Positions 1-64,000 of a stretch of 64,000 nt of DNA are shown in pieces. The notes beneath the pieces were generated by a model. The model had not been told where the DNA came from, made no database searches, and worked only from the letters and a program-made list of their open reading frames with translations. Position numbers and translations under genes: made by a program. The DNA comes from an uncultured Bacteroidales bacterium (GTDB lineage Bacteria; Bacteroidota; Bacteroidia; Bacteroidales; F082), in NCBI GenBank assembly GCA_900318085.1, contig ONJF01000017.1, positions 1-64,000 on the forward strand. Reading direction: 5' to 3'. Numbering within the stretch: the first letter of the stretch is position 1; each line of letters starts with the position of its first letter.

Positions 1-797
1 ACGCCTTTCTTGGTGGCATCGAGCATAAAGTCGATTTCCTTGGAGAAGCGGTTGGAGGGAATCTCGATGTCGCGCTTCTCGATGAGGCGACCGCTTTCCT
101 TAAGGGTCAGTTGGGCCTTGCGGCCAGCCAAATCGCGGGCGGCCACCGTCACGCGGACGGGGAAGGTTGCGCCGAGCGACACCACCTTATTATAATGCAC
201 ATTTCGGATGGCGAGGTCGGGATAGGACACCGTGTCGCCCAAAACAACGGTATGGATGGGGAACGGGAAGTTCTCCGCCACCAACTCCGGTTCGAAGCCA
301 CGGTTGTAGATGCCATCGGAGAAAAGCAGCACCGCACCCACATTGCGCTTGTAATATCTTCTGTCCAAGGTCTTTATAAGCGACGACAAGTCTGTCAGTT
401 GGTCCGAGAAATCGAGTTGCTCAAAATCGCGGACTTCCTCGCCAAAAAGGTATTCATCGACTTGGAAATCAGCGTTCAGGTCTTTCCTAAACTGCTCAAA
501 TTGGGTCAAATAATCGTTTTTGTAAAAGGTCGAATCCTTACAAAGGACGACAGACGAGGAATTGTCGTGGGCAAGGATAATCGTAGGTGTTTCCACCGAA
601 CTGAACTTCTGCCGTATCAGCGGGTTGAAGAGCAACAAGACTACCAATCCGACAATCAAGGTTCGTAGTGCAAACAAAATGATTGTCAATGCTTTGCCAT
701 AGTGCTGTTTCTTGTTTCGGAAATACAACACCGTGGCCGCCGCCAGACCAGCCAGCAGCGACAATGCTAACATCCAAATGGGGATTCCGATGTTCAT
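1..797 (-). CDS. Membrane-anchored von Willebrand A-like protein, 3' part off window
   Basis: Open reading frame on the minus strand from ATG at 797 to the left edge, about 265 residues visible with no stop. Residues 6-26 and 37-61 are two hydrophobic membrane segments, followed by a soluble domain. D78-N-S80-S-S82 fits the D-x-S-x-S part of a metal-ion-dependent adhesion site, and FSDG at 159-162 fits the later strand of a von Willebrand factor A fold. Large Bacteroidota proteins with two N-terminal helices and a VWA domain are common, and their function is mostly unknown. A TATCTTTG promoter box lies about 20 bases upstream. The reading-frame call is firm; the VWA assignment is moderate because the C-terminal half is missing. 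Confidence 0.75.
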   Translation of the reverse strand, partial: MNIGIPIWMLALSLLAGLAAATVLYFRNKKQHYGKALTIILFALRTLIVGLVVLLLFNPLIRQKFSSVETPTIILAHDNSSSVVLCKDSTFYKNDYLTQFEQFRKDLNADFQVDEYLFGEEVRDFEQLDFSDQLTDLSSLIKTLDRRYYKRNVGAVLLFSDGIYNRGFEPELVAENFPFPIHTVVLGDTVSYPDLAIRNVHYNKVVSLGATFPVRVTVAARDLAGRKAQLTLKESGRLIEKRDIEIPSNRFSKEIDFMLDATKKG

Positions 798-814
798 CTA
801 CCACACAGATAAGG

Positions 815-865
815 GCGCAAAGATAGGGAATTTTCGGGAAAGTAACGATGCGGATTACAAATCCG
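815..865. repeat. 51-bp direct repeat, copy 1
   Basis: This 51-base stretch recurs at 1381-1431 with six mismatches (45 of 51 identical by eye). Copy 1 carries the -7 box of the minus-strand gene starting at 797. Just beyond it, 866-897 holds a second short near-palindrome of the same GGATT...AATCC type. Confidence 0.8.
818..825 (-). promoter_or_regulatory. -7 promoter box TATCTTTG
   Basis: Minus-strand TATCTTTG fits the Bacteroidota primary sigma consensus TAnnTTTG. It lies 21 bases upstream of the start codon at 797. No clear -33 TTTG was identified. Confidence 0.55.
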
Positions 866-984
866 CTGGTTCTTCACGGTCGGATTGCAAATCCAACCGA
901 ACGAGTTTTTTTTGGAAAAGTGATGTTGTGGACAACAAAGACGACCATACAGAGTTTTTTTCTATGAGTTGATCGAAATACGAT

Positions 985-992
985 TATCTTTG
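985..992 (+). promoter_or_regulatory. -7 promoter box TATCTTTG
   Basis: TATCTTTG lies 19 bases before the start codon at 1012 and fits the TAnnTTTG consensus. The -33 element is unclear. Confidence 0.55.
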
Positions 993-1011
993 CAAGCAAA
1001 AAAGATCCAAC

Positions 1012-1392
1012 ATGGAGAATCATAAAGATAACACAACCAGTTATAATGACGACTTTTGGAATGCTTTGGACGAGCTGGTGCACAATTCAGAGATAATCAT
1101 TGACAGGCCAAAAGGAACGGCACACCCAAAATTTCCCGACTTCCTCTATTGTGTTGACTATGGCTATCTGAAAAACACGACTTCGATGGATGGAGCTGGA
1201 ATAGACGTATGGGTGGGAAGTGGAGAAAAGCAAATTGATGCCATCATGTGCATAGTAGACTTAATGAAAAAAGATTCCGAGATTAAAATACTGATAGGAT
1301 GTACGGAAGAAGAAAAGAGAATGGTCTATAAGACACATAATCACACTCCGTACATGAAAGGCATCTTGATACGTCGACAAGCGCAAAGATAG
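1012..1392 (+). CDS. Inorganic pyrophosphatase-like protein
   Basis: A 126-residue protein. Residues 29-53 (IIIDRPKGTAHPK, then VDYGYL) and the DGAGIDVWVG block at 60-69 match the short pyrophosphatase-like proteins found in many gut bacteria, where the second block corresponds to the DGDPID metal-binding loop of soluble pyrophosphatase. It is shorter than classical enzymes (about 175 residues) and lacks several of their acidic residues, so true pyrophosphatase activity is doubtful. The stop codon and last residues come from the second copy of a 51-bp direct repeat (1381-1431), so the native C-terminus may have been lost or replaced. The gene stands alone between convergent and divergent neighbours with its own promoter. 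Confidence 0.7.
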   Translation: MENHKDNTTSYNDDFWNALDELVHNSEIIIDRPKGTAHPKFPDFLYCVDYGYLKNTTSMDGAGIDVWVGSGEKQIDAIMCIVDLMKKDSEIKILIGCTEEEKRMVYKTHNHTPYMKGILIRRQAQR

Positions 1393-1431
1393 GGAATTTA
1401 TGGGAAAGTAATGAAGCTGATCACAAATCCG
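1381..1431. repeat. 51-bp direct repeat, copy 2
   Basis: Partner of 815-865. It supplies the final three codons and stop of the plus-strand gene ending at 1392, and the last three codons and stop of the minus-strand kinase gene ending at 1421. It also holds a minus-strand TATCTTTG box that faces no gene start. Confidence 0.8.
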
Positions 1432-1948
1432 ACAAAGCAATCGCACCTACTGTCTGTTCATAATCTCCATCAATCAACACAACCTTCTCTCCCGCCCACC
1501 GAAAGCCTTCAACGTATTTGCGATTATCCTCTTTCAGGCTGTCAATTGTACAATCATCATACAGCCTTGATTCAATATCGGAGGAATGGCTCTTGATCTC
1601 CTCGAAATGCGTCTCAATATAGCCATCCGTCATGGCAAGACAAACGAACTGAATGGAAGATAGGTATTGCTCGTCAAAATCATTCCTCCAATCGAACGAG
1701 ACATAGCAACCCTCTATGATTAGATGCTGCCGATTTTCAATCGCCGTCTTGATCATCTCCCGAACAATCGGCCACAGATAATCGGTAAGGGCATCATCGT
1801 CCTCTGGTGTGAGGCTCGTATTCCCACTGCGAATCAAGCCCATCTTCAGATGGTCGATGGACAAATAGGGATACTTGTACTTTTCAAGCAGCCGCTGGGC
1901 GAGAAGCGTTTTCCCCGTGTGTGATGCGCCCGTTATCAATATAATCAT
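1421..1948 (-). CDS. P-loop kinase-like NTPase
   Basis: A 175-residue protein with an N-terminal Walker A loop GASHTGKT (residues 7-14), a size and layout like small P-loop kinases of the adenylate kinase, shikimate kinase or 2-phosphoglycerate kinase type. [13 protein letters not shown] at about 28-40 fits the substrate-binding segment seen in such kinases, and IIEGCYV follows as the next core strand. The substrate cannot be deduced. It is the last gene of a three-gene minus-strand operon: its ATG overlaps the TGA of the acetyltransferase by four bases, so translation is probably coupled. The final codons lie in the 51-bp repeat. Confidence 0.75.
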
Positions 1949-2655
1949 AGCCTAGCCTTGATTTCGTTTCTGACTTTTTCCAAATCTCCACATGAGAGAA
2001 TGGGCATCAAATCCTCAATCTCCTCAATGCTTTTATCCCACCATTTGAATTTGAGCAACAATTCTATCAAATCATCGTCAAAGCGTTTCCTAACCATACG
2101 GCAAGGATTGCCGACAGCAATCGAGTACGGGGGAATGTCTTTGGCCACGACCGAGTTGGCACCGATAATGGCTCCATCGCCGATATGCACACCAGGCATC
2201 ACCGTCACGTTCTGGCCTATCCAAACATCGTTGCCAACAACAGTATCGCCTTTCAGGGGCAGTTCATCTTTCACTGGAGCCATCGCCGAACCCCAATCTC
2301 CACCCATGATGTAAAAAGGATATGTAGTCGCACAATCCATCCTGTGATTGGCACCGTTCATGACAAACTCCACGCCCTTGGCAATGGAGCAGAACTTACC
2401 GATAATCAGCCTGTCGCCGATGAAATCATAGAAGTGGGTGACGTGCTTCTCAAACTGGTCGGCACCGTCCACATCATCATAATAGGTATAGTCTCCAATG
2501 ATGATACGCGGATTCTTGACCACGTTTTTGATGTAACAAAGGCTCGGAATCTTCGGATTCGGGAATGCCTCGTTGGGATTGGGTCTATTCATAATTAGAT
2601 CATCGAATTGTTTGACTTTGTTATAATAATGGCCAGTATCTATCACCCTGGTCAA
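1945..2655 (-). CDS. Vat-family (xenobiotic) O-acetyltransferase, left-handed beta-helix
   Basis: Residues from about 50 onward match the hexapeptide-repeat acetyltransferases of the streptogramin A (Vat) and xenobiotic acetyltransferase family: [17 protein letters not shown] with the catalytic histidine H104, [34 protein letters not shown], and [10 protein letters not shown] near the end. Counted from the internal methionine M22 (ATG at 2592) the histidine falls at residue 83, close to His82 of Vat(D). The start at 2655 overlaps the upstream stop as ATGA, which favours coupled translation, but M22 fits family length better. Drug resistance cannot be concluded; many chromosomal members have unknown acceptors. 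It sits between DUF5131 and a P-loop kinase in one operon. Confidence 0.85.
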
Positions 2656-3455
2656 TCGTGATAGTCACTGTCTTTCCATTCGAACTTCACTGTCTCTGGC
2701 ACAAGGTATTTGCCTATCTTGTAGTCAATGTTGGCTTTATGGGCCTGGCTCAACTGGTAGCATCGCGGCACACGAAACATCTTTCCATCCTTGATGAAAT
2801 GGGCACCCGTTTGATGAAAGCGAAAGGCCACATCTTTTGCGACACATTGCTCGCGAAGGGCAAGCACCCAGTCGTAGTCGCATGGTCGTGCATCCACCCC
2901 CGACTCACCGCCCACCGACACTTCATCTATCGTTTCATTCAGATAAGGGGTAAGATCCATGGCTGTAATCAGCGGAGAGGCAATGATGCTCTTGTGTTTG
3001 ATGGGGAGTGACAAGAAAATGGGCAAACGATAATCCGCCATCTCCTGATTCTCCACCGTGCAACCCACGATGACATTGTCGTAGCCGTCGCCCCAGTCGT
3101 CGGGCACACACTCCATGAAACGGTCGATGCGCTTGGTAAAGAAGAAAAACCAGAGATCGCTCCGCTGTTTCATCATCTGCCAACATTCCGGTCGCCATTC
3201 GTCCGCATCTTTCAGAAGGAAATCAGAAGTAAAGCAGGTGAGCACCAACTTGCCGCTCTCAATCTTCCACGACTTGTCGCGTTTCCTCTTGATCGGGAGG
3301 TTGAAGTTGCCTGTCTTTCTGCACTCGCTGCTCGAAATCTCGCTGCCGTACATCTCATCTTGGCGATACACATAACAGTACTTGCATCCAGGGCTGATCT
3401 TGGTGCAACCATGCCAAGGATTCCAGTCGGCGTATATTTCCCAGTGCTCGGACAT
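2652..3455 (-). CDS. DUF5131 (phage Gp37/Gp68-like) protein
   Basis: A 267-residue protein opening with [18 protein letters not shown], the hallmark of the phage Gp37/Gp68 (DUF5131) family. Cysteines C17, C24 and C27 form a Cx6Cx2C cluster thought to bind an iron-sulfur centre, as in radical-SAM-like proteins. Later blocks ([26 protein letters not shown]) also match the family pattern. The biochemical role is not established. First gene of the operon 3455 to 1421; its TGA overlaps the next ATG by four bases. A TATTTTTG box at 3476-3483 on the minus strand is the likely promoter, divergent from that of the glycosyltransferase. Confidence 0.85.
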
Positions 3456-3475
3456 AAAGTCTCATGAAAAGTCCA

Positions 3476-3483
3476 CAAAAATA
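3476..3483 (-). promoter_or_regulatory. -7 promoter box TATTTTTG for the DUF5131 operon
   Basis: Minus-strand TATTTTTG, 20 bases upstream of the start at 3455; one half of a divergent promoter pair. Confidence 0.55.
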
Positions 3484-3494
3484 AGAAAAAAGTC

Positions 3495-3502
3495 TATTTT
3501 TG
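3495..3502 (+). promoter_or_regulatory. -7 promoter box TATTTTTG for the glycosyltransferase
   Basis: Plus-strand TATTTTTG, 15 bases upstream of the ATG at 3518; it leaves only a very short leader. Confidence 0.55.
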
Positions 3503-3517
3503 CGCAAAATTTGAGCC

Positions 3518-4279
3518 ATGCAAACCCTTTCGGTCGTCATCATCACCTTCAACGAGGAGCAGAAAATCGCGCAATGCCTTGAATCTGTAAAGGATATTGC
3601 CGACGAGATCATCGTTGTGGACTCGCATTCCACCGATGCGACCGAGGCCATCTGCGACCGCTATGGTGTGAAATTCTTCAGCCAAGACTGGCTCGGCTAC
3701 TCCGACCAGAAAAACCTCGCCGACGAACTCGCCACCTGCGACCTCATCTTCAGCATCGATGCCGACGAAGCGCTCTCCGACGAACTGAAGCAGTCTATCA
3801 AAACACTGAAAGACAAAGAAATCGCCGAAAACGAAGTCTTCGCCATGAACCGCCTCAACAACTATTGCGGCCAGTGGGTGAAAGGCTGCGGACTCTATCC
3901 CGAAACCAAGATCCGTATCTGGCGGCGCGGCTTCGCTGAGTGGGAAGGCATCATCCATGAGTGGCTGAACTACAAGAGCGAGCCAAAGAAAACCCTCTTG
4001 CACGGCGACCTGCTGCACTACTCTTGGGACACGCCCGAGGCCTTCCGCAAGCAGCAGTTCCATTTCGCCGAACTGGGTGCACAGTCATACTACGAACGTG
4101 GCAAGAAGACGGGTCTCCTACCCTATCTTTTCAGCCCGAGCATCAATTTCATTCGCACCTATATTATAAAAGGAGGCTTCCTCTACGGCAAGACGGGCTT
4201 CAGCATCTGCCGCGTGATGATGCAAGCCAACCGACACAAATACAACCTATTACGAAAGAAAATCAAAGAGAAACAATAA
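3518..4279 (+). CDS. Family 2 glycosyltransferase, WaaE/KdtX-like
   Basis: A 253-residue GT-A fold enzyme without a signal peptide. It begins with the usual LSVVIITFNEE strand, followed by IIVVDSHSTDAT and the DADE motif at 81-84 that corresponds to the metal- and nucleotide-sugar-binding DxD. The block around ETKIRIWRRG and EGIIHEWL matches the lipopolysaccharide core glucosyltransferase subgroup (WaaE/KdtX-like). It probably adds a hexose to lipopolysaccharide core or another glycan at the cytoplasmic face of the inner membrane. The exact donor and acceptor cannot be read. No glycan cluster surrounds it. Confidence 0.85.
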   Translation: MQTLSVVIITFNEEQKIAQCLESVKDIADEIIVVDSHSTDATEAICDRYGVKFFSQDWLGYSDQKNLADELATCDLIFSIDADEALSDELKQSIKTLKDKEIAENEVFAMNRLNNYCGQWVKGCGLYPETKIRIWRRGFAEWEGIIHEWLNYKSEPKKTLLHGDLLHYSWDTPEAFRKQQFHFAELGAQSYYERGKKTGLLPYLFSPSINFIRTYIIKGGFLYGKTGFSICRVMMQANRHKYNLLRKKIKEKQ

Positions 4280-4298
4280 TGGGATAACGACGAAAGAG

Positions 4299-4431
4299 CC
4301 TTTAACCGTCATGGCGGACAAGGATCCGCCATCTCCTGAACGCGAAGGATTACTCTTGTTTTCAGGAGATTGCGGGTCAATCGCGGTTCTGAGACCGCGA
4401 TGAAGACCGCAATGACGGTCAAGGGTTAAGG
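4299..4431. repeat. Branched inverted-repeat element
   Basis: Between the glycosyltransferase and tsaC several complementary pairs nest inside one outer stem: 4306-4312 with 4412-4418; inside it 4313-4318 with 4325-4330, 4332-4340 with 4361-4369 (nine perfect pairs), and 4369-4375 with 4407-4413, which encloses 4381-4387 with 4394-4400. The result is a cloverleaf-like fold. It may be a structured RNA, a small mobile repeat or a complex terminator; the sequence alone does not decide. Confidence 0.7.
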
Positions 4432-4459
4432 TTGTAACCAAAGTAAAAACAGAACCACC

Positions 4460-5032
4460 ATGGAAGAAGCATTTGAACAAGAAATAGAACGCACTGTTGC
4501 GGCGCTGAAAGCCGGAAAGACCATCCTCTACCCCACCGACACCATCTGGGGCGTGGGCTGCGACGCCACCAACAACAAGGCTTGCCTGCGGGTTTACGCC
4601 GTCAAGCAGAGGCCGCTCAACAAGAGCCTCATCATCCTCGTTGATTCGGTGGAAAGGCTTCAGGATTATGTAGTCAACGTTCCTGCCATTGCCTATGACC
4701 TCATCAAAGGAGCCAAAAGTCCGCTAAGCATCATCTATCCCGAAAGCAAGAACTTGGCCAAGGCCGTTTCCGACGACAAGAGCATCTGTATCCGCGTGGT
4801 CGACAACGAGTTCTGCAAGGAAGTCATCCGTCGCCTCGGTAAGCCAATCACTTCCACTTCGGCCAACCTAACCGGGCAACCTTCATCGATGATTTACAAC
4901 GACATCTGCGACGAAATCAAAAACGCGGTCGATTATGTGGTGCAGCTCTACCACGACAGCTTCTGCAAGCCCAAAAGCTCGACTATCATCAAGCTCAACG
5001 AGGACAACACTTTTGAGATTTTGAGGCAATAA
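4460..5032 (+). CDS. tsaC: Threonylcarbamoyl-AMP synthase (YrdC/Sua5 family)
   Basis: A 190-residue YrdC-domain protein that makes threonylcarbamoyl-AMP from threonine, bicarbonate and ATP, the first step of the universal t6A modification at tRNA position 37. Visible family motifs are YPTDTIWGVGCDA near residues 23-35, the KQRPLNKSL basic block at about 49-57 that binds the substrates, CIRVVD, and ITSTSANLTG, the conserved SxSAN stretch. The length suits the single-domain TsaC form rather than the longer Sua5. The start at 4460 is preceded by an A-rich stretch. Followed after 18 bases by a lipoprotein gene. Confidence 0.93.
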   Translation: MEEAFEQEIERTVAALKAGKTILYPTDTIWGVGCDATNNKACLRVYAVKQRPLNKSLIILVDSVERLQDYVVNVPAIAYDLIKGAKSPLSIIYPESKNLAKAVSDDKSICIRVVDNEFCKEVIRRLGKPITSTSANLTGQPSSMIYNDICDEIKNAVDYVVQLYHDSFCKPKSSTIIKLNEDNTFEILRQ

Positions 5033-5050
5033 CCATTAAACAACAACACC

Positions 5051-5878
5051 ATGACAAGCAAAGCATCCTTTTCTGCATTCATCCTCATCGTCGTTCTAGG
5101 GTTGTTTAGCGCATGCAAAAAAGACAACAACGGCACCCAAGACCCCATAGAACCTGACACACCTGTTGTTACTGAACAGATTCCTCCCATCGACGAGTAT
5201 ATGCCAGAGCGTCTGCTTCAATTATTTGACTCGCTCAATGTTTTACACCGAGGTGACACTCCTCCAACCATCAACGGTTCTTTTATGACTGAGTTGATGA
5301 ATATATCCATTATCGACAAAGTACCAGAAAGCAATTATATGGGATCCCCTACGACATTACCCTTCCCACATTATTATGAATTCTATGAACAAAGCGATGC
5401 CTATTATCATTTGAAACACATTAAGCCCACTGGGACTCCTGGCGAACCAGGCTTTTTCATCGAACAATTCGATACAGACAGTACCTATTCCCGTATCAAA
5501 GACAACACAGCGCTTTTCGCCAATGACCCCATTGCTCCACCCTATTTCAAAAGCAGCAACTTTACGGCTGAAGACTTCAAGCACGCATACATCATAGGAA
5601 ATGGCGACTATTTTACGCTCTATTTCTATGAAATACGCGATATCTCAAGTGGCTATCTTCCACTAAATGCAATCCTCATTTCCGGCAAGATGTCCAAAAA
5701 CACAGACGGCAACCCGACTATCGAAAACTTCTGGTGCGGTATAGAGGCCATGAAATACTATACTGAGAGCACAGCCCTCAATCTACTCATCCAATATGGC
5801 CATTTGCCCACTCCTGGTGATATTATCGTCATGCAAAGCCCTAATACCCTAATACAAGGTAGTTATAATCAAAAATAA
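5051..5878 (+). CDS. Lipoprotein of unknown function
   Basis: A 275-residue protein with a lipoprotein signal: hydrophobic residues 8-19, then FSAC with the lipidated cysteine at C22, followed by KKDNN. The first residues after lipidation are acidic and asparagine-rich, a frequent feature of Bacteroidota surface-exposed lipoproteins. The body is rich in aromatic residues and resembles no family I recognise. Only 12 bases separate it from the S41 protease gene, so the two may be co-transcribed. Confidence 0.75.
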   Translation: MTSKASFSAFILIVVLGLFSACKKDNNGTQDPIEPDTPVVTEQIPPIDEYMPERLLQLFDSLNVLHRGDTPPTINGSFMTELMNISIIDKVPESNYMGSPTTLPFPHYYEFYEQSDAYYHLKHIKPTGTPGEPGFFIEQFDTDSTYSRIKDNTALFANDPIAPPYFKSSNFTAEDFKHAYIIGNGDYFTLYFYEIRDISSGYLPLNAILISGKMSKNTDGNPTIENFWCGIEAMKYYTESTALNLLIQYGHLPTPGDIIVMQSPNTLIQGSYNQK

Positions 5879-5890
5879 ACCCTCTTATCA

Positions 5891-7504
5891 ATGAAATCCC
5901 TAAAAATGTTTTTCTTGGCTGCCCTTTGCCTCTTTGCAATGGCAGCAACAGCCCAAAACCAACCACAGAAGCCCCAGACGAAGGCGCAGATGAACGCCCA
6001 AAAACTGGGTACCGTCCTATATCTCATTGAGAATTTCTACGTCGACACCACCAATATGGACAAGGTGACGGAAGACGCCATCGTAGCCGCATTGAAGGAA
6101 CTCGACCCACACTCGGCCTACATCTCGAAGAAGGATGTGGAGAAAGCCAACGAGCCCCTCGTGGGCAGCTTCGAGGGCATCGGCGTGACTTTCCAACTCA
6201 TTCGCGACACCATCACCGTCATCAGCCCCGTGGCAGGCGGTCCCTCGGAGAAGGTGGGCATCATGGCTGGCGACCAGTTCATCAAGATTGACGGCGAGGA
6301 ATGCTTTGGCAAGAAGGTCGACAACGAATATGTGCAGAAGCACCTGCGCGGCAAGAAAGGCACCAAGGTCACCGTCAGCGTGAAGCGTGGCAACAGCCCC
6401 GAACTCATTGACTTTGAGATCACTCGCGACAAGATTCCGGTGAACAGCATCAACGCGTCCTATATGCTCGACAACCATGTCGGCTACATCAAACTCGACC
6501 GCTTCGCCCAGGAGTCGACCCAAGAGTTTAAACAAGCCTTCACCAAGCTTCAAGCCCAAGGCATGGAGTCGCTCATCTTCGACCTGCGCGGCAACACGGG
6601 TGGCTACCTCAACACTGCCATCGAGTTGGTGGACCAATTCATCACCGAAGACAAACTCATCGTCTTCACCGAAGGCACCCACTCACCTCGTCAGGAATGG
6701 CGCAGCACCAAGGCAGGACTCTATACTCTTGGAAAACTGGTTGTCTTGATTGACGAAGGCTCTGCCTCGGCCAGCGAGATCCTCTCGGGTGCCATCCAAG
6801 ACCATGACCGCGGTGTCGTCATCGGACGCCGTTCCTTCGGTAAAGGTTTGGTTCAGAGACCTTTCAACCTCCCTGACGGCTCACAGATGCGCCTCACCAC
6901 CTCGCGTTACCACACGCCTTCAGGTCGCTGCATCCAGCGGCCTTACGAGAACGGTGCAGACGATTATGCCAAGGAGATGAAGAAACGTCTCGAACACGGC
7001 GAATACTACCATGCCGACAGCATCCACTTCCCCGACTCGCTGAAGTTCAAGACCGACGGCGGACGCACCGTCTATGGTGGTGGCGGCATCATGCCCGATA
7101 TCTTCATCCCCGTCGACACGGCCTACAACAGCAAGCTCTACACCAACCTGGTCCGCAAAGGCGCCTTGAACCGTTTCACCACCGACTACGGCTTGAAACA
7201 CCGTGACGCCCTCAAGGCACAGTATGGCGATTTCGAACACTTCAACAAGGACTTTACCGTAGGCAAAGAACTCATCGACGGACTCAAAGCCGCCGCCAAG
7301 GAAGCCAAGGTGGAATGGAACGATGAGCAATTCGCACACTCCGAGAAGTTCATCCTTTTGCAGATAAAAGCCTTGATTGCCCGCAATGTTTGGGATACGC
7401 AGCAATACTACCAAGTGATGGCTTCCGTCGACCCCGGCATACAAAAGGCGATGGAAGTGCTTGGTAATGAAAAAGAATACAAACGCTTATTAAAAGTCAA
7501 ATAA
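5891..7504 (+). CDS. C-terminal processing protease, S41 family
   Basis: A 537-residue periplasmic serine protease of the CtpA/Prc type. Residues 1-22 are a signal peptide ending ATAQ. A PDZ domain spans about 85-175 (SFEGIGVTF through VSVKRG), followed by the S41 core. The GSASASE motif at 290-296 places the nucleophile at S293 and FGKG places the general-base lysine at K318; the 25-residue spacing equals that in E. coli Prc (S430/K455). The C-terminal 150 residues are an extra domain typical of Bacteroidota homologues. Likely role: cleavage of periplasmic or outer-membrane proteins at their C-termini. No clear terminator follows. Confidence 0.9.
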   Translation: MKSLKMFFLAALCLFAMAATAQNQPQKPQTKAQMNAQKLGTVLYLIENFYVDTTNMDKVTEDAIVAALKELDPHSAYISKKDVEKANEPLVGSFEGIGVTFQLIRDTITVISPVAGGPSEKVGIMAGDQFIKIDGEECFGKKVDNEYVQKHLRGKKGTKVTVSVKRGNSPELIDFEITRDKIPVNSINASYMLDNHVGYIKLDRFAQESTQEFKQAFTKLQAQGMESLIFDLRGNTGGYLNTAIELVDQFITEDKLIVFTEGTHSPRQEWRSTKAGLYTLGKLVVLIDEGSASASEILSGAIQDHDRGVVIGRRSFGKGLVQRPFNLPDGSQMRLTTSRYHTPSGRCIQRPYENGADDYAKEMKKRLEHGEYYHADSIHFPDSLKFKTDGGRTVYGGGGIMPDIFIPVDTAYNSKLYTNLVRKGALNRFTTDYGLKHRDALKAQYGDFEHFNKDFTVGKELIDGLKAAAKEAKVEWNDEQFAHSEKFILLQIKALIARNVWDTQQYYQVMASVDPGIQKAMEVLGNEKEYKRLLKVK

Positions 7505-7577
7505 GTGTTCTCGACTTTTTTTGTTCCAAAGGGTAACTTTTTTGGCCTTCTCTCGTCTTACACTTTGGAATTATTCT

Positions 7578-7585
7578 TATTTTTG
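7578..7585 (+). promoter_or_regulatory. -7 promoter box TATTTTTG for the first C25 peptidase
   Basis: TATTTTTG about 77 bases upstream of the ATG at 7663, giving an AT-rich leader of about 70 bases. Confidence 0.5.
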
Positions 7586-7662
7586 CCGTTTAGAAGTCTG
7601 CTGTCCCATTAGACATTCAGAAACAATTAATAAATTAAATATCAACTTATTAAAAACAAAAA

Positions 7663-10600
7663 ATGAAGAAATTTGGTTTACTCACTGCAGCATTCCTGAT
7701 GATGGGATTGCTGTTTGGCACCCAAGTGATGGCCCAGCACATCGAACTCGGCGCTGCCAAGTCGGCACAAAACTGTGCCCAAGTAACTGACAATGGCTTC
7801 ACGGCCTCCTTCTCCTTCAGCAGCATCGATGCCACTGAAGTTTCCACTGAAAAAGGTGCGTTCTCCAGCATCACCATGGACAACACCTATCCCGCAGGCA
7901 ATGTGGGAGAGCCTTCATTGCCCGTTGCCAACAAACTCATCGCCATCCCCTATGGTGTCAAGGACGTCACCGTCGAGGTGAAGAGTTACAACACCAAAGT
8001 CTATGCCCTAGCCGACTACGGCGTCAAGGCCCTCTATCCCCAGCAGCCTCTGCTCTTCAAGAACCAGAAGCCCGAGGATGTGCCTTTCGCATACAACGAG
8101 AAAGCCTACGCCCACAAAGGCTTTGCCGAGCGTCCTATCGCCGAGGTGAAGATCCAAGGCACGATGCGTGGCATCCAAGTCGGTGCCCTGACGGTCAATC
8201 CCGTGCAGTATGACGCTGCCTCCAACAGCATCCGTGTGTTTAACGACATCGTCGTCGAGGTGCGTTACAGCCAATACGACAAGTCGACCGCCTACAATGA
8301 GTTTGCCCGCACCTTCAGCCCGTATTTCGCTGGTGTCTACGGACAGATGTTCAACTGGCGCGACGACGTGTACGACCAACACCCCGACCTGTGGCAGGCT
8401 CCCGTGAAGATGTTGGTCATCGCCAACCGCATGTTCGAAGATGCCTTGCAGCAATGGCTGGCTTGGAAGACCACGAAGGGCTTCTACCTGAACGTGAACT
8501 ACACCGATGAGATTGGCAGCAACGCCTCAGCCATCCGTGCCTTCATCCAAGAAGAGTACGACAAGGACGCCCCTACCTTCCTCGTGATTGTGGGCGACAA
8601 GGAACAAGTGCCTGCCAGCGCCACGGGTAGTGAGACCAACTGCGTCACCGACCTCCAATACTCGAGCATCGACGGCGACCAGTTCCCGGACATGTACCAC
8701 AGCCGTCTGTCGGCCACAAGTGCCGCCCAACTGACCGCCATGCTCAACAAGGCCTTAGAGTATGAACAATACACCATGCCTGACCCGAGCTACCTGAACA
8801 ACGCGCTGCTCATCGCCGGTGCAGATAACGGCTATGGTGTTGAAGTCGGCCGTCCCACCATTTGGTATGCCTCCAACTACTACTATAACACCGAACACGG
8901 ATTCGACAATGTATACGAGTTCAGCCACGGCTCCTACACCAACTGCTACAGCTATCTGAGCAGCGGTGTCGGTTTCGCCAACTACACTGCCCACGGCAGT
9001 CAAACCAGCTGGGCTGACCCTGAGTTCAACGTTAACAATGTCAACAACCTTACCAACGAGCACAAATACTTCCTCGCCATCGGTAACTGCTGCCAATCTG
9101 GCGACTGGGGCTACGGCACCTGCTTCGGCGAAGCCATGGTGCGTGCCGAAAACAAAGGTGCTTATGCCTACATCGGCTCTTGCCCCAACACCACTTGGTA
9201 CAATGACTATTACTTCGGCGTTGGTGCCACCAACCGTCACGACGGCACCATGCCTACCTATGAAGAGACCACAATGGGTATGTACGATGCCGCTTGGGTC
9301 GACGATGCCTACAACACCGTTTGCTCCTACATGTTCATCGGCAACCTAGCTGGTAACGCCGCTCAAGCTCTGGGATACCAGATGCACAGTGCCACCCTTT
9401 ACTACTGGCAAGCCTACCACGTTTTGGGTGATGGTTCTGTCATGCCCTTCCGCGTTCAGCCTACCGAAAACAACGTCAGTCACATGCCTACCCTGCCTAT
9501 CGGCATGGATTTCTTCACGGTCAGCGCTGACCCAGGTTCCTATGTGGGCATCACCAAGGACGGCATCCTCTATGGTGCTGGCATGATTGGCGAAAGCGGC
9601 ACTGCCGATATCGCTATCAGCCCCATCACAAGCGGCGGTGATGTCACCATCTGCGTGACCCACCCCCAACGCATTCCTTATACCAATGTAATCCCTGCCG
9701 CTGCCATGGAAGGCGCCTATGTCGCCATCGACAATGTGGAGTGCGAGCAGCCTCTGGTCACCGGTGCCTATGTGACTCCTACTGTCGCCCTGAAGAATGT
9801 CGGTATCGAAACCGCTGAAAACATCAATGTCGTGTTGAGCACCGAGTCGGAATATGTCGAATTGGTCGGCACCACTGCCACCGTTCCTTCGCTGGCTCCC
9901 GACCAAGTCTACCCGATTGCCGATGCTTTCTCGTTCAACACCGATGTCAACATCCCCAACAACACCAAGGTGCGCTTCTTCGTGACTTGCACTGCTGGCG
10001 ATGACACCTGGGAAGGCAAGTTTGACCTTACCTTCGGTGCTCCTGAATTCGCTGTCACGAACATCAGCAACACCGAGCTCGCCCCCGGAGGCAACGGCAC
10101 TATCACCTTCGACATCGCCAACAACGGCGGCGCCGATGCCGACAACGCCGTTCTCGAGGTCTACACCAGCTCTAGCGACCTCACGCTTGCTGCCAACAGC
10201 TTTGACCTCGGCAACATCACCGCCGGCGCCTCCATCAACTTCCCAGTTGATGTCACGGTCAACAGCGGTGTTGAAATCGGTTCGACCTACGAAGTGAACT
10301 ACCTCGTAACCGCCGGCCACTATTCAACTTCAGGCTCCTACATTATCACTGTGGGTAACATCGTGGAAACCTTTGAGACTGGTGACTTCTCGCTGTACGA
10401 TTGGCAGTTCAGCGGCAGCACCAACTGGACCATCGTGAACGAAGGTGCTTATGCTGGCACCTACTGCGCCCAGTCAGGCAGCATCAGCCATAGCCAACAA
10501 ACCGACCTTATCCTCACCATCGACATCCTTGCCGACGGCGAAATCAGCTTCTATAGGAAGGTGTCTTCCGAAAACAACTGGGACTGGCTCCGTTTCTATA

Positions 10601-11271
10601 TCGACAACGTACAAAAAGGAGAATGGTCCGGCGATGCCGCTTGGAATCAGGAGGCCTATCCTGTGACCACGGGCACCCACACCTTCAAGTGGAGCTACCA
10701 AAAGGACGGTAGCGTGAGCAACGGCAGTGACTGCGCTTGGGTCGACAACATCCAATTCCCGCCCACCAATGTCATCCTCTCGCTTAATCCCGTCATCGAC
10801 CTCCAGGCCAATGTCAACGGCAACGATGTCAACTTGACTTGGAACGCCCCTGAAGGTGCCACGGCCTACCTCATCTACCGCAACGGTGAAGAAGTGGGTA
10901 ACCAAGCCAGCACCACTTTCATGGATATCGTGAACGATGGCGTCTACTCCTATAGCGTCGTCGCCACCGACGGCAATGGCCGCTATTCGGCACCCGAATA
11001 CGTCTCCGTCAGCGTCGGCACCGTCGATGTCGAAGAGAACACCCTCGAGAGTGTGAGCATCTATCCTAACCCCGTCAACAGCATGCTGACCATCGACGGC
11101 GGCAACGCCGAATACAGCTATGCCTTGTACAACGGCATGGGTCAGATCGTCGCCAATGGCAATGCCCAAGGCATTGAGCACGTCAATGTCAGCGACATGG
11201 CCAAGGGCGTCTACTTCCTCCGCCTCACCACGGGCACGCAAGTGCGCGTTGAGAAGGTCGTCGTGGAATAA
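7663..11271 (+). CDS. Gingipain-like C25 cysteine peptidase with Type IX sorting domain
   Basis: A 1202-residue secreted protein. Residues 1-25 are a signal peptide. A gingipain-type propeptide follows, then the caspase-like C25 catalytic domain: H444 in AHGSQTSW and C477 in GNCCQSGDW, 33 residues apart as in RgpB (H211/C244). Two CARDB-like Ig modules occupy about 690-890. A jelly-roll (choice-of-anchor J or cleaved-adhesin-like) domain runs about 905-1035 from FETGDFSLYDW, then a fibronectin III-like module. The C-terminus from YPNPV (1134-1138) to EKVVVE is a Type IX sorting domain. Expected location is the cell surface or medium. Specificity is unknown. A terminator follows at 11296. Confidence 0.9.
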   Translation: MKKFGLLTAAFLMMGLLFGTQVMAQHIELGAAKSAQNCAQVTDNGFTASFSFSSIDATEVSTEKGAFSSITMDNTYPAGNVGEPSLPVANKLIAIPYGVKDVTVEVKSYNTKVYALADYGVKALYPQQPLLFKNQKPEDVPFAYNEKAYAHKGFAERPIAEVKIQGTMRGIQVGALTVNPVQYDAASNSIRVFNDIVVEVRYSQYDKSTAYNEFARTFSPYFAGVYGQMFNWRDDVYDQHPDLWQAPVKMLVIANRMFEDALQQWLAWKTTKGFYLNVNYTDEIGSNASAIRAFIQEEYDKDAPTFLVIVGDKEQVPASATGSETNCVTDLQYSSIDGDQFPDMYHSRLSATSAAQLTAMLNKALEYEQYTMPDPSYLNNALLIAGADNGYGVEVGRPTIWYASNYYYNTEHGFDNVYEFSHGSYTNCYSYLSSGVGFANYTAHGSQTSWADPEFNVNNVNNLTNEHKYFLAIGNCCQSGDWGYGTCFGEAMVRAENKGAYAYIGSCPNTTWYNDYYFGVGATNRHDGTMPTYEETTMGMYDAAWVDDAYNTVCSYMFIGNLAGNAAQALGYQMHSATLYYWQAYHVLGDGSVMPFRVQPTENNVSHMPTLPIGMDFFTVSADPGSYVGITKDGILYGAGMIGESGTADIAISPITSGGDVTICVTHPQRIPYTNVIPAAAMEGAYVAIDNVECEQPLVTGAYVTPTVALKNVGIETAENINVVLSTESEYVELVGTTATVPSLAPDQVYPIADAFSFNTDVNIPNNTKVRFFVTCTAGDDTWEGKFDLTFGAPEFAVTNISNTELAPGGNGTITFDIANNGGADADNAVLEVYTSSSDLTLAANSFDLGNITAGASINFPVDVTVNSGVEIGSTYEVNYLVTAGHYSTSGSYIITVGNIVETFETGDFSLYDWQFSGSTNWTIVNEGAYAGTYCAQSGSISHSQQTDLILTIDILADGEISFYRKVSSENNWDWLRFYIDNVQKGEWSGDAAWNQEAYPVTTGTHTFKWSYQKDGSVSNGSDCAWVDNIQFPPTNVILSLNPVIDLQANVNGNDVNLTWNAPEGATAYLIYRNGEEVGNQASTTFMDIVNDGVYSYSVVATDGNGRYSAPEYVSVSVGTVDVEENTLESVSIYPNPVNSMLTIDGGNAEYSYALYNGMGQIVANGNAQGIEHVNVSDMAKGVYFLRLTTGTQVRVEKVVVE

Positions 11272-11295
11272 CCACTCTCGCTGAAATGCATTAAG

Positions 11296-11325
11296 AAAGG
11301 TCGTCCGTGTGGGCGACCTTTTTTT
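11296..11325 (+). terminator. Intrinsic terminator
   Basis: GC-rich stem (AAAGGTCGTCC with GGGCGACCTTT, one mismatch) followed by a run of T, 25 bases after the peptidase stop codon. Confidence 0.8.
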
Positions 11326-11381
11326 GTATCATGCAGAGCTTTTAGTTTCTGCGTATTCAGCGGGTTCTGCGTGAAAATAAC

Positions 11382-12119
11382 TCACATCCCACGTTGCTTC
11401 TTAATGGCCTCGTAAGCCGCATTAATTTCCTGGAACTTCTTCTCGGCGGCTTTCCTGACATCTTCGCCAAGATTGCTCACCAAGTCGGGGTGGTTCTTCT
11501 TGGCCATCTCTCGATAGGCTCGTTTCACCTCCTCATCGGTAGCCGTTGGCTCGATGCCGAGAATCTTGTATGCACTGTCGGTCTCCTTGATGAACATGGC
11601 CTTCACCGAAAGGAAATCGCTGTTGGTGACGCCCATGTAATCGGAGATCGTGTTGACCACGCTCAACTCTTCAGGCGAGATAAAGCCATCGGCATTGGCG
11701 ATGCCAAACAGATAATGAAGCAATTGCAGACGAGAGGAATAGTCCATATAGCGACCCACCTGCTGGCTGACCTCGTAGATGTTGTAATCCTGCTCCAGAA
11801 TCTCACGGAGCATCTTGACATACTTCTCCGCCTGTTCCTGACCAAAGTTCTGCAAGAAGAAACGCTTCACATAGTCGAGTTCGGAGCGTTTGACATTGCC
11901 GTCGGCCTTCATTACGGCAGCCGAGAGCACGAGGAAAGTCACATTGAAATCGCGTTGGGGCTCGGTATTACCAAAAGTTTCGTTCACCTCTGTACGCAAC
12001 ACCCGAGGTCTCCGGCCTGAAAAAATGCTGCCCAGGACCACTGCGACGATGCCGCCCAACGGGTTCTGGGTGAACGCCCAGCCCAAGCCAAACAAGACGA
12101 TTTTTGTAAAACAACCCAT
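11382..12119 (-). CDS. TerB-like and DnaJ-domain protein (DjlA-like)
   Basis: A 245-residue protein from the ATG at 12119. An upstream in-frame ATG at 12155 lies before the promoter box (12143-12150) and is unlikely to be used. Residues 3-33 are hydrophobic and glycine-rich, a likely membrane anchor. Residues about 60-165 form an acidic helical TerB-like domain ([33 protein letters not shown]). The C-terminal 65 residues are a J domain with the HPD motif at 210-212. The layout resembles DjlA, a membrane co-chaperone that stimulates DnaK, with the J domain at the end. It stands alone and is divergent from the second C25 gene. Confidence 0.85.
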
Positions 12120-12142
12120 ATCTTTTTGATTGAATCGAGCGG

Positions 12143-12150
12143 CAAAGGTA
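12143..12150 (-). promoter_or_regulatory. -7 promoter box TACCTTTG
   Basis: Minus-strand TACCTTTG 24 bases upstream of the ATG at 12119; it decides the start of the DnaJ-domain gene. Confidence 0.6.
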
Positions 12151-12211
12151 CACAAAAAACCGGAGTTGAAAATAATTCATCTGAAAACTACCTATGACAA
12201 GAAAAGATTTG

Positions 12212-12219
12212 TATTTTTG
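12212..12219 (+). promoter_or_regulatory. -7 promoter box TATTTTTG for the second C25 peptidase
   Basis: Plus-strand TATTTTTG. It places the transcript start near 12226 and supports the ATG at 12261, with its signal peptide, as the true start. Confidence 0.55.
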
Positions 12220-12260
12220 CAACCTTTAATCGATTAATGTCAACTAATCTTAATTCACAC

Positions 12261-15200
12261 ATGAAAAAACTATTCTTTTCCCTCCTGTTTGTGGCTATGT
12301 CAGTGATGGCACTTGCCCAACAATGGAATGCCATCAGCAGCAATGCTCCTGTTAGCCCCGAGGTCACTTTGGTCTCGAGCAGCGAGGAGCAAGTCGTTGT
12401 CGACTTCTCGCTTGGCGGTTTCAACCTGACCAGGGTGAACACTCCGAGCGGCACACAGCAAATCGTATCGGTCCCGAAAATGGCCGCGATGCTTGAAGCC
12501 GGTGCCCCCGACCTTCCCCAGTTCCCTGTCCCTGCCATCATCGGCGACATGGCCGAGATGACGGTCAGCGTGATCAAGAGCGAATTTACGGACTATCCGA
12601 ATGTAGAAATCGCCCCTTCTAAGGGCAACTTCAGCCGTCAGATCGACCCTGAGAGCGTGCCTTACACCTATGGTGCGATGTACAACCAAAACGCTTTCTA
12701 TCCTGCAGCACAGGCTTACCTTGAAACGCCTTACATCATCCGCGACTACCGTGGCCAAAACATCATGGTGCGCCCCTTCGCCTACAATCCCGTGACGAAG
12801 ACCTTGCGCGTCTATCATGACATGACCATCGCCATGAAGAAGGTGAGCAACAACGGCGTGAACCAAAAAGTGGGTCGCAAAGCCGCCCAAAAGATCTCCC
12901 CCGAGATGAAGGAGGCCTACAGCCACCGCTTTATCAACTACAAGGAAAGCAACGCCAAGTACAATTTCCTCCAGGACCGCGGCGAGATGTTGGTCATTTG
13001 CCCCGACCAATATGTGGAAGCCATGCAGCCTTTCGTCGATTGGAAGAACCAATCGGGCCGTCCCACCACGATCGTGAGCCTCTCCGAGATTGGTGGCAAC
13101 AACGAGAACCAAATCAAGAACTACATCAACGGCATCTACACTGATCCTGAGCGTAACTTGGTCTATGTCCTCCTCGTTGGCGACTATGCCGACATCACAC
13201 CTCACTCGATGAGCGGCGGCCGCAGCGACAACTGGTTCGGCCAACTCGAAGGCAACGACTACTACCTCGAAGTCCTCACGGGCCGTTTCTCGGTGCAAAG
13301 CGTGACCGACGTCAACACCCACGTCGAGAAAGTGCTGTATTATGAGCGCGACATGAAAGGTGACGTCACTTGGGTCAACCAAGGCATTGGTATCGGTGCC
13401 AACGAAGGCGCCGGTCAAGGCCACTTCGGCGAAGCCGACTATGTGCACATCAATTACATCCGCGACACCTTGATGCACTACACCTATGAGAATGTGACGC
13501 AACAATACAGCGGCGTCGGCAGCGGCACCAGTGCCAACGCCATCAGCGCCGACTTCAACGCTGGCAAGAGCATCTGCAACTACTGCAACCATGGCTCGCA
13601 ACAGAGCTGGGCTGTGGCCAACTACAGCATCAGCCATGTGAACGCCTTGGTCAACGACGACAAATGGCCTTACATCTGGTCGGTGGCTTGCAACAACGGC
13701 GAGTTCAACGGCAACTGCTTCGGCGAGGCTTGGCTCCGCGCCACCAACAACGCCACGGGACGTCCCACCGGCGCCATCGGCGGCATGTTCAGCTGGATCT
13801 CACAGCCTTGGACGCCTCCCATGTACGGCCAAGACGAAATGGTCGACATCCTCACCGGATGGAGAAGCACTGACCTCTTCTGCCACACCTTCGGCGGCGC
13901 TTCCTTGAACGGTAATATGTATGTCCTCGATGCCGCTCCTAGCGACAATGGTGCCACCCACAACACCTGGATCCTCTTTGGCGACCCGAGCCTGTTGGTC
14001 CGCACCGACAACCCCAGCAGCATGAATGTCACTTGCTCTCCCGAAGTGCTGATGCTCGGCATGAGCGAACTGGAAATCACCGCCGAAAACACCGCTTACG
14101 GCATCGCCACCCTGATGATGGACGGCGAAGTGATTGCCACGAGCGACATCATCGACGGCACCTGCACCCTTAGCTTCGCCCCGATGACCAATGTGGGTAA
14201 TGCCACCCTGACCGTGATCGGCTACAACAAAGTTGCTGAAGTCTTGGGTGTCTCCGTCCTTCCTGCCGAAGGCCCCTTCGTCACCATCTCCAACTACACG
14301 CCCAACTTCGCCCCTGTCAACCAAGAGACGAGCCTCACCATGGTCCTCAAGAACGTCGGCGTTGACCCGACCAACGGCAACACCAACGTCAATCTGACTT
14401 GCGCCGACGAGCGCTTGACCCTCACCCAAGGCACCGCTCAATTTGGTGTGTTGCCTGCCGAGGAGACCGTCACCCTGCAAGATGCCTTTAGCTTCATCGT
14501 AGCAGAGGGTGTTGAAGACGGCACGCGCTTCCAAATCGATGTCGAGATGACCGATGGCCGTCAGACCTGGAGCGGCAAGATGTTCATCACCGCAGGCCAA
14601 GCCATCCTCGACTACGGTGGCACCGACTGGGCCGAAAGCTTCGCCGCTGGCGAAACGCTTACGCTCGTAGCCAACTTCAAGAACACCGGTCATTACATGG
14701 CCACCAACGCCATCGCCAGCATCGCTTGCGAGAGTGAATATGTCACCCTGCTCAACCCCACCATCGAGATGGGCACCATCGACCCCAACGGCATCAGCAC
14801 CTGCGTGTTCAACATCCAAATCGATGAGAACTGCCCCGAGACCGAGGTAATCGTGGTCAACTTCGCCATGCAAGCCGACGGCGGCCTCAGTGCCGAAGGT
14901 TCCATCACCATGAGAAACACCTGCGATGTCGTCTTCGAGATGTCCGACTCTTGGGGTGATGGCTGGAACGGCGCTTCATTAACGGTCAGTTTCAGCGACG
15001 GTACTCCCAGCGTGAATCTCTCCTGTGAAGGCAACTCACAGACGGAAGTCATTAAGATTGGCAAGGGCACTCATGTCACCTTGACCTGGAACCGCGGTAG
15101 CTACGACAACGAATGCTCCTTCGTGGTCAAGTACCAGAACGGCGCCCAGATCTATCAAGCCAACAATCCCTCTCCTGGTGTGCTCTTCGAGTTCGACTGC

Positions 15201-15710
15201 GACTGCGTCAGCATCCCCAGCGCCACCTTCGATCCTGTTGAGAACCTGGCTGCAGAAATCGGTATTGGCACTGTGACCCTGACATGGGATCCTCAAGAAC
15301 GCGCCACCAACTACATCATCAGCCGCAACGGCATCGAGATTGGACAGACCACAGAGCCTACCTATGTCGACGAGGTCTACACCGAGTTTTTCTACACCTA
15401 CTGTGTCGTCGCCGAGTATAGCCAAGGCGTCAGCACTCCCGAGTGCGTCGTGGTGAAGTCTGAACTGGGTGTTGAAGAGGATATGGCCGAGTTCTCCGTC
15501 TATCCCAACCCCGTCAGCGGCACGCTGCACATCGACGGTGGTAACGCCGAATACAGCTACACGTTGTTCAACGGCATGGGACAAGTGGTGGCCAACGGCA
15601 AGGCAAAAGGTGCTGAACATATCAGCGTCGACGGCCTGACCCAAGGCGTCTACTTCCTCCACCTCACCTCGGGCACGCAAGTGCACGTCGAGAAGGTGGT
15701 GGTGAAGTAA
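12261..15710 (+). CDS. Gingipain-like C25 cysteine peptidase with Type IX sorting domain
   Basis: A 1149-residue protein from ATG 12261; eight in-frame codons upstream (from 12237) would only bury the signal peptide. Residues 1-20 are the signal peptide ending MALAQ. A propeptide follows, then the C25 domain with H444 (CNHGSQQSW) and C477 (VACNNGEF), again 33 apart. Ig-like modules follow. A WGDGWNG-containing beta domain lies around residue 900, then a fibronectin III-like module and a Type IX sorting domain starting at YPNPV (1081). The propeptide and catalytic parts are very close to the partial gene at 61248, while the last 70 residues are close to those of the 7663 gene. Probably a surface protease of unknown specificity. 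Confidence 0.9.
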   Translation: MKKLFFSLLFVAMSVMALAQQWNAISSNAPVSPEVTLVSSSEEQVVVDFSLGGFNLTRVNTPSGTQQIVSVPKMAAMLEAGAPDLPQFPVPAIIGDMAEMTVSVIKSEFTDYPNVEIAPSKGNFSRQIDPESVPYTYGAMYNQNAFYPAAQAYLETPYIIRDYRGQNIMVRPFAYNPVTKTLRVYHDMTIAMKKVSNNGVNQKVGRKAAQKISPEMKEAYSHRFINYKESNAKYNFLQDRGEMLVICPDQYVEAMQPFVDWKNQSGRPTTIVSLSEIGGNNENQIKNYINGIYTDPERNLVYVLLVGDYADITPHSMSGGRSDNWFGQLEGNDYYLEVLTGRFSVQSVTDVNTHVEKVLYYERDMKGDVTWVNQGIGIGANEGAGQGHFGEADYVHINYIRDTLMHYTYENVTQQYSGVGSGTSANAISADFNAGKSICNYCNHGSQQSWAVANYSISHVNALVNDDKWPYIWSVACNNGEFNGNCFGEAWLRATNNATGRPTGAIGGMFSWISQPWTPPMYGQDEMVDILTGWRSTDLFCHTFGGASLNGNMYVLDAAPSDNGATHNTWILFGDPSLLVRTDNPSSMNVTCSPEVLMLGMSELEITAENTAYGIATLMMDGEVIATSDIIDGTCTLSFAPMTNVGNATLTVIGYNKVAEVLGVSVLPAEGPFVTISNYTPNFAPVNQETSLTMVLKNVGVDPTNGNTNVNLTCADERLTLTQGTAQFGVLPAEETVTLQDAFSFIVAEGVEDGTRFQIDVEMTDGRQTWSGKMFITAGQAILDYGGTDWAESFAAGETLTLVANFKNTGHYMATNAIASIACESEYVTLLNPTIEMGTIDPNGISTCVFNIQIDENCPETEVIVVNFAMQADGGLSAEGSITMRNTCDVVFEMSDSWGDGWNGASLTVSFSDGTPSVNLSCEGNSQTEVIKIGKGTHVTLTWNRGSYDNECSFVVKYQNGAQIYQANNPSPGVLFEFDCDCVSIPSATFDPVENLAAEIGIGTVTLTWDPQERATNYIISRNGIEIGQTTEPTYVDEVYTEFFYTYCVVAEYSQGVSTPECVVVKSELGVEEDMAEFSVYPNPVSGTLHIDGGNAEYSYTLFNGMGQVVANGKAKGAEHISVDGLTQGVYFLHLTSGTQVHVEKVVVK

Positions 15711-15730
15711 TCACCCACCAAACACAACAT

Positions 15731-15765
15731 GAAAGGCGACCTCGAGTTTCGGGGTCGCCTTTCTT
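15731..15765. terminator. Bidirectional intrinsic terminator
   Basis: GAAAGGCGACC pairs with GGTCGCCTTTC around a 13-base loop, between convergent genes. T runs on the plus side and the mirror A-rich side suit both the peptidase and the DUF4249 operon. Confidence 0.75.
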
Positions 15766-15782
15766 ATGGCATGTCCGGCAAA

Positions 15783-16694
15783 TCACTCCTGAAAGATATC
15801 CTCATGATAGATGCCTTCGCCCTCAATGACTGAAGTGGCGTTGAACCATCCTATCGCGTCGCAGTTTGAGAAGACATTGGTGAACATGGCGGGGAAAGCC
15901 CCCATCACCGGATTAACACCGACGGCCAGCTTCTGGCCCACAAGGAAATACATATAATCCCTAGAGATGCTATAAAGCCTCACCTTCACCACATCACCAT
16001 CGCGCAAATACGACTTATTCATGATGCCTACGGGAACCTCGACATTGTCTTGCAACATCTCGGGACCGTTGAAATAATAGCCTGCATAGCCACTCATGGG
16101 GAAAAGGTTGAACAGTTTCGAAGGACGGTTCTTGAAGAGTCTGCCATTCAGATAGAGTTCCACATTATAGACGATGGTAGAGTCGGCTATCGTCTGGAAA
16201 TACGGGCACACGCAGACGGCAGCTCGGTCATCAACAAAGGGGACGTCGTTCTCATCGAGTTTGGGCACCAAGACCACTGAATCGATGCCTTGTGCGTTAT
16301 TCGCCATTTTGGTATCGACATACAGACGGAGCGGCCTTGAGTACAACGGATTCTCACCTATATTCACCTCCAGGTGATACCAGCGGTTTTTGCGTCCCGC
16401 CACCGAGTCGGAGAGATAATGGCCCGGCTTGTTCTCCTGCTCGCAAAACCAGATGGTGTCGTCACCCGTAGCCACATACACCTCGGCATGCGAAATCATC
16501 TCGCGTCCAATGGTATCATACAACGCAGTGGAATAACTGAGAATCACCTCGTGACGCTTGTATTCATCCGTGATCGAGCCTTCCACAACAGGCACACGCC
16601 TACCTTGCGGCACATCTACAACGATATCCTCGGTACATGAGGCCAACAGGCCAAGCACCATCATCATACCCATATGCCGTTTCCACCTTGCCAT
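15783..16694 (-). CDS. DUF4249 lipoprotein (second copy)
   Basis: A 303-residue lipoprotein with a signal ending LLASC (lipidated C20). The following TEDIVVDVPQG, the KRHEVILSYSTALYDT segment near residue 47 and the GYAGYYFNGPEM block match DUF4249, an outer-membrane-associated family usually encoded beside TonB-dependent receptors. Its blocks closely parallel the upstream gene at 16698, so the pair arose by tandem duplication. Only three bases separate the two. Last gene of the receptor operon, ending at a bidirectional terminator. The substrate of the system is unknown. Confidence 0.85.
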   Translation of the reverse strand: MARWKRHMGMMMVLGLLASCTEDIVVDVPQGRRVPVVEGSITDEYKRHEVILSYSTALYDTIGREMISHAEVYVATGDDTIWFCEQENKPGHYLSDSVAGRKNRWYHLEVNIGENPLYSRPLRLYVDTKMANNAQGIDSVVLVPKLDENDVPFVDDRAAVCVCPYFQTIADSTIVYNVELYLNGRLFKNRPSKLFNLFPMSGYAGYYFNGPEMLQDNVEVPVGIMNKSYLRDGDVVKVRLYSISRDYMYFLVGQKLAVGVNPVMGAFPAMFTNVFSNCDAIGWFNATSVIEGEGIYHEDIFQE

Positions 16695-16697
16695 ACT

Positions 16698-17588
16698 TTA
16701 TTTCCTGAAAACCGTGCTTCCCGTGACGACTGATGCGGTAAAGAACCATCCGACACCCTCGCCTTCCGGCTGAATGTTCGAACTCACATTGGCAGGAGCT
16801 CCCAGCATGGGATTGCTGCCCGTCGACATCAATATACTGTAGAAGTAATAATAATAGTCTGGCGTAATACTATACAAATCCGCACGGATCTCGTCTCCGT
16901 CATTTAGTTTCGAGCGAAGGAAATAGCCTATCGGTATCTCCTTGTTCGACTCCAACATCTCGGGGCCGTTCACATAATAGCCTGCAAATCCGCCTTGGGG
17001 AATCATCAAGGTCAGGCTAAGGCTATCCGAGACCAAGGTGTCGTTTTTCCAAACTTTGGGCATGTAGATAATACCTGGGTCGGGAAGACTTTGGAAGTAG
17101 GGATAGACCCATTCAACGGTATCGATAAGGAATACGGAGGGAATAGAGTCGTTACTGCCATTGTAATGCTTGATAGCCAAGCTGTCGATGCTCTCCACGT
17201 TGTCGGGAATCAAGCCTTCGGCAAAAAGGCTTTGCGACTCACCATTAAGGTCAACGGCTTCCACACTGAGGCGATAGACCGTGTTTTTGCGTCCTGCAAC
17301 AGAATCGGTGAAATAATGCCCTGGCTGCTCCTCGTCCTCATAATAATACATCGTATCGACGCCATCGGTGACATAGACCGTGGCCCCACTGACCATTTGG
17401 ATCTCATTCTGATTGTAGAAATCCGCCGTATAGCTCAAGATGGTCTCATGGCGTTTCATCTCGTTGGTAAACGAAGCCTCCACGCCAATCCTATGGTTGC
17501 CTTCCTCCACGTCGATCACGATGTCCTCTGTGCAAGCGGCGAAGAACGCCATCGATGCAAAAACCAATATCTTAAGAAGTTGCTTCAT
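16698..17588 (-). CDS. DUF4249 lipoprotein (first copy)
   Basis: A 296-residue lipoprotein with a signal ending FFAAC (lipidated C19) followed by TEDIVIDVEEG. It shares with its downstream neighbour the EMKRHETILSYTADFYN region, HYFTDSVAGRKN and the GFAGYYVNGPEM block. It lies five bases downstream of the TonB receptor gene, so both are almost certainly on one mRNA. DUF4249 proteins are thought to work with the receptor at the outer membrane, perhaps like a SusD partner, but no function is established. Confidence 0.87.
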   Translation of the reverse strand: MKQLLKILVFASMAFFAACTEDIVIDVEEGNHRIGVEASFTNEMKRHETILSYTADFYNQNEIQMVSGATVYVTDGVDTMYYYEDEEQPGHYFTDSVAGRKNTVYRLSVEAVDLNGESQSLFAEGLIPDNVESIDSLAIKHYNGSNDSIPSVFLIDTVEWVYPYFQSLPDPGIIYMPKVWKNDTLVSDSLSLTLMIPQGGFAGYYVNGPEMLESNKEIPIGYFLRSKLNDGDEIRADLYSITPDYYYYFYSILMSTGSNPMLGAPANVSSNIQPEGEGVGWFFTASVVTGSTVFRK

Positions 17589-17593
17589 GACGT

Positions 17594-19939
17594 TCAGTAT
17601 TTGAAGTTATAGGTGATGGAAGGAACTGCCGAGAACAGATACATGTTCTTGGTGACGATGTTGCCGTTAGGCCCTTGGTCGAAGGTAATCGCCCAAGTAT
17701 TATGACGAGCATAGGCGTTATAAACCGAGACATTCAGCTCATGCTGCCAACGGCGGCTGTCAAGCTTGCCCAACTTGCAGGTGAATGACAGGTCGAGGCG
17801 ATGATAGTCGGGATAACGGCTCTCATTGCGTCTGCCGTTGTATACGGCATAAGTCACTCCGTTGATGGTATATTGTCCATAGGGGAAAGTCACGGGCTGA
17901 CCTGTATTGTAGATCCAGTTGGCGGCGAGGGTAATGCGCGGTGTCACATCGTAACTGCCCACGATGACGATGTTGTGCGGGCGGTCGTAAGGCGAGCGGT
18001 ATTCCCTACCGAGACTGATTTCGGGAATGGTGCGGAACGTACGTGAATAGGTGTACGAAATCCATCCCGTGAACTTGCCCACATTCTTCCTAACGAGGAA
18101 CTCGGCGCCATAGCTTCGGCCTTTGCCCACGCGCAACTCACCGTCAATCAGCAAATAGCCATAGGTGATGGCGTTATCCTTGAAGTCGATGACGTTTTTC
18201 ATGTCCTTGTAATACACCTCCACCGAAGTCTCGATGGCGTCATCGGCGAAGTTGCGGAAATAGCCGAGGGCAAACTGGTCGCATTTCTGGGGCTTCACAT
18301 TAGGACTGGTCGGGAACCACACGTCGAAAGGCAGACCGCCTGTCGCCGACGAGGCCACTTGGGCATACTGCACCGTGCGCGAATAAGAGGCCTTGATCGA
18401 CGAATGCTCGTCGATTTGGAACATGGCCGCCACACGTGGTTCGGGATTGACAACCGTATTAAACACCTCTCCTCTGCCATAATAAAGGGTATCCATAGGA
18501 GAATGGAGGATAGTGTCAAACACATACAACTCTTCCTGTCCTATGTTTTGGAAGCACGACAGTCTCAAACCTGCACGGAAAGTGAGACGAGGCACGGGTG
18601 TGTAGTCATGGGTAAAATATACGGCATGCTCCAACGCCTTACGGGCCACCGCTTTCGACTGGTCAATCTGAAGATATTGCGAGAGGGCTCCTCCCCTGTC
18701 GTTAATCTCACCTTGCAGGTAAGATTGTATGCCCGTGGTAAGGCCGAACTTCGACGTGTGTTCATCGTTCCAATGCATCGCGAAGTCGTAGTTGAGGCTG
18801 GCGGCATCGGTGCCCGCCTTGATGGCGAAGTCATAAGGATTGTAAGCGATATCGATGCTGTAGCGATAGCGCGAACCTATCAGTGAGAGGTTGGAGGTGA
18901 AGCGGTCGGAGAAGATGTGACTCCAACGCAGTGTGGCGCTGCTATTGCCATAGCCCAAGCCTATCATCTGCTGCATCGAGAACTGGTCGTGGCCGTTATA
19001 GAATGACAAGAACAGGCGGTCTTTCTTGCCGAGGCTTTGCGACACCTTGGCGTTCACGTCGTAGAAATTGATCTTCGATTTGTTGAGGTCTTCACCCAGG
19101 AAAGGCAGGATGAGACCTGCATAGGTCCTGCGGCCTGCCAGCATCACCGAGGTCTTATGGTCGAAAAGCGGGGTCTCGAGCATCAGGTGGCTCGTCACCA
19201 AACCCACGCCGCCTTGAAAGCCAAAACGTTTGGGCATCTCGTCCTTGACCGACACATCGAGCACCGATGACAGACGACCACCGAAGTTGGCAGGGATGTC
19301 GCCCTTATACAGCGTGGCATCCTTCACCACGTCGTTGTTGAACACGGAAAAGAATCCAAGAAAATGCGAGGCGTTGTAGATGGGAGCACCGTCAAGCAAT
19401 ATGAGGTTGTGGTCGGTGGCACCACCGCGTACGCTGAAGCCCGACGAGCCTTCCGAGGCCGACTGCACGCCCGGCAACAAGGTGATGCTCTTGATGACAT
19501 CCACCTCGCCCATCAACGCCGGTATCTTCTTGATGGTGATCATATCGAGCGTCTGCACGCTCATCGCCATGGCGGTCACATTTCGGTCCTTGCGCTCGCT
19601 GGTGACTTGCACCTCCGACAATTTCTCCAATTCGGGCTGCAGCTTCATGTTGACTGTCTGCGGCTTGGCGGTCACGGTCACTTTCTTGTTAAGTGTTGTG
19701 TAACCCACATACGAGACACGCAACATATGCTCGCCCAAGGGCAAATCCAGTTCGTAACGGCCTTTCTCGTCAGTTGTGGTACCCTGCTGCAGTTTCTCGA
19801 CATAAACCGACACACCTATCAGAGTCTCGCTGGTCTCGGCATCCTTGATGACGCCCGAAACCCGTCCTTCCTGCTGTGCCAACACATTGAATGCCAATAA
19901 TAAAAGACAGATTAAAAACAAATAAGATTTTCGACGCAT
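17594..19939 (-). CDS. TonB-dependent outer-membrane receptor
   Basis: A 781-residue receptor from ATG 19939. A longer in-frame start at 19981 lies upstream of the promoter box and is rejected. Residues 1-22 are the signal peptide. Residues about 24-110 form a carboxypeptidase-regulatory-like beta domain (GVIKDAETSETLIGVSV), followed by the plug (DVIKSITLLPGVQSASEGSSGFSVRGG, ILLDGAPIYN) and a 22-strand barrel ending in an aromatic residue (ITYNFKY). Such receptors import large substrates with TonB energy. The partner lipoproteins are DUF4249 rather than SusD, a combination common in Bacteroidota and of unknown substrate. Confidence 0.92.
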   Translation of the reverse strand: MRRKSYLFLICLLLLAFNVLAQQEGRVSGVIKDAETSETLIGVSVYVEKLQQGTTTDEKGRYELDLPLGEHMLRVSYVGYTTLNKKVTVTAKPQTVNMKLQPELEKLSEVQVTSERKDRNVTAMAMSVQTLDMITIKKIPALMGEVDVIKSITLLPGVQSASEGSSGFSVRGGATDHNLILLDGAPIYNASHFLGFFSVFNNDVVKDATLYKGDIPANFGGRLSSVLDVSVKDEMPKRFGFQGGVGLVTSHLMLETPLFDHKTSVMLAGRRTYAGLILPFLGEDLNKSKINFYDVNAKVSQSLGKKDRLFLSFYNGHDQFSMQQMIGLGYGNSSATLRWSHIFSDRFTSNLSLIGSRYRYSIDIAYNPYDFAIKAGTDAASLNYDFAMHWNDEHTSKFGLTTGIQSYLQGEINDRGGALSQYLQIDQSKAVARKALEHAVYFTHDYTPVPRLTFRAGLRLSCFQNIGQEELYVFDTILHSPMDTLYYGRGEVFNTVVNPEPRVAAMFQIDEHSSIKASYSRTVQYAQVASSATGGLPFDVWFPTSPNVKPQKCDQFALGYFRNFADDAIETSVEVYYKDMKNVIDFKDNAITYGYLLIDGELRVGKGRSYGAEFLVRKNVGKFTGWISYTYSRTFRTIPEISLGREYRSPYDRPHNIVIVGSYDVTPRITLAANWIYNTGQPVTFPYGQYTINGVTYAVYNGRRNESRYPDYHRLDLSFTCKLGKLDSRRWQHELNVSVYNAYARHNTWAITFDQGPNGNIVTKNMYLFSAVPSITYNFKY

Positions 19940-19958
19940 TTCCTTCAAAAAATTTGCG

Positions 19959-19966
19959 CAAAGATA
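19959..19966 (-). promoter_or_regulatory. -7 promoter box TATCTTTG for the TonB operon
   Basis: Minus-strand TATCTTTG 20 bases upstream of the ATG at 19939; it decides the receptor start. Confidence 0.6.
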
Positions 19967-20020
19967 CAAAAGATTAGGCATTTACAGGCCTTTTCCCCTG
20001 CAAAACCCACAAAACAACAA

Positions 20021-22936
20021 TTATTCCAACGACTTATACCCCATCCTGTCCATCTTCTCCACCTCCAGCGATGGCTGTCCAAACTCTTCCGTCACCTTGC
20101 CCAAGAGCAGATACACCCCGTCGCCTTGGAAGGGCCATGCCTTCAGCACCTGCGGGAAATGCACCGTGTCAAAGGCCTCGCCAGTGACATCGACAAAGGT
20201 ACCCAAAGCCATGGTCTCGCCCTTGCAGGTGCGCACATATTTCACCGTCACCAGCTTGCCCAGCATCCGATAGCTTTTGCCCACAAAATGTAGCATCTGC
20301 GAGGCCATCAGCTCACCTCGGAATTTGGTCTTCAGCAGGTCGAACCAAGTCAAAGAGACAGGGAAACCATACAGTTCAATCTCATCGTAGGCATTCTGCA
20401 AGGCATTGGCCTGAAAATCGGGGAACTCGAAATGCCTGTTCTCCAATGGGAAGAGCGTCTCGGGCTGTTCTTTCTTGCCTTGGTCCTTGTTGAGATGCGC
20501 TTGCCAAAGCAGCTCGGCCTTGGTCTGCTTCGTGAAGCTGAAAGCTCCGCCTCGGATGAGCAGAACAAGTTGTTCCAATGTGAAAGGCACCCGCGCGACG
20601 AAATCCTCCAAACTCTTAAAAGGCCCTCGCGCCTTGCGTTCGGCGACGAAATACTCCACAAACCGCTGCTCGATGCCTTGCAGATGCACAAAGCCCATGA
20701 AGATTGTCCGTCCGTTCAAAGTGGTGAGGTAATCGCTGCGGTTGACGCAAGGCAGATGGATTTTGGCCCCCATACGCCGCGCCTCGTTGAAGTAGAACCA
20801 GGTCTGATAGAAGCCACCAAAATTGTTGATGACGGCCACCTGAAACTCCAGCGGATAGTGGCTCTTCAGATAGAGACTCTGGTAGCTCTCCACGGCATAC
20901 GAGGCCGAATGCGCCTTCGAGAAGGAATAGCCCGAAAACGACTCAATCTGCCGCCACAACTCGCTCACCAAGGCATCGGGATAACCCTTGGCCTTGCAGT
21001 TGTCGAAGAAACGCTTCGTGACCTCCTCAAACTCCGACTTGTCGCGCATCTTATGTCCCATCATGCGGCGCAACACATCGGCATCGGCCAAGTCCAATCC
21101 CGCAAAGTAATGCCCCACCTTAAGCACATCCTCCTGATAGATCATCACGCCATAGGTCTCGGACAGCAGCTCTTTCAACAGCGGATGCTTATAGTCCACC
21201 GTCTCGGGATGATGGAAGCGATGGATGTATTCGCGCATCATGCCCGAGCGCGCCACGCCAGGACGGATGATGGAGCTGGCCGCCACTAAGGTCTTGTAGT
21301 CGGAACAACGCAACTTACGCAGAAGGCCACGCATGGCTGGGCTCTCAATGTAGAAGCATCCGCAGGTCTCGGCTTTCAACAGTTGCCGTCGTATCAGCTC
21401 ATCCTGTTTCAGCGCGTTGATTTGATGGATGTCGATGCGGATGCCACGGCTGTGTTCCACCATCTCCACCGCGTCGCGGATGTGTGCGATGCCGCGCTGG
21501 CTGAGGATGTCCATCTTGACGAGGCCCATCTTCTCGGCTGAATACATGTCGTATTGCGTCGTCGGGAAGCCCTTGGGCGGCATATCGAGGGCGGCGAAGT
21601 CGGTGATGGGGCTCTCGGTGATGAGCACGCCTCCGGCATGGATGGAGCGTTGGCGTGGGAAGTCGCGGAGGCGCTCGGCAAACGACAGGATCTGCTGACC
21701 GATGAAATACTGCTGGGCAAATGCCTTCGGATTGCGCTCCATCTGGTCGATTTCGCCTTTGGGCAGGCCAAACACCTTGCCCAATTCGCGGCAGAGCGAG
21801 TTCTCCTGGAAGGTGACCGTCGCGCCCAACAGGGCCACATGCTCCCGACCGTATTTCTCGAAGATGTGCGCGATGACACGGTCGCGGTCGCGCCACGAGA
21901 AGTCGAGGTCGAAGTCAGGTGGACTGCTCCGCTTGGGGTTGAGGAAACGCTCGAAGTACAAGTCCAATTCTATCGGGTCCACATCGGTGATCTTCAGGCA
22001 GTAGGCCACCACGCTGTTGGCCCCGCTGCCCCGCCCGACATGATAGAAGCCTTGTGACATGGCAAAACGAACGATTTCCCAAGCGATGAGAAAATAGGCG
22101 CAGAAGCCCATCCGCTCGATGATGTCGAGTTCCTTTTCGATGCGGCGGTAGGCGGTCTTGTTGGCCGTGCCATAGCGGTAAGCCATGCCGTCGAAGGCCA
22201 ACTTGCGCAGTAGTTCGCGGTCATCATAGGCGTTGCCCGTGAAGGTGCGCTTACTCTTCACGCTCGCATCGATGCCGATTTCACATTGTTCCAAGATATG
22301 TTCCGCGTTTTCAACCAATTGCGGATAGAGCGCATAGGTGGTCCTCATTCTTTCGGCAGGCAGCAGGATCTCATCGGGGGCGGCACAAGCCTTGGGGTCG
22401 AGGCGCGAGATCAGCACATTCCCGTCGATGGCGCGCATACACTGGTGCAGTTCGAAGTCGGCCTCTTCAGCAAAGGTGATGGGTTGCATGGCCACGAGCT
22501 TCTCGAACGAATCGCAGGCGAACATCTTGGTCAGTTGAGAGAAGCGCACGCCAAGGTATTCATTCGCTTTCAGTTGGTTTGGCCGACGCTTTCCGAAGGG
22601 GTAGATGACGAAGACCTCCTCCCATTCGGGCGCCATCTCGGGATAGGGTTGCTTGGTGAGGTTATGCTGGGTCAGGAAACGGTTCAGCTCGGCGAAACCC
22701 TTGTTGTTTTTGGCCAAGGCCACATAGAGCAGTTCGTTGCCGTTGCGCACCTCTACGCCCATAACGGGCCGGACACCTTTCTTCTGGCATTCGAACACGA
22801 AGTCGGCGGCACCCATCGTCGTGTTGATGTCGGTCAAAGGCAAGACGGCATAGCCCATCGCGGCGGCCTTACTGACCAGGTCCGCAATCGGCATCGTGCC
22901 GTAGCACAGGCTGTTATATGAATGGACGGCGATCAT
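20021..22936 (-). CDS. dnaE2: Error-prone DNA polymerase III alpha, DnaE2-like
   Basis: A 971-residue C-family polymerase. The N-terminal 200 residues are a PHP domain (AVHSYNSLCYG at 3-13, PLTDINTTMGAADF). The palm carries PDFDLDFSW with catalytic D341 and D343. Further blocks (GRGSGANSVVAYCL, RSIHAGGV, SGYSFSKAHSASYA) follow the DnaE order, and the C-terminal 100 residues include an OB-like fold. It is shorter than replicative DnaE (about 1160) and fits DnaE2, used for mutagenic lesion bypass. ImuA and ImuB, its usual partners, are not in the window; DinB and a LexA-like repressor are. An operator-like sequence shared with the dinB promoter region starts 17 bases upstream. Confidence 0.85.
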   Translation of the reverse strand: MIAVHSYNSLCYGTMPIADLVSKAAAMGYAVLPLTDINTTMGAADFVFECQKKGVRPVMGVEVRNGNELLYVALAKNNKGFAELNRFLTQHNLTKQPYPEMAPEWEEVFVIYPFGKRRPNQLKANEYLGVRFSQLTKMFACDSFEKLVAMQPITFAEEADFELHQCMRAIDGNVLISRLDPKACAAPDEILLPAERMRTTYALYPQLVENAEHILEQCEIGIDASVKSKRTFTGNAYDDRELLRKLAFDGMAYRYGTANKTAYRRIEKELDIIERMGFCAYFLIAWEIVRFAMSQGFYHVGRGSGANSVVAYCLKITDVDPIELDLYFERFLNPKRSSPPDFDLDFSWRDRDRVIAHIFEKYGREHVALLGATVTFQENSLCRELGKVFGLPKGEIDQMERNPKAFAQQYFIGQQILSFAERLRDFPRQRSIHAGGVLITESPITDFAALDMPPKGFPTTQYDMYSAEKMGLVKMDILSQRGIAHIRDAVEMVEHSRGIRIDIHQINALKQDELIRRQLLKAETCGCFYIESPAMRGLLRKLRCSDYKTLVAASSIIRPGVARSGMMREYIHRFHHPETVDYKHPLLKELLSETYGVMIYQEDVLKVGHYFAGLDLADADVLRRMMGHKMRDKSEFEEVTKRFFDNCKAKGYPDALVSELWRQIESFSGYSFSKAHSASYAVESYQSLYLKSHYPLEFQVAVINNFGGFYQTWFYFNEARRMGAKIHLPCVNRSDYLTTLNGRTIFMGFVHLQGIEQRFVEYFVAERKARGPFKSLEDFVARVPFTLEQLVLLIRGGAFSFTKQTKAELLWQAHLNKDQGKKEQPETLFPLENRHFEFPDFQANALQNAYDEIELYGFPVSLTWFDLLKTKFRGELMASQMLHFVGKSYRMLGKLVTVKYVRTCKGETMALGTFVDVTGEAFDTVHFPQVLKAWPFQGDGVYLLLGKVTEEFGQPSLEVEKMDRMGYKSLE

Positions 22937-22952
22937 TTAAACGACTTTGATT

Positions 22953-23000
22953 AGTTTTTAATCAAAAATCTCGCCGTAAATTTAATCAAAATATTTGGGA
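22953..23000. promoter_or_regulatory. Operator-like element, dnaE2 copy
   Basis: A 48-base sequence matching 25719-25766 at 41 of 48 positions by eye, in the same orientation relative to the gene it precedes. On the minus strand it holds two TGATTA boxes spaced 24 bases apart around a TA(C/T)GGCGA core. At the dnaE2 copy a third, inverted TAATCA adds a palindrome TTTGATTA-N5-TAATCAAA. It is a candidate binding site for the S24 repressor encoded at 26019. Confidence 0.6.
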
Positions 23001-23060
23001 TGCGAGTTAATATGAAGGCAAAACTTTTGCTTCATACAGAAACTAACGGCACAACCCAAA

Positions 23061-23165
23061 TCACAAGAACATCCCCATAAAAGCCGGCACCAAAACAATG
23101 TCGCCGTCTTTCTTTACAAAAACAATATGCCGAAGGCTTAATTGATGTCTTTCAGCAACCACTTC
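23061..23165 (-). pseudogene. Possible gene remnant upstream of dnaE2
   Basis: Read on the minus strand, a frame overlapping the last codons of the DUF4143 gene gives a protein-like C-terminus (HIVFVKKDGDIVLVP, then AFMGMFL and a stop at 23061). It is too short for a gene and has no start codon. It may be the remains of a coding region lost during insertion of the neighbouring ATPase gene. Weak evidence. Confidence 0.3.
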
Positions 23166-24421
23166 CAACAAGGAATCACCTCAATATTGCCGTATTGGTC
23201 AGTCAGAGTGCCTTCCTCGTCGTAGGTTACGATGATACGTCGGCGGCAAGGATAAAGGTGGGTGAGTTTGGTAATGGCGCCGACCTCTCGTTCGGCTGTT
23301 TCTGGATCGGCCAACGAATAGGCGACTTGTACGGCGAGTTCGTCCTCCGGCACATAGAAATCAACTTCAACATTGGCATGATAGAAATAGACACGGTCAT
23401 TGTCAAGGTCGTGTCCGTATTTCCGGAATAGAGACAACGCCACTAGATTCTCCAACAAGGCGGTTTCGCCATCCATCAGTTGCAACGAAAGGATGCCATT
23501 GTCGATGAAATAATATTTGCAAACGCTTTCCTTTTCTGCAAATGCCGAGGCTATGTTCCTCAAACGTAGCAACAGCCAGGCATCTTCGGAGTAACTGATG
23601 TAACTCGCCACGGTAGGCACACTAATCTTACCCGATATGCTGGAGAGAATCTTCGCAATGCGATTGTAAGACACTGGCTGCTTGACACTTTCAGCCATTT
23701 TCTTGACCATCAACTGAAGCAGTCGGGGATTGGAGATGCCGTTGCGCTGTGCAATGTCGCCGAGATATATCTTTTGGAACACACTGGAAAGGTAGTGCCT
23801 TTTTACGGGCAAAGGGATTGACTCGGGAAGTCCACCCCAAACGAAATAGTCGTTATATGCCTTCATGAATCTAGCCCTCGACTCCGTGGCCGTCAATGCT
23901 AGCGTATCGAATGGCACTTGTATGAAAGAAAGATATTCCGCGAAGCTAAAAGGATAGACCTCCACTGGTAGATAACGCCCTCCAAGCTCGGCCATGATTT
24001 CCTTGGACAACATTTTGGCATTGCTACCAGTAATGAATACGCTGTATTTCTTATCAGCAAGATTGCGGGCGAACTTTTGCCATCCTTCAATGTTTTGTAT
24101 TTCATCAAGAAATAGCATGGGACGTTTGCCATACATCTCCTGATGACATTCGAGGATGAGATTGAAATCCTCTGTCGCAAAGCCTTCAAGACGACTATCC
24201 TCAAAGTCAAGATAGAGCATCTCGTCCCAGTGATGCCCTTCATCGAGCATCTGCCTTATCTTCTGAAACAGGAGAAACGACTTGCCTGAGCGTCTTACCC
24301 CCACAAACACCTGCGACGGGAAACTGTCGAGGTCGTAATTGCGAGGAAAGACATTATATTTCTCTATGTCTTTTTGATTATCGAGAAGCACTTGTTTTAG
24401 AATGTTTCTTGCTATAGCCAT
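23138..24421 (-). CDS. AAA+ ATPase with DUF4143 domain
   Basis: A 427-residue ATPase: Walker A GVRRSGKS (41-48), Walker B MLFLDEIQN with D106-E107, sensor ITGSNA near 130, then a winged-helix region and a C-terminal DUF4143 domain whose DFYVPEDELAVQVAYS stretch resembles a degenerate PD-(D/E)xK nuclease fold. These ATPases are common in gut bacteria and archaea, are often found singly as mobile-like genes, and have no firm function. It separates dnaE2 from dinB. Its own TAAATTTG box upstream suggests independent transcription rather than membership in the repair regulon. A second, different DUF4143 ATPase lies at 28185. Confidence 0.87.
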   Translation of the reverse strand: MAIARNILKQVLLDNQKDIEKYNVFPRNYDLDSFPSQVFVGVRRSGKSFLLFQKIRQMLDEGHHWDEMLYLDFEDSRLEGFATEDFNLILECHQEMYGKRPMLFLDEIQNIEGWQKFARNLADKKYSVFITGSNAKMLSKEIMAELGGRYLPVEVYPFSFAEYLSFIQVPFDTLALTATESRARFMKAYNDYFVWGGLPESIPLPVKRHYLSSVFQKIYLGDIAQRNGISNPRLLQLMVKKMAESVKQPVSYNRIAKILSSISGKISVPTVASYISYSEDAWLLLRLRNIASAFAEKESVCKYYFIDNGILSLQLMDGETALLENLVALSLFRKYGHDLDNDRVYFYHANVEVDFYVPEDELAVQVAYSLADPETAEREVGAITKLTHLYPCRRRIIVTYDEEGTLTDQYGNIEVIPCWKWLLKDIN

Positions 24422-24456
24422 GGCACTTTTATTAAATTCAAACTTAAAAAACGCTG

Positions 24457-24464
24457 CAAATTTA
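24457..24464 (-). promoter_or_regulatory. -7 promoter box TAAATTTG
   Basis: Minus-strand TAAATTTG 36 bases upstream of the ATPase start, within an AT-rich gap. Confidence 0.5.
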
Positions 24465-24495
24465 TAAATTTATATTTAATAAAACAAAAAAAATA

Positions 24496-25632
24496 TCATC
24501 CCGCCGCCCGATGTATGATTTGCTCCCCAAACCGCGTCTTGATCTTATCCAAGGCGGCATACAGATTCGTCAACTCCATGTTGTCGTCAAACAAGGCCAG
24601 TTGCGGCGCCCCGCTGACCAGTTCGCTGAAGCGCACGCCCACCAAACGTATCATCATCCGTCGGTTGTACAGCTTGTCGAAGATGCCGTTCACCGTCTCG
24701 CGCAGCACATGGTCGAAGGCAGTGTAAGGGATGCGTTGCTGCATGTCGTGCGTGTCGAAGTTGGAATAACGCACCTTCACCGTCACGCAGCCCGTCAGCT
24801 TGCCTTGCGAGCGCAGGTCGAAGCCGAGGCTCTCCACCATGCGTGCCAAACATTGTTTGATGGTCACCACGTCGATGGTGTCCTGCTCGAAGGTGCGTTC
24901 CTTGCTGATGGACTTCCGTTCCTGATAGGGACACACCGGCGTGTTGTCCTGCCCGTTGGCCTTCTTCCAGATGTCGAGGCCGTGCTTGCCCATGGCGCGT
25001 TCCATGGCTATGGGTGGCAGCCGGCGCAAGGTGCCTATCTTCTCCACGCCCATCGAACGAAGCAAGGTGTAGGTCTTCTCGCCCACCATCGGGATCTTCT
25101 GCACCGACAGCGGGTCGAGGAAGCTATTAATATAAGGTGTGGGCACTTGCAACTCGCCGTTGGGTTTGGCCTGCCCCGTGGCGATCTTCGACACGGTCTT
25201 GTTCTCCGACAAGCCGAACGAGATGGGCAGCCCCGACTCTTTGATGATACGTTGCCGCAGTTCGTGCGACCACAACTGGCAGTCATGGAAGCGGTCCATG
25301 CCCGTCAGGTCGAGGTAATGCTCGTCGATCGACATCTTCTCGTAGACCGGCGCGCTGTCGGCGATGATGTCGGTCACGAGACGGGAATAACGGCTATAGA
25401 GCTCCATGTCGCCACGGATGAACACCGCCTGCGAACACAACTGACGTGCCATGCGCATCGGCATGGCCGAATGCACGCCGAACTTTCGTGCCTCATAGCT
25501 GCACGTCGACACCACGCCGCGGTCCGACATGCCGCCCACGATGACGGGTTTCCCGTCAAGCGACGGGTTCACCAGCCGCTCCACCGACACGAAGAAAGTG
25601 TCCAAATCCAAGTGTAAAATCGTCCTTTCCAT
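24496..25632 (-). CDS. dinB: DNA polymerase IV (DinB), Y family
   Basis: A 378-residue Y-family translesion polymerase. Catalytic acidic residues are D9 (LHLDLDTFF) and D103-E104 in SIDEHYLDL. Conserved VIVGG, YEARKFGV and the helix-hairpin-helix region (IPMVGEKTYTLLRSMG, IGTLRRLP) follow, then the little-finger domain. The C-terminus ends GEQIIHRAAG without an obvious beta-clamp-binding peptide, though LALFDD near 350 could serve. It copies past damaged bases with low fidelity. Divergent from the LexA-like gene across 386 bases containing an operator-like sequence also found before dnaE2. Confidence 0.93.
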   Translation of the reverse strand: MERTILHLDLDTFFVSVERLVNPSLDGKPVIVGGMSDRGVVSTCSYEARKFGVHSAMPMRMARQLCSQAVFIRGDMELYSRYSRLVTDIIADSAPVYEKMSIDEHYLDLTGMDRFHDCQLWSHELRQRIIKESGLPISFGLSENKTVSKIATGQAKPNGELQVPTPYINSFLDPLSVQKIPMVGEKTYTLLRSMGVEKIGTLRRLPPIAMERAMGKHGLDIWKKANGQDNTPVCPYQERKSISKERTFEQDTIDVVTIKQCLARMVESLGFDLRSQGKLTGCVTVKVRYSNFDTHDMQQRIPYTAFDHVLRETVNGIFDKLYNRRMMIRLVGVRFSELVSGAPQLALFDDNMELTNLYAALDKIKTRFGEQIIHRAAG

Positions 25633-25718
25633 ATTTCGATAAACTCAATATTAGTCATTTTTTCTCCTTTTTTTTGCCCAAAACACTTGCATATTCCAAA
25701 AAAGTTGTAATTTTGACG

Positions 25719-25766
25719 AGTTTTTAATCAAATATTTCGCCATAAAACTAATCATAATATTTGGAA
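25719..25766. promoter_or_regulatory. Operator-like element, dinB/lexA-like copy
   Basis: Partner of 22953-23000. It lies 87 bases upstream of the dinB start and 253 upstream of the repressor start, so it could control both. The 24-base spacing of two TGATTA boxes and the TANGGCGA centre are conserved in both copies. Confidence 0.6.
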
Positions 25767-25831
25767 TAAGACCAAAGACAATAGAAATATTTTTCAATTC
25801 AACTTAAAAGCATGAATAATAAACATATAGA

Positions 25832-26000
25832 AACTACAGATTTGACAGATAACACAGATTGGATTCTGAAAATTAAAGGGATGCAAGCATCCTATTGATA
25901 CAGATGGGCTTTTGCCAGTAGGAATCTGTACTCATTTGACGCTTGCGTCCTTAAAATTTCGTTCGGACAATAATCCGTTAAATCTGTACAATCTGTAGTT
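25832..26000. repeat. Nested inverted-repeat element in the dinB-repressor gap
   Basis: The 386-base gap 25633-26018 contains the operator copy and this element. Outer arms pair AACTACAGATT at 25832 with AATCTGTAGTT at 25990-26000. Inside are GGATGCAAGCATCC, a related arm near GACGCTTGCGTCC, and CAGAT...ATCTG pairs. This makes a long branched hairpin just upstream of the repressor gene; it could be a structured leader or a small palindromic repeat. Confidence 0.6.
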
Positions 26001-26018
26001 AAATAAAAACCTAAATCC

Positions 26019-26828
26019 ATGTACTTCAACACCAACATCAAATTCCTACGCAAACATCGTGGTCGTACTCAGGATGACATTGCCTTTGCCCTGCAAATGA
26101 AACGCTCCACATTGAGCGGCTATGAAAACGGCGTCGCCGAGCCCAACCTCGAGGCTCTGGTCGCCTTCTCCAAGTATTTCGGCATCGCCATCGACACCTT
26201 GGTGAAAGTCGACCTGAGCAGCATCAGCCCGAGCCAACTCTCGCAACTCGAACGCGGCTACGACGTGCACCTGAAAGGCAGCAACCTGCGTGTGCTGGCC
26301 ACCACCGTCAACAACGACAACGACGAGAACATCGAACTCGTCGCCGAGAAGGCCAAGGCCGGCTATGCCACAGGCTTTGCCGACCCCGAATACATCAAGG
26401 TGCTGCCTACCTTCACCATGCCCTTCCTCTCGCACGACCGCAAGTACCGCACCTTCCAGATCAGCGGCGACTCGATGCTGCCCATCCCCGATGGTTCCTA
26501 CGTCACCGGCGAGTATGTCATCGACTGGACCTACATCCGCAGCGGCCAGCCCTACATCGTGCTCACACAGGACGACGGCATCGTCTTCAAGATCGTGGAC
26601 AACAAGATCGAGCACGAAGGCAAACTCACCCTCAGCTCACTCAACCCGCTCTACCACCCCTACGACCTCCCCGCCACCGACATCAAGGAAGTGTGGAAAT
26701 TTGTGCATTACATCAGTGCGGAGATGCCACAACAGCGCGAAAACCGCTTCCGCGAAGAAGAACTGATGCGCACCGTACAGGAATTGAAAAAACAGGTGGA
26801 AGAAATCCAATTGCGGTTGAACATTTAA
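26019..26828 (+). CDS. LexA-like repressor: XRE helix-turn-helix plus S24 self-cleaving domain
   Basis: A 269-residue regulator. Residues 5-62 form a Cro/CI-type helix-turn-helix (TQDDIAFALQMKRSTLSGYE). The C-terminal half is an S24 peptidase: likely cleavage site A114-G115, nucleophile S152 in SGDSMLP and general base K191 in GIVFKIV, in LexA/UmuD-like order and spacing. The tail (about 245-267) is a predicted coiled coil. In Bacteroidota this architecture replaces classical LexA near dinB genes. Inference: RecA-stimulated self-cleavage relieves repression of dinB, dnaE2 and itself. The gene is divergent from dinB. Confidence 0.88.
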   Translation: MYFNTNIKFLRKHRGRTQDDIAFALQMKRSTLSGYENGVAEPNLEALVAFSKYFGIAIDTLVKVDLSSISPSQLSQLERGYDVHLKGSNLRVLATTVNNDNDENIELVAEKAKAGYATGFADPEYIKVLPTFTMPFLSHDRKYRTFQISGDSMLPIPDGSYVTGEYVIDWTYIRSGQPYIVLTQDDGIVFKIVDNKIEHEGKLTLSSLNPLYHPYDLPATDIKEVWKFVHYISAEMPQQRENRFREEELMRTVQELKKQVEEIQLRLNI

Positions 26829-26835
26829 AAACGAA

Positions 26836-26912
26836 GACTGTAGGGCTGTCACACCGTGACAGCCGCTTGTGAAATCCATCGACGGCTACCATAATATGAC
26901 AGCTCTACAGTC
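26836..26912. repeat. Inverted-repeat element, 77 bp
   Basis: Sixteen-base arms 26836-26851 and 26897-26912 pair with one mismatch and enclose a second stem CTGTCAC/GTGACAG. It lies between the repressor and a lipoprotein gene. No T run follows, so it is not a typical terminator. Confidence 0.65.
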
Positions 26913-26981
26913 ATTCGGCACAATTTTTGTGGTAAAGATACGTTATGTAACAAAGACAACAACCCAAAAATCATTTTTATC

Positions 26982-27974
26982 ATGAAAAAAGTATTTTTAA
27001 GTTTGATGCTCTTCTGCGGCTTGGCCCTGATCGGCACCAGTTGCAAAGACAACAACAATGGAAACAACGGCAACGGCAATGTCACCCCTGAGGTGCAATC
27101 CGGAGCCCTGACTGTCGGCAACAACACCGACAACATCGTCACCGCCAAAACCGTCAAGTACGGGCAAAAGAACGCCATCGTCCTCGCCTCCAAGGAGATG
27201 ACCGCCGCCAAGAACGAAGGTATCGCCATCATCTTCAACGGCAACATCGTCCCCGGCACCTACACGATGGGCAACAACTCGAAAGACCCCGTCCCCACTG
27301 TGGTCGGCTTCCACGAGTTCAACCTCGGCGAGCTTCCCTTCATCATGGGCGCCGACACCTTGTTCTATGGCGACACCTATTATTGGATGAACGGCGTGCT
27401 CTCCGTCACCGAAAATAACGGCACCTACACTGTCATTCTGTCACAAAGCATGGGCACCAACCACGACGGCCAAACCGTCCAGTTGGCCCTCAACTTCCAA
27501 GGCACGCTGCCGCCTTATCAGTTCGATGCCGACAACAAGTTCAAGATCAAGAACATCGAGAGCCCCATCGGATTGGCTGGCATCACCACTATCAGTGGAA
27601 TGGGTATCCTCGGTGACGGCGTGAAATCCATGCTCTTCATGTCGGCCGACCACAAACGTTCTTTCATCATCAGCTATCCTAGTGGCACACCTCTTGAAGG
27701 CGAGTATAACCTCGGCTATTTAGGCACACCTTATCTGCCCTTCCTGCCTTGTGTCCATGTCGCTCTCGACGCCGACTTCTGGACCATGCAACCCCAAACT
27801 GGCTATGTGGCCAAGAGTGGCACTCTGAAGGTCACCACCAACGACGATGGCACCAAGACGGTCCTCATGGAGAACCTGAAGCTGAAGAACCTGGAACACG
27901 ATAACGAGTTCTTCTTCCCCATCATCGACGGCTCACTGCAGTACCACGGCTATATGTATGAGTTGAGCCTGTAA
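26982..27974 (+). CDS. Lipoprotein of unknown function
   Basis: A 330-residue protein with a lipoprotein signal ending IGTSC (lipidated C21), then an asparagine- and glycine-rich linker (KDNNNGNNGNGN). The remainder is beta-rich with regular FNG, GTYT and GTL turns, suggesting repeated sandwich-like units, but no family is recognised. A weak terminator follows. No operon partner: the upstream gap holds an inverted repeat. Confidence 0.75.
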   Translation: MKKVFLSLMLFCGLALIGTSCKDNNNGNNGNGNVTPEVQSGALTVGNNTDNIVTAKTVKYGQKNAIVLASKEMTAAKNEGIAIIFNGNIVPGTYTMGNNSKDPVPTVVGFHEFNLGELPFIMGADTLFYGDTYYWMNGVLSVTENNGTYTVILSQSMGTNHDGQTVQLALNFQGTLPPYQFDADNKFKIKNIESPIGLAGITTISGMGILGDGVKSMLFMSADHKRSFIISYPSGTPLEGEYNLGYLGTPYLPFLPCVHVALDADFWTMQPQTGYVAKSGTLKVTTNDDGTKTVLMENLKLKNLEHDNEFFFPIIDGSLQYHGYMYELSL

Positions 27975-28001
27975 TCTTTCATTGAGATTTGAATTTATTT
28001 G

Positions 28002-28046
28002 TCCTCCGTGGAAAAGAATCATCTTATCTACGGAGGATATTTTTTA
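28002..28046 (+). terminator. Probable terminator
   Basis: TCCTCCG (28002-28008) pairs with CGGAGGA (28031-28037) around a 22-base loop and is followed by a T run. The long loop makes the call moderate. Confidence 0.5.
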
Positions 28047-28106
28047 GATTATAAAAATCAAATAACAAACTGATTATCAGAATTATATTATACTTTATCA
28101 AATAAG

Positions 28107-28165
28107 ACTTTAGATTTTTCCACTCAAAACTTTAGATTTTTCCACTCAAAACTTTAGATTTTTCC
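28107..28165 (+). repeat. 22-bp tandem repeat, 2.7 copies, over a promoter
   Basis: Two perfect 22-base units (28107-28128 and 28129-28150) and a third partial copy (28151-28165) run directly into the TATCTTTG box of the next gene. Confidence 0.9.
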
Positions 28166-28173
28166 TATCTTTG
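28166..28173 (+). promoter_or_regulatory. -7 promoter box TATCTTTG for the second DUF4143 ATPase
   Basis: Abuts the 22-bp tandem repeats. The ATG at 28185 would leave a leader of under ten bases, which favours the ATG at 28203. Confidence 0.55.
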
Positions 28174-28184
28174 CAGCCTGGTTC

Positions 28185-29375
28185 ATGAAAAAAAACGAAA
28201 GAATGATAGAGAGAACTGCCAAAGATGCCTTATTAAGACTCGCCTCACAATTCGCAGTGGTTGGAATCACAGGACCGCGACAAAGCGGAAAAACGACCCT
28301 CGCAAAGATGGCGTTTCCCGAAAAACGTTATATCTCGTTCGACGACAAGAACATCCGCGAGTTGGCGGCTGCCAATCCAACGGATTTCCTATTGGCCTTT
28401 CCCGACGGCGCCATCATCGACGAGGCGCAAAAGGTGCCAGAGATTTTTGATGCAGTCAAATACCACATTGACCAAAGCACTTTCACGCCAGGCAAGTTTA
28501 TCCTTACGGGATCCAACCAGTTCAACTTGAAGCAGAATATGACCGACTCGTTGGCGGGTCGCGCCGCCTTTTTGAAACTTCTCCCCTTTTCCATCGGTGA
28601 GCTCCAAAACGGCAACATGTTGGGTCCCAATGTGTATGAGATGATTTTCAAAGGATGCTATCCGCCTTTGTATGATTCGGCCAAGCACTTTTTGGGCGAT
28701 GACTGGTTCAACAGCTATGTAGACACCTACCTAGATTTGGATGTAGAGCGTCAGATCAACTACAGCAACCTGTCCGTATTCAAGAAGTTCATCCAAATCT
28801 GCGCCACTTATAGCGGACAAATGCTCTCGATGGACAGCATCGCTCGTGGCATCGGCGTTTCGGCCCCGACCGTCAAACAATGGCTCTCTATCCTGGAGTC
28901 GTCTTTCATCATCCACTTATTAGAACCTGACACCCAAAACCTTGGCAAGTCATTGGTGAAAACACCCAAGTTGTATTTTATAGATTCGGGACTGCTTTGC
29001 CACTTGCTCCGCATTGAGTCCGTCGAGGAACTGATTCTCAGCGAACACAAAGGAGCCATTATAGAGAGCTTCGCCATCGCCGAAATGCTTAAAAACAGGC
29101 TGAACCTGGGCAAGCAACCCAACTTGACCTTTTACCGCGACCAAAAAGGCTTTGAGGTGGACACCATCGCCGACTGGAAACACACTTTCGCCATCGAAAT
29201 CAAAAGCACCATCGAAGCCGAGCAAAACCTCTCAAAAAACACGCGCGACTACCTCGCACTTCGTGGCAACGACGGCTGCCGTGGCGCAGTCTTCTACCTT
29301 GGCGACTTAACCCTCTCCATCAATGGAATCGATTATGTTTCCTGGAAAGACTGGGGTAATTATGCAATGAAATAA
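28185..29375 (+). CDS. AAA+ ATPase with DUF4143 domain
   Basis: A 396-residue ATPase: Walker A GPRQSGKT (30-37), Walker B GAIIDEAQ with D79-E80, sensor LTGSNQFNL, winged-helix linker (ARGIGVSAPTVKQWLSIL) and C-terminal DUF4143 with FEVDTIADW and AIEIKST, a pattern like the PD-(D/E)xK core. Unlike the 23138 gene, this is the GPRQ subtype that closely resembles archaeal and Bacteroidota stand-alone ATPases. The start may be ATG 28203 (MIERTAK), since the promoter box ends at 28173. Function unknown. Tandem repeats upstream may modulate expression. Confidence 0.88.
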   Translation: MKKNERMIERTAKDALLRLASQFAVVGITGPRQSGKTTLAKMAFPEKRYISFDDKNIRELAAANPTDFLLAFPDGAIIDEAQKVPEIFDAVKYHIDQSTFTPGKFILTGSNQFNLKQNMTDSLAGRAAFLKLLPFSIGELQNGNMLGPNVYEMIFKGCYPPLYDSAKHFLGDDWFNSYVDTYLDLDVERQINYSNLSVFKKFIQICATYSGQMLSMDSIARGIGVSAPTVKQWLSILESSFIIHLLEPDTQNLGKSLVKTPKLYFIDSGLLCHLLRIESVEELILSEHKGAIIESFAIAEMLKNRLNLGKQPNLTFYRDQKGFEVDTIADWKHTFAIEIKSTIEAEQNLSKNTRDYLALRGNDGCRGAVFYLGDLTLSINGIDYVSWKDWGNYAMK

Positions 29376-29424
29376 CCATAGAAAAACAACCTATCCGTGA
29401 TCTACCCAACCAAGCGTCCGACAA

Positions 29425-31761
29425 ATGCTCTCCAACTACTGCATCAGCCAGATGGGACTGGAACGGGCGGACAAGATGGCCTTCTCGACCAACAAAGCCT
29501 CCATCCTCAAGAGCCTGGAACAGACCGAGGAGTTCATCGGCCTGTTGCAGACCGGCGTGCCTTTCCCCATGCGCGACTTCCACGACCTGCGTGAGGCCTT
29601 CCACCGCATCCAGATCGACGGCACATGCCTCAACGTGGAGGACCTCTTCGCCCTGAAGCCCTCACTCAACGTCGTCGAGGCCATCCTGCGCTATGGCCAC
29701 TCCGAGAGTGCCAACGCCACACCACGCATCAAGTCACTGATTGAGGACATCTTCATCGACCGCAACATCTTCACCGAGGTGAACCGCCTCGTCGACGACA
29801 AAGGCGAGATTCCCGACAACGCCTCCACCGAGCTGCTGGAAATCCGCCAGAGCATTCGCCGCAAGCAAGGCGGCATAGAGAAACGCATCCGCCAGATCAT
29901 GGGCGACGCCAAGACGGCGGGTTGGGTCGACCCGAAAGCGGAACTCACCGTGCGCGACGGCCGCCTGGTCATCCCCGTGAAGGCGGGCGACAAGCGCGCC
30001 ATCCGAGGCTTCATCCACGACGAGTCGGCCACCGGCCAGACCGTCTACATCGAGCCGGCCGAGATCTTCGACACCTCCAACGAAATCAAGGAGCTGGAGT
30101 ATGCCGAACGCCGCGAGATCCATCGCATCCTGATGGCCTTCACACGACTGCTACGGCCCTACCTCTCCGAACTCCGCAAGGCTTGGCACCTTTTGGGCGA
30201 ACTCGACTTCATCCGCGCCAAGGCCTTGCTGGCCAACGACATCGGCGGTGTGAAGCCCGAGTTACTGGATACACCTTATATTAATTGGCAGCAAGCCCGC
30301 CATCCCCTACTCGAGCGCAAACTGAAAGCCCAAGGCAAGCAAGTCGTCCCCTTGGACCTCCAACTCGACGAAAGCAACCGCATCCTCGTCATCAGCGGAC
30401 CCAACGCGGGCGGCAAGTCGGTCTGCCTAAAGACCACCGGGCTGCTGCAATACATGCTGCAGTGCGGCTTGATGCCACCCATGCGCGTCGACTCGCAGTG
30501 CGGCCTCTTCGAGAGCCTCTTCATCGACATCGGCGACGAGCAGTCCATCTTGGACGACCTCTCGACCTACAGCTCACACCTTATTAATATGAAGGCCCTG
30601 CTGGAGAACGCCGACGGCAAGACCCTCTTCCTCATCGATGAGTTCGGCACAGGCACCGAACCCCAGCTGGGCGGCGCCATTGCCGAGGCCATCCTCCTCG
30701 AGCTAAACAAGAAGCAGGCCTTCGGCATGGTCACCACACACTATGCCAACCTCAAACTCCTAGCTGACAACCACGAGGGCATCGTCAACGGCGCCATGCT
30801 GTTCGACACGCGTTTCATGCAGCCCATGTACATTATGATGACCGGCAAGCCCGGCTCGTCGTTCGCCTTCGAGATCGCCAAGAAGATCGGCTTCCCGAGG
30901 CAGATTCTCGACGACGCTGCCAACATCACCGGCGACCAGCACCTCAAGTTCGAGAAGCAGCTGCAGCAGCTCGAAGTCGATAAGAAAGCCATCCGCAAGA
31001 AAGAACAGGACCTGCGCATCGCCGACCAGCTGCTCACCGAGGTGGTGGAGAAATACAAGGGTCTGCTCGCCGAGCTTGAGAGCAAGAAGAAACAATACCT
31101 CCGCGACGCTGCTGCCGAGGCTCAAGAGCTGATACAGAAGGCCAACAGCCAGATAGAGCGCACCATCAAGGAGATTAAGGAGGCGCAGGCCGAGAAGACG
31201 AAGACCAAGGAGATCCGCCAGAGCCTGGAGAAGACCAAGGAAGAGATCGCCCAGAAGGCCAAGGAAGCGGCCGAAGAGAAGAAAAAGGAAGAGGGCGAGG
31301 TGGTGCTTAAGGTGGGCGACACCGTCTGCATCGAGGAGATGCAGGTGGTGGGCGAGATCCTGTCCATCAGCGACACCGACGCCACCATCCTCTTCGACAG
31401 CGTGCGTTTGCGCACCAGCCCCGACAAACTCCGCAAGGTGAGCCGTGCCGAGGCCCGCAAGGCGCAACGCAACTGGCAGAAAGGCATCGCCGCCGACCTC
31501 AGCGAGAAGGCCGAGCACTTCGACCTCACCTTGGATGTGCGAGGCCATCGTGCCGAGGAGGCCTTGGACCTCGTCGACAAGTACCTTGACGAGGCCAAGC
31601 TCTTAAGCATCAAGGAGGTGAGCATCCTGCACGGCAAAGGCAACGGCATCCTGCGCAAGCTCATCCGCGAGAAGCTCAGCCACATGCACGAGGTGGAGCG
31701 CTTCTGCGACGCCTCACTCGAGACGGGCGGCACGGGAATTACCCGGGTTTATTTCAAATAA
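29425..31761 (+). CDS. mutS2: MutS2 with altered 5' end
   Basis: A 778-residue protein from ATG 29425. It has the core MutS2 layout: clamp-like helices, GQTVYIEPAEI near 210-220, Walker A GPNAGGKS (325-332), Walker B TLFLIDEFGTG (D405-E406), a long charged coiled coil about 510-630 and a C-terminal Smr domain with LDVRGH (703-708) and HGKGNG (736-741). MutS2 acts in recombination control and ribosome rescue. The usual N-terminus (MIYP plus about 12 residues before RQ-L-L) is broken: GTG at 29397 encodes MIYP in another frame, and only ten bases separate it from the in-frame continuation. This suggests an out-of-frame deletion, with ATG 29425 as a substitute start that loses about 18 residues. 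Confidence 0.88.
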   Translation: MLSNYCISQMGLERADKMAFSTNKASILKSLEQTEEFIGLLQTGVPFPMRDFHDLREAFHRIQIDGTCLNVEDLFALKPSLNVVEAILRYGHSESANATPRIKSLIEDIFIDRNIFTEVNRLVDDKGEIPDNASTELLEIRQSIRRKQGGIEKRIRQIMGDAKTAGWVDPKAELTVRDGRLVIPVKAGDKRAIRGFIHDESATGQTVYIEPAEIFDTSNEIKELEYAERREIHRILMAFTRLLRPYLSELRKAWHLLGELDFIRAKALLANDIGGVKPELLDTPYINWQQARHPLLERKLKAQGKQVVPLDLQLDESNRILVISGPNAGGKSVCLKTTGLLQYMLQCGLMPPMRVDSQCGLFESLFIDIGDEQSILDDLSTYSSHLINMKALLENADGKTLFLIDEFGTGTEPQLGGAIAEAILLELNKKQAFGMVTTHYANLKLLADNHEGIVNGAMLFDTRFMQPMYIMMTGKPGSSFAFEIAKKIGFPRQILDDAANITGDQHLKFEKQLQQLEVDKKAIRKKEQDLRIADQLLTEVVEKYKGLLAELESKKKQYLRDAAAEAQELIQKANSQIERTIKEIKEAQAEKTKTKEIRQSLEKTKEEIAQKAKEAAEEKKKEEGEVVLKVGDTVCIEEMQVVGEILSISDTDATILFDSVRLRTSPDKLRKVSRAEARKAQRNWQKGIAADLSEKAEHFDLTLDVRGHRAEEALDLVDKYLDEAKLLSIKEVSILHGKGNGILRKLIREKLSHMHEVERFCDASLETGGTGITRVYFK

Positions 31762-31766
31762 TAAGA

Positions 31767-31902
31767 GTTTCCCGCTTCGCGGGAATGGAGCTTCTTTCTT
31801 TTTTATCAAGCGGCGGCAGCTGGAATCTACGTATAGTAAACACCACAGCCGCCGCAGTTTATGATAATACAAGAGCTCCATTCCCGCCGCCAGGCGGGAA
31901 AC
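31767..31902. repeat. Nested inverted-repeat element downstream of mutS2
   Basis: Arms 31767-31793 and 31874-31902 pair (GTTTCCCGC...GGAATGGAGCT with its complement), each arm also folding on itself (CCCGCTTCGCGGG; CCCGCCGCCAGGCGGG). An inner stem GCGGCGGC (31810-31817) pairs with GCCGCCGC (31848-31855). It may double as a mutS2 terminator. Confidence 0.7.
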
Positions 31903-32005
31903 GCCCTACTTTCACGCGAGCCCCCGCGAGCAAATTATTTACGGTAGATTTACGATAGATTTGCTTCCAAAATAACTCAACTTCCCCTTAGCCGACCTCT
32001 ATTTT

Positions 32006-32037
32006 TCAATTATCAATTATCAATTCTCAATTATCAG
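32006..32037. repeat. Low-complexity CAATTAT tract
   Basis: Four imperfect tandem units of about eight to nine bases based on TCAATTA. Similar tracts occur at 43254 and 52797. Confidence 0.75.
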
Positions 32038-32139
32038 TTTTTCACCCGTTCCCATCTACTCAATATACTATTTTCCAACGATTTACAATTTGATTTAAAT
32101 ATATTTCCTTTTTTAGTGTCCTGTGAGAATAATTTTTAT

Positions 32140-32147
32140 TATTTTTG
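32140..32147 (+). promoter_or_regulatory. -7 promoter box TATTTTTG for the giant adhesin
   Basis: Only good TAnnTTTG box before the 32526 gene; it implies a leader of about 370 bases. Confidence 0.5.
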
Positions 32148-32396
32148 CACCCGAATTCAACCCTATGAATTGGGACGGTACCCCCAGTTCTTTAACGTAC
32201 GTAATTACTATAGTAAACAACACAAATTAAGGATCCTAAAATGAACAAAACCAGCACCTTACTAGGTAACTTGCTGGACACTTACCGAACCCTCACCTTG
32301 ACGAGCCGCAGGCTTTCTGCCCCGCGCCGTGTCATGCGAGTAGTGTGTAAAGTGCCCACAAACGGACTATGCCCATTCCTAAGCAGGTCCCTGAGT

Positions 32397-32413
32397 CCTG
32401 AGCTTGTCGAAGG
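32397..32413 (+). repeat. Short dispersed repeat CCTGAGCTTGTCGAAGG
   Basis: This 17-base word is a recognisable short dispersed repeat found in several bacterial phyla. Here it is a single copy in a non-coding leader. Confidence 0.5.
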
Positions 32414-32525
32414 ATCGAAGGGCCGTCTCGCGTCCCGCGTCTCTCAGTCCCGCGTCATTTAATAAGGAGTCCAAACAAAAGCAAACAATCAAGTATAAAC
32501 AACAATAAAAAATCTTCGAAGTAAA

Positions 32526-35500
32526 ATGCAAAAGTATTACAACAAGAAAAGAAAGCTCAACAAGTTAAAAACGAGCTTGTTGTTGCTGATGATGGCGGCC
32601 TTCGCCATCCCTGCGCAGGCCCAAACCCGCGCCAACGAGATCCGTATGAAGACGGGTAACGAAACCATCACCGATGAGGTGATCTACAACTTCTACGACT
32701 CAGGCGGTCCTTACATTATGGATCCTGAGGAAGATCCCAACAACGAATACAACTGGGTGACCTGGTACCAACACAACGAATCGTACCTGCTTCACTTGGT
32801 CAAGCCTGCTGGATATGACACCAAGGGCATCCAAATTACGTTCAACTATCTTCTCATCAACGACGATCACCTGAAGATCTACGAAGGCGACCTTGAGAAT
32901 GAAGAGAACCTGATTGTGGACCTCACCTGCAACGATTTCTCCACGGCTTATCCTCAAGGCTACAAAGTGGTTTCGCACGGCAACATGACCCTCCGTTTCG
33001 AGTCGAACGGACAATACCGCGATGCAGGTTGGGATGCCGATGTCAGATTGTGGGACTATTCACCCCAAGCTCCCGTTGCCCTTATGGAAGCCTGCGACAA
33101 CAATATCGTGTTGCTCCCTGGTAGCAAGGGCGAAGGCGCAAATGGCACTGAGATATATTACACTACCGATGGTTCAACGCCCCTCTATAACGTCCAAAAC
33201 CACAGCATCACTGTCGGCACGCCCTATACCGGCCCCTTCGCCATCACATCGGCAACCACAGTGAAGGCCATCTTGGTGGAAAATGGAACCACCTCTTCGA
33301 CGGTCTCCACCTACGAGTTCAACTCGCTGATTACGCCTCCTGTTCAGCCCACCATCACCCGCGTGGCAGGCACCAACAACTTCGAGATTGACGCCCATTG
33401 GAGCAACAATCTCCGCGACACCTATTATATCCATTACACCACCGACGGCACCGACCCGCAATATGCTCCCGCAAGCCAGCAACTCGTTTGCTCTGAACGC
33501 GATGCCAGCGGCAATTACGTCAACAAAATCAACACGGTGACGATGGACCATCCTGGCACGCTGCGTGTAGTGACCCGCGGCACCACCTGCACCGAACTGT
33601 TCTCGGAGGAAGCTAGTGAAACGGTTACAGAGGTGTTTGTGCCTACACCTGAGATTACCGTCTCTGGCACGGGAAACACGGGCACGGCCCAGATCATTTG
33701 CTCCTTGCCAGGCGCCACCATTTATTACACCCTTGATGGCACCGACCCCACCACGGCCACGACAACCTCTGGCACCAGCCCCCTCAGCGTCTCGGTGCCT
33801 GCCGGCTCCACCATTAAGGCCATGGCTGCCCACACTGGCACAGGCTATACCCAATCCGGCATCGCCTCCGCCATCTACATCCCCGGCGGCGACGGCAACA
33901 GCGGTGTCTTCGGCACCACCGTCCTTCTCGACGACCGCGAAGACCACAGCTGGAGCTACTACAGCGACAACACCAACCCCATCCGCAGCCTCAAGCCTGT
34001 CGATGTGAAGATTACCTATTATGGTAATGGTACTGGAACGGTTACGGCCTCAACAGATGCAAATCCTGGCGCAGGCACTTGGACACAAAATGCTACAGGC
34101 GTGCAGGTAAGTTACAACGAAACGGCCAACCAATTCGTTTATCTGAAAACCTTGGAGCGTGTTGACGGAACCACTTCAACAACCCCCACTGGCCGTTGCG
34201 AATACACAACCATTCCGAACCCCTTCTCGAAGAGACCTACATACGGCACTGGTGACACGCGTTGGCGTGGTTTCTACGGCTGGCGTATTAAATCCATTAG
34301 AGGCGGTAAGATCTATAGCGCCGCTACAAATGGCACCCAATATACTGCCTACGCTTCTGGCAACTTGGCTGCCACCAACTGGCTGAGCGCCGAAGGCACA
34401 TATTATTTCGCTCCTGATGCCGAAACTGGCATGGAAGTGGAACTCGAAGCGCTCTGGGCTAGAGCGTATGTGATGGCCAGTAGAGCTAGCTATTTAGCAT
34501 ATTATATCAATTCAGATGACCTCCAAGGAGGCTCCTATGAAAGGAACTTTTATGTGTTTACGGGCACATACAATACAGGTGATATTAATGCAACGCAAAA
34601 GCCATTAACTATTACTTCTCGTTATCCTGATGGAACGGCAGCTGGAACTAACTCTAGGGTGCAAGGAGACTTCACATGTAATGCAGATACTAAGTTTGAG
34701 TATGTGATATTCCGTGGTGGCAATAACTATTGTGCTACTCTTACTGCCAATAATCACAATCTCGTCATTGGACGTGGTGTGACTGGGTATAACAACGGAA
34801 TTTGTGCAAACACTGTTCAAGGTATCAGTGGAAATGCTTCCAACCTAGATTACACTATCCGTGTTGAAAGTGGTTCTTTCACCAATTTCGCCATGATGAG
34901 ACAAGGATCTGCCACATGTACTGGTGTCAATTCTGCCAGAGCCATTTTAGGTTCCGATTATGATCGTGCAAATAATGACAATGATAAACTTAGAATTACT
35001 GGTACAATGTATGGTGGTTCTAGCAATCATGCTTTCTCTACAGCTACCAACAGAAATAATCTTACTTTCGATTGGTTAATTAAGAGCGGTTATTTCCAGG
35101 GTAATGTTGGCACGGCTACAGCTGCGCAATCTATCTATATGGGCACTCCTGGTGATGGTAATACTCAAAATAGTGTTCAATATCAAGGTAAACGTAGATT
35201 AATACTGGAAGGAGGTAGTGTTGCAAACATTGCTGGAGGTATTAATTGCTATGAAAACAATTATGCTAACTACATGGTAAATGATGGTTCTTGGGCAGTT
35301 ATGATTCGTATGAAAGGCGGCACCGTTCGCGGTGTCGTTTACGGTGCGGCACAATTTGCAGGTTCTTCTGGTGACAGACGCTTTGTTTTCACTGGTGGCA
35401 GCGTTGCCGGTTGGATTGCAGGTGGCTGTAATGGTACTAATGAGGACGGTGGTGAACTCTATGGTAGCACAGAAATTTACTTTGGTGGTAAAGCCCAATG

Positions 35501-38500
35501 CAACAGCAATGGCAGCAACACGACCATTGGCCCCGGCCAAGCCACGGGCGGCAACATCTTTGGAGCAGGCAGTGGTAATAGCGGGGCCTCAGGCGACAAT
35601 GCGACTGTAGGTCGTGTAAACAACTCAACGATTGTCGTTGCAGACGAAGCAGTTGTCGAACGCAACGTGTACGGCGGCGGTAACTATGGTTACGTCCGCA
35701 ATGGCGACACCAACAAATCAGACCTTTATGTGCTTGGTGGCACAGTGAAGGGCTCCGTCTTCGGCGGTTCCAACATGCAGAAAGGCCAAAACGTCAACAT
35801 TTGGATGAAAGACGGCGTGGTGGAAGGCAACCTCTATGGCGGTTCCAACACGCAAGGTACGGTCAACTACCTCGCCACCATCAACGTCTCGGGCGGTACG
35901 GTCACCAACGTCTTCGGTGGTGGTTATGGCACGGGCACGAACATGGCCAACAATACCATTGTCAACGTCTCGGGCGGCACCATTAATAATAATGTGTATG
36001 GCGGCGGTGCCTTGGGTACCGTCACCGGCAACACTACGGTGAGTGTCAGCGGCGGCACGATGAATAACATCTTTGGCGCCGGCCAAGGCCGCGCTGCCGC
36101 CACGGGTGTCACGGCTGTCACGGCCAACATCGGCGGCACCACGACGGTCAACGTCAGCGGCGGTTCCATCGCCGAGAGCGTCTACGGCGGCGGCGAGATC
36201 GGTAACGTCAAGCAAGCCACCAACCCCAGCGCCAAGGACGAGGAAGGCATCATGGCCGACCCGACGGCCGTCAGCACGGTCAACATCACGGGCGGCAACA
36301 TCGCTAGCAACGTGTTTGGCGGCGGTCGCATGGGCTTCACCAACGGCGGCACCATCGTCAACATGAACGGCGGCGCAGTGGAAGGCTCGGTGTTCGGCGG
36401 CGCCTTTGGCACCCAAGGTCGCGTTTATGTGGCTGGCATGCGCGTGGTCAACATGCGCGGCGGCACGGTCAACAAGCACGTCTATGGCGGCTCGCGTAAC
36501 GCCGACGACGCCTTGACGTTCAATCCTGGTGCCTTCGCCAGCAGCACCGAAACGCGCACCGCTTCGGTGGTCAACTATTCGGGTGGCTACACCCACTACC
36601 AAGTGTTCGCCTCGGGCTACTTCGGCAACGTGTTTGGCTCCACCTACGCCTTCATCGGCACCAATGCCATCCTCAACGCCCCCAACCATGTGTACGACAA
36701 TACCGAAGCCAACTTGAACTTCTTCAACGCTCACACGGCGTTGCGCATCGGTGGTTCGGTGTGGGCCGGCGGCGACTTCGGTAACTACGACGGCACCAAG
36801 TTCGGTGACCCGACCGTCAGCGGTCGCTCCAACGTCTATATCGACGGCACAGGCTACGACACCGAGAGCAACAACACGACCAACACCAACTATATGTACA
36901 TTGGTGGCTCCGTCTACGGCAGCGGCACCTCGTGCGATGCCGGTAAGCAAGGCCGCCATATCGTCATCCAAAACTACGGTAAGGTCATCGAGGCCAGCCA
37001 GCCCACCGCAGCCCTGCCTTACAGCTCGGCCACGCGTGCGCTCTACTCGGTGCAACGTGCCGACAACCTCGACATCGTCAACTCGCACATCGTCTTCCTC
37101 GGCGAAGGTAAGATCAATTCGTTGGTCACCACCGAGAAGTATACGATTCATGAATTCAGCAATGTGCGCATCAACAACGGAAGCTCCATTTTCCTCAACT
37201 ATCCCGCCGACCAGATGAAGAGGTTCGGCAGCTATAAGGTGGACAACGTCTATAATCCTACTCCGGTGTATACCAAGGTGACTCACGAGACCTCGAGCCT
37301 CGAAGAGACGCCCAACAAGATCCGCGTGAGCAACGGTGCCTTCATTCAGATTAAATACGTTGACGACCAAAACACGGCTCAATACGGCGAGTTGGAAGGC
37401 TTCGCTTACATGATGAGCGACGATGCCAACAACACCTGCGCCTATGCCCGTCCGAAGCAAAGCACTGAATCGGGCAACATCATCCCCGCTGCTTATGACA
37501 ACCCCGCTGATGGCGGCTGGGTGAGCTACGACGAAAACCTCAACGGCTACACCATTGGTGGCGCTCCTGCAACCAACAGCGACCAGATGCGCTATGAGAA
37601 CCACACCGTGAATCTGAGAAACGGCGAGCAATACTTCCGTATCTGGCGTGCTGGTGGTACCTTGAGCTACCGCGAAGGCGTGTTTGTGGCACAGAGCGAC
37701 GGCACCACTGGCTACAGCACCACCGACGTGGTCATCAGCCTGCCTGCTTTCGAAAACGAGGATTGCGAGGAAGGTACGGCCTTCTACCGCATCAAGAGTT
37801 CCGACGGTAACACCACCATCGATTACGGCACCGACCTGATGACCGTCAACGCTGCCTGCTACGGTGATCCAGATGAAGCACAATGGATGTACATCAATGG
37901 TGACAACGCCCAGGCCAGCTTCGTCACGGGACAAACTCAATCCCAGTGCTCGAACTTGCATTATATTTCCGAAATGCCTAATGTCAACTTCGGTCTTGTG
38001 GCTATTCCGCAAGGTGGCTTGCGTGGTGATGATAACATGATTATCTGCGAGGCTTCCGACCCGAAGATTGCCACCATGCAATGGCCCAATGCTCACAACG
38101 ATGAGATGCCTCAAGTGACCTTCCGCCTCACCTACAACAACAACCTGACCAACAACGTGGTGTGGGATCCCATCCACATCACCTTCGAGCAGGTGAGTTG
38201 CGATGGCGAAACGGTTCTTGCCACTGTTGATGTGGCCCTCACGGTGACTACATTGACCAACATCGAGCAAGACTTTGTCACCCAAGCCTATGCTGTCACC
38301 AGAGGCAATGGATCGGCCACAGGTTCCTACACCGCCAAGATCGTGCTCCCGCAATATGTGATGCACGTCAACTCGGTGGGTGAAATCTCGAAGTGGACTT
38401 GCAGACAAGTTACCTTCGATGCCGAGGATGGCTATTCGGAAGACTTGTTCGTCCATGGCACCAACTATCTTAACGATGGTGATCTGACCCAATGCAACAA

Positions 38501-41500
38501 CAAGTTCGGCATGAACTTGGTGGCAGGTCTTAACTTCGACAACACCACGGGTTGGGAGGCTTATCCTTTGACTCCTCAAGATATGCAAGGCTGGAGTAAT
38601 ACCACCTACGTCTTTGGTGAGACCACAGCCCGTGATCCTATCGGCTTCGACTTCACCCTGCTTTACGACGGCCGCCAAAAGGCCAACGGCAACTACAAAG
38701 TGGGTACACTCACCTTCAAGATGCACTTCACCAACTACGAAGAGGCAGGACAAGAACCATTCGAAAAAGACCTCAATATCAAGATTGAGGTTTGGTTCCT
38801 CGGCCAAGGTGCCAACTACTACATTGACGGTGTCCATGGTAACAACCTCTATAGCGGCAAATTCCCGAACGCAGCCAAGCAGACCTTGAGCGGCATCTTC
38901 AATCGTACCGACTATAAGGCAGGTGACAACATCTTTGTGGTGAACACAGTCACTGCCGACGGCAACAAAACTTTGACGTGGAACGGTAAGGCTTACGATG
39001 AAGTAACCCTCTATCGTTATCCTGGCGGACACCGATGCGTGCCTAACGAAACGGGTGCCGAATCGCACTATATGGATTATGACATCGAAAACAACGCTGC
39101 TTTCACTGGTACCTTGGTTGAAGTGGAAAGCTCCATGGAGATGACAGGTATCGTCCTCGACGGTTTCTACTTTGAATCTCAGAAGCCCGAAGGCGAGGCC
39201 GCTGGCGATATCGAAGAAGGTAGCAACCAATATTTCCACACCTATGTGCCTGCCGTAGCACCTTTGGTCAACATTGCCAACGGTGGTAGACTCTCGGTCT
39301 ACGGACAGAGCCGTTTGGAAAACAACTACAACAGCAGCACCGATGGTGGTGGCGTTTATATCGCCAATGGCGGCGTGCTCAACCTGTATGACGGTTCGGC
39401 TGTCGACACCAACTTTGTCGCCACAACTAAGAATGGTGGTGGTATCTACGTGAACAGCACCTCGAAAGTTCAACTGTCAGACTTGGTCAATATCACGGGT
39501 AACCAACAAATCACCTCCAGCAAGGCGGGTGAAGGTGTCGACAACAACGTCTACCTCTCCACTTACGACAGCCATGTTGACATTGGTACCGTCGAAACTG
39601 ACGACCCGTTCAACCAACTTCTTGTAACCTCCAAAGTGGGTATCACCAAGAATCCCGACTGGGGCACTTACTACTACGCTCCTGTGGCTTTCTCTGACGG
39701 TGGACAGACCTACCTTAGCAATTTGGTCACCGATAATGCTCCTGAATCGGGTGCCATCATGTGGGACGACCAAACCAAGTATGAGATCCTCAGCTTGAAC
39801 AACACCCACCTGACGGATCCTCTCAACTACGTCTACTTCGTCGGTACGTGGGTCACCGAGGTGACTTCCGAGCCGGCAGGCTTCAGTGCCACCGAAATCA
39901 ATACACCTCAAGAGCTGGCATGGGCCATCTCCGTGGCATCGGGCTACAATGGCCAAACGGCTGCTCCCAATACGACCTTCACCTTGACCGATGATATCGA
40001 CATGAGTGCCAACATCTGGGTGCCGATCGGATCGAACGGCAATGCCTACACGGGCACCTTCAATGGCAACGGCCACGTGGTTACCGGTTTGCGCAGCCCC
40101 CTGAACAGCGAGCACATGGGTATGTTTGGTGCCACCAACGGTGCTACCATCAGCGACCTGGTTGCCCAAGCCAACTTTGCTGGCGGCAACATGAGAAGCG
40201 TGGGTACCGTCATCGGAACGATGGACGGCGGCACGCTGAGCAATGTGGAAGCCGCCGGTACACTGACGGGCACCAACACCACTGCCTACATGGGTGGCCT
40301 CGTCGGTGAAGTCTTAAACGGAACCATCCACTCGTCGTTCGGTGTCAACACCATCACGGGCGGCTCGAGTACTACCTATGTCGGCGGCCTCGTCGGTGCC
40401 AACCGCGGCGACCTCTACAATAGCTACAGCAATGCCGTATTGAATAGCAATGGCATCGTGGGCGGCCTTGTTGGTATGAACTTCGGTAATATCGAGAACT
40501 GCTACAATGCCACTGAGACCACCTATGCCTTTGCTGGCGACAACGTTGATGGCGAGTCAATCAAATATTGCTATGCCGCTCCTGGCGTCACTTCCTTTGT
40601 GGGTGGTACACCTGTTGTTCAGCCTACTGGCCACGGCAACTATGGTGCCGTGCTCGACCGCAAGGCTCTTGGATATATGTATGGCGACAATGCCATCACT
40701 CTCGTGGAAGAAGAGGAGAACCCCTATGTTGCTGAAGAGCTTTCCTACAACGGCCATAATATTGACAAATGGCCAGGCCTGCTCAGCACACTGAACCAAT
40801 GGGTGGATGACAAGAGCAATGATGACGTCACCTATACTTCTTGGTTCCGTCCGACTTCGGGCGACATCAACGGCGACCTGCCGATCTTGGGCTTCCCGAG
40901 CGACAACAGTTTGGCCACTGAAGACGGCAAGTTCCTGTTCTACGGCTCCAATGTCAATGCCAACGGCCTCGACAACCTGTTTGCCAAGTCATACGAAAAT
41001 ACGGCCAACATGTTCCTCTATGGCAACGCCACCGACGTGACGCTTGGTAATGGTACCAACATGCTCTTCATCAACGAAGATGCCGTGCTACTGCAGTCAG
41101 GCTCGAATGCCATCAACGCCACGGTCGGCGTCACCTTCGACAACTCCGACCACGGCCAGAATGCCTATGACTACTACGGCAACAAACTGTTGTACGACTG
41201 GCACTTCATGTCGACCCCGCTGAACAATGCTCCTATGGGTATTACCTATAGTGCTGCTACGGGAAATGGCGGTGATGTCAACATCACGGCAATGGAGAAC
41301 AACTACTTCCCGAACAATCTGCCTATGACTACCCCAAGCACGGGTGTGAAGTGGGATCTTTACACTTACTTCGAGCCTGAATACCACTGGATCAACCTGA
41401 AACGTAGTGGCGACAACCACTATCATACGGACGGCGGCGCTCAAATTAATTATTTGAGTGGCCAGAACGGGTTGGGTGCGAAGCAGAATGAGACCATCTT

Positions 41501-42521
41501 CGTCCCCGGCAAGGGCTACATGATGGCCATCAGCCAGGACAGTTACATGAGCAACTCGGGCGTGCTGAACAACGGCAACGTGACCATCACCCTCACCAAC
41601 CAGGAGCCTCAAAGCTTGCAGTACAACAAGGGCTGGAACCTCGTGGGTAACCCCTACCAGGCCTACCTCAACGTCAGCACCCTCGGCACCATCTACGGCT
41701 ATGACGCCGACATGGGCGTGTACGCTCCTTACACCACTGAAGCCTCCGAGAACCCCGCCATCCCGGCCAAGAACATCCACCCACATCAGGCCTTCTTCTA
41801 TCACGCTACAGATGATGGCGATGATTTGATTTTCAATACTGGCATGGCCACGACGGAAAAGAATTCGAATTCCTACTACCGTGGCACCCAGGTCAACTAC
41901 CCCTTGGTCAACCTCTTCGCCGAGAACGCCGCAGGCAACCGCGACCTCGCCGTCGTCGAGTTCAACCGTCCCGAACTGGGAGGCGCCACCAAGGTCGGCT
42001 TCATGACCAACGCCAACTTCCAGATCGCCGCTCACCTCGACGGCCAAAACTACGGCCTGCTCTTCACGCCTGAAAACACCGAGAAAGTGCCCGTGCGCTT
42101 CTACACCGATGAGGACGGCACCTTCACGCTGACCTGGAGCACCTTCAACGGCGACTTCACCAGCCTCCTCCTCGTCGACAACATGACCGGCACCATCACC
42201 GACATGCTCCGCAGCGACCACTACACCTTCGACGCCAAGACGAGCGACTACGCCTCGCGCTTCTACCTCACCTACGCCTGCACCGGCGTCGAAGAGGTCA
42301 ACGAGGGCGACGGCTCCTTCGCCTTCTTCGGCGGCAGCGAGTGGGTCGTCAACGGCAAGGGCCAACTCGACATCATCGACGTGACCGGCCGCGTCCTGTT
42401 CAGCAAGCGCATCGCCAACGAACAGAACCGCGTCAACCTCAACAACGTCGCCCCGGGCGTCTACATGATGCGCGTCAGCGACGGCAAGGACACCATGGTA
42501 CAAAAGATTGTGGTGAGATGA
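32526..42521 (+). CDS. Giant secreted multidomain adhesin with Type IX sorting domain
   Basis: A 3331-residue protein in one uninterrupted frame. Residues 1-33 form a long signal peptide with a very basic start. A CUB-like domain spans about 70-175. Three chitobiase C-terminal-like modules (YYTTDGSTP, HYTTDGTDP, YYTLDGTDP) lie between about 195 and 450. From about 900 to 1350 come repeated VN-SGGT--NVYGGG units, probably a right-handed beta-helix. A second beta-helix-like region (YYIDGVHGNN, GGGVYIANGG) lies near 2100-2310. GLUG-type repeats (GGLVGANRGDLYNSYS) lie near 2500-2680. The last 70 residues are a Type IX sorting domain ending VQKIVVR. Likely a surface adhesin binding a host or polysaccharide. 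Bases 34440-35340 are more AT-rich than the rest. Confidence 0.9.
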   Translation: MQKYYNKKRKLNKLKTSLLLLMMAAFAIPAQAQTRANEIRMKTGNETITDEVIYNFYDSGGPYIMDPEEDPNNEYNWVTWYQHNESYLLHLVKPAGYDTKGIQITFNYLLINDDHLKIYEGDLENEENLIVDLTCNDFSTAYPQGYKVVSHGNMTLRFESNGQYRDAGWDADVRLWDYSPQAPVALMEACDNNIVLLPGSKGEGANGTEIYYTTDGSTPLYNVQNHSITVGTPYTGPFAITSATTVKAILVENGTTSSTVSTYEFNSLITPPVQPTITRVAGTNNFEIDAHWSNNLRDTYYIHYTTDGTDPQYAPASQQLVCSERDASGNYVNKINTVTMDHPGTLRVVTRGTTCTELFSEEASETVTEVFVPTPEITVSGTGNTGTAQIICSLPGATIYYTLDGTDPTTATTTSGTSPLSVSVPAGSTIKAMAAHTGTGYTQSGIASAIYIPGGDGNSGVFGTTVLLDDREDHSWSYYSDNTNPIRSLKPVDVKITYYGNGTGTVTASTDANPGAGTWTQNATGVQVSYNETANQFVYLKTLERVDGTTSTTPTGRCEYTTIPNPFSKRPTYGTGDTRWRGFYGWRIKSIRGGKIYSAATNGTQYTAYASGNLAATNWLSAEGTYYFAPDAETGMEVELEALWARAYVMASRASYLAYYINSDDLQGGSYERNFYVFTGTYNTGDINATQKPLTITSRYPDGTAAGTNSRVQGDFTCNADTKFEYVIFRGGNNYCATLTANNHNLVIGRGVTGYNNGICANTVQGISGNASNLDYTIRVESGSFTNFAMMRQGSATCTGVNSARAILGSDYDRANNDNDKLRITGTMYGGSSNHAFSTATNRNNLTFDWLIKSGYFQGNVGTATAAQSIYMGTPGDGNTQNSVQYQGKRRLILEGGSVANIAGGINCYENNYANYMVNDGSWAVMIRMKGGTVRGVVYGAAQFAGSSGDRRFVFTGGSVAGWIAGGCNGTNEDGGELYGSTEIYFGGKAQCNSNGSNTTIGPGQATGGNIFGAGSGNSGASGDNATVGRVNNSTIVVADEAVVERNVYGGGNYGYVRNGDTNKSDLYVLGGTVKGSVFGGSNMQKGQNVNIWMKDGVVEGNLYGGSNTQGTVNYLATINVSGGTVTNVFGGGYGTGTNMANNTIVNVSGGTINNNVYGGGALGTVTGNTTVSVSGGTMNNIFGAGQGRAAATGVTAVTANIGGTTTVNVSGGSIAESVYGGGEIGNVKQATNPSAKDEEGIMADPTAVSTVNITGGNIASNVFGGGRMGFTNGGTIVNMNGGAVEGSVFGGAFGTQGRVYVAGMRVVNMRGGTVNKHVYGGSRNADDALTFNPGAFASSTETRTASVVNYSGGYTHYQVFASGYFGNVFGSTYAFIGTNAILNAPNHVYDNTEANLNFFNAHTALRIGGSVWAGGDFGNYDGTKFGDPTVSGRSNVYIDGTGYDTESNNTTNTNYMYIGGSVYGSGTSCDAGKQGRHIVIQNYGKVIEASQPTAALPYSSATRALYSVQRADNLDIVNSHIVFLGEGKINSLVTTEKYTIHEFSNVRINNGSSIFLNYPADQMKRFGSYKVDNVYNPTPVYTKVTHETSSLEETPNKIRVSNGAFIQIKYVDDQNTAQYGELEGFAYMMSDDANNTCAYARPKQSTESGNIIPAAYDNPADGGWVSYDENLNGYTIGGAPATNSDQMRYENHTVNLRNGEQYFRIWRAGGTLSYREGVFVAQSDGTTGYSTTDVVISLPAFENEDCEEGTAFYRIKSSDGNTTIDYGTDLMTVNAACYGDPDEAQWMYINGDNAQASFVTGQTQSQCSNLHYISEMPNVNFGLVAIPQGGLRGDDNMIICEASDPKIATMQWPNAHNDEMPQVTFRLTYNNNLTNNVVWDPIHITFEQVSCDGETVLATVDVALTVTTLTNIEQDFVTQAYAVTRGNGSATGSYTAKIVLPQYVMHVNSVGEISKWTCRQVTFDAEDGYSEDLFVHGTNYLNDGDLTQCNNKFGMNLVAGLNFDNTTGWEAYPLTPQDMQGWSNTTYVFGETTARDPIGFDFTLLYDGRQKANGNYKVGTLTFKMHFTNYEEAGQEPFEKDLNIKIEVWFLGQGANYYIDGVHGNNLYSGKFPNAAKQTLSGIFNRTDYKAGDNIFVVNTVTADGNKTLTWNGKAYDEVTLYRYPGGHRCVPNETGAESHYMDYDIENNAAFTGTLVEVESSMEMTGIVLDGFYFESQKPEGEAAGDIEEGSNQYFHTYVPAVAPLVNIANGGRLSVYGQSRLENNYNSSTDGGGVYIANGGVLNLYDGSAVDTNFVATTKNGGGIYVNSTSKVQLSDLVNITGNQQITSSKAGEGVDNNVYLSTYDSHVDIGTVETDDPFNQLLVTSKVGITKNPDWGTYYYAPVAFSDGGQTYLSNLVTDNAPESGAIMWDDQTKYEILSLNNTHLTDPLNYVYFVGTWVTEVTSEPAGFSATEINTPQELAWAISVASGYNGQTAAPNTTFTLTDDIDMSANIWVPIGSNGNAYTGTFNGNGHVVTGLRSPLNSEHMGMFGATNGATISDLVAQANFAGGNMRSVGTVIGTMDGGTLSNVEAAGTLTGTNTTAYMGGLVGEVLNGTIHSSFGVNTITGGSSTTYVGGLVGANRGDLYNSYSNAVLNSNGIVGGLVGMNFGNIENCYNATETTYAFAGDNVDGESIKYCYAAPGVTSFVGGTPVVQPTGHGNYGAVLDRKALGYMYGDNAITLVEEEENPYVAEELSYNGHNIDKWPGLLSTLNQWVDDKSNDDVTYTSWFRPTSGDINGDLPILGFPSDNSLATEDGKFLFYGSNVNANGLDNLFAKSYENTANMFLYGNATDVTLGNGTNMLFINEDAVLLQSGSNAINATVGVTFDNSDHGQNAYDYYGNKLLYDWHFMSTPLNNAPMGITYSAATGNGGDVNITAMENNYFPNNLPMTTPSTGVKWDLYTYFEPEYHWINLKRSGDNHYHTDGGAQINYLSGQNGLGAKQNETIFVPGKGYMMAISQDSYMSNSGVLNNGNVTITLTNQEPQSLQYNKGWNLVGNPYQAYLNVSTLGTIYGYDADMGVYAPYTTEASENPAIPAKNIHPHQAFFYHATDDGDDLIFNTGMATTEKNSNSYYRGTQVNYPLVNLFAENAAGNRDLAVVEFNRPELGGATKVGFMTNANFQIAAHLDGQNYGLLFTPENTEKVPVRFYTDEDGTFTLTWSTFNGDFTSLLLVDNMTGTITDMLRSDHYTFDAKTSDYASRFYLTYACTGVEEVNEGDGSFAFFGGSEWVVNGKGQLDIIDVTGRVLFSKRIANEQNRVNLNNVAPGVYMMRVSDGKDTMVQKIVVR

Positions 42522-42544
42522 AATTGACCCAGACTACTGACCCA

Positions 42545-42594
42545 GACCCTGACTTGCCTCAACAGAAGGTCAGGGTCAGGGTCAAGGGTCAGGG
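42545..42594. repeat. GTCAGGG repeats with inverted partner
   Basis: GACCCTGAC (42545-42553) pairs with GTCAGGGTC (42569-42577), which begins a run of GTCAGGG-like units to 42594. It lies in the 129-base gap after the adhesin gene and may act as an attenuator or terminator. Confidence 0.6.
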
Positions 42595-42650
42595 TTGACA
42601 AACCAGAAAACGATAGTTAGAATTAGAAACAACAATAAAACCTAGATACG

Positions 42651-42893
42651 ATGAAAAAACTAATCTTAGCAATCACGACAATCTTGACACTGGCCTCGGC
42701 CCCTGCCATGGCGCAGATCTTCCTGGATGACGAAGACCTCAACAACAGAGCCACCAATCCTGACGGTTTTGGCGTCATGGTCCCCGAACAAAACGTCACC
42801 TACGACCAGTACGTCCCCGTCGGCGAAGGCATCCTCCTGCTCGCAGGTCTTGCCGGCGCCTACCTCGTCGGAAAACGCAAGAAAGAAGACTGA
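42651..42893 (+). CDS. Small exported protein with C-terminal membrane tail
   Basis: An 80-residue protein: signal peptide 1-21 (ending AMAQ), a 30-residue acidic and polar middle, then PVGEG, a hydrophobic helix (about 58-74) and a basic tail KRKKED. The motif, helix and basic tail together resemble sorting tails of the PEP-CTERM type and short Bacteroidota analogues, though the exact motif differs and an exosortase is not in the window. It follows the giant adhesin by 129 bases and may be co-expressed with it; a strong terminator ends the unit. Function unknown. Confidence 0.7.
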   Translation: MKKLILAITTILTLASAPAMAQIFLDDEDLNNRATNPDGFGVMVPEQNVTYDQYVPVGEGILLLAGLAGAYLVGKRKKED

Positions 42894-42908
42894 TTTCCAT
42901 CAGGTACG

Positions 42909-42942
42909 AAAAAAAGAGGACGACGATGTCGTCCTCTTTTTT
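42909..42942. terminator. Bidirectional intrinsic terminator
   Basis: Perfect 10-base stem AGAGGACGAC/GTCGTCCTCT with A and T runs on either side, between convergent genes. Confidence 0.9.
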
Positions 42943-42958
42943 CATGCATGTAAGTCGA

Positions 42959-43204
42959 TCATTTCCTTCTGAAGAGGGAAAGGATGAAGAGGAGCACCAC
43001 AGCTCCGACAGTACCAACAAGCAGGCGACCCCAGAAGCTCGGATTCGGCGTTGCACCGATCAAGCCAAAGAGCCAGCTACCCAAGGCACCGCCAACGATA
43101 CCCACGATGATGCTCAACAAAAGGCCCATGCCTTTACCCATGATGCGACTGGCGATGAAGCCTGCCAACGCACCGATAATGATAGATACGATAATACCCC
43201 ACAT
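42959..43204 (-). CDS. GlsB/YeaQ/YmgE family membrane protein
   Basis: An 81-residue protein with three hydrophobic helices rich in glycine (GALAGFIASRIMGKGMGLL; IIVGIVGGALGSWLFGLIG; VGAVVLLFILSLFRR). This is the complete pattern of the small transglycosylase-associated or stress-response membrane family. Members are induced by stress in other bacteria and their activity is not defined. Convergent with the small exported protein; the family name GlsB is unrelated to the glycine-lipid enzyme encoded at 44006. Confidence 0.9.
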   Translation of the reverse strand: MWGIIVSIIIGALAGFIASRIMGKGMGLLLSIIVGIVGGALGSWLFGLIGATPNPSFWGRLLVGTVGAVVLLFILSLFRRK

Positions 43205-43253
43205 AATGTTTAAGTTTTTAGGATTTATGATTTATTGAATGTAAACATTTCAC

Positions 43254-43299
43254 ATTCCACATTCCTCATTCAGCATTCAGCATTCAGCATTCCTCATCC
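43254..43299. repeat. CATTCAG micro-repeat tract
   Basis: Imperfect units of about eight bases (ATTCAGC/ATTCCTC) in the 160-base gap between the small membrane protein gene and engB. Confidence 0.75.
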
Positions 43300-43347
43300 A
43301 TCTCCACCTTCAACCTCGCTATCCAACCCTCAACCCGGCAACAACCA

Positions 43348-43379
43348 AGCTTATAGCTTACGGCTTACAGCTTATAGCT
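43348..43379. repeat. GCTTATA micro-repeat overlapping engB
   Basis: Four units of about eight bases (AGCTTATA, GCTTACGG, CTTACAGC, TTATAGCT). The tract runs into the last four codons and stop of engB. Confidence 0.75.
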
Positions 43380-43991
43380 CCTATTCATCAAATCCGCCAC
43401 CTCCGCATTCTGCTGCTCAATATAGTCCAATATCTCATCCCTACCCGTCTTCTTCTCCGACGACGTGATGAAGATAGGCGGCAACTCCTCCCATTCCTCC
43501 AACAGCTTCGCCTTGAACGCCTCCACATTACGGTTCAGTTCTGCATTCGAGACCTTGTCGGCCTTGGTAAAGACGATGCAAAACGGCATCTGGTTCTCCC
43601 CCAGCCACTCCACAAAGCCCAAATCATTGTTTTGAGGTTCGAGGCGCGAGTCGACAAGGACGAAGGTCGACACCAAATTGCGGCGCCGCGTGATGTAGTT
43701 GTTAATCATGACACGCCACTGCTCACGAGTCTTCTTCGAGTGCTGCGCATAGCCATAACCCGGCAGGTCGACGAGATACCAAGCGTCGTTGACGATGAAA
43801 TGGTTGATGGCCACCGTCTTGCCCGGCACCGATGAGGTCTTGGCCAAGCCCTTGCGTTGCACCAACATGTTGATGAGCGACGACTTGCCCACATTGGAAC
43901 GCCCAATGAAGGCATATTCGGGGATGTTGTCGTTCGGCAAAAAGTCGAAGCGCGTGTTGCTCATCAGGAATTCGGCTTTCGTGATATTCAT
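43365..43991 (-). CDS. engB: Ribosome biogenesis GTPase EngB (YsxC/YihA)
   Basis: A 208-residue small GTPase required for large ribosomal subunit assembly. All G motifs are present: G1 GRSNVGKS (30-37), G2 around SSVPGKT (53-59), G3 DLPG (75-78), G4 TKAD (142-145) and the SS-EKKTG G5 region. Length and layout are typical of the family. The C-terminal codons (SYKL) come from a micro-repeat tract, so the last residues are probably not conserved. Downstream, at 14 bases' distance, of the acyltransferase pair read in the same direction, and may share their transcript. Confidence 0.95.
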
Positions 43992-44005
43992 GGCGGTCTA
44001 TAGTT

Positions 44006-44968
44006 TTAGCTGAGGTGTGACGGGGTTTGATTCTTGTCGTATTCAATGTGGCGCTTGGCCTTCTCCTCGTAGATGTCACCGATGGTCACCAAGATGCCCG
44101 TCTCCTCCACTTCACCAAACCCCGGATTGAGCGCCGTGCCGAACGACCGCAGGGTCGACGACAGGTTCATATAGGCATTGACCAAAGGCGGCACCGCGGC
44201 ACCACGCTCGCGCACGCTACGCACCAGGATCTTGTAATCCTCACGGTAGTTTTCGCCAACAAATACGGAGGCCAGTTGCGCCTCATCGGTCAAGATAGGC
44301 AGGTTCAACTCGGGCCTCGGGACGACCAGACGCTCATGATCGGGGAAGTGCTTCTTCATGAAATAGAGGATCATGTCGCGCGCAGTGCGGTCGAGTTGGG
44401 GATACATGGTCACCTTACCGAAATAATATTTCGCATCGGGATAGACGTGGATCAGCGAGCCCAAGCCATCCCAAAGGTTGTCAAGCGAATATAGACCCTT
44501 CGAAAGGCTCTTGGTGGGCTGGTAGGCAGGCTGCACGAAGGAACGGCCCAACTCGATGGTGTCGGGCAGATACTCTTTCACAAAACGCTCTGAATAGTGG
44601 AAAAGCTCGCTCGTGGGCGTGTCCACCTGGCCGTGTTCGTCCAAGGGTAGCTTGTCACACAAAAGGAAACGATAGCCGCCCACAATGACACGGTCGACGG
44701 GATTCCACACAATCAGCTGCAGGAAATAGTTCTCCTCACGCGTATCGAAGTCATCGATGTCGCAATCGAGGCCTGTGCCACCGCCTGCTTCGCGGAAACT
44801 GATCTCGCGCAGACGGCCGATCTCACGCATCACATGGGGTGAGTCGTGGGCCGAGAGGATATAGATTTCGTTGCCTCCGTTATTGGTCTTGCGGAAAAAC
44901 TTCTCACGGGTCAGCTCGTCCAAGATGGCCTCAACTGGCACGGGGTCGATGATATTTTGGATATTCAT
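44006..44968 (-). CDS. glsB: N-acyltransferase for glycine/ornithine lipids (GNAT fold)
   Basis: A 320-residue protein of the GNAT N-acyltransferase group that includes hemolysin-like OlsB and the glycine-lipid enzyme GlsB of Bacteroides. Visible blocks are REISFREAGGGTGLDCDIDDFD (split around residues 54-75), the GGYRF strand, ELGRSFVQPAYQ and GLGSLIHVYP. It is expected to join a 3-hydroxy fatty acid to an amino acid such as glycine. Its ATG overlaps the stop of the PlsC-like gene by four bases, matching the known glsB-glsA pairing. The gene name rests on this pairing and on family resemblance. Confidence 0.8.
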   Translation of the reverse strand: MNIQNIIDPVPVEAILDELTREKFFRKTNNGGNEIYILSAHDSPHVMREIGRLREISFREAGGGTGLDCDIDDFDTREENYFLQLIVWNPVDRVIVGGYRFLLCDKLPLDEHGQVDTPTSELFHYSERFVKEYLPDTIELGRSFVQPAYQPTKSLSKGLYSLDNLWDGLGSLIHVYPDAKYYFGKVTMYPQLDRTARDMILYFMKKHFPDHERLVVPRPELNLPILTDEAQLASVFVGENYREDYKILVRSVRERGAAVPPLVNAYMNLSSTLRSFGTALNPGFGEVEETGILVTIGDIYEEKAKRHIEYDKNQTPSHLS

Positions 44969-45840
44969 ATCTTGTATTCCATTGAAGGGTCAAACACTAA
45001 ATTGCAATCATTACCTAACTGGTAAGAGAACGTGCGCAGCTTCTCCGCCCATTGGGCGTCGTTGAAGCGGCGGTCGAAAGTCTGGTAAGGGATGGGCTTG
45101 CCGAAACTGATGGTGAGCGTCTTGTTGCGTTGCTTGAAGAACTCGTCGACAAGGAAAGCCATCTCTATGTTCACCTTGATACCCAAGCGTTTGCGCCAAC
45201 GGGCAAGGTTGTAGAAAAAGTTGGAATTGCGTCCTTCGATGTGGACGGGGACGATGTCACGCTGGTAGGCCCTCGACTTGGTGACGAAGGTCTTCTTCCA
45301 ATCGAGGTCCATGATCTTGCCGCCTTTGGTCTTGCGTGAGCAGAGGCCGAAGGGGAAATAGCAGAGGGTGGCGTCGCCGGCGAAAGTCTCGTTGAAGAGT
45401 TTGAGGCTCTCTTCGCGGTTGGCCGTAGCGCTGCCCACCTTACTGACCGGGATGAAAATCGGCCGGAGGTTCTTCACAAACATCAGGAAGTCGTTGACAG
45501 GCGTCAGCGTCTCCCCTCTCCGGTTGCCCACTGCACCGATGAGGGCGATGCCGTCGAGGCCGCCCAAAGGATGGTTGGAGGCCACCAGGATGCGGTCGCC
45601 CGCCATCAGGTTCTCCTCGCCCTCAACGACCACCTTGAGGTTGAAATCGTCCACCACCGCGTTGATGAAGTCGATGCCTTCCTTGTCGGCATACTTCGTC
45701 AGGATCTCGTTGATGTCGTCCTCATGCAACAGCCGCTGGATCTTACGAAAGAGCCAGTTGGGCATGTATTTCATCAGCTTGGGCACCTTGGCAGTGAAGA
45801 TTTTCCTCAGGTCAATTAGATTGTTTTGTTCATTTTCCAT
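44965..45840 (-). CDS. glsA: PlsC-like O-acyltransferase, glycine-lipid type
   Basis: A 291-residue acyltransferase from ATG 45840; the longer in-frame start at 45867 lies inside the promoter box and is rejected. NHPLGGLDG (89-97) is the catalytic His-Asp motif (an HX5D variant typical of this subgroup), and the FPFGLCSRKTKG block near 169-180 binds the acyl acceptor. Expected to add a second fatty acid to the N-acylated amino acid made by its partner. First gene of the operon 45840 to 44006, perhaps also engB. Promoter TATTTTTG lies at 45865-45872. Confidence 0.8.
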   Translation of the reverse strand: MENEQNNLIDLRKIFTAKVPKLMKYMPNWLFRKIQRLLHEDDINEILTKYADKEGIDFINAVVDDFNLKVVVEGEENLMAGDRILVASNHPLGGLDGIALIGAVGNRRGETLTPVNDFLMFVKNLRPIFIPVSKVGSATANREESLKLFNETFAGDATLCYFPFGLCSRKTKGGKIMDLDWKKTFVTKSRAYQRDIVPVHIEGRNSNFFYNLARWRKRLGIKVNIEMAFLVDEFFKQRNKTLTISFGKPIPYQTFDRRFNDAQWAEKLRTFSYQLGNDCNLVFDPSMEYKI

Positions 45841-45864
45841 AATTGAACAATTCTCTACAATCGG

Positions 45865-45872
45865 CAAAAATA
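45865..45872 (-). promoter_or_regulatory. -7 promoter box TATTTTTG for the acyltransferase operon
   Basis: Minus-strand TATTTTTG 25 bases upstream of ATG 45840; it decides the start of the PlsC-like gene. Confidence 0.6.
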
Positions 45873-46111
45873 GTAAAAAAGGGGGAAGATTGTCTTTTTA
45901 GGGTCAAAAAAAGCATTATTCCCCACGAGAAATGGTAGTTGCACCTGGATTTTCTGCATACCAAATCCTATGGATTCGACGGTCGAAAAACGCCACTCAT
46001 ACCCCCTATCATGACAGAAAATGAACAATCGAAATCTACGCTCGTCGAGTTTATTAACAAATTATCAACAAAGTTATGAACAACCCGTGTTGAAAACTTA
46101 TAATAAATTTG

Positions 46112-46141
46112 GTGTTGAAAAGTGTCGAAAAATGGGAAAAA
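46112..46141 (+). promoter_or_regulatory. Three 10-bp direct repeats, candidate MraZ operator
   Basis: GTGTTGAAAA, GTGTCGAAAA and ATGGGAAAAA follow without gaps; a further GTG starts the next 10-mer, and one more GTGTTGAAAA lies at 46087-46096. MraZ binds short direct repeats with a 10-bp period before its own gene in other bacteria. The array ends six bases before the -7 box, a position suited to repression. Confidence 0.6.
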
Positions 46142-46146
46142 GTGTT

Positions 46147-46154
46147 TATTTTTG
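46147..46154 (+). promoter_or_regulatory. -7 promoter box TATTTTTG for the dcw operon
   Basis: TATTTTTG 26 bases before the mraZ start; no other strong promoter box was found in the cluster. Confidence 0.65.
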
Positions 46155-46179
46155 CCGCTGATAATCCGAAAGAAGAAAA

Positions 46180-46632
46180 ATGAGCTATTTAGTGGGACAT
46201 TATAACTGCAAATTGGACGCGAAAGGCCGTGTTTTGGTGCCTAGCGAGTTCAAGGAGCAATTAGGCGACCAGGTGGAGGAAGGCTTCGTGCTCCGCCCGG
46301 GTCTGCATGCCCACTGTCTGGAGCTCTACACGAAGCAGGACTGGAACGAGGTGCAGGACCAACTCCGTGCCAAGTTCAGCCAATTCAACAAGAAGCAGGA
46401 AGCTGCGATGCGCCGCTATGACGCCGGTTCGCGTTTCGTGAAGCTTGACGCCAGTGGACGTCTGCTCATCACCAAGGACCTGATAGAAAAGGCATCGCTG
46501 ACCAAAGACATTGTCATCACCTCGGTGACAACGAAGATGGAGATCTGGGACAAGGACCTTTACGAGCAGTCGATCAACGAGGACCTCAGCGATGAGGAGT
46601 TCTTCAACCTGTTGGACGAGAACATAAAATAA
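46180..46632 (+). CDS. mraZ: Transcriptional regulator MraZ
   Basis: A 150-residue protein with two AbrB-like half-domains, each with its signature: DAKGRVLVP (13-21) and DASGRLLI near 90-97. MraZ forms a ring-shaped oligomer that binds direct repeats upstream of the dcw operon and regulates it. First gene of the division and cell wall cluster. The next gene follows after about 14 bases. A 10-bp-period repeat array upstream fits autoregulation. Confidence 0.95.
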   Translation: MSYLVGHYNCKLDAKGRVLVPSEFKEQLGDQVEEGFVLRPGLHAHCLELYTKQDWNEVQDQLRAKFSQFNKKQEAAMRRYDAGSRFVKLDASGRLLITKDLIEKASLTKDIVITSVTTKMEIWDKDLYEQSINEDLSDEEFFNLLDENIK

Positions 46633-46648
46633 ACTAGGAGTACGAGTG

Positions 46649-47542
46649 ATGTATCACAAACCGGTCATGTTGCAAGAATGTATCGGGGGCTTGAACATTA
46701 ACCCCGAAGGCGTATATGCCGACGTCACCTTTGGTGGCGGCGGACATGCCCGTGCCATCCTCGACCAACTCACCACCGGACATCTCTATGCCTTCGACCA
46801 GGATGAAGATGCCGCCGCCAACGCTTTCGACGACGAGCGTTTCACCTTCATTCCACAGAACTTCAAGTACTTCAAAAACTTCATCCAACTCTATCACGGC
46901 GGCAAGATCGACGGCATCATCGCCGACTTGGGTGTCTCGTCGCACCAGTTCGACACCCCTGAGAAGGGCTTCTCGACCCGTTTCGACGGTCCCCTGGACA
47001 TGCGTATGAGCCAGCTGACGCCCAACGACGCCGCTACCGTAGTGAACACCTACGACCACGCCGACCTCACCCGCATCCTACGCCTCTACGGAGAGTTACA
47101 GCAGCCCCATCTCATCGCCTCCGACATCATCATGGCCCGCGACGCCGAACCCATCGAGACCACGGCACAGCTGAAAGCCGCCGTGCAAGGTCGTCTGCCG
47201 CGAGGCAAGGAGAACAAGGTGCTGGCACAGATCTTCCAGGCCCTGCGCATCGAGGTCAACCAAGAGCTGGAAGCCCTCACCGCCTTCCTCTCCCAATGTC
47301 CCGACGTGCTGAAGACAGGAGGCCGCCTGGTCGTGATGTCGTACCACTCATTGGAAGACCGCATCGTGAAGAACTTCATGAAGACCGGCAACGCCGAAGG
47401 CAAGGAAGAGAAGGACTTCTTCGGCAACTTGCTCACCCCCTATCGCACCATCACACGCAAGCCCCTTGTCGCCTCCGACGAAGAGATGGAAAGCAACAGC
47501 AGGGCTCGCAGTGCCAAACTCAGAATTGCAGAAAGGATGTAA
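46649..47542 (+). CDS. rsmH: 16S rRNA (cytosine-1402-N4)-methyltransferase RsmH
   Basis: A 297-residue methyltransferase (older name MraW) acting on C1402 of 16S rRNA with S-adenosylmethionine. The SAM loop is FGGGGHARAIL near residues 26-36; further family blocks are GIIADLGVSSHQFD, GFSTRFDGPLDMRM and VMSYHSLEDRIVK. The ATG at 46649 is taken as start; a GTG directly before it (46646) is also possible. An AGGAG ribosome-binding sequence precedes it. The gene ends three bases before ftsL. Confidence 0.95.
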   Translation: MYHKPVMLQECIGGLNINPEGVYADVTFGGGGHARAILDQLTTGHLYAFDQDEDAAANAFDDERFTFIPQNFKYFKNFIQLYHGGKIDGIIADLGVSSHQFDTPEKGFSTRFDGPLDMRMSQLTPNDAATVVNTYDHADLTRILRLYGELQQPHLIASDIIMARDAEPIETTAQLKAAVQGRLPRGKENKVLAQIFQALRIEVNQELEALTAFLSQCPDVLKTGGRLVVMSYHSLEDRIVKNFMKTGNAEGKEEKDFFGNLLTPYRTITRKPLVASDEEMESNSRARSAKLRIAERM

Positions 47543-47545
47543 GAC

Positions 47546-47911
47546 ATGGAAGAACAGAAGAAAAAAGAGAAGAAGAAAAAGAGAAGAGTGATGTCGATCT
47601 TGGGAGGCAAGTTCCTCGTGAGAGAAGAAATCTCCAAGCAATTCCCGTTTATGGTCTATGTGACCGTATTGCTCATGGCCATCATCACCAACACCTATAT
47701 CGCCGAAGAGCGCACCCGCGAGCTTGCCAAGACCTCGAAACGGCTCAACGACTTGCAGGTGGAATATGTGCAGCTGAAATCGGAGATCATGGAAGCCTCG
47801 AAACAGTCGGTACTGGTCAAAAGACTGGCTGGCACGGGTCTTAAGGAAGCCATCACGCCGCTGAAACGCATCGAAGTCGAACAACCCGAAAAGCAGGAGG
47901 AACAGCCATGA
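47546..47911 (+). CDS. ftsL: FtsL-like cell division protein
   Basis: A 121-residue bitopic membrane protein: lysine-rich cytoplasmic tail (1-14), one membrane helix (about 33-52) and a periplasmic coiled coil (about 54-95), ending in a glutamate- and glutamine-rich tail. Sequence is poorly conserved in this family, so the call rests on size, topology and position between rsmH and ftsI. Expected to bind FtsB/FtsQ and help activate FtsW/FtsI. Its stop overlaps the ftsI start by four bases. Confidence 0.8.
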   Translation: MEEQKKKEKKKKRRVMSILGGKFLVREEISKQFPFMVYVTVLLMAIITNTYIAEERTRELAKTSKRLNDLQVEYVQLKSEIMEASKQSVLVKRLAGTGLKEAITPLKRIEVEQPEKQEEQP

Positions 47912-50061
47912 CATTAGACCCCAGATCCGACACCCTTTGGAAGACCTACTTAGTGTATTTCCTCGTTCTCCTCTTCGGCATCGCCATCATCGTGAAGATC
48001 ATCCTGGTGCAGACCAAAGACAGCAAGGAGCTGCAGCAACTGGCCGAGAAACAGGAATACCGCATACAGACGCTCGAAGCCTCGCGGGGCAACATCTTCT
48101 CGTCCGACGGCCAGCTGATGGCCACCTCCATCCCACTCTACGACGTCTTCTTCGACTACAAAGCCGTCGACTCGGCATTCTTGGCCGAAAACATCGACTC
48201 GCTCTGCCGACAAATGGCACAGCTGCTACCCAAGCGCAACCCCGACGAATGGAAGGCCTTCTTCGCCCAAGGCATGGCCAAAGGCAACCGCCACTACAAG
48301 ATAGCGCTCAACATCACCCAACCCGAACTGCGCCAGATGCAGAGCTTCGTCATCTTCAACCGCGGCATCTACAAGGGTGGCATCATCGTGGAGAAGAAAA
48401 TCCGCCGCGAACGCCCCTACAAGGAACTCGCCAGCCTCATGCTCGGCATGGCCAACGAAGAAAAGGGGTACTATTTCGGCATCGAAGGTGCCTACAACGA
48501 CTACCTCAAAGGCATCAATGGGCAACAACTGGTGAGAAGAATCCATAACGGCGGCTATGTGCCCATCGACTCGGAGGATAACACCGAGGCGAGGAACGGT
48601 GACGATGTGGTCACCACCTTCGACGTCAAGCTGCAAGACATCGTGGAGAGTGCCCTCAACCACACGCTCACCGAAAACAAGGCCGAGCAAGGCTGCGCCA
48701 TCCTGATGGACGTGGAGACAGGCTATGTGAAGGCCTTGGCCAACCTGCGTCTCAACCATGAGACGGGTGCCTACGAAGAGTCGTACAATGTGGCCCTCAC
48801 CGAACGCTACGAGCCCGGATCGGTGTTCAAGATTATCTCGATGGTCGTCCTCCTCAACCAGAAACGAGACACCAAACTCACCGACCTGGTGAACATCGGC
48901 ACTGGACCCATCAAGTTCTCGAACCGCGTGATGAAAGACGACCACAGCTTTGCCAAAAACGGCATCTGCACCGTGCAAGAGGTCATCGAGCAGTCGTCAA
49001 ACAAAGGCACCGCCGTGCTCATCACTCGCGCCTTTGCGGCACATCCCGAACAATATGTCAACGGGCTCTATGCACTTGGGCTAAACAAAAAAATCGGCAC
49101 TGGCATCACCGGCGAGTCGCAACCAGTCATCAAAGACCCGAAAGACAAGGACAAACCCGGCGGTTGGTCAAAGGTGACCCTGCCTTGGATGTCGATCGGC
49201 TACGAGGTCAACGTGACGCCCCTACAACTCGTCATGATCTACAACGCCATCGCCAATGGCGGGCGCTTGATGAAGCCACAATTCGTCAGCGAGGTGCGTC
49301 GCGGCAACCAAATCGTCGAGCGCTTCGACCCCATCGTACTCAACGAGCACATCGCCCCGCCCGATGCCATCGAGAAACTGCAGACCATGCTGGAAGGCGT
49401 GGCCATCCGCGGCACCGCCAAGCGTCAGTTCCAAGGCTGCGTCGTCAATGTGGCCGGCAAGACGGGTACCGCTCAATACTACGACCGTGTGCAAGGCTAT
49501 GCCTACCACGAACCCGGCATTGGCCGTAAGCTCTACAACACCACCTTCGTGGGCTACTTCCCTGCCGAGAAGCCGCGCTACAGCTGCATCGTCATGGTAA
49601 GCCGCGCCCGTGGCCGCTTCTGGGCCGCCGGCGGCGTGTCGGCCCCTGGCTTCAGGGAGATTGCCGAAAAGGTGTACGCCATGCGTATCGGCACGCAAGA
49701 CGAAGACTCCATCAAAGTCACGACACGACAGCCGCAAGGTCCTGTCATCGTGCGCCACGATAAGGAGACCAATTACCTCAAAGGCATCAACAAGTCGTAC
49801 ACCGACTTGGCCATCAACGGCGATTGGGTCACCGTGGAGCACACCGACGACGGCGAGACACGCATCCGCGAGGCCCATCTGGCCGACAATGTCGTGCCCA
49901 ATGTGGTCGGCATGGACATCACCGACGCCGTCTACCTTCTCGAAAACATGGGGCTCAAGGCCGACTTCAGCGGACAGGGCACCATCACAGAGCAGTCGCT
50001 GCATGCTGGCGACACCCTCAAAGCCAACAGTGTCATTCACTTAAAACTGGAAAAGAAATGA
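47908..50061 (+). CDS. ftsI: Division transpeptidase FtsI (class B penicillin-binding protein)
   Basis: A 717-residue peptidoglycan transpeptidase. One N-terminal membrane helix (about 10-32), a dimerisation domain beginning [11 protein letters not shown], then the transpeptidase domain: SxxK active site S305-VFK308 in EPGSVFK, SSN (SxN) and KTGTAQ. The C-terminal 60 residues form a PASTA domain ([21 protein letters not shown]), as in many Bacteroidota and Gram-positive homologues. Cross-links septal peptidoglycan with FtsW. Four-base overlap with murE. Confidence 0.95.
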
Positions 50062-51515
50062 AGCTCAAAGAAATATTGGTCAACTGTAACCTCTTGGAAA
50101 TTGTCGGCGACAAAGACCTCGACATCCTTGACATCGCCTTCGACTCGCGCAAAGTGCAATCCGGCACGCTGTTCTTCGCCGTGAAGGGCACGCAAGCCGA
50201 TGGCCACGACTACATCGACAAGGCCATCGAGCAAGGGGCGTCAGCCATCGTATGCGAGAAAATGCCACGTAAGAAATCCGAGCAGGTCACCTATGTAAAA
50301 GTCGACAACTCGGCCTATGTGTTGGGCATGGCCGCCTCCAATTTCTTTGGCAACCCCTCGGAGAAGCTACGTTTGGTGGGCGTGACGGGTACCAACGGCA
50401 AGACCACCATCGCCACCTTATTATATAGGCTCTTCACGGGGGCGGGCTATCACTGCGGACTGCTCTCCACCATCGAGAACATCATCGGGCGTGATGTCGT
50501 CGCCTCAACACACACCACCCCCGACCCCATTGAGCTCAACACGCTCTTGCAGCGCATGGTGGACAAAGGCTGTGAATACGCCTTCATGGAGGTGAGCTCG
50601 CACAGCGTGGCCCAAGAACGCATCGCGGGACTGTATTTCGCAGGCGGCATCTTCACCAACCTCACCCACGACCACCTCGACTACCACAAGACCATGGCCA
50701 ACTACCGCAACGCCAAGAAGAAATTCTTTGACGGGCTGCCCCAGTCGGCCTTCGCCCTCACCAACCTCGACGACAAAAACGGCGCCTTCATGTTGCAAAA
50801 TACCAAAGCCAAGAAACTGAGCTACGCCCTGAAACACGACGCCGACTTCAAAGGCATCGTCATGGAGAGCCACTTCGACGGCATGCTGCTCAAGGTGAAT
50901 GGCACAGAGGTGTTCACACAACTGGTGGGTGGATTCAATGCCAGCAACCTGTTGGCCATCTATGGCGCAGCACTGTCGTTGGGCTTCAACAAGGACGAGT
51001 TGCTGGTCGAAATCAGCAAGCTGCATGGCGCCAACGGCCGCTTCGACATGGTCCACTCGGCACAGGGCATCGTCGGCATCGTCGACTACGCCCACACCCC
51101 CGACGCCTTGGAGAACGTGCTTGTCACCATCAATGAGGTACGTCATCACAAGGAGACGCTCATCACCATCGTAGGCTGCGGTGGAAATCGCGACACTACC
51201 AAACGTCCCGAGATGGCTGCCGTGGCCGTCAAACTGAGCGACAAGGTCATCCTTACCAGCGACAACCCGCGCAACGAAGACCCCGACGAGATCATCCGCC
51301 AGATGAAGGCGGGCATCGCCGAAGAAGACAAACACAAGGTGCTGAGCATCACCAACCGCGGCGAGGCCATCCGTACCGCCGTGGCCCTGGCCAAACCTGG
51401 CGACATCATCCTGCTGGCAGGCAAAGGCCATGAGAACTATCAGGAAATCAACGGAGTAAAGAACCATTTCGACGACAAGGAAGCCTTGTCGCAAGCTTTC
51501 AAGGAGGCTGAATAA
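50058..51515 (+). CDS. murE: UDP-MurNAc-L-Ala-D-Glu:meso-diaminopimelate ligase MurE
   Basis: A 485-residue Mur ligase from the ATG at 50058, which overlaps the ftsI stop as ATGA; in-frame codons further upstream lie inside ftsI. P-loop GTNGKTT near 112-118, HTTPDPIEL substrate loop, carbamylated-lysine region YHKTMANYR, and the SDNPR motif that selects meso-diaminopimelate. Full length and motif-complete, in contrast to murD. Adds the third residue of the stem peptide. One-base overlap with mraY. Confidence 0.95.
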
Positions 51516-52792
51516 TGCTGTACTATCTCTTCAACTACCTCGATCAACACGACTTCCCCGGTGCGGGCGTGTTCAACTACGTCACCTTCCGCGCTGCGGT
51601 GGCCATCATCATCGCCCTCATCGTCGCAGTGTGGTTCGGTAACTGGTTCATCAAGATGCTGAAACGCAAGCAAATCGTCGAGACCCAACGCGACGCGTCC
51701 ATCGATCCCTACAACACCAAAAAAGTGGGCGTGCCCACCATGGGTGGCGTCATCATCATCATGGCCATCCTCATCCCCGTGCTGCTCGTTTGCAAACTGC
51801 ATAGCGTCTACACCATCCTGATGGTCATCACCACCCTCATCCTCGGCATCCTGGGCTTCGCCGACGACTACACCAAGACCTTCAAGCACAAGAAAGACGG
51901 TCTGAAGCCTGCGGTTAAGTTGGGCGGACAAATCCTGTTGGGCCTCATCGTCGGACTCACGCTACGTCTCAGCCCTGCCGTGCAAATCAACGAAAAAGTG
52001 GAGGTGAAGATCGAGAACAACACCGAGGTAGTGCAGAAGAGCCCCGACGTGAAGTCGACACGTACCACCATCCCCTTCGTGAAAAGCCACAACCTCAACT
52101 ATGCCGACCTGTTCAAATGGGCGGGCGAGAAGTGGATGTACAACCTGGCATGGGTGTTCCTCGTGCTGCTCACCGTCTTCGTCGTGGCCGCCGTCAGCAA
52201 CGGCTCCAACCTCAACGACGGCATGGACGGCATGGCATCGGGCAACTCCGCCATCATCGGCTTGACCTTGCTGCTGCTGGCCTATATCTCCAGTAACGCG
52301 GTCACAGCGAGCCACCTGAACTTGATGTACATCCCAGGTAGCGAAGAACTGGTGGTCTTCATGGCCGCCTTCGTCGGTGCCCTCATCGGTTTCCTGTGGT
52401 TCAACTCCTTCCCTGCCCAAATCTTCATGGGCGACACCGGAAGCCTGACCATCGGCGGCATCATTGCCGTATCAGCCATCATCATGCACAAGGAGTTGCT
52501 CCTTCCCTTGCTCTGTGGTGTGTTCCTTTTCGAGATCCTCTCCGACCTCGACGTGAAACGTTTCGTCAAGACGGGCAAGAAACACCGTATTTGGAAGAAA
52601 GGGCCCTTGCATGATCACTTCAGAACGAGCTATAGCGACTTCAAGAAAGCGTGGCCCAACTCTACCGTCACCTTCAAGGGGCACGGCGAGGGACACAACG
52701 CCGTCCACCACGAAGTGAAAATCACACTTCGCTTCTGGATTGTCACCATTCTCCTAGCCGCATTTACACTCATCACCTTCAAAATAAGATAA
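51515..52792 (+). CDS. mraY: Phospho-MurNAc-pentapeptide transferase MraY
   Basis: A 425-residue membrane enzyme with about ten helices that transfers phospho-MurNAc-pentapeptide to undecaprenyl phosphate, giving lipid I. Motifs: PTMGGVIII, LGFADDYTK (the aspartate-rich motif), NGSNLNDGMDG, FMGDTGSL and the KGPLHDHF loop near the end. The longer soluble insertion at about 155-185 is usual in Bacteroidota. Ends before a low-complexity tract that replaces the expected 5' part of murD. Confidence 0.95.
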   Translation: MLYYLFNYLDQHDFPGAGVFNYVTFRAAVAIIIALIVAVWFGNWFIKMLKRKQIVETQRDASIDPYNTKKVGVPTMGGVIIIMAILIPVLLVCKLHSVYTILMVITTLILGILGFADDYTKTFKHKKDGLKPAVKLGGQILLGLIVGLTLRLSPAVQINEKVEVKIENNTEVVQKSPDVKSTRTTIPFVKSHNLNYADLFKWAGEKWMYNLAWVFLVLLTVFVVAAVSNGSNLNDGMDGMASGNSAIIGLTLLLLAYISSNAVTASHLNLMYIPGSEELVVFMAAFVGALIGFLWFNSFPAQIFMGDTGSLTIGGIIAVSAIIMHKELLLPLLCGVFLFEILSDLDVKRFVKTGKKHRIWKKGPLHDHFRTSYSDFKKAWPNSTVTFKGHGEGHNAVHHEVKITLRFWIVTILLAAFTLITFKIR

Positions 52793-52796
52793 ACTC

Positions 52797-52830
52797 CAAC
52801 AACTGACAACTGAACAACTGAACAACTGAT
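52797..52830. repeat. CAACTGA micro-repeat at the murD deletion junction
   Basis: Four imperfect units of seven to nine bases (CAACTGA, CAACTGAA) fill most of the 51-base gap between mraY and the murD remnant. Confidence 0.8.
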
Positions 52831-52843
52831 AACCACAATCCCC

Positions 52844-53404
52844 ATGATTTACATTGAAGAACTAACCAATACGAGACAAAGACAACCCCAATCCATGGTA
52901 GCCAGCATATCGTCACAGATATTGCAGATAAGGAAAGAGAACATCAAACAGAGCCTGAGCGACATCGGCACCATCTGCCACCGTCAGGACTACATCGCCA
53001 CCGTCGACGGTGTGATGTATTACGACGACTCACGCGCCGAGAACGTCAATGCCACTTGGTTCACTTTCGAGAATATAGTACGGCCCGTCATCTGGATCGC
53101 AGGCGGCGACGAGTGCGAGGCCGACATGAAAGACCTGCGCCGCATGGCGAAGAAAAAAGTGAAAGCGATGGTTTGCATAGGCAAAAGCCAGGCCAAGATG
53201 AAGAAGACCTTCCAAAGTGAAGTCAAAGACATCTTCGAAGCCGACAGCCTCGAAGAGGCCGTCAGGACTGCTTCGCTTTTGGCCAAGGACAACGACATCG
53301 TACTGTTCTCGCCTGCCGCAAAAACGACGGGAGAGAGCTTCGCTGAGCGCGGCGAGCTATTCACCGAAACTGTAAAACAACTGGAAAATGAGCTTCATCA
53401 ATAA
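52844..53404 (+). CDS. murD: MurD remnant: C-terminal domain only
   Basis: A 186-residue protein in the usual place of murD, which normally encodes about 445 residues. Residues from about 18 (SMVASISSQILQIRKEN) match the end of the central domain, then the C-terminal domain follows: CHRQDYIATVDGV, YYDDSRAENVNATW (versus DSKATN), VIWIAGGDE and DIVLFSPAA. The UDP-MurNAc-binding N-terminal domain and the ATP P-loop domain are absent. The usual SPACASFDLF-type D-Glu motif is replaced by SPAAKTTGES. The lysine of DSKATN is R here. It should not make UDP-MurNAc-L-Ala-D-Glu alone. The frame is intact and overlaps ftsW by 17 bases. Confidence 0.85.
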   Translation: MIYIEELTNTRQRQPQSMVASISSQILQIRKENIKQSLSDIGTICHRQDYIATVDGVMYYDDSRAENVNATWFTFENIVRPVIWIAGGDECEADMKDLRRMAKKKVKAMVCIGKSQAKMKKTFQSEVKDIFEADSLEEAVRTASLLAKDNDIVLFSPAAKTTGESFAERGELFTETVKQLENELHQ

Positions 53405-54686
53405 AATATTGAAAGGCGACAAGGTCATTTGGATCATCGCGCTGTTGTTGGCCGTCATCTCATTGATTGTGGTCTACAGCGCGACAAGTGCTTTGGCCCT
53501 CAACAAATATGAAGGCGACACCGGCAAGGCGCTGATGAAGCACCTCACCATGCTGCTCTTCGGCTTCCTGATGATGTTTGGAGCCTCCAGAATCAACTAC
53601 AAACACTACGCAAAAATCGCCTGGGTACTGCTAATACCCACCTTGGCACTGCTGCTCTACACCCTCGTCTTTGGCCGCAACATCAACGACGCCAGCCGTT
53701 CCATCAACGTGGGTGGATTCTCGTTCCAACCCAGCGAGATGGCCAAGATCATCCTCATCACCTACCTGGCACGACAACTCATCATGATGGAAGGCAAGGT
53801 ATACAAATACAAGGAGTTCCTTCTCAAGATAGCGGCACCCATCCTGTTTACCGTGGCCCTCATCTTCACCGAGAACCTGTCGACAGCCCTCATCCTGATC
53901 ATGGTATGCATGGTGTTGCTCTTCATCGGGCGCGTCAAGATGTTGCACATCCTCTCGCTCGTGGGCATCTGCGTGGTGGGCATGGGTCTCTATCTCGCCA
54001 TCGATGCTGCCAAGACAAGCATCGACAACAAGCATAGCGTCAAGGCTCATGAACAAGCCGTGGCGCTAGGTACAAAGTCGGCAGATGAATACAAGGCCAA
54101 GCAAAACCGCATCCAAACTTGGGCGAACCGTCTGAAATCGATGGGAGAGGACAAAGGCGAGGTCAACCGCTTCGATGACAGCCACATGCAACGCACCTAT
54201 GCCGACATCGCCGTGGCTTCGGGCTCGGTCTTCGGCAAAGGTCCCGGCAAGAGCGAGCAACGCAACTTCCTGCCCCACCCCTACTCCGACTTCATCTATG
54301 CCATCATCATCGAGGAATATGGCATCGTGGGCGGTATCCTCGTGCTGCTGCTCTATGTCATCCTCTTCACCCGAGTCATCCGCATCGTAAGCAAACGCAC
54401 GCTTACCTTCGGTGCCCTGATGGCCTTTGGACTCGGATTCCTCATCATCCTCCAAGCCATGATCAACATGGGCGTCAGCATCGGACTGCTGCCCGTCACA
54501 GGTCAGCCGCTGCCCTTCGTCAGCATGGGCGGCACCTCGTTGATGGCCACAGGCATCATCATCGGCATGATCCTCAGCGTCACCCGTAGCATGGAAGACG
54601 AGAGCATGAACAAAGAACAAGAAATAGAAGCCATCGTTGAACCAATCGATACAAGCCATGAAACAGAACCTGAAAGTCGTGATTAG
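53388..54686 (+). CDS. ftsW: Septal peptidoglycan polymerase FtsW (SEDS family)
   Basis: A 432-residue membrane protein with about ten helices. SEDS motifs: INVGGFSFQPSEMAKI, the large periplasmic loop with its conserved stretch, LPHPYSDFIYAIIIEEYG, and LPVTGQPLPFVSMGGTSL. The enzyme polymerises lipid II together with FtsI. The C-terminal 30 residues are acidic. Starts inside the murD remnant (17-base overlap) and overlaps murG by 29 bases. Confidence 0.95.
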   Translation: MSFINKILKGDKVIWIIALLLAVISLIVVYSATSALALNKYEGDTGKALMKHLTMLLFGFLMMFGASRINYKHYAKIAWVLLIPTLALLLYTLVFGRNINDASRSINVGGFSFQPSEMAKIILITYLARQLIMMEGKVYKYKEFLLKIAAPILFTVALIFTENLSTALILIMVCMVLLFIGRVKMLHILSLVGICVVGMGLYLAIDAAKTSIDNKHSVKAHEQAVALGTKSADEYKAKQNRIQTWANRLKSMGEDKGEVNRFDDSHMQRTYADIAVASGSVFGKGPGKSEQRNFLPHPYSDFIYAIIIEEYGIVGGILVLLLYVILFTRVIRIVSKRTLTFGALMAFGLGFLIILQAMINMGVSIGLLPVTGQPLPFVSMGGTSLMATGIIIGMILSVTRSMEDESMNKEQEIEAIVEPIDTSHETEPESRD

Positions 54687-55755
54687 TGGCGGCGGCACCG
54701 GCGGCCACATCTTCCCCGCCATCGCCATCGCCGATGCCTTGAAGAGGCGTTTCCCAGAGGCCGACATCCTGTTTATCGGCGCCAAGGGACGTATGGAGAT
54801 GGAACGCGTGCCCAAGGCGGGTTATCCCATCGAGGGCCTTTGGATCAGTGGCATGACCAAAGACATCAAGTCGCTCTTGCTGCCTTTGAAGCTCACGAGT
54901 AGCATCAACCATGCCATCGCCATCTTGAAGCGTTTCAAACCCGATGTGGTGATTGGTGTAGGCGGCTTTGCCAGCGGTCCTACCTTGATGGGGGCTAACT
55001 ATCTCGGCATCCCTACCGTCATCCAGGAGCAGAACTCCTACCCCGGCAAGACCAACCGCAACGTGGGCAAGAAGGCCAAGGCCATCTGCGTGGCCTATGA
55101 CCACCTCGACCAATGGTTCCCTGCCGAGAAGATACACTTCACTGGCAACCCCTTGAGAGCCAACATCACCCTCAACGGCACCCGCGAGGAAGCCGCCGCG
55201 TTCTTCCACCTCGACCCGACCCAACCCGTCGCCTTGTTGGTAGGTGGTAGTCAAGGTGCCTTGGGCATCAACAAAGGCATCAGCGCCCAACTCAAAGCCT
55301 TCTGCGACAGCGACCTGCAACTCATCTGGCAGACCGGCAAGACCTATATCGACCAAGCCAACAAAGAGGTGAAGGCCTTAGGCCTCGAAGACCGTGTGAA
55401 ACCCACCGTCTTCATCGAGCGCATGGACCTGGCCTATGGCCTCGCCGACGTGGTCATCTCACGCGCTGGCGCCATGTCGATCTCGGAGCTGGCCTTGGTG
55501 CAACGCCCCGTCATCTTCGTGCCGCTGCCCACCGCCGCCGAAGACCACCAAACCAAGAACGCCCAGCAACTCGTCGACGCAGAGGCAGCCCTCATGGTGC
55601 GCAACGCTGACGCCGAACAGGAACTCGTCCCTGCCCTGATGCGTCTCGCCTCCGACAAGGCCTTACAGACGAAACTGAGCGAAAATATCGGCAAGTTTGC
55701 CCGTCCAAACGCCGCCGACGATATCGTAGACCAAATCATAAAAGCCATAAGCTAA
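54658..55755 (+). CDS. murG: UDP-GlcNAc:lipid I transferase MurG
   Basis: A 365-residue GT28 enzyme from ATG 54658; an ATG 21 bases earlier would only add residues before the first strand. GGGTGGHIFPAIAIA at the N-terminus, GVGGFASGP, EQNSYPGKTNR and the C-terminal ISRAGAMSISEL loop that binds the UDP-sugar. Works at the cytoplasmic face of the inner membrane and forms lipid II. Separated from murC by 83 bases that carry a repeat. Confidence 0.95.
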   Translation: MKQNLKVVISGGGTGGHIFPAIAIADALKRRFPEADILFIGAKGRMEMERVPKAGYPIEGLWISGMTKDIKSLLLPLKLTSSINHAIAILKRFKPDVVIGVGGFASGPTLMGANYLGIPTVIQEQNSYPGKTNRNVGKKAKAICVAYDHLDQWFPAEKIHFTGNPLRANITLNGTREEAAAFFHLDPTQPVALLVGGSQGALGINKGISAQLKAFCDSDLQLIWQTGKTYIDQANKEVKALGLEDRVKPTVFIERMDLAYGLADVVISRAGAMSISELALVQRPVIFVPLPTAAEDHQTKNAQQLVDAEAALMVRNADAEQELVPALMRLASDKALQTKLSENIGKFARPNAADDIVDQIIKAIS

Positions 55756-55756
55756 A

Positions 55757-55806
55757 CCCAGCCCCGTAGGGGCGACAGCCAATAAGCAGGCGGTGTAAAC
55801 CCCTGC
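55757..55806. repeat. CCCCGTAGGGG repeat-like intergenic sequence
   Basis: The murG-murC gap contains AGCCCCGTAGGGGCGAC, a short palindrome familiar from intergenic repeats of Bacteroidales, followed by a GCAGGCGGTGTAAACCCCTGC stretch (split palindrome). Low support beyond the palindrome itself. Confidence 0.5.
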
Positions 55807-55838
55807 GACATAAGATAGAAAGTATAACAAACAAGAAT

Positions 55839-57179
55839 ATGACAAACGGAGAAGGACATACCATCTATATGCTAGGCATCGGCGGCATCGGCATGAGCGC
55901 CCTGGCCCGCTACTACCACAGCCAAGGCCACACTGTGGTCGGCTACGATCGTACCCCTTCCCCACTGACACGACAACTCGAAGACGAGGGCATGGCCATC
56001 CATTATGAAGACAGACCCGACCTGTTGCCCGCCCATATCGACTTCGTCGTATATACACCAGCAGTTCCGAAAGACCTGAAGGAGTTCGAAGTCCTTCGGC
56101 AAAACAATATAAAGATTATGAAACGCGCCGCGGCCTTGGGCAAGGTCACGGAAGGGCACTTCACCATCGCGGTGGCTGGCACGCACGGTAAGACCACTAC
56201 CACCGCTATGGTGGCCCACATCCTCAACGAATGCGGGAGGAGCACCACCGCCTTCATCGGCGGCATCGCCAACAACTTCAACAGCAACCTGCTGCTTAGC
56301 AAGGAGAAAGATTTCGTCATCGTGGTGGAAGCCGACGAGTTCGACCATTCGTTCCTCCAACTCCACCCCAACATCAGCATCATCAACTCCATCGATGCCG
56401 ATCACCTCGACATCTATGGCGACCGCCAACATCTGGTGCAAAGCTTCAACGACTTCGCCGACCTCACCGAAAGCAAAGTCATCGTCAAGGAAGACTTGGC
56501 CATCACAACCGACCGAGGCATCCGCTTCGGCTTTGGTGAAGGCAGCGACTATCGCGCTGAAATCATCAAATCGGAACAAGGCGTGACGGATTTCATCATC
56601 CATGATGAAGGAGAGATGACCGAAGTCAAGCTACCCATGGCAGGCAAGCACAACGTGATGAACGCCACTGCCGCCTTCATCGCTGCCCGACAGATTGGAC
56701 TCGACACCAAAGCCATCGCACAAGCGCTGTCCACCTTCAAAGGCGTAAAGCGCCGCTTCGACGTCCGCGTCAAAAACGCAAGGCACTGCTACATTGACGA
56801 CTACGCCCACCATCCCGAAGAGATCCGTTCGTGCCTCACCGCCATCAAGAGTTCGTTCCCAGAAAAGAAGCTTACCCTGGTCTTCCAGCCCCACCTCTTC
56901 AGTCGCACCCGCGACTTCATGGACGGCTTCGCCGAGGTGCTCGCCCTGGCCGACACGCTCATCCTTTTGGACATCTACCCTGCCCGCGAGTTGCCTATCG
57001 AAGGCATCACCTCACAAGCCCTCTTGGACAGAGTACAACTTGCCGACAAACGCCTCTGCTCCAAGTCGGAACTCGTCAACCTGATTGAAAGCGAGAAGCC
57101 CGAGCTTCTGGTCACCATGGGCGCAGGTGACATCGACCGTTTTGTTGAACCCTTGGAAAATATGATCAAGACATGGTAA
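55839..57179 (+). CDS. murC: UDP-N-acetylmuramate:L-alanine ligase MurC
   Basis: A 446-residue Mur ligase that adds L-alanine to UDP-MurNAc. Begins with the Rossmann loop GIGGIGMSALA, P-loop GTHGKTTT near 110-117, EADEFDHSF, INSIDADHLD and the C-terminal DDYAHHPEEI motif. All three domains are present and of normal length. Overlaps ftsQ by seven bases. A complete MurC beside a MurD remnant means L-Ala product is made while the D-Glu step must be supplied elsewhere. Confidence 0.95.
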   Translation: MTNGEGHTIYMLGIGGIGMSALARYYHSQGHTVVGYDRTPSPLTRQLEDEGMAIHYEDRPDLLPAHIDFVVYTPAVPKDLKEFEVLRQNNIKIMKRAAALGKVTEGHFTIAVAGTHGKTTTTAMVAHILNECGRSTTAFIGGIANNFNSNLLLSKEKDFVIVVEADEFDHSFLQLHPNISIINSIDADHLDIYGDRQHLVQSFNDFADLTESKVIVKEDLAITTDRGIRFGFGEGSDYRAEIIKSEQGVTDFIIHDEGEMTEVKLPMAGKHNVMNATAAFIAARQIGLDTKAIAQALSTFKGVKRRFDVRVKNARHCYIDDYAHHPEEIRSCLTAIKSSFPEKKLTLVFQPHLFSRTRDFMDGFAEVLALADTLILLDIYPARELPIEGITSQALLDRVQLADKRLCSKSELVNLIESEKPELLVTMGAGDIDRFVEPLENMIKTW

Positions 57180-57934
57180 AGAAGATATTAAGCATAGCAT
57201 TATGGGTCATCACGGCGGCTGCGCTGGTCGTCCTCTTTGTCTTTGCCAGAGAAAACTACCTCAACCGTCCGCTACAGTCCATCCAACTGATCACCGAAAC
57301 GGATACCGGCTTCGTCAGGAAAGCGGAGGTGCGCGAAGAACTGTGGCAACAATGCGGCAGCAAGAAGATAGGCACCGTCGACATGGTAAAGCTCCAGAAG
57401 CACCTCGACGGCAACCCTTGGATTGCTAGTAACACCTCCTATATCGACTTGGACGGGACCCTCAAAGTCAGTTATGAGGAATATGAGCCCAAATTCAGGG
57501 TGTTTGGCAAAAACGGCCGTTCGGTTTATGTGACCGAGGAAGGCGTCGTCATCCCCACGAGTCGGCTCTATACGCCCTATGTCATGGTAGCCAGCGGCAA
57601 CTTCGACATCGACAACGACAAGGAGGCCTACACCCTCACCGACACGTTGGAGAGCCACCGCAACCTCATCAACGCGCTGACTTGGTTTAAAGCCATCGAG
57701 GCCAACGACTTCATCAGCAGCAGCGTGGGACAGATCTACTGCAATGCTCGCAACGAATTTGAGCTTACGGTAAAAGACATCGACGCCAGGGTCATCGTAG
57801 GCGACACCTGCCTCGCCGCCGACAAGCTGAAGCGATTGGAAATCTTCATGAAACAACGTCCCAGCGCCGAGTCAAAAAACATGAAAAGCATCAACTTGAA
57901 TTATAAAAACCAAATAGTCTGTACAAAACGATAA
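57173..57934 (+). CDS. ftsQ: Cell division protein FtsQ
   Basis: A 253-residue bitopic protein: one membrane helix (about 6-24) and a periplasmic part with a POTRA-like segment (about 37-105) and a beta-rich domain. Sequence conservation is low; the assignment rests on topology, size and position between murC and ftsA. Expected to link FtsL/FtsB with FtsW/FtsI. Ends four bases before ftsA. Confidence 0.8.
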   Translation: MVKKILSIALWVITAAALVVLFVFARENYLNRPLQSIQLITETDTGFVRKAEVREELWQQCGSKKIGTVDMVKLQKHLDGNPWIASNTSYIDLDGTLKVSYEEYEPKFRVFGKNGRSVYVTEEGVVIPTSRLYTPYVMVASGNFDIDNDKEAYTLTDTLESHRNLINALTWFKAIEANDFISSSVGQIYCNARNEFELTVKDIDARVIVGDTCLAADKLKRLEIFMKQRPSAESKNMKSINLNYKNQIVCTKR

Positions 57935-57938
57935 AGCA

Positions 57939-59300
57939 ATGAGCGAAGGAAAAATCATCGTCGGATTAGACATCGGCACAACGAAAGTGGCCTGCATCGT
58001 AGGCCGCAAAGCCGATAACGGAAAAATTGAGATCCTGGGATATGGCAAGACCATTTCCACAGGTGTCAGACGCGGTGTTGTCACCAACATCTTCGACACC
58101 GTCGAAGCCATCAAGACCGCCGTCAAGCAAGCCTCCGAGCAGTCGGGGGTCGAAATCTGTCGTGTCAGCGTGGGCATCGCAGGTCAGCACATCAAGAGCC
58201 TTCAACACCGCGGCGTGCTGATGCGTGACAACCACGAGACCGAAATCACAGAGGCCGAACTTGAACGGCTGCGCAACGACACGTTCAAGATCAACATGAC
58301 CCCTGGTGAAGAAATCATCGACGTCATCCGCCAAGACACCTATGTCGACGGCGAGCTGGCCACCAACCCCGTGGGTATGCTGGGCAGCAAGATCGAAGCC
58401 AACTTCCACGTCATCATCGGCCAGACCTCGGCGGCCAAAAACATCGTCAAATGCATCGAAAGCGCAGGCCTAGAGATGGACTACATGATCCTGGAGCCCA
58501 TCGCCTCGGCACAGGCCGTCCTCGACGAGGAAGAAAAAGACGCCGGCGTAGTGCTCGTCGACATCGGTGGCGGCACCACCGACATCGCCATCTTCAAAGA
58601 CAAGAAGATCCAGCACACTGCCGTCATCCCCTTTGGAGGCAACATCATCACCGACGACATCTGCACCGGATGCTCCATCATCAAGCACTATGCAGAAGAG
58701 GTGAAGGTGAAGTTCGGCTCGGCACTGGCCAGCGAGAACCGCGATGACGAAGTGGTATCCATCCCTGGCATCCGCGGTCGCGAAGCCAAAGAGATCTCGT
58801 TTAAGAACCTGGCCCACATCATCCAAGCCCGTTTGGAGGAGATCTTCGAACTCGTCAACTACGAGATCCAGAAGGCCAAATCGGAGAACAACCTCATCGC
58901 CGGCATCGTGCTCACCGGCGGCGGCGCCCTGATGAGACACATCCAACAACTGGCCGAATTCAAGACCGGTCTGGAGGTGCGCATCGGCTACCCTAACGAA
59001 CACCTCAACCAAAACACGGAGAAGGAGATGTCGAGCCCGATGTACTCCACCGGCATCGGTATCGTCATCGAGACCATTGCCCGCATGGAGCATGACGACC
59101 ACCTCCGTGCCATGCAAGAAGCTGAAAGAGTGAAACTCTACGGAACCAAAAAAGCCATGGAGCCTGCGGCCGAGCAACCGGAAGAGCCCGTGAGCGAGGA
59201 ACCCGAAAAAGCTGGCAAAAAGTCCAAGAAGAAAGGCCTAGACTTGAAATCGATCATCGCCAAGATGAGCGATATCCTTACCCCCGACGACATCGACTAA
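57939..59300 (+). CDS. ftsA: Cell division protein FtsA (actin-like membrane tether)
   Basis: A 453-residue ATPase with the actin fold: GLDIGTTK, the SHS2 insertion, VDIGGGTTDI, VLTGGGALM. Its C-terminal tail is extended and highly charged (EQPEEPVSEEPEKAGKK) and ends in a helix with basic and hydrophobic residues (LKSIIAKMSDIL) that could bind the membrane. Tethers FtsZ to the membrane. Followed by ftsZ after 21 bases. Confidence 0.95.
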   Translation: MSEGKIIVGLDIGTTKVACIVGRKADNGKIEILGYGKTISTGVRRGVVTNIFDTVEAIKTAVKQASEQSGVEICRVSVGIAGQHIKSLQHRGVLMRDNHETEITEAELERLRNDTFKINMTPGEEIIDVIRQDTYVDGELATNPVGMLGSKIEANFHVIIGQTSAAKNIVKCIESAGLEMDYMILEPIASAQAVLDEEEKDAGVVLVDIGGGTTDIAIFKDKKIQHTAVIPFGGNIITDDICTGCSIIKHYAEEVKVKFGSALASENRDDEVVSIPGIRGREAKEISFKNLAHIIQARLEEIFELVNYEIQKAKSENNLIAGIVLTGGGALMRHIQQLAEFKTGLEVRIGYPNEHLNQNTEKEMSSPMYSTGIGIVIETIARMEHDDHLRAMQEAERVKLYGTKKAMEPAAEQPEEPVSEEPEKAGKKSKKKGLDLKSIIAKMSDILTPDDID

Positions 59301-59321
59301 CCACATCAAAACCGAAGAACT

Positions 59322-61106
59322 ATGGCAGAAGACTACACAACCCTGCATCATGACGAGATGTTCACTCCCGTCGATATTGACAAACCTAACTATATCAAAG
59401 TCGTCGGTGTGGGAGGTGGTGGAGGCAACGCCGTCAACCACATGATGGAAGAAGGCATCCAAGGCGTCGATTTCGTCTTGTGCAACACCGACCACCAAGC
59501 CTTGCTGAAAAGCAAAGTCAAGACCACCGTGCACCTCGGCAAGCGCGACTTGGGCGCCGGCAACGACCCCAACATCGGTCGCGAAGCCGCCGAGATGAGC
59601 CGCGATGAACTCGAGGCCCTGATGGACGAAAACACCAAGATGCTCTTCGTCACCGCCGGCATGGGTGGCGGCACGGGCACTGGAGCAGCCCCCGTCGTGG
59701 CCAAAATCGCCAAAGACAAAGGCATCCTCACCGTCGGCATCGTCACCATGCCCATGGAACGCGAAGGCCGCCGCCGCAAACTGCAAGCCATGGCGGGCAT
59801 CGAAGAGCTGAAGAAATGCGTCGACACGCTCATCCTCATCAGCACCGACAAACTCCGCGACCAATACGGCAACATGAAACTGTCAGAAGCCTTCAAGAAA
59901 GCCGACGACGTGTTGGCTACTGCCGCACGTGGCATCGCCGAAATCATCACCGTGCCCGGCTATGTCAACGTCGACTTCGAGGATGTGAAGACCGTCATGA
60001 AAGACAGTGGCAAGGCAATCATGGGCTCTGGCACCGCCGAAGGCGAAGGCCGCGCCGAGAAAGCCATCAAAGACGCCATCCACTCACCCCTCCTCAACGA
60101 CTCGAACATCGAAGGCGCGAAGAACATCCTACTCTACATCACCTCCGGCACCAACGAGGTCTCGTTGGACGAAGTGGATGAAATCCTCGAGATTGCCCAA
60201 AACGCCTGCGGCAACAACAGCGACGTCATCTGGGGCAACGGCACCGACGAGAGCCTCGGTGAGGCCCTCAGCGTGACCCTTATCGCCACTGGATTCAACC
60301 ACGATGCCAAGCCTTATAGCAGCGTGCTAGCTGAGAAACAAACGCCTGCCAACCCTGCCCAACCCAAGAAGGTGTATGACTTGAGTGGCAAGGTAAAGGA
60401 TGAAGACCCGGCACCCGCCCAACCCGCCAACTTGGCCGTGGGGTCAGTGGCCGCCAACGAAGTCGAGACGGTGTATCCCAAGGAAGACGAGACACCCAAA
60501 CACGAGGAAAAGACCGTCCATTCCCTCTCAGAGCCCCAAGCCACGGAACCCACCGATGCCATGGTTGCCGAGCCCAAGCATGAAGAGTCTGTGGAAGAAG
60601 CCAAACCGCAAGAAGAGGTCGTGGCCACTAGCGAAGACATCGTTGAAGACGACACTCCCCTCTTCGAGCCCACCAGCGAGCCCACCCCGACTGCACCGAT
60701 ACAAGAGACACCTCAAAGCCCCCGCTACGATGACGAACGCCCTGTGGTGAGAGTGTTCGACAATCCGTTCAGCTCGAGCAGCAGCGACGATGAAGGTTTC
60801 GAGATCACCTCTCGTATCATCACGCAAGAAGAAGTACAGGCGCGCACCGAGCAGGAGATCGCCGTGCTTGAGGCCAAGAAAGCCAAAGAGACCGACCCGA
60901 AGGAACAACTGAAGAAGCAGCGTCTGCGCGCCTTGAGCATGAACTTCAGGACGACCCGAGGCTTGGAGGAGCTGGAGAACCAACCCGCCTACCTGCGCCG
61001 CAACGTTGAGATCAGCCAAAGCGACGAAAGCGACCTCTCGCACTACTCGACCTCGCAAAGCGGCATCAGCAGCGAGAACTCCTTCCTCCATGACAATGTG
61101 GACTAA
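59322..61106 (+). CDS. ftsZ: Cell division protein FtsZ with extended linker
   Basis: A 594-residue tubulin homologue. The GTP loop GGGTGTG is at 115-121; the N-terminal 320 residues are the canonical GTPase and polymerisation core. A long acidic, proline- and glutamate-rich linker spans about 325-520, much longer than in E. coli (383 residues in total). The binding peptide-like segment NQPAYLRRNV is at about 553-562, followed by 32 further residues. Last gene of the cluster; a strong terminator follows. Confidence 0.95.
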   Translation: MAEDYTTLHHDEMFTPVDIDKPNYIKVVGVGGGGGNAVNHMMEEGIQGVDFVLCNTDHQALLKSKVKTTVHLGKRDLGAGNDPNIGREAAEMSRDELEALMDENTKMLFVTAGMGGGTGTGAAPVVAKIAKDKGILTVGIVTMPMEREGRRRKLQAMAGIEELKKCVDTLILISTDKLRDQYGNMKLSEAFKKADDVLATAARGIAEIITVPGYVNVDFEDVKTVMKDSGKAIMGSGTAEGEGRAEKAIKDAIHSPLLNDSNIEGAKNILLYITSGTNEVSLDEVDEILEIAQNACGNNSDVIWGNGTDESLGEALSVTLIATGFNHDAKPYSSVLAEKQTPANPAQPKKVYDLSGKVKDEDPAPAQPANLAVGSVAANEVETVYPKEDETPKHEEKTVHSLSEPQATEPTDAMVAEPKHEESVEEAKPQEEVVATSEDIVEDDTPLFEPTSEPTPTAPIQETPQSPRYDDERPVVRVFDNPFSSSSSDDEGFEITSRIITQEEVQARTEQEIAVLEAKKAKETDPKEQLKKQRLRALSMNFRTTRGLEELENQPAYLRRNVEISQSDESDLSHYSTSQSGISSENSFLHDNVD

Positions 61107-61146
61107 AAATTACATTACCTAACAGACTATTTTATATCCGACGATG

Positions 61147-61182
61147 CAGACGGACTTCCCTAGGAGGTCCGTCTGTTTTTTT
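61147..61182 (+). terminator. Intrinsic terminator of the dcw operon
   Basis: Perfect 9-base stem CAGACGGAC/GTCCGTCTG followed by seven T. Confidence 0.9.
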
Positions 61183-61215
61183 GTCACCACCCTACCTCGT
61201 TCAGCCTTTTTTCTT

Positions 61216-61223
61216 TACCTTTG
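61216..61223 (+). promoter_or_regulatory. -7 promoter box TACCTTTG for the third C25 peptidase
   Basis: TACCTTTG 25 bases before the ATG at 61248, directly after the ftsZ terminator. Confidence 0.55.
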
Positions 61224-61247
61224 CCCGCAAATACAACCTGAAGAAAA

Positions 61248-64000
61248 ATGAAGAAACTAACCATACTTCTTGGCATCATCTTGCTGTCGTTCAGTGCTGT
61301 TGCCCAACAATGGATGCCCATCACGAGTCCACGGCCTGTCGCGCCTATCGCCCAACTTATGACGAGCACGGAGCAGACCACTACGGTCACGTTCTCACTC
61401 GAAGGTTTTCTCCAAACGGCTGTGGCCACTCCCAAAGGTACGCAATACATCATCACCGTACCCAAAATGGCCTCAATGCTCGAAGAAGGAGCCCCGGACT
61501 TGCCGCTTTTCGCCATACCAGTACTCATCGACGACGAGGCGAAGATGGAGGTCCGCATTGACGACTCAAAATATAAGGACTTTGAAAACATAGAAATTGC
61601 ACCATCAAAAGGCAATCTCAACCGAGAAGTCGACCCGGCAAGCGTCCCTTTCCGCTATGGGGAGATATACTCGCAAAACGCTTTCTACCCTGCCTCACAA
61701 GCCCAATTAGACCAGCCCTATATCCTCCGTGACTTTCGTGGCCAAAACATCATCGTCTACCCCTTCGCCTATAACCCCGTCACCAAGACCCTGCGTGTGT
61801 TTACACATCTGGTACTGACGATGAGCCAGACCCAAGCGAAAGGGAGCAACCCAAAGTTGAGCCCCAGAAAGGGTCAAGCACACCTCTCACCCGAGACAGA
61901 GGCCATGTACACCCACCGTTTCGTCAACTATCGCGACAAAGCAGCCAAATACTCCTTCGTTGCCGACGAAGGTAGTCTTTTGGTCATTTGTCCCGACCGT
62001 TTCTTGGACGCCATGCAACCTTTTGTCGACTGGAAGAACATGTCGGGACGGCCGACCACGATGGTCAGTCTCTCCGAGATAGGAGGCAACAACACTGACC
62101 TCATCAAGTCGTATATCCTCAACTGCTACAACAACCCCGACGAGAACCTCTGTTATGTGCTCCTGGTGGGCGACTATGCCGACCTCACACCCAAGGCGAT
62201 GAGCGGTGGCGCTTCCGACATCTGGTTTGGCCAACTCGAAGGCAACGACTATTACCCAGAGGTGTTTGTAGGCCGTTTCTCGGCCGAGACTGTGACCGAT
62301 GTGCAAAACCAAGTCACGAAAGTGATCTACTACGAACGCGACATCACCGCCCAAGCCAACTGGCTCGATAAAGGCATCGGCATTGGCTCCAGCGAAGGAG
62401 CCGGCAGCGGACACAACGGTGGAGAGTCCGACTATCAACATATTGAATACATCCGCGACACCTTGCTGCACTATACTTACAGTGAAGTCTCGCAACATTA
62501 TCACGGTGTAGGCGTAGGCACCAATGCGGCCATGTTGAGAGAGAACTTCAACAATGGTGCCAGCATCTGCAACTACTGCAACCATGGCTCGCAGACGAAC
62601 TGGTATGTGGGCAGTTTCAACAACAGCCAAGTCAATGCTTTAGTCAACGACTACAAATGGCCTGTCATCTGGTCGACGGCCTGCCTCAACGGGCAATTCA
62701 ACTACAGTCAACCCTGCTTCGCCGAGGCATGGATGCGTGCCACCAACAACAGCACTGGTGTCCCTACTGGTGCCATCGGAGGCATGTTCAGCTGGACCTC
62801 ACAGCCTTGGCAGCCCCCTATGACGGGACAAGACGAGATGGTTGACGTACTCTGCGAATGGCGCAATGCCGACCATTACCATCATACCTTGGGAGGTGCG
62901 TCACTCAACGGCAATATGAGAATCCTCGATCTTCATCCCTCCGACCAGGGCGCTACCCACAACACCTGGATCCTCTTTGGTGACCCGAGCCTGATGATGC
63001 GCACCGCCAATCCCACGGAGATGAACCTCACCTGCGAACCAGAAGCCCTCTTCCTCGGCCAAACTGAACTACGTCTCACCGCCGAGGCCGAGCATGCCCT
63101 CGCCACACTCTCCATCAACGGCTCCGTCATCGCCAGCGCCCCCATCGTCAACGGAGAAGCCACCTTGACCTTTGAGAGCCCCACCGAGACAGGGACGGCA
63201 CAACTCGTGGTGACCAGCTTCAACAAAGTCACCGAGGTGCGCGACATCGCCATCATCCCAGCCAATGGGGCCTATCTCACCTACAACAGCTTCAGCGTCA
63301 ACGATGCCAACGGACAAGCCGACTATGGCGAGACCATCAACCTCAATTTGACCATCAAGAACATCGGCAACGAGGCTGCCACCAATGTACAAGTGACGCT
63401 CAACAGCGACTCACCCGACCTCAACATCCTGAATGGTACGGCCACCATCCCTTCCATCGAAGCCTTGAGCGAATACACGCTTAACGACGCTTTCCAAATC
63501 GCCATCAACGAGATGATCACTGACGGCACACAAGCCTATTTCACCCTCCTCTGCACCGATGGCAGTCACACCTGGAACAGCCAATTCCGCATGACCTTGC
63601 ATGCCCCCGCTTTCGCCTTGTCAGACTTTAGGCCCTTGGGCAATCCCAATCCCGGCGAGAGCGGCACATTATTAGTTGGATTCAGAAACACGGGCTCATC
63701 CGATGCAAACGCAGCCATAATACAACTTTATAGTAGTTCATCGGAATTGGTTTTCAACCCAATCCAATACAACCTTGGCACGATTCCCGCGGGAGAGACC
63801 GCGACCGCCACGGCCACGTTTACCACTTCGTCCAATCTCCCTACCGGCTCCAGTTTGGAAGTGTATTACCACATGGAAGCCTTGCCCTATACAATCTGCG
63901 GCACCGAATTGATCAATATCGGTCCCGTCAAAGAGACCTTCGAGACGGGCGATTTCAGCGCCTTCGCTTGGGAGACACTCGGTGGAGCCTCTTGGTACAT
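61248..64000 (+). CDS. Gingipain-like C25 cysteine peptidase, 3' part off window
   Basis: About 917 residues are visible with no stop. Residues 1-20 are a signal peptide (MKKLTILLGI..., ending AVAQ). The propeptide, with blocks such as EGAPDLP, IEIAPSKGN, NAFYPASQA and FAYNPVTKTLRV, closely matches the 12261 gene. The C25 domain has H446 in CNHGSQTNW and C479 in TACLNGQF, 33 apart. CARDB-like Ig modules follow, and the frame leaves the window within a FETGDFSAFAWE domain start, the same jelly-roll type as in the 7663 gene. Probably another surface protease; a Type IX sorting domain is expected beyond the edge. Confidence 0.9.
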   Translation, partial: MKKLTILLGIILLSFSAVAQQWMPITSPRPVAPIAQLMTSTEQTTTVTFSLEGFLQTAVATPKGTQYIITVPKMASMLEEGAPDLPLFAIPVLIDDEAKMEVRIDDSKYKDFENIEIAPSKGNLNREVDPASVPFRYGEIYSQNAFYPASQAQLDQPYILRDFRGQNIIVYPFAYNPVTKTLRVFTHLVLTMSQTQAKGSNPKLSPRKGQAHLSPETEAMYTHRFVNYRDKAAKYSFVADEGSLLVICPDRFLDAMQPFVDWKNMSGRPTTMVSLSEIGGNNTDLIKSYILNCYNNPDENLCYVLLVGDYADLTPKAMSGGASDIWFGQLEGNDYYPEVFVGRFSAETVTDVQNQVTKVIYYERDITAQANWLDKGIGIGSSEGAGSGHNGGESDYQHIEYIRDTLLHYTYSEVSQHYHGVGVGTNAAMLRENFNNGASICNYCNHGSQTNWYVGSFNNSQVNALVNDYKWPVIWSTACLNGQFNYSQPCFAEAWMRATNNSTGVPTGAIGGMFSWTSQPWQPPMTGQDEMVDVLCEWRNADHYHHTLGGASLNGNMRILDLHPSDQGATHNTWILFGDPSLMMRTANPTEMNLTCEPEALFLGQTELRLTAEAEHALATLSINGSVIASAPIVNGEATLTFESPTETGTAQLVVTSFNKVTEVRDIAIIPANGAYLTYNSFSVNDANGQADYGETINLNLTIKNIGNEAATNVQVTLNSDSPDLNILNGTATIPSIEALSEYTLNDAFQIAINEMITDGTQAYFTLLCTDGSHTWNSQFRMTLHAPAFALSDFRPLGNPNPGESGTLLVGFRNTGSSDANAAIIQLYSSSSELVFNPIQYNLGTIPAGETATATATFTTSSNLPTGSSLEVYYHMEALPYTICGTELINIGPVKETFETGDFSAFAWETLGGASWY

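What the first reader, a model, noticed from the sequence alone, without database searches (positions are those of the whole stretch)
52844..53404. murD reduced to a C-terminal fragment within an otherwise complete dcw operon
The Mur ligase MurD is essential and normally about 445 residues. Here the frame begins near the end of the central domain, so the substrate-binding and ATP-binding domains are gone. The remaining domain also has changed key positions: DSRAEN instead of DSKATN, and SPAAKTTGES where SPACASFD-LF is expected. Yet the frame is open, protein-like to the end and overlaps ftsW by 17 bases. Either D-glutamate addition is done by another gene, the stem peptide differs, or the fragment has taken a structural or regulatory job in the Mur complex.
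Basis: partly seen in the sequence, partly recalled or inferred. Interest (0 to 1): 0.85.

Follow-up and report, generated by a model that had tools for sequence, protein, structure and literature searches.

The report
Stand-alone C-terminal domain of MurD
In many Bacteroidales the cell-wall enzyme MurD appears to have been replaced by a different enzyme pair, and in some of them the old murD gene has repeatedly been cut down, from about the same internal start, to its last third, which is kept and, in the genus of this window, is under selection.

Summary
It is the C-terminal domain (CTD) of MurD, between mraY and ftsW, in 22 of 22 genus genomes read and 51 of 51 Bacteroidales contigs of a second scan, 38 of them new; dN/dS is 0.13 against the nearest relative. 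D-Glu addition has moved: MurI is absent, and elsewhere a full-length MurD with MurD2-type (L-Glu) residues adjoins a MurL epimerase homologue. In 295 Bacteroidales genomes MurL occurs in 95, strong MurI in 187, never both. CTD-only murD occurs in 33 of 80 MurL genomes and 0 of 79 MurI genomes with a match. At least five truncations look independent, from about the same start codon. That codon is a conserved Met inside full-length murD with start-like signals; the codon bias among them is missing at homologous murC and murE sites. So the CTD may be an old internal-start product with a non-catalytic job. That job, and MurD2/MurL activity here, are inferred.

The parts
52844..53404 (+). CTD-only murD: about the last 35 residues of the central domain plus the C-terminal domain of MurD, 186 aa; its start ATG lies within a codon of a conserved internal Met of full-length Bacteroidales murD
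51515..52792 (+). mraY, upstream (51-base gap)
53388..54686 (+). ftsW, overlaps the end of the CTD ORF by 17 bases
50058..51515 (+). murE (ATG at 50058; the listed open frame runs from a TTG further upstream)
54637..55755 (+). murG
55839..57179 (+). murC
52793..52843 (+). spacer, rich in A, before the start codon of the CTD ORF
   Evidence: pooled start context of CTD-only genes

Best explanation
The ORF is a functional, non-catalytic protein made of the C-terminal domain of the original MurD. In this genus the D-Glu step has been taken over by a MurD2-like ligase that adds L-Glu and a MurL-like epimerase that inverts it, both encoded elsewhere; glutamate racemase is gone. That freed the N-terminal and ATP-binding domains of the dcw-encoded MurD, which were lost, while the C-terminal domain was kept because it does something else. 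The same cut happened several times in Bacteroidales that carry MurL and leaves about the same start codon. Most likely job (inferred): a small adaptor in the Mur/Fts assembly at the membrane, keeping a contact that full-length MurD makes with MurG, MraY, FtsW or the other Mur ligases. Shown by sequence: domain content, conservation, selection (in this genus), loss of catalytic residues, MurL/MurI exclusion, MurD2 residues, repeated truncation. Inferred: MurD2 and MurL activity here, and the adaptor role.
For: Own genome: no TIGR00067 match; full-length MurD-like gene on C88 (318 bits) directly next to a 452-aa protein matching NCBIfam MurL (267 bits, E 1.6e-79, cut-off 700). All 24 MurD2-type proteins read have E at the D182 position, R at K348 and I at K319; the 12 dcw-type full MurDs in the same alignment have D, K, K. 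The review reports that E197D/R358K turns Xanthomonas MurD2 into a D-Glu ligase and that K319T lets E. coli MurD take L-Glu (PMC8788868). In 295 Bacteroidales genomes: MurL 95, strong MurI 187, both 0, neither 13. MurL and MurD2 lie within 2.5 kb in 66 of 74 genomes compared and share one open frame, by frame length and place, in G019, G021, G098, G123, G187, G318. CTD-only murD in 33 of 80 MurL genomes against 0 of 79 MurI genomes with a match (Fisher about 6e-13 with G123 counted as full, not corrected for kinship). Contrasts full versus CTD-only inside families f6, f34, f48, f70, f89 with local support 0.995-1.0; 16 all-truncated clades on the whole FastTree tree. In f13, f48 and f70 the cut CTD is closest to the full-length MurD of its own family. 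dN/dS of the CTD: 0.135 window versus nearest relative (0.128 without the last 10 codons), median 0.228 over 224 overlapping pairs, beside 0.176 for ftsW and 0.080 for mraY. Fold core kept (D62, W72, W84/I85, V106, G113, A139, P157, F175) while the HN and K348 positions decay. MurG binding of MurD, MurE and MurF of Thermotoga is reported in PMC6420597 (passages).
Against: No interaction or phenotype was tested; the adaptor role is inference. Selection was measured only in this genus. MurL hits score far below the model's equivalog cut-off (0 of 295 over it), so function could differ. 42 of 80 MurL genomes keep a full-length MurD, with P-loop, HN, NDSKATN and the K348 lysine in all 43 such proteins read (G036 included) and only minor changes elsewhere, so MurL does not by itself make MurD dispensable, and their D-Glu source is unclear. 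G096 seems to have lost the CTD altogether, though its genome is 91% complete in about 330 contigs. Among 31 CTD-only proteins outside the genus 20 keep K at 319 and 20 keep T at 321, so some may be recent remnants. G038 has a CTD-only ORF without MurL, and G016 and G023 of the genus have one without a strong MurL match. The CTD identities in f6, f34 and f89 do not point to their own family's full-length MurD. Regain of a full-length gene by transfer, instead of repeated cuts, is not excluded.
Confidence: 0.7

Rival explanations
1. The ORF is a decaying remnant, kept only because it overlaps ftsW and its translation couples into ftsW.
For: 17-base overlap with ftsW; catalytic residues lost; dN/dS higher than mraY and ftsW; some CTD-only copies nearly canonical, as if recent.
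Against: Open frames of 176 or more residues from the start ATG in the 21 genus CTDs and open frames of 180 or more in 51 of 51 contigs; dN/dS 0.10-0.17 in each third of the protein; some CTD-only genes do not overlap ftsW, e.g. L046, L047, L058.
Confidence: 0.15
2. The CTD is kept as a ligand-binding sensor (D-Glu or UDP-MurNAc-dipeptide) that regulates the Mur pathway.
For: Several CTD-only copies keep DSKATN and SPACASFDLF; Lys348, Ala414 and Leu416 lie near D-Glu in E. coli MurD (PMC8788868).
Against: K at the 348 position is lost in 23 of 31 CTD-only proteins outside the genus and 19 of 22 in it; F at the F422 position is kept in 15 of 31 and 1 of 22 (the name F422 is recalled). The window copy lacks K319, T321 and K348.
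Confidence: 0.08
3. The CTD-only protein is an accessory subunit of MurD2 (or MurL).
For: In the two sets compared, CTD-only genes occur only in genomes with MurL.
Against: MurD2-type proteins have their own complete CTD; full-length MurD coexists with MurL in 42 of 80; the CTD stays in the dcw operon, not beside MurD2; G038 has a CTD without MurD2 or MurL.
Confidence: 0.12
4. Binning or assembly error created the fragment.
For: The window genome is fragmented (93 contigs, contamination 3.1).
Against: Same structure in 22 of 22 genus genomes read and 51 of 51 named contigs, 38 of them new.
Confidence: 0.01

Closest known systems
[quoted passage not shown]
   Same: Homologous to its last 165 profile positions; same dcw place between mraY and ftsW; nearest solved structures by sequence profile are MurD CTDs, e.g. 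7sy9.
   Different: No UDP-substrate domain, no ATP-binding P-loop region; K319, T321, K348 and the SPACASFDLF residues changed; it cannot be a ligase alone.
MurD2/MurL alternative pathway (Xanthomonas, Stenotrophomonas, Micromonospora; PMC8788868, PMC5808125)
   Same: The full-length MurD on C88 has the MurD2 specificity residues; adjacent MurL homologue; no MurI.
   Different: The review lists Gamma- and Alphaproteobacteria and rare actinobacteria; PMC5808125 (passages) adds low-similarity orthologues in a fungus, cyanobacteria and an amoeba. Here 95 of 295 sampled Bacteroidales genomes; some appear fused; none reaches the NCBIfam equivalog score.
Internal-start isoforms such as Spa33 (PMC6925163, seen in a search listing with the start of its abstract only)
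   Same: A gene whose C-terminal part may also be made separately from an internal start.
   Different: For murD this is inferred from codon and mRNA signals; in the cut lineages only the C-terminal product is left.

Membership tests
MurD D-Glu ligase | Three domains, full length | tested here: not met
   Only profile positions 276-440 of 441 matched; score below cut-off.
MurD D-Glu ligase | ATP P-loop GSNGKTTT and HN motif | tested here: not met
   The P-loop region is absent; H of HN is kept in 0 of 22 genus CTDs.
MurD D-Glu ligase | K319, T321, K348 of the CTD | tested here: not met
   DSRAEN and GGDECEAD in the window ORF.
MurD2/MurL pathway (own genome) | MurL homologue adjacent to a MurD-like gene | tested here: met
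   NF041275, E 1.6e-79, overlapping the C88 murD-like gene by a few bases.
MurD2/MurL pathway (own genome) | MurL equivalog score over the curated cut-off | tested here: not met
   267 bits against 700; by its name the model is for Xanthomonadales, so MurL is called a homologue here.
MurD2/MurL pathway (own genome) | E and R at the D182 and K348 positions of the ligase | tested here: met
   24 of 24 proteins read, own included.
MurD2/MurL pathway (own genome) | No glutamate racemase | tested here: met
   No TIGR00067 match in the own genome; 0 of 24 in the genus.
[quoted passage not shown]
   Needs purified enzymes.
Pseudogene | Broken frames or neutral dN/dS | tested here: not met
   Open frames in the genus CTDs and in 51 of 51 contigs; dN/dS 0.135 to nearest relative, median 0.228, range 0.037-0.507.
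Internal translation start in full-length murD | Conserved ATG with start-site context | tested here: met
   Met in 43 of 43 MurL and 35 of 38 MurI full-length genes; A-bias of codons is the gene maximum; A at -3 enriched but not at -6.
Internal translation start in full-length murD | Protein product observed | not testable with these tools
   Needs ribosome profiling or N-terminal proteomics.

The most novel reading that the evidence does not exclude
Bacteroidales murD is a two-product gene: a conserved internal start makes a stand-alone C-terminal domain with a function of its own in the cell-wall or division machinery, besides the ligase. Where the MurD2/MurL route made the ligase dispensable, the 5' part was lost, repeatedly, and only the internal product remained. 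The window shows the end state.
Probability: 0.45. Interest if true: 0.88.

Novelty: new variant of a known kind. Interest (0 to 1): 0.77.

Why it matters
If right, about a third of sampled Bacteroidales genomes make the D-Glu of their wall by a route that the papers I found describe only for some Proteobacteria and actinobacteria, and the standard murD model (TIGR01087, above cut-off for the own genome's C88 gene) would name their L-Glu ligase as ordinary MurD. The repeated survival of just the MurD C-terminal domain would point to a second, non-catalytic function of a textbook essential enzyme, which can be tested directly by looking for the internal product and its partners.

Tried and rejected
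Assembly or strain-specific error: rejected. Contamination as source of the full-length gene: unlikely, since a MurD match over the cut-off and a strong MurL match are each in 20 of 24 genus genomes (missing in G002, G003, G016 at 71-77% completeness and in G023 at 97%). Different stem peptide: no evidence seen. A split murD with the N-terminal part elsewhere: no such match in the own genome. Decayed MurD in MurL genomes that keep it full length: expected but not found. D-amino acid transaminase as reason for keeping full-length MurD: an association is there (31 of 42 against 3 of 33; rows assigned by me from the list, test), but of eight proteins scanned out of ten fetched one is an IlvE over its cut-off and the rest are below every cut-off shown, one with a PabC model on top, so it is left as a weak lead. 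Synonymous-codon test: a first run on only 7 MurI genes gave no signal before the Met; with 38 genes the signal is clear after the Met (z 6.3) and weak before it (z 2.7 at -13, 1.3 at -10) and 25 of 38 genes are positive. A at -6 is not enriched at the internal Met. The tree is FastTree with a midpoint root, so 16 clades is a rough count and five is the well-supported number; f13 has support 0.27, f4 and f26 are not clades on it; G035 and G036 were not in it. Fold comparison could not be run. Papers: searches listed nothing that I recognised on a stand-alone MurD CTD, an internal murD start or MurL in Bacteroidota; listings were capped and the library is open-access only.

Full report
What is there. 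The ORF at 52844-53404 (+) encodes 186 residues that match only the last part of the MurD model (positions 276-440 of 441) and Pfam Mur_ligase_C. It stands between mraY and ftsW in an otherwise complete dcw operon and overlaps ftsW by 17 bases. Residues that canonical MurD has in this domain at K319, T321 and K348 are changed (E. coli numbers as in PMC8788868 where given there, otherwise recalled). An AlphaFold2 model gives an alpha/beta domain from about residue 49 on, with a helix at 24-38 before it (mean pLDDT 75.6, pTM 0.67; residues 1-13 and 39-44 below 50). The solved structures matched by sequence profile are all MurD (11 distinct sequences).

It is conserved, not broken. All 22 genomes of the genus whose dcw locus I read have the CTD-only form. 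A scan of named genomes with the window protein gave 54 loci, 51 of them Bacteroidales or Bacteroidia MAG contigs; where a title names a host it is a ruminant (deer, buffalo, yak, goat, sheep) or, once, a horse. All 51 have mraY before and ftsW after, and none, nor the window, matches the canonical MurD profile before position 251. Thirteen of the 51 carry the same CTD as one of the 22, so 38 are new; all 51 CTD sequences differ. One long open frame (L241, 420 residues) only lacks an upstream stop. Two of the 51 (L232, L244) lack a Met within three residues of the usual start. dN/dS is 0.135 against the nearest relative (dS 0.62), 0.10-0.17 along the protein, and unchanged without the ftsW overlap. 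Over 224 pairs, which share sequences, the medians are 0.228 (CTD), 0.176 (ftsW) and 0.080 (mraY).

Who adds glutamate. The own genome has one MurD-like gene over the family cut-off, on another contig (C88, 318 bits). Directly before it, overlapping by a few bases, is a 452-residue protein whose only NCBIfam hit is MurL (267 bits, E 1.6e-79; the model's cut-off is 700). MurI is absent from the own genome and from 24 of 24 genus genomes. MurL is a strong match in 20 of those 24; of the other four, three are 71-77% complete and one (G023) is 97%. The ligase has E where E. coli MurD has D182, R at K348 and I at K319, in 24 of 24 such proteins read, against D, K and K in 12 of 12 dcw-type MurDs. 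The review PMC8788868 (two of three parts of the text read) reports that E197D/R358K turns Xanthomonas MurD2 into a D-Glu ligase and that K319T lets E. coli MurD accept L-Glu; the mapping onto our alignment is mine. In six genomes MurL and MurD2 matches lie side by side in an open frame of the same length (G019, G021, G098, G123, G187, G318), which I read as fusions.

A pattern across the order. In 295 Bacteroidales genomes of at least 90% completeness, MurL is found in 95 (all at 203 bits or more), MurI with E below 1e-22 in 187 (186 over the family cut-off), both in 0, neither in 13. Twenty-two MurL genomes have weak matches of the MurI family (E 4e-21 to 1.5e-5), which I take for other racemases without having tested it. 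MurL and MurD2 are within 2.5 kb in 66 of 74 genomes compared. Of 80 MurL genomes examined for the old dcw MurD (15 of the 95 left out), 42 keep it full length, 33 have only the CTD, one (G123) is cut by a contig end, and four gave no match. Of those four, G072 has the start of a full-length gene running off its contig, G096 has mraY in another setting and seems to have lost it, and in G042 and G143 no mraY over the cut-off was found. Of 80 MurI genomes, picked by hand out of the 187 and mostly one per family, 79 gave a match, all in open frames of 441 residues or more; frame length is the evidence for full length there, except in the 38 MurI genes that were read. Full-length MurDs in MurL genomes keep the P-loop, HN, NDSKATN and the K348 lysine in 43 of 43, with small changes elsewhere in about ten.

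Repeated truncation at about one place. CTD-only genes are in 18 families, eight of which also hold full-length genes. A tree of five dcw proteins (103 rows of 105) gives 16 all-truncated clades, of which the within-family contrasts in f6, f34, f48, f70 and f89 have local support 0.995-1.0. Of the 33 CTD-only genes, 22 have an ATG exactly at the first position of my CTD profile, ten more have one within four codons of it (in G092, G270 and G090 a further ATG lies before), and in G313 the only one listed is 11 codons before (my reading of the table; position 1 is extrapolated where the match starts later). That position is a Met in 43 of 43 full-length genes of MurL genomes and 35 of 38 of MurI genomes, allowing -2 to +1, and exactly so in 41 and 34.

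A possible internal start. F. johnsoniae, of the Bacteroidota, lacks Shine-Dalgarno sequences and favours A at -3, -6, -12 and -13 and low structure at its starts (PMC6847099, passages read). At the internal Met, A is found at -3 in 74% (MurL, n=43) and 66% (MurI, n=35), against 32% at other internal Mets; at -12 in 65% and 71% against 37% and 36%; at -13 in 60% against 19% in MurL genes but 17% against 15% in MurI genes; and -6 is not enriched (26% and 6% against 30%), which does not fit. Synonymous codons around it are biased to A: the strongest windows of the whole gene lie there (z about 10 in MurL genes, 6.3 in MurI genes, against an rms of 2.9 and 1.8 over all windows). Over codons -13 to +9 the bias is positive in 43 of 43 MurL genes and 25 of 38 MurI genes, and in the top 5% of the gene in 24 and 15. 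Real starts of murE, mraY and ftsW show a bias of the same size (ratios 1.34-1.57), murC does not (1.07), and the homologous sites inside murC (n=18) and murE (n=40) show none. The A context and the mRNA openness were not compared with murC or murE. The mRNA around the internal Met is among the less structured parts of the gene (median percentile 0.954 and 0.843). These genes are related, so the z values overstate independence.

What decays and what stays. In CTD-only proteins the H of the HN motif is kept in 0 of 31 outside the genus and 0 of 22 in it, and K348 in 8 of 31 and 3 of 22, while K319 and T321 are each kept in 20 of 31 (2 and 1 of 22), D317 in 31 of 31 and 22 of 22, and W72 in 29 of 31 and 22 of 22. 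W84, I85, V106, G113, A139, P157 and F175 also stay in 94% or more. That looks like loss of catalysis with the fold, and perhaps a partner surface, kept.

Interpretation. I take the window ORF to be a working protein without ligase activity. The literature has MurG binding MurD, MurE and MurF and a proposed Mur complex (PMC6420597, passages); an adaptor in such a complex is the most economical role, but nothing here tests it. The boldest reading the data allow is that the CTD was already a separate product of murD before the cuts.

Noticed in passing
G038 (locus L289), unnamed Bacteroidales genome, 98% complete: No MurI or MurL match and no MurD over the cut-off, yet a 212-residue MurD-CTD-like ORF sits between mraY and ftsW; how it makes the D-Glu step is unknown.
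   Followed up: partly
G019 and G021 (L035, L031), G098, G123, G187, G318: MurL and MurD2 matches share one open frame of 885-996 residues, apparently fusions.
   Followed up: partly
L060 (G015): mraY is missing from its dcw place between murE and the CTD ORF.
   Followed up: no
L050 and L055 (G023, G013): murG is missing between ftsW and murC; in G013 a murG-like gene lies on the contig of MurD2 (L076:9155-10345).
   Followed up: no
MurL genomes with full-length MurD: A small PLP fold-IV aminotransferase is commoner in genomes that keep full-length MurD (31 of 42) than in CTD-only ones (3 of 33), by my reading; subfamily unclear.
   Followed up: partly
G074: MurL-like match with one in-frame TAA and no MurD2 found; CTD-only murD in place.
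   Followed up: no
G023, same genus, 97% complete: CTD-only murD but no MurD over the cut-off, no MurI and only a weak MurL match; may be a gap of the MAG.
   Followed up: partly
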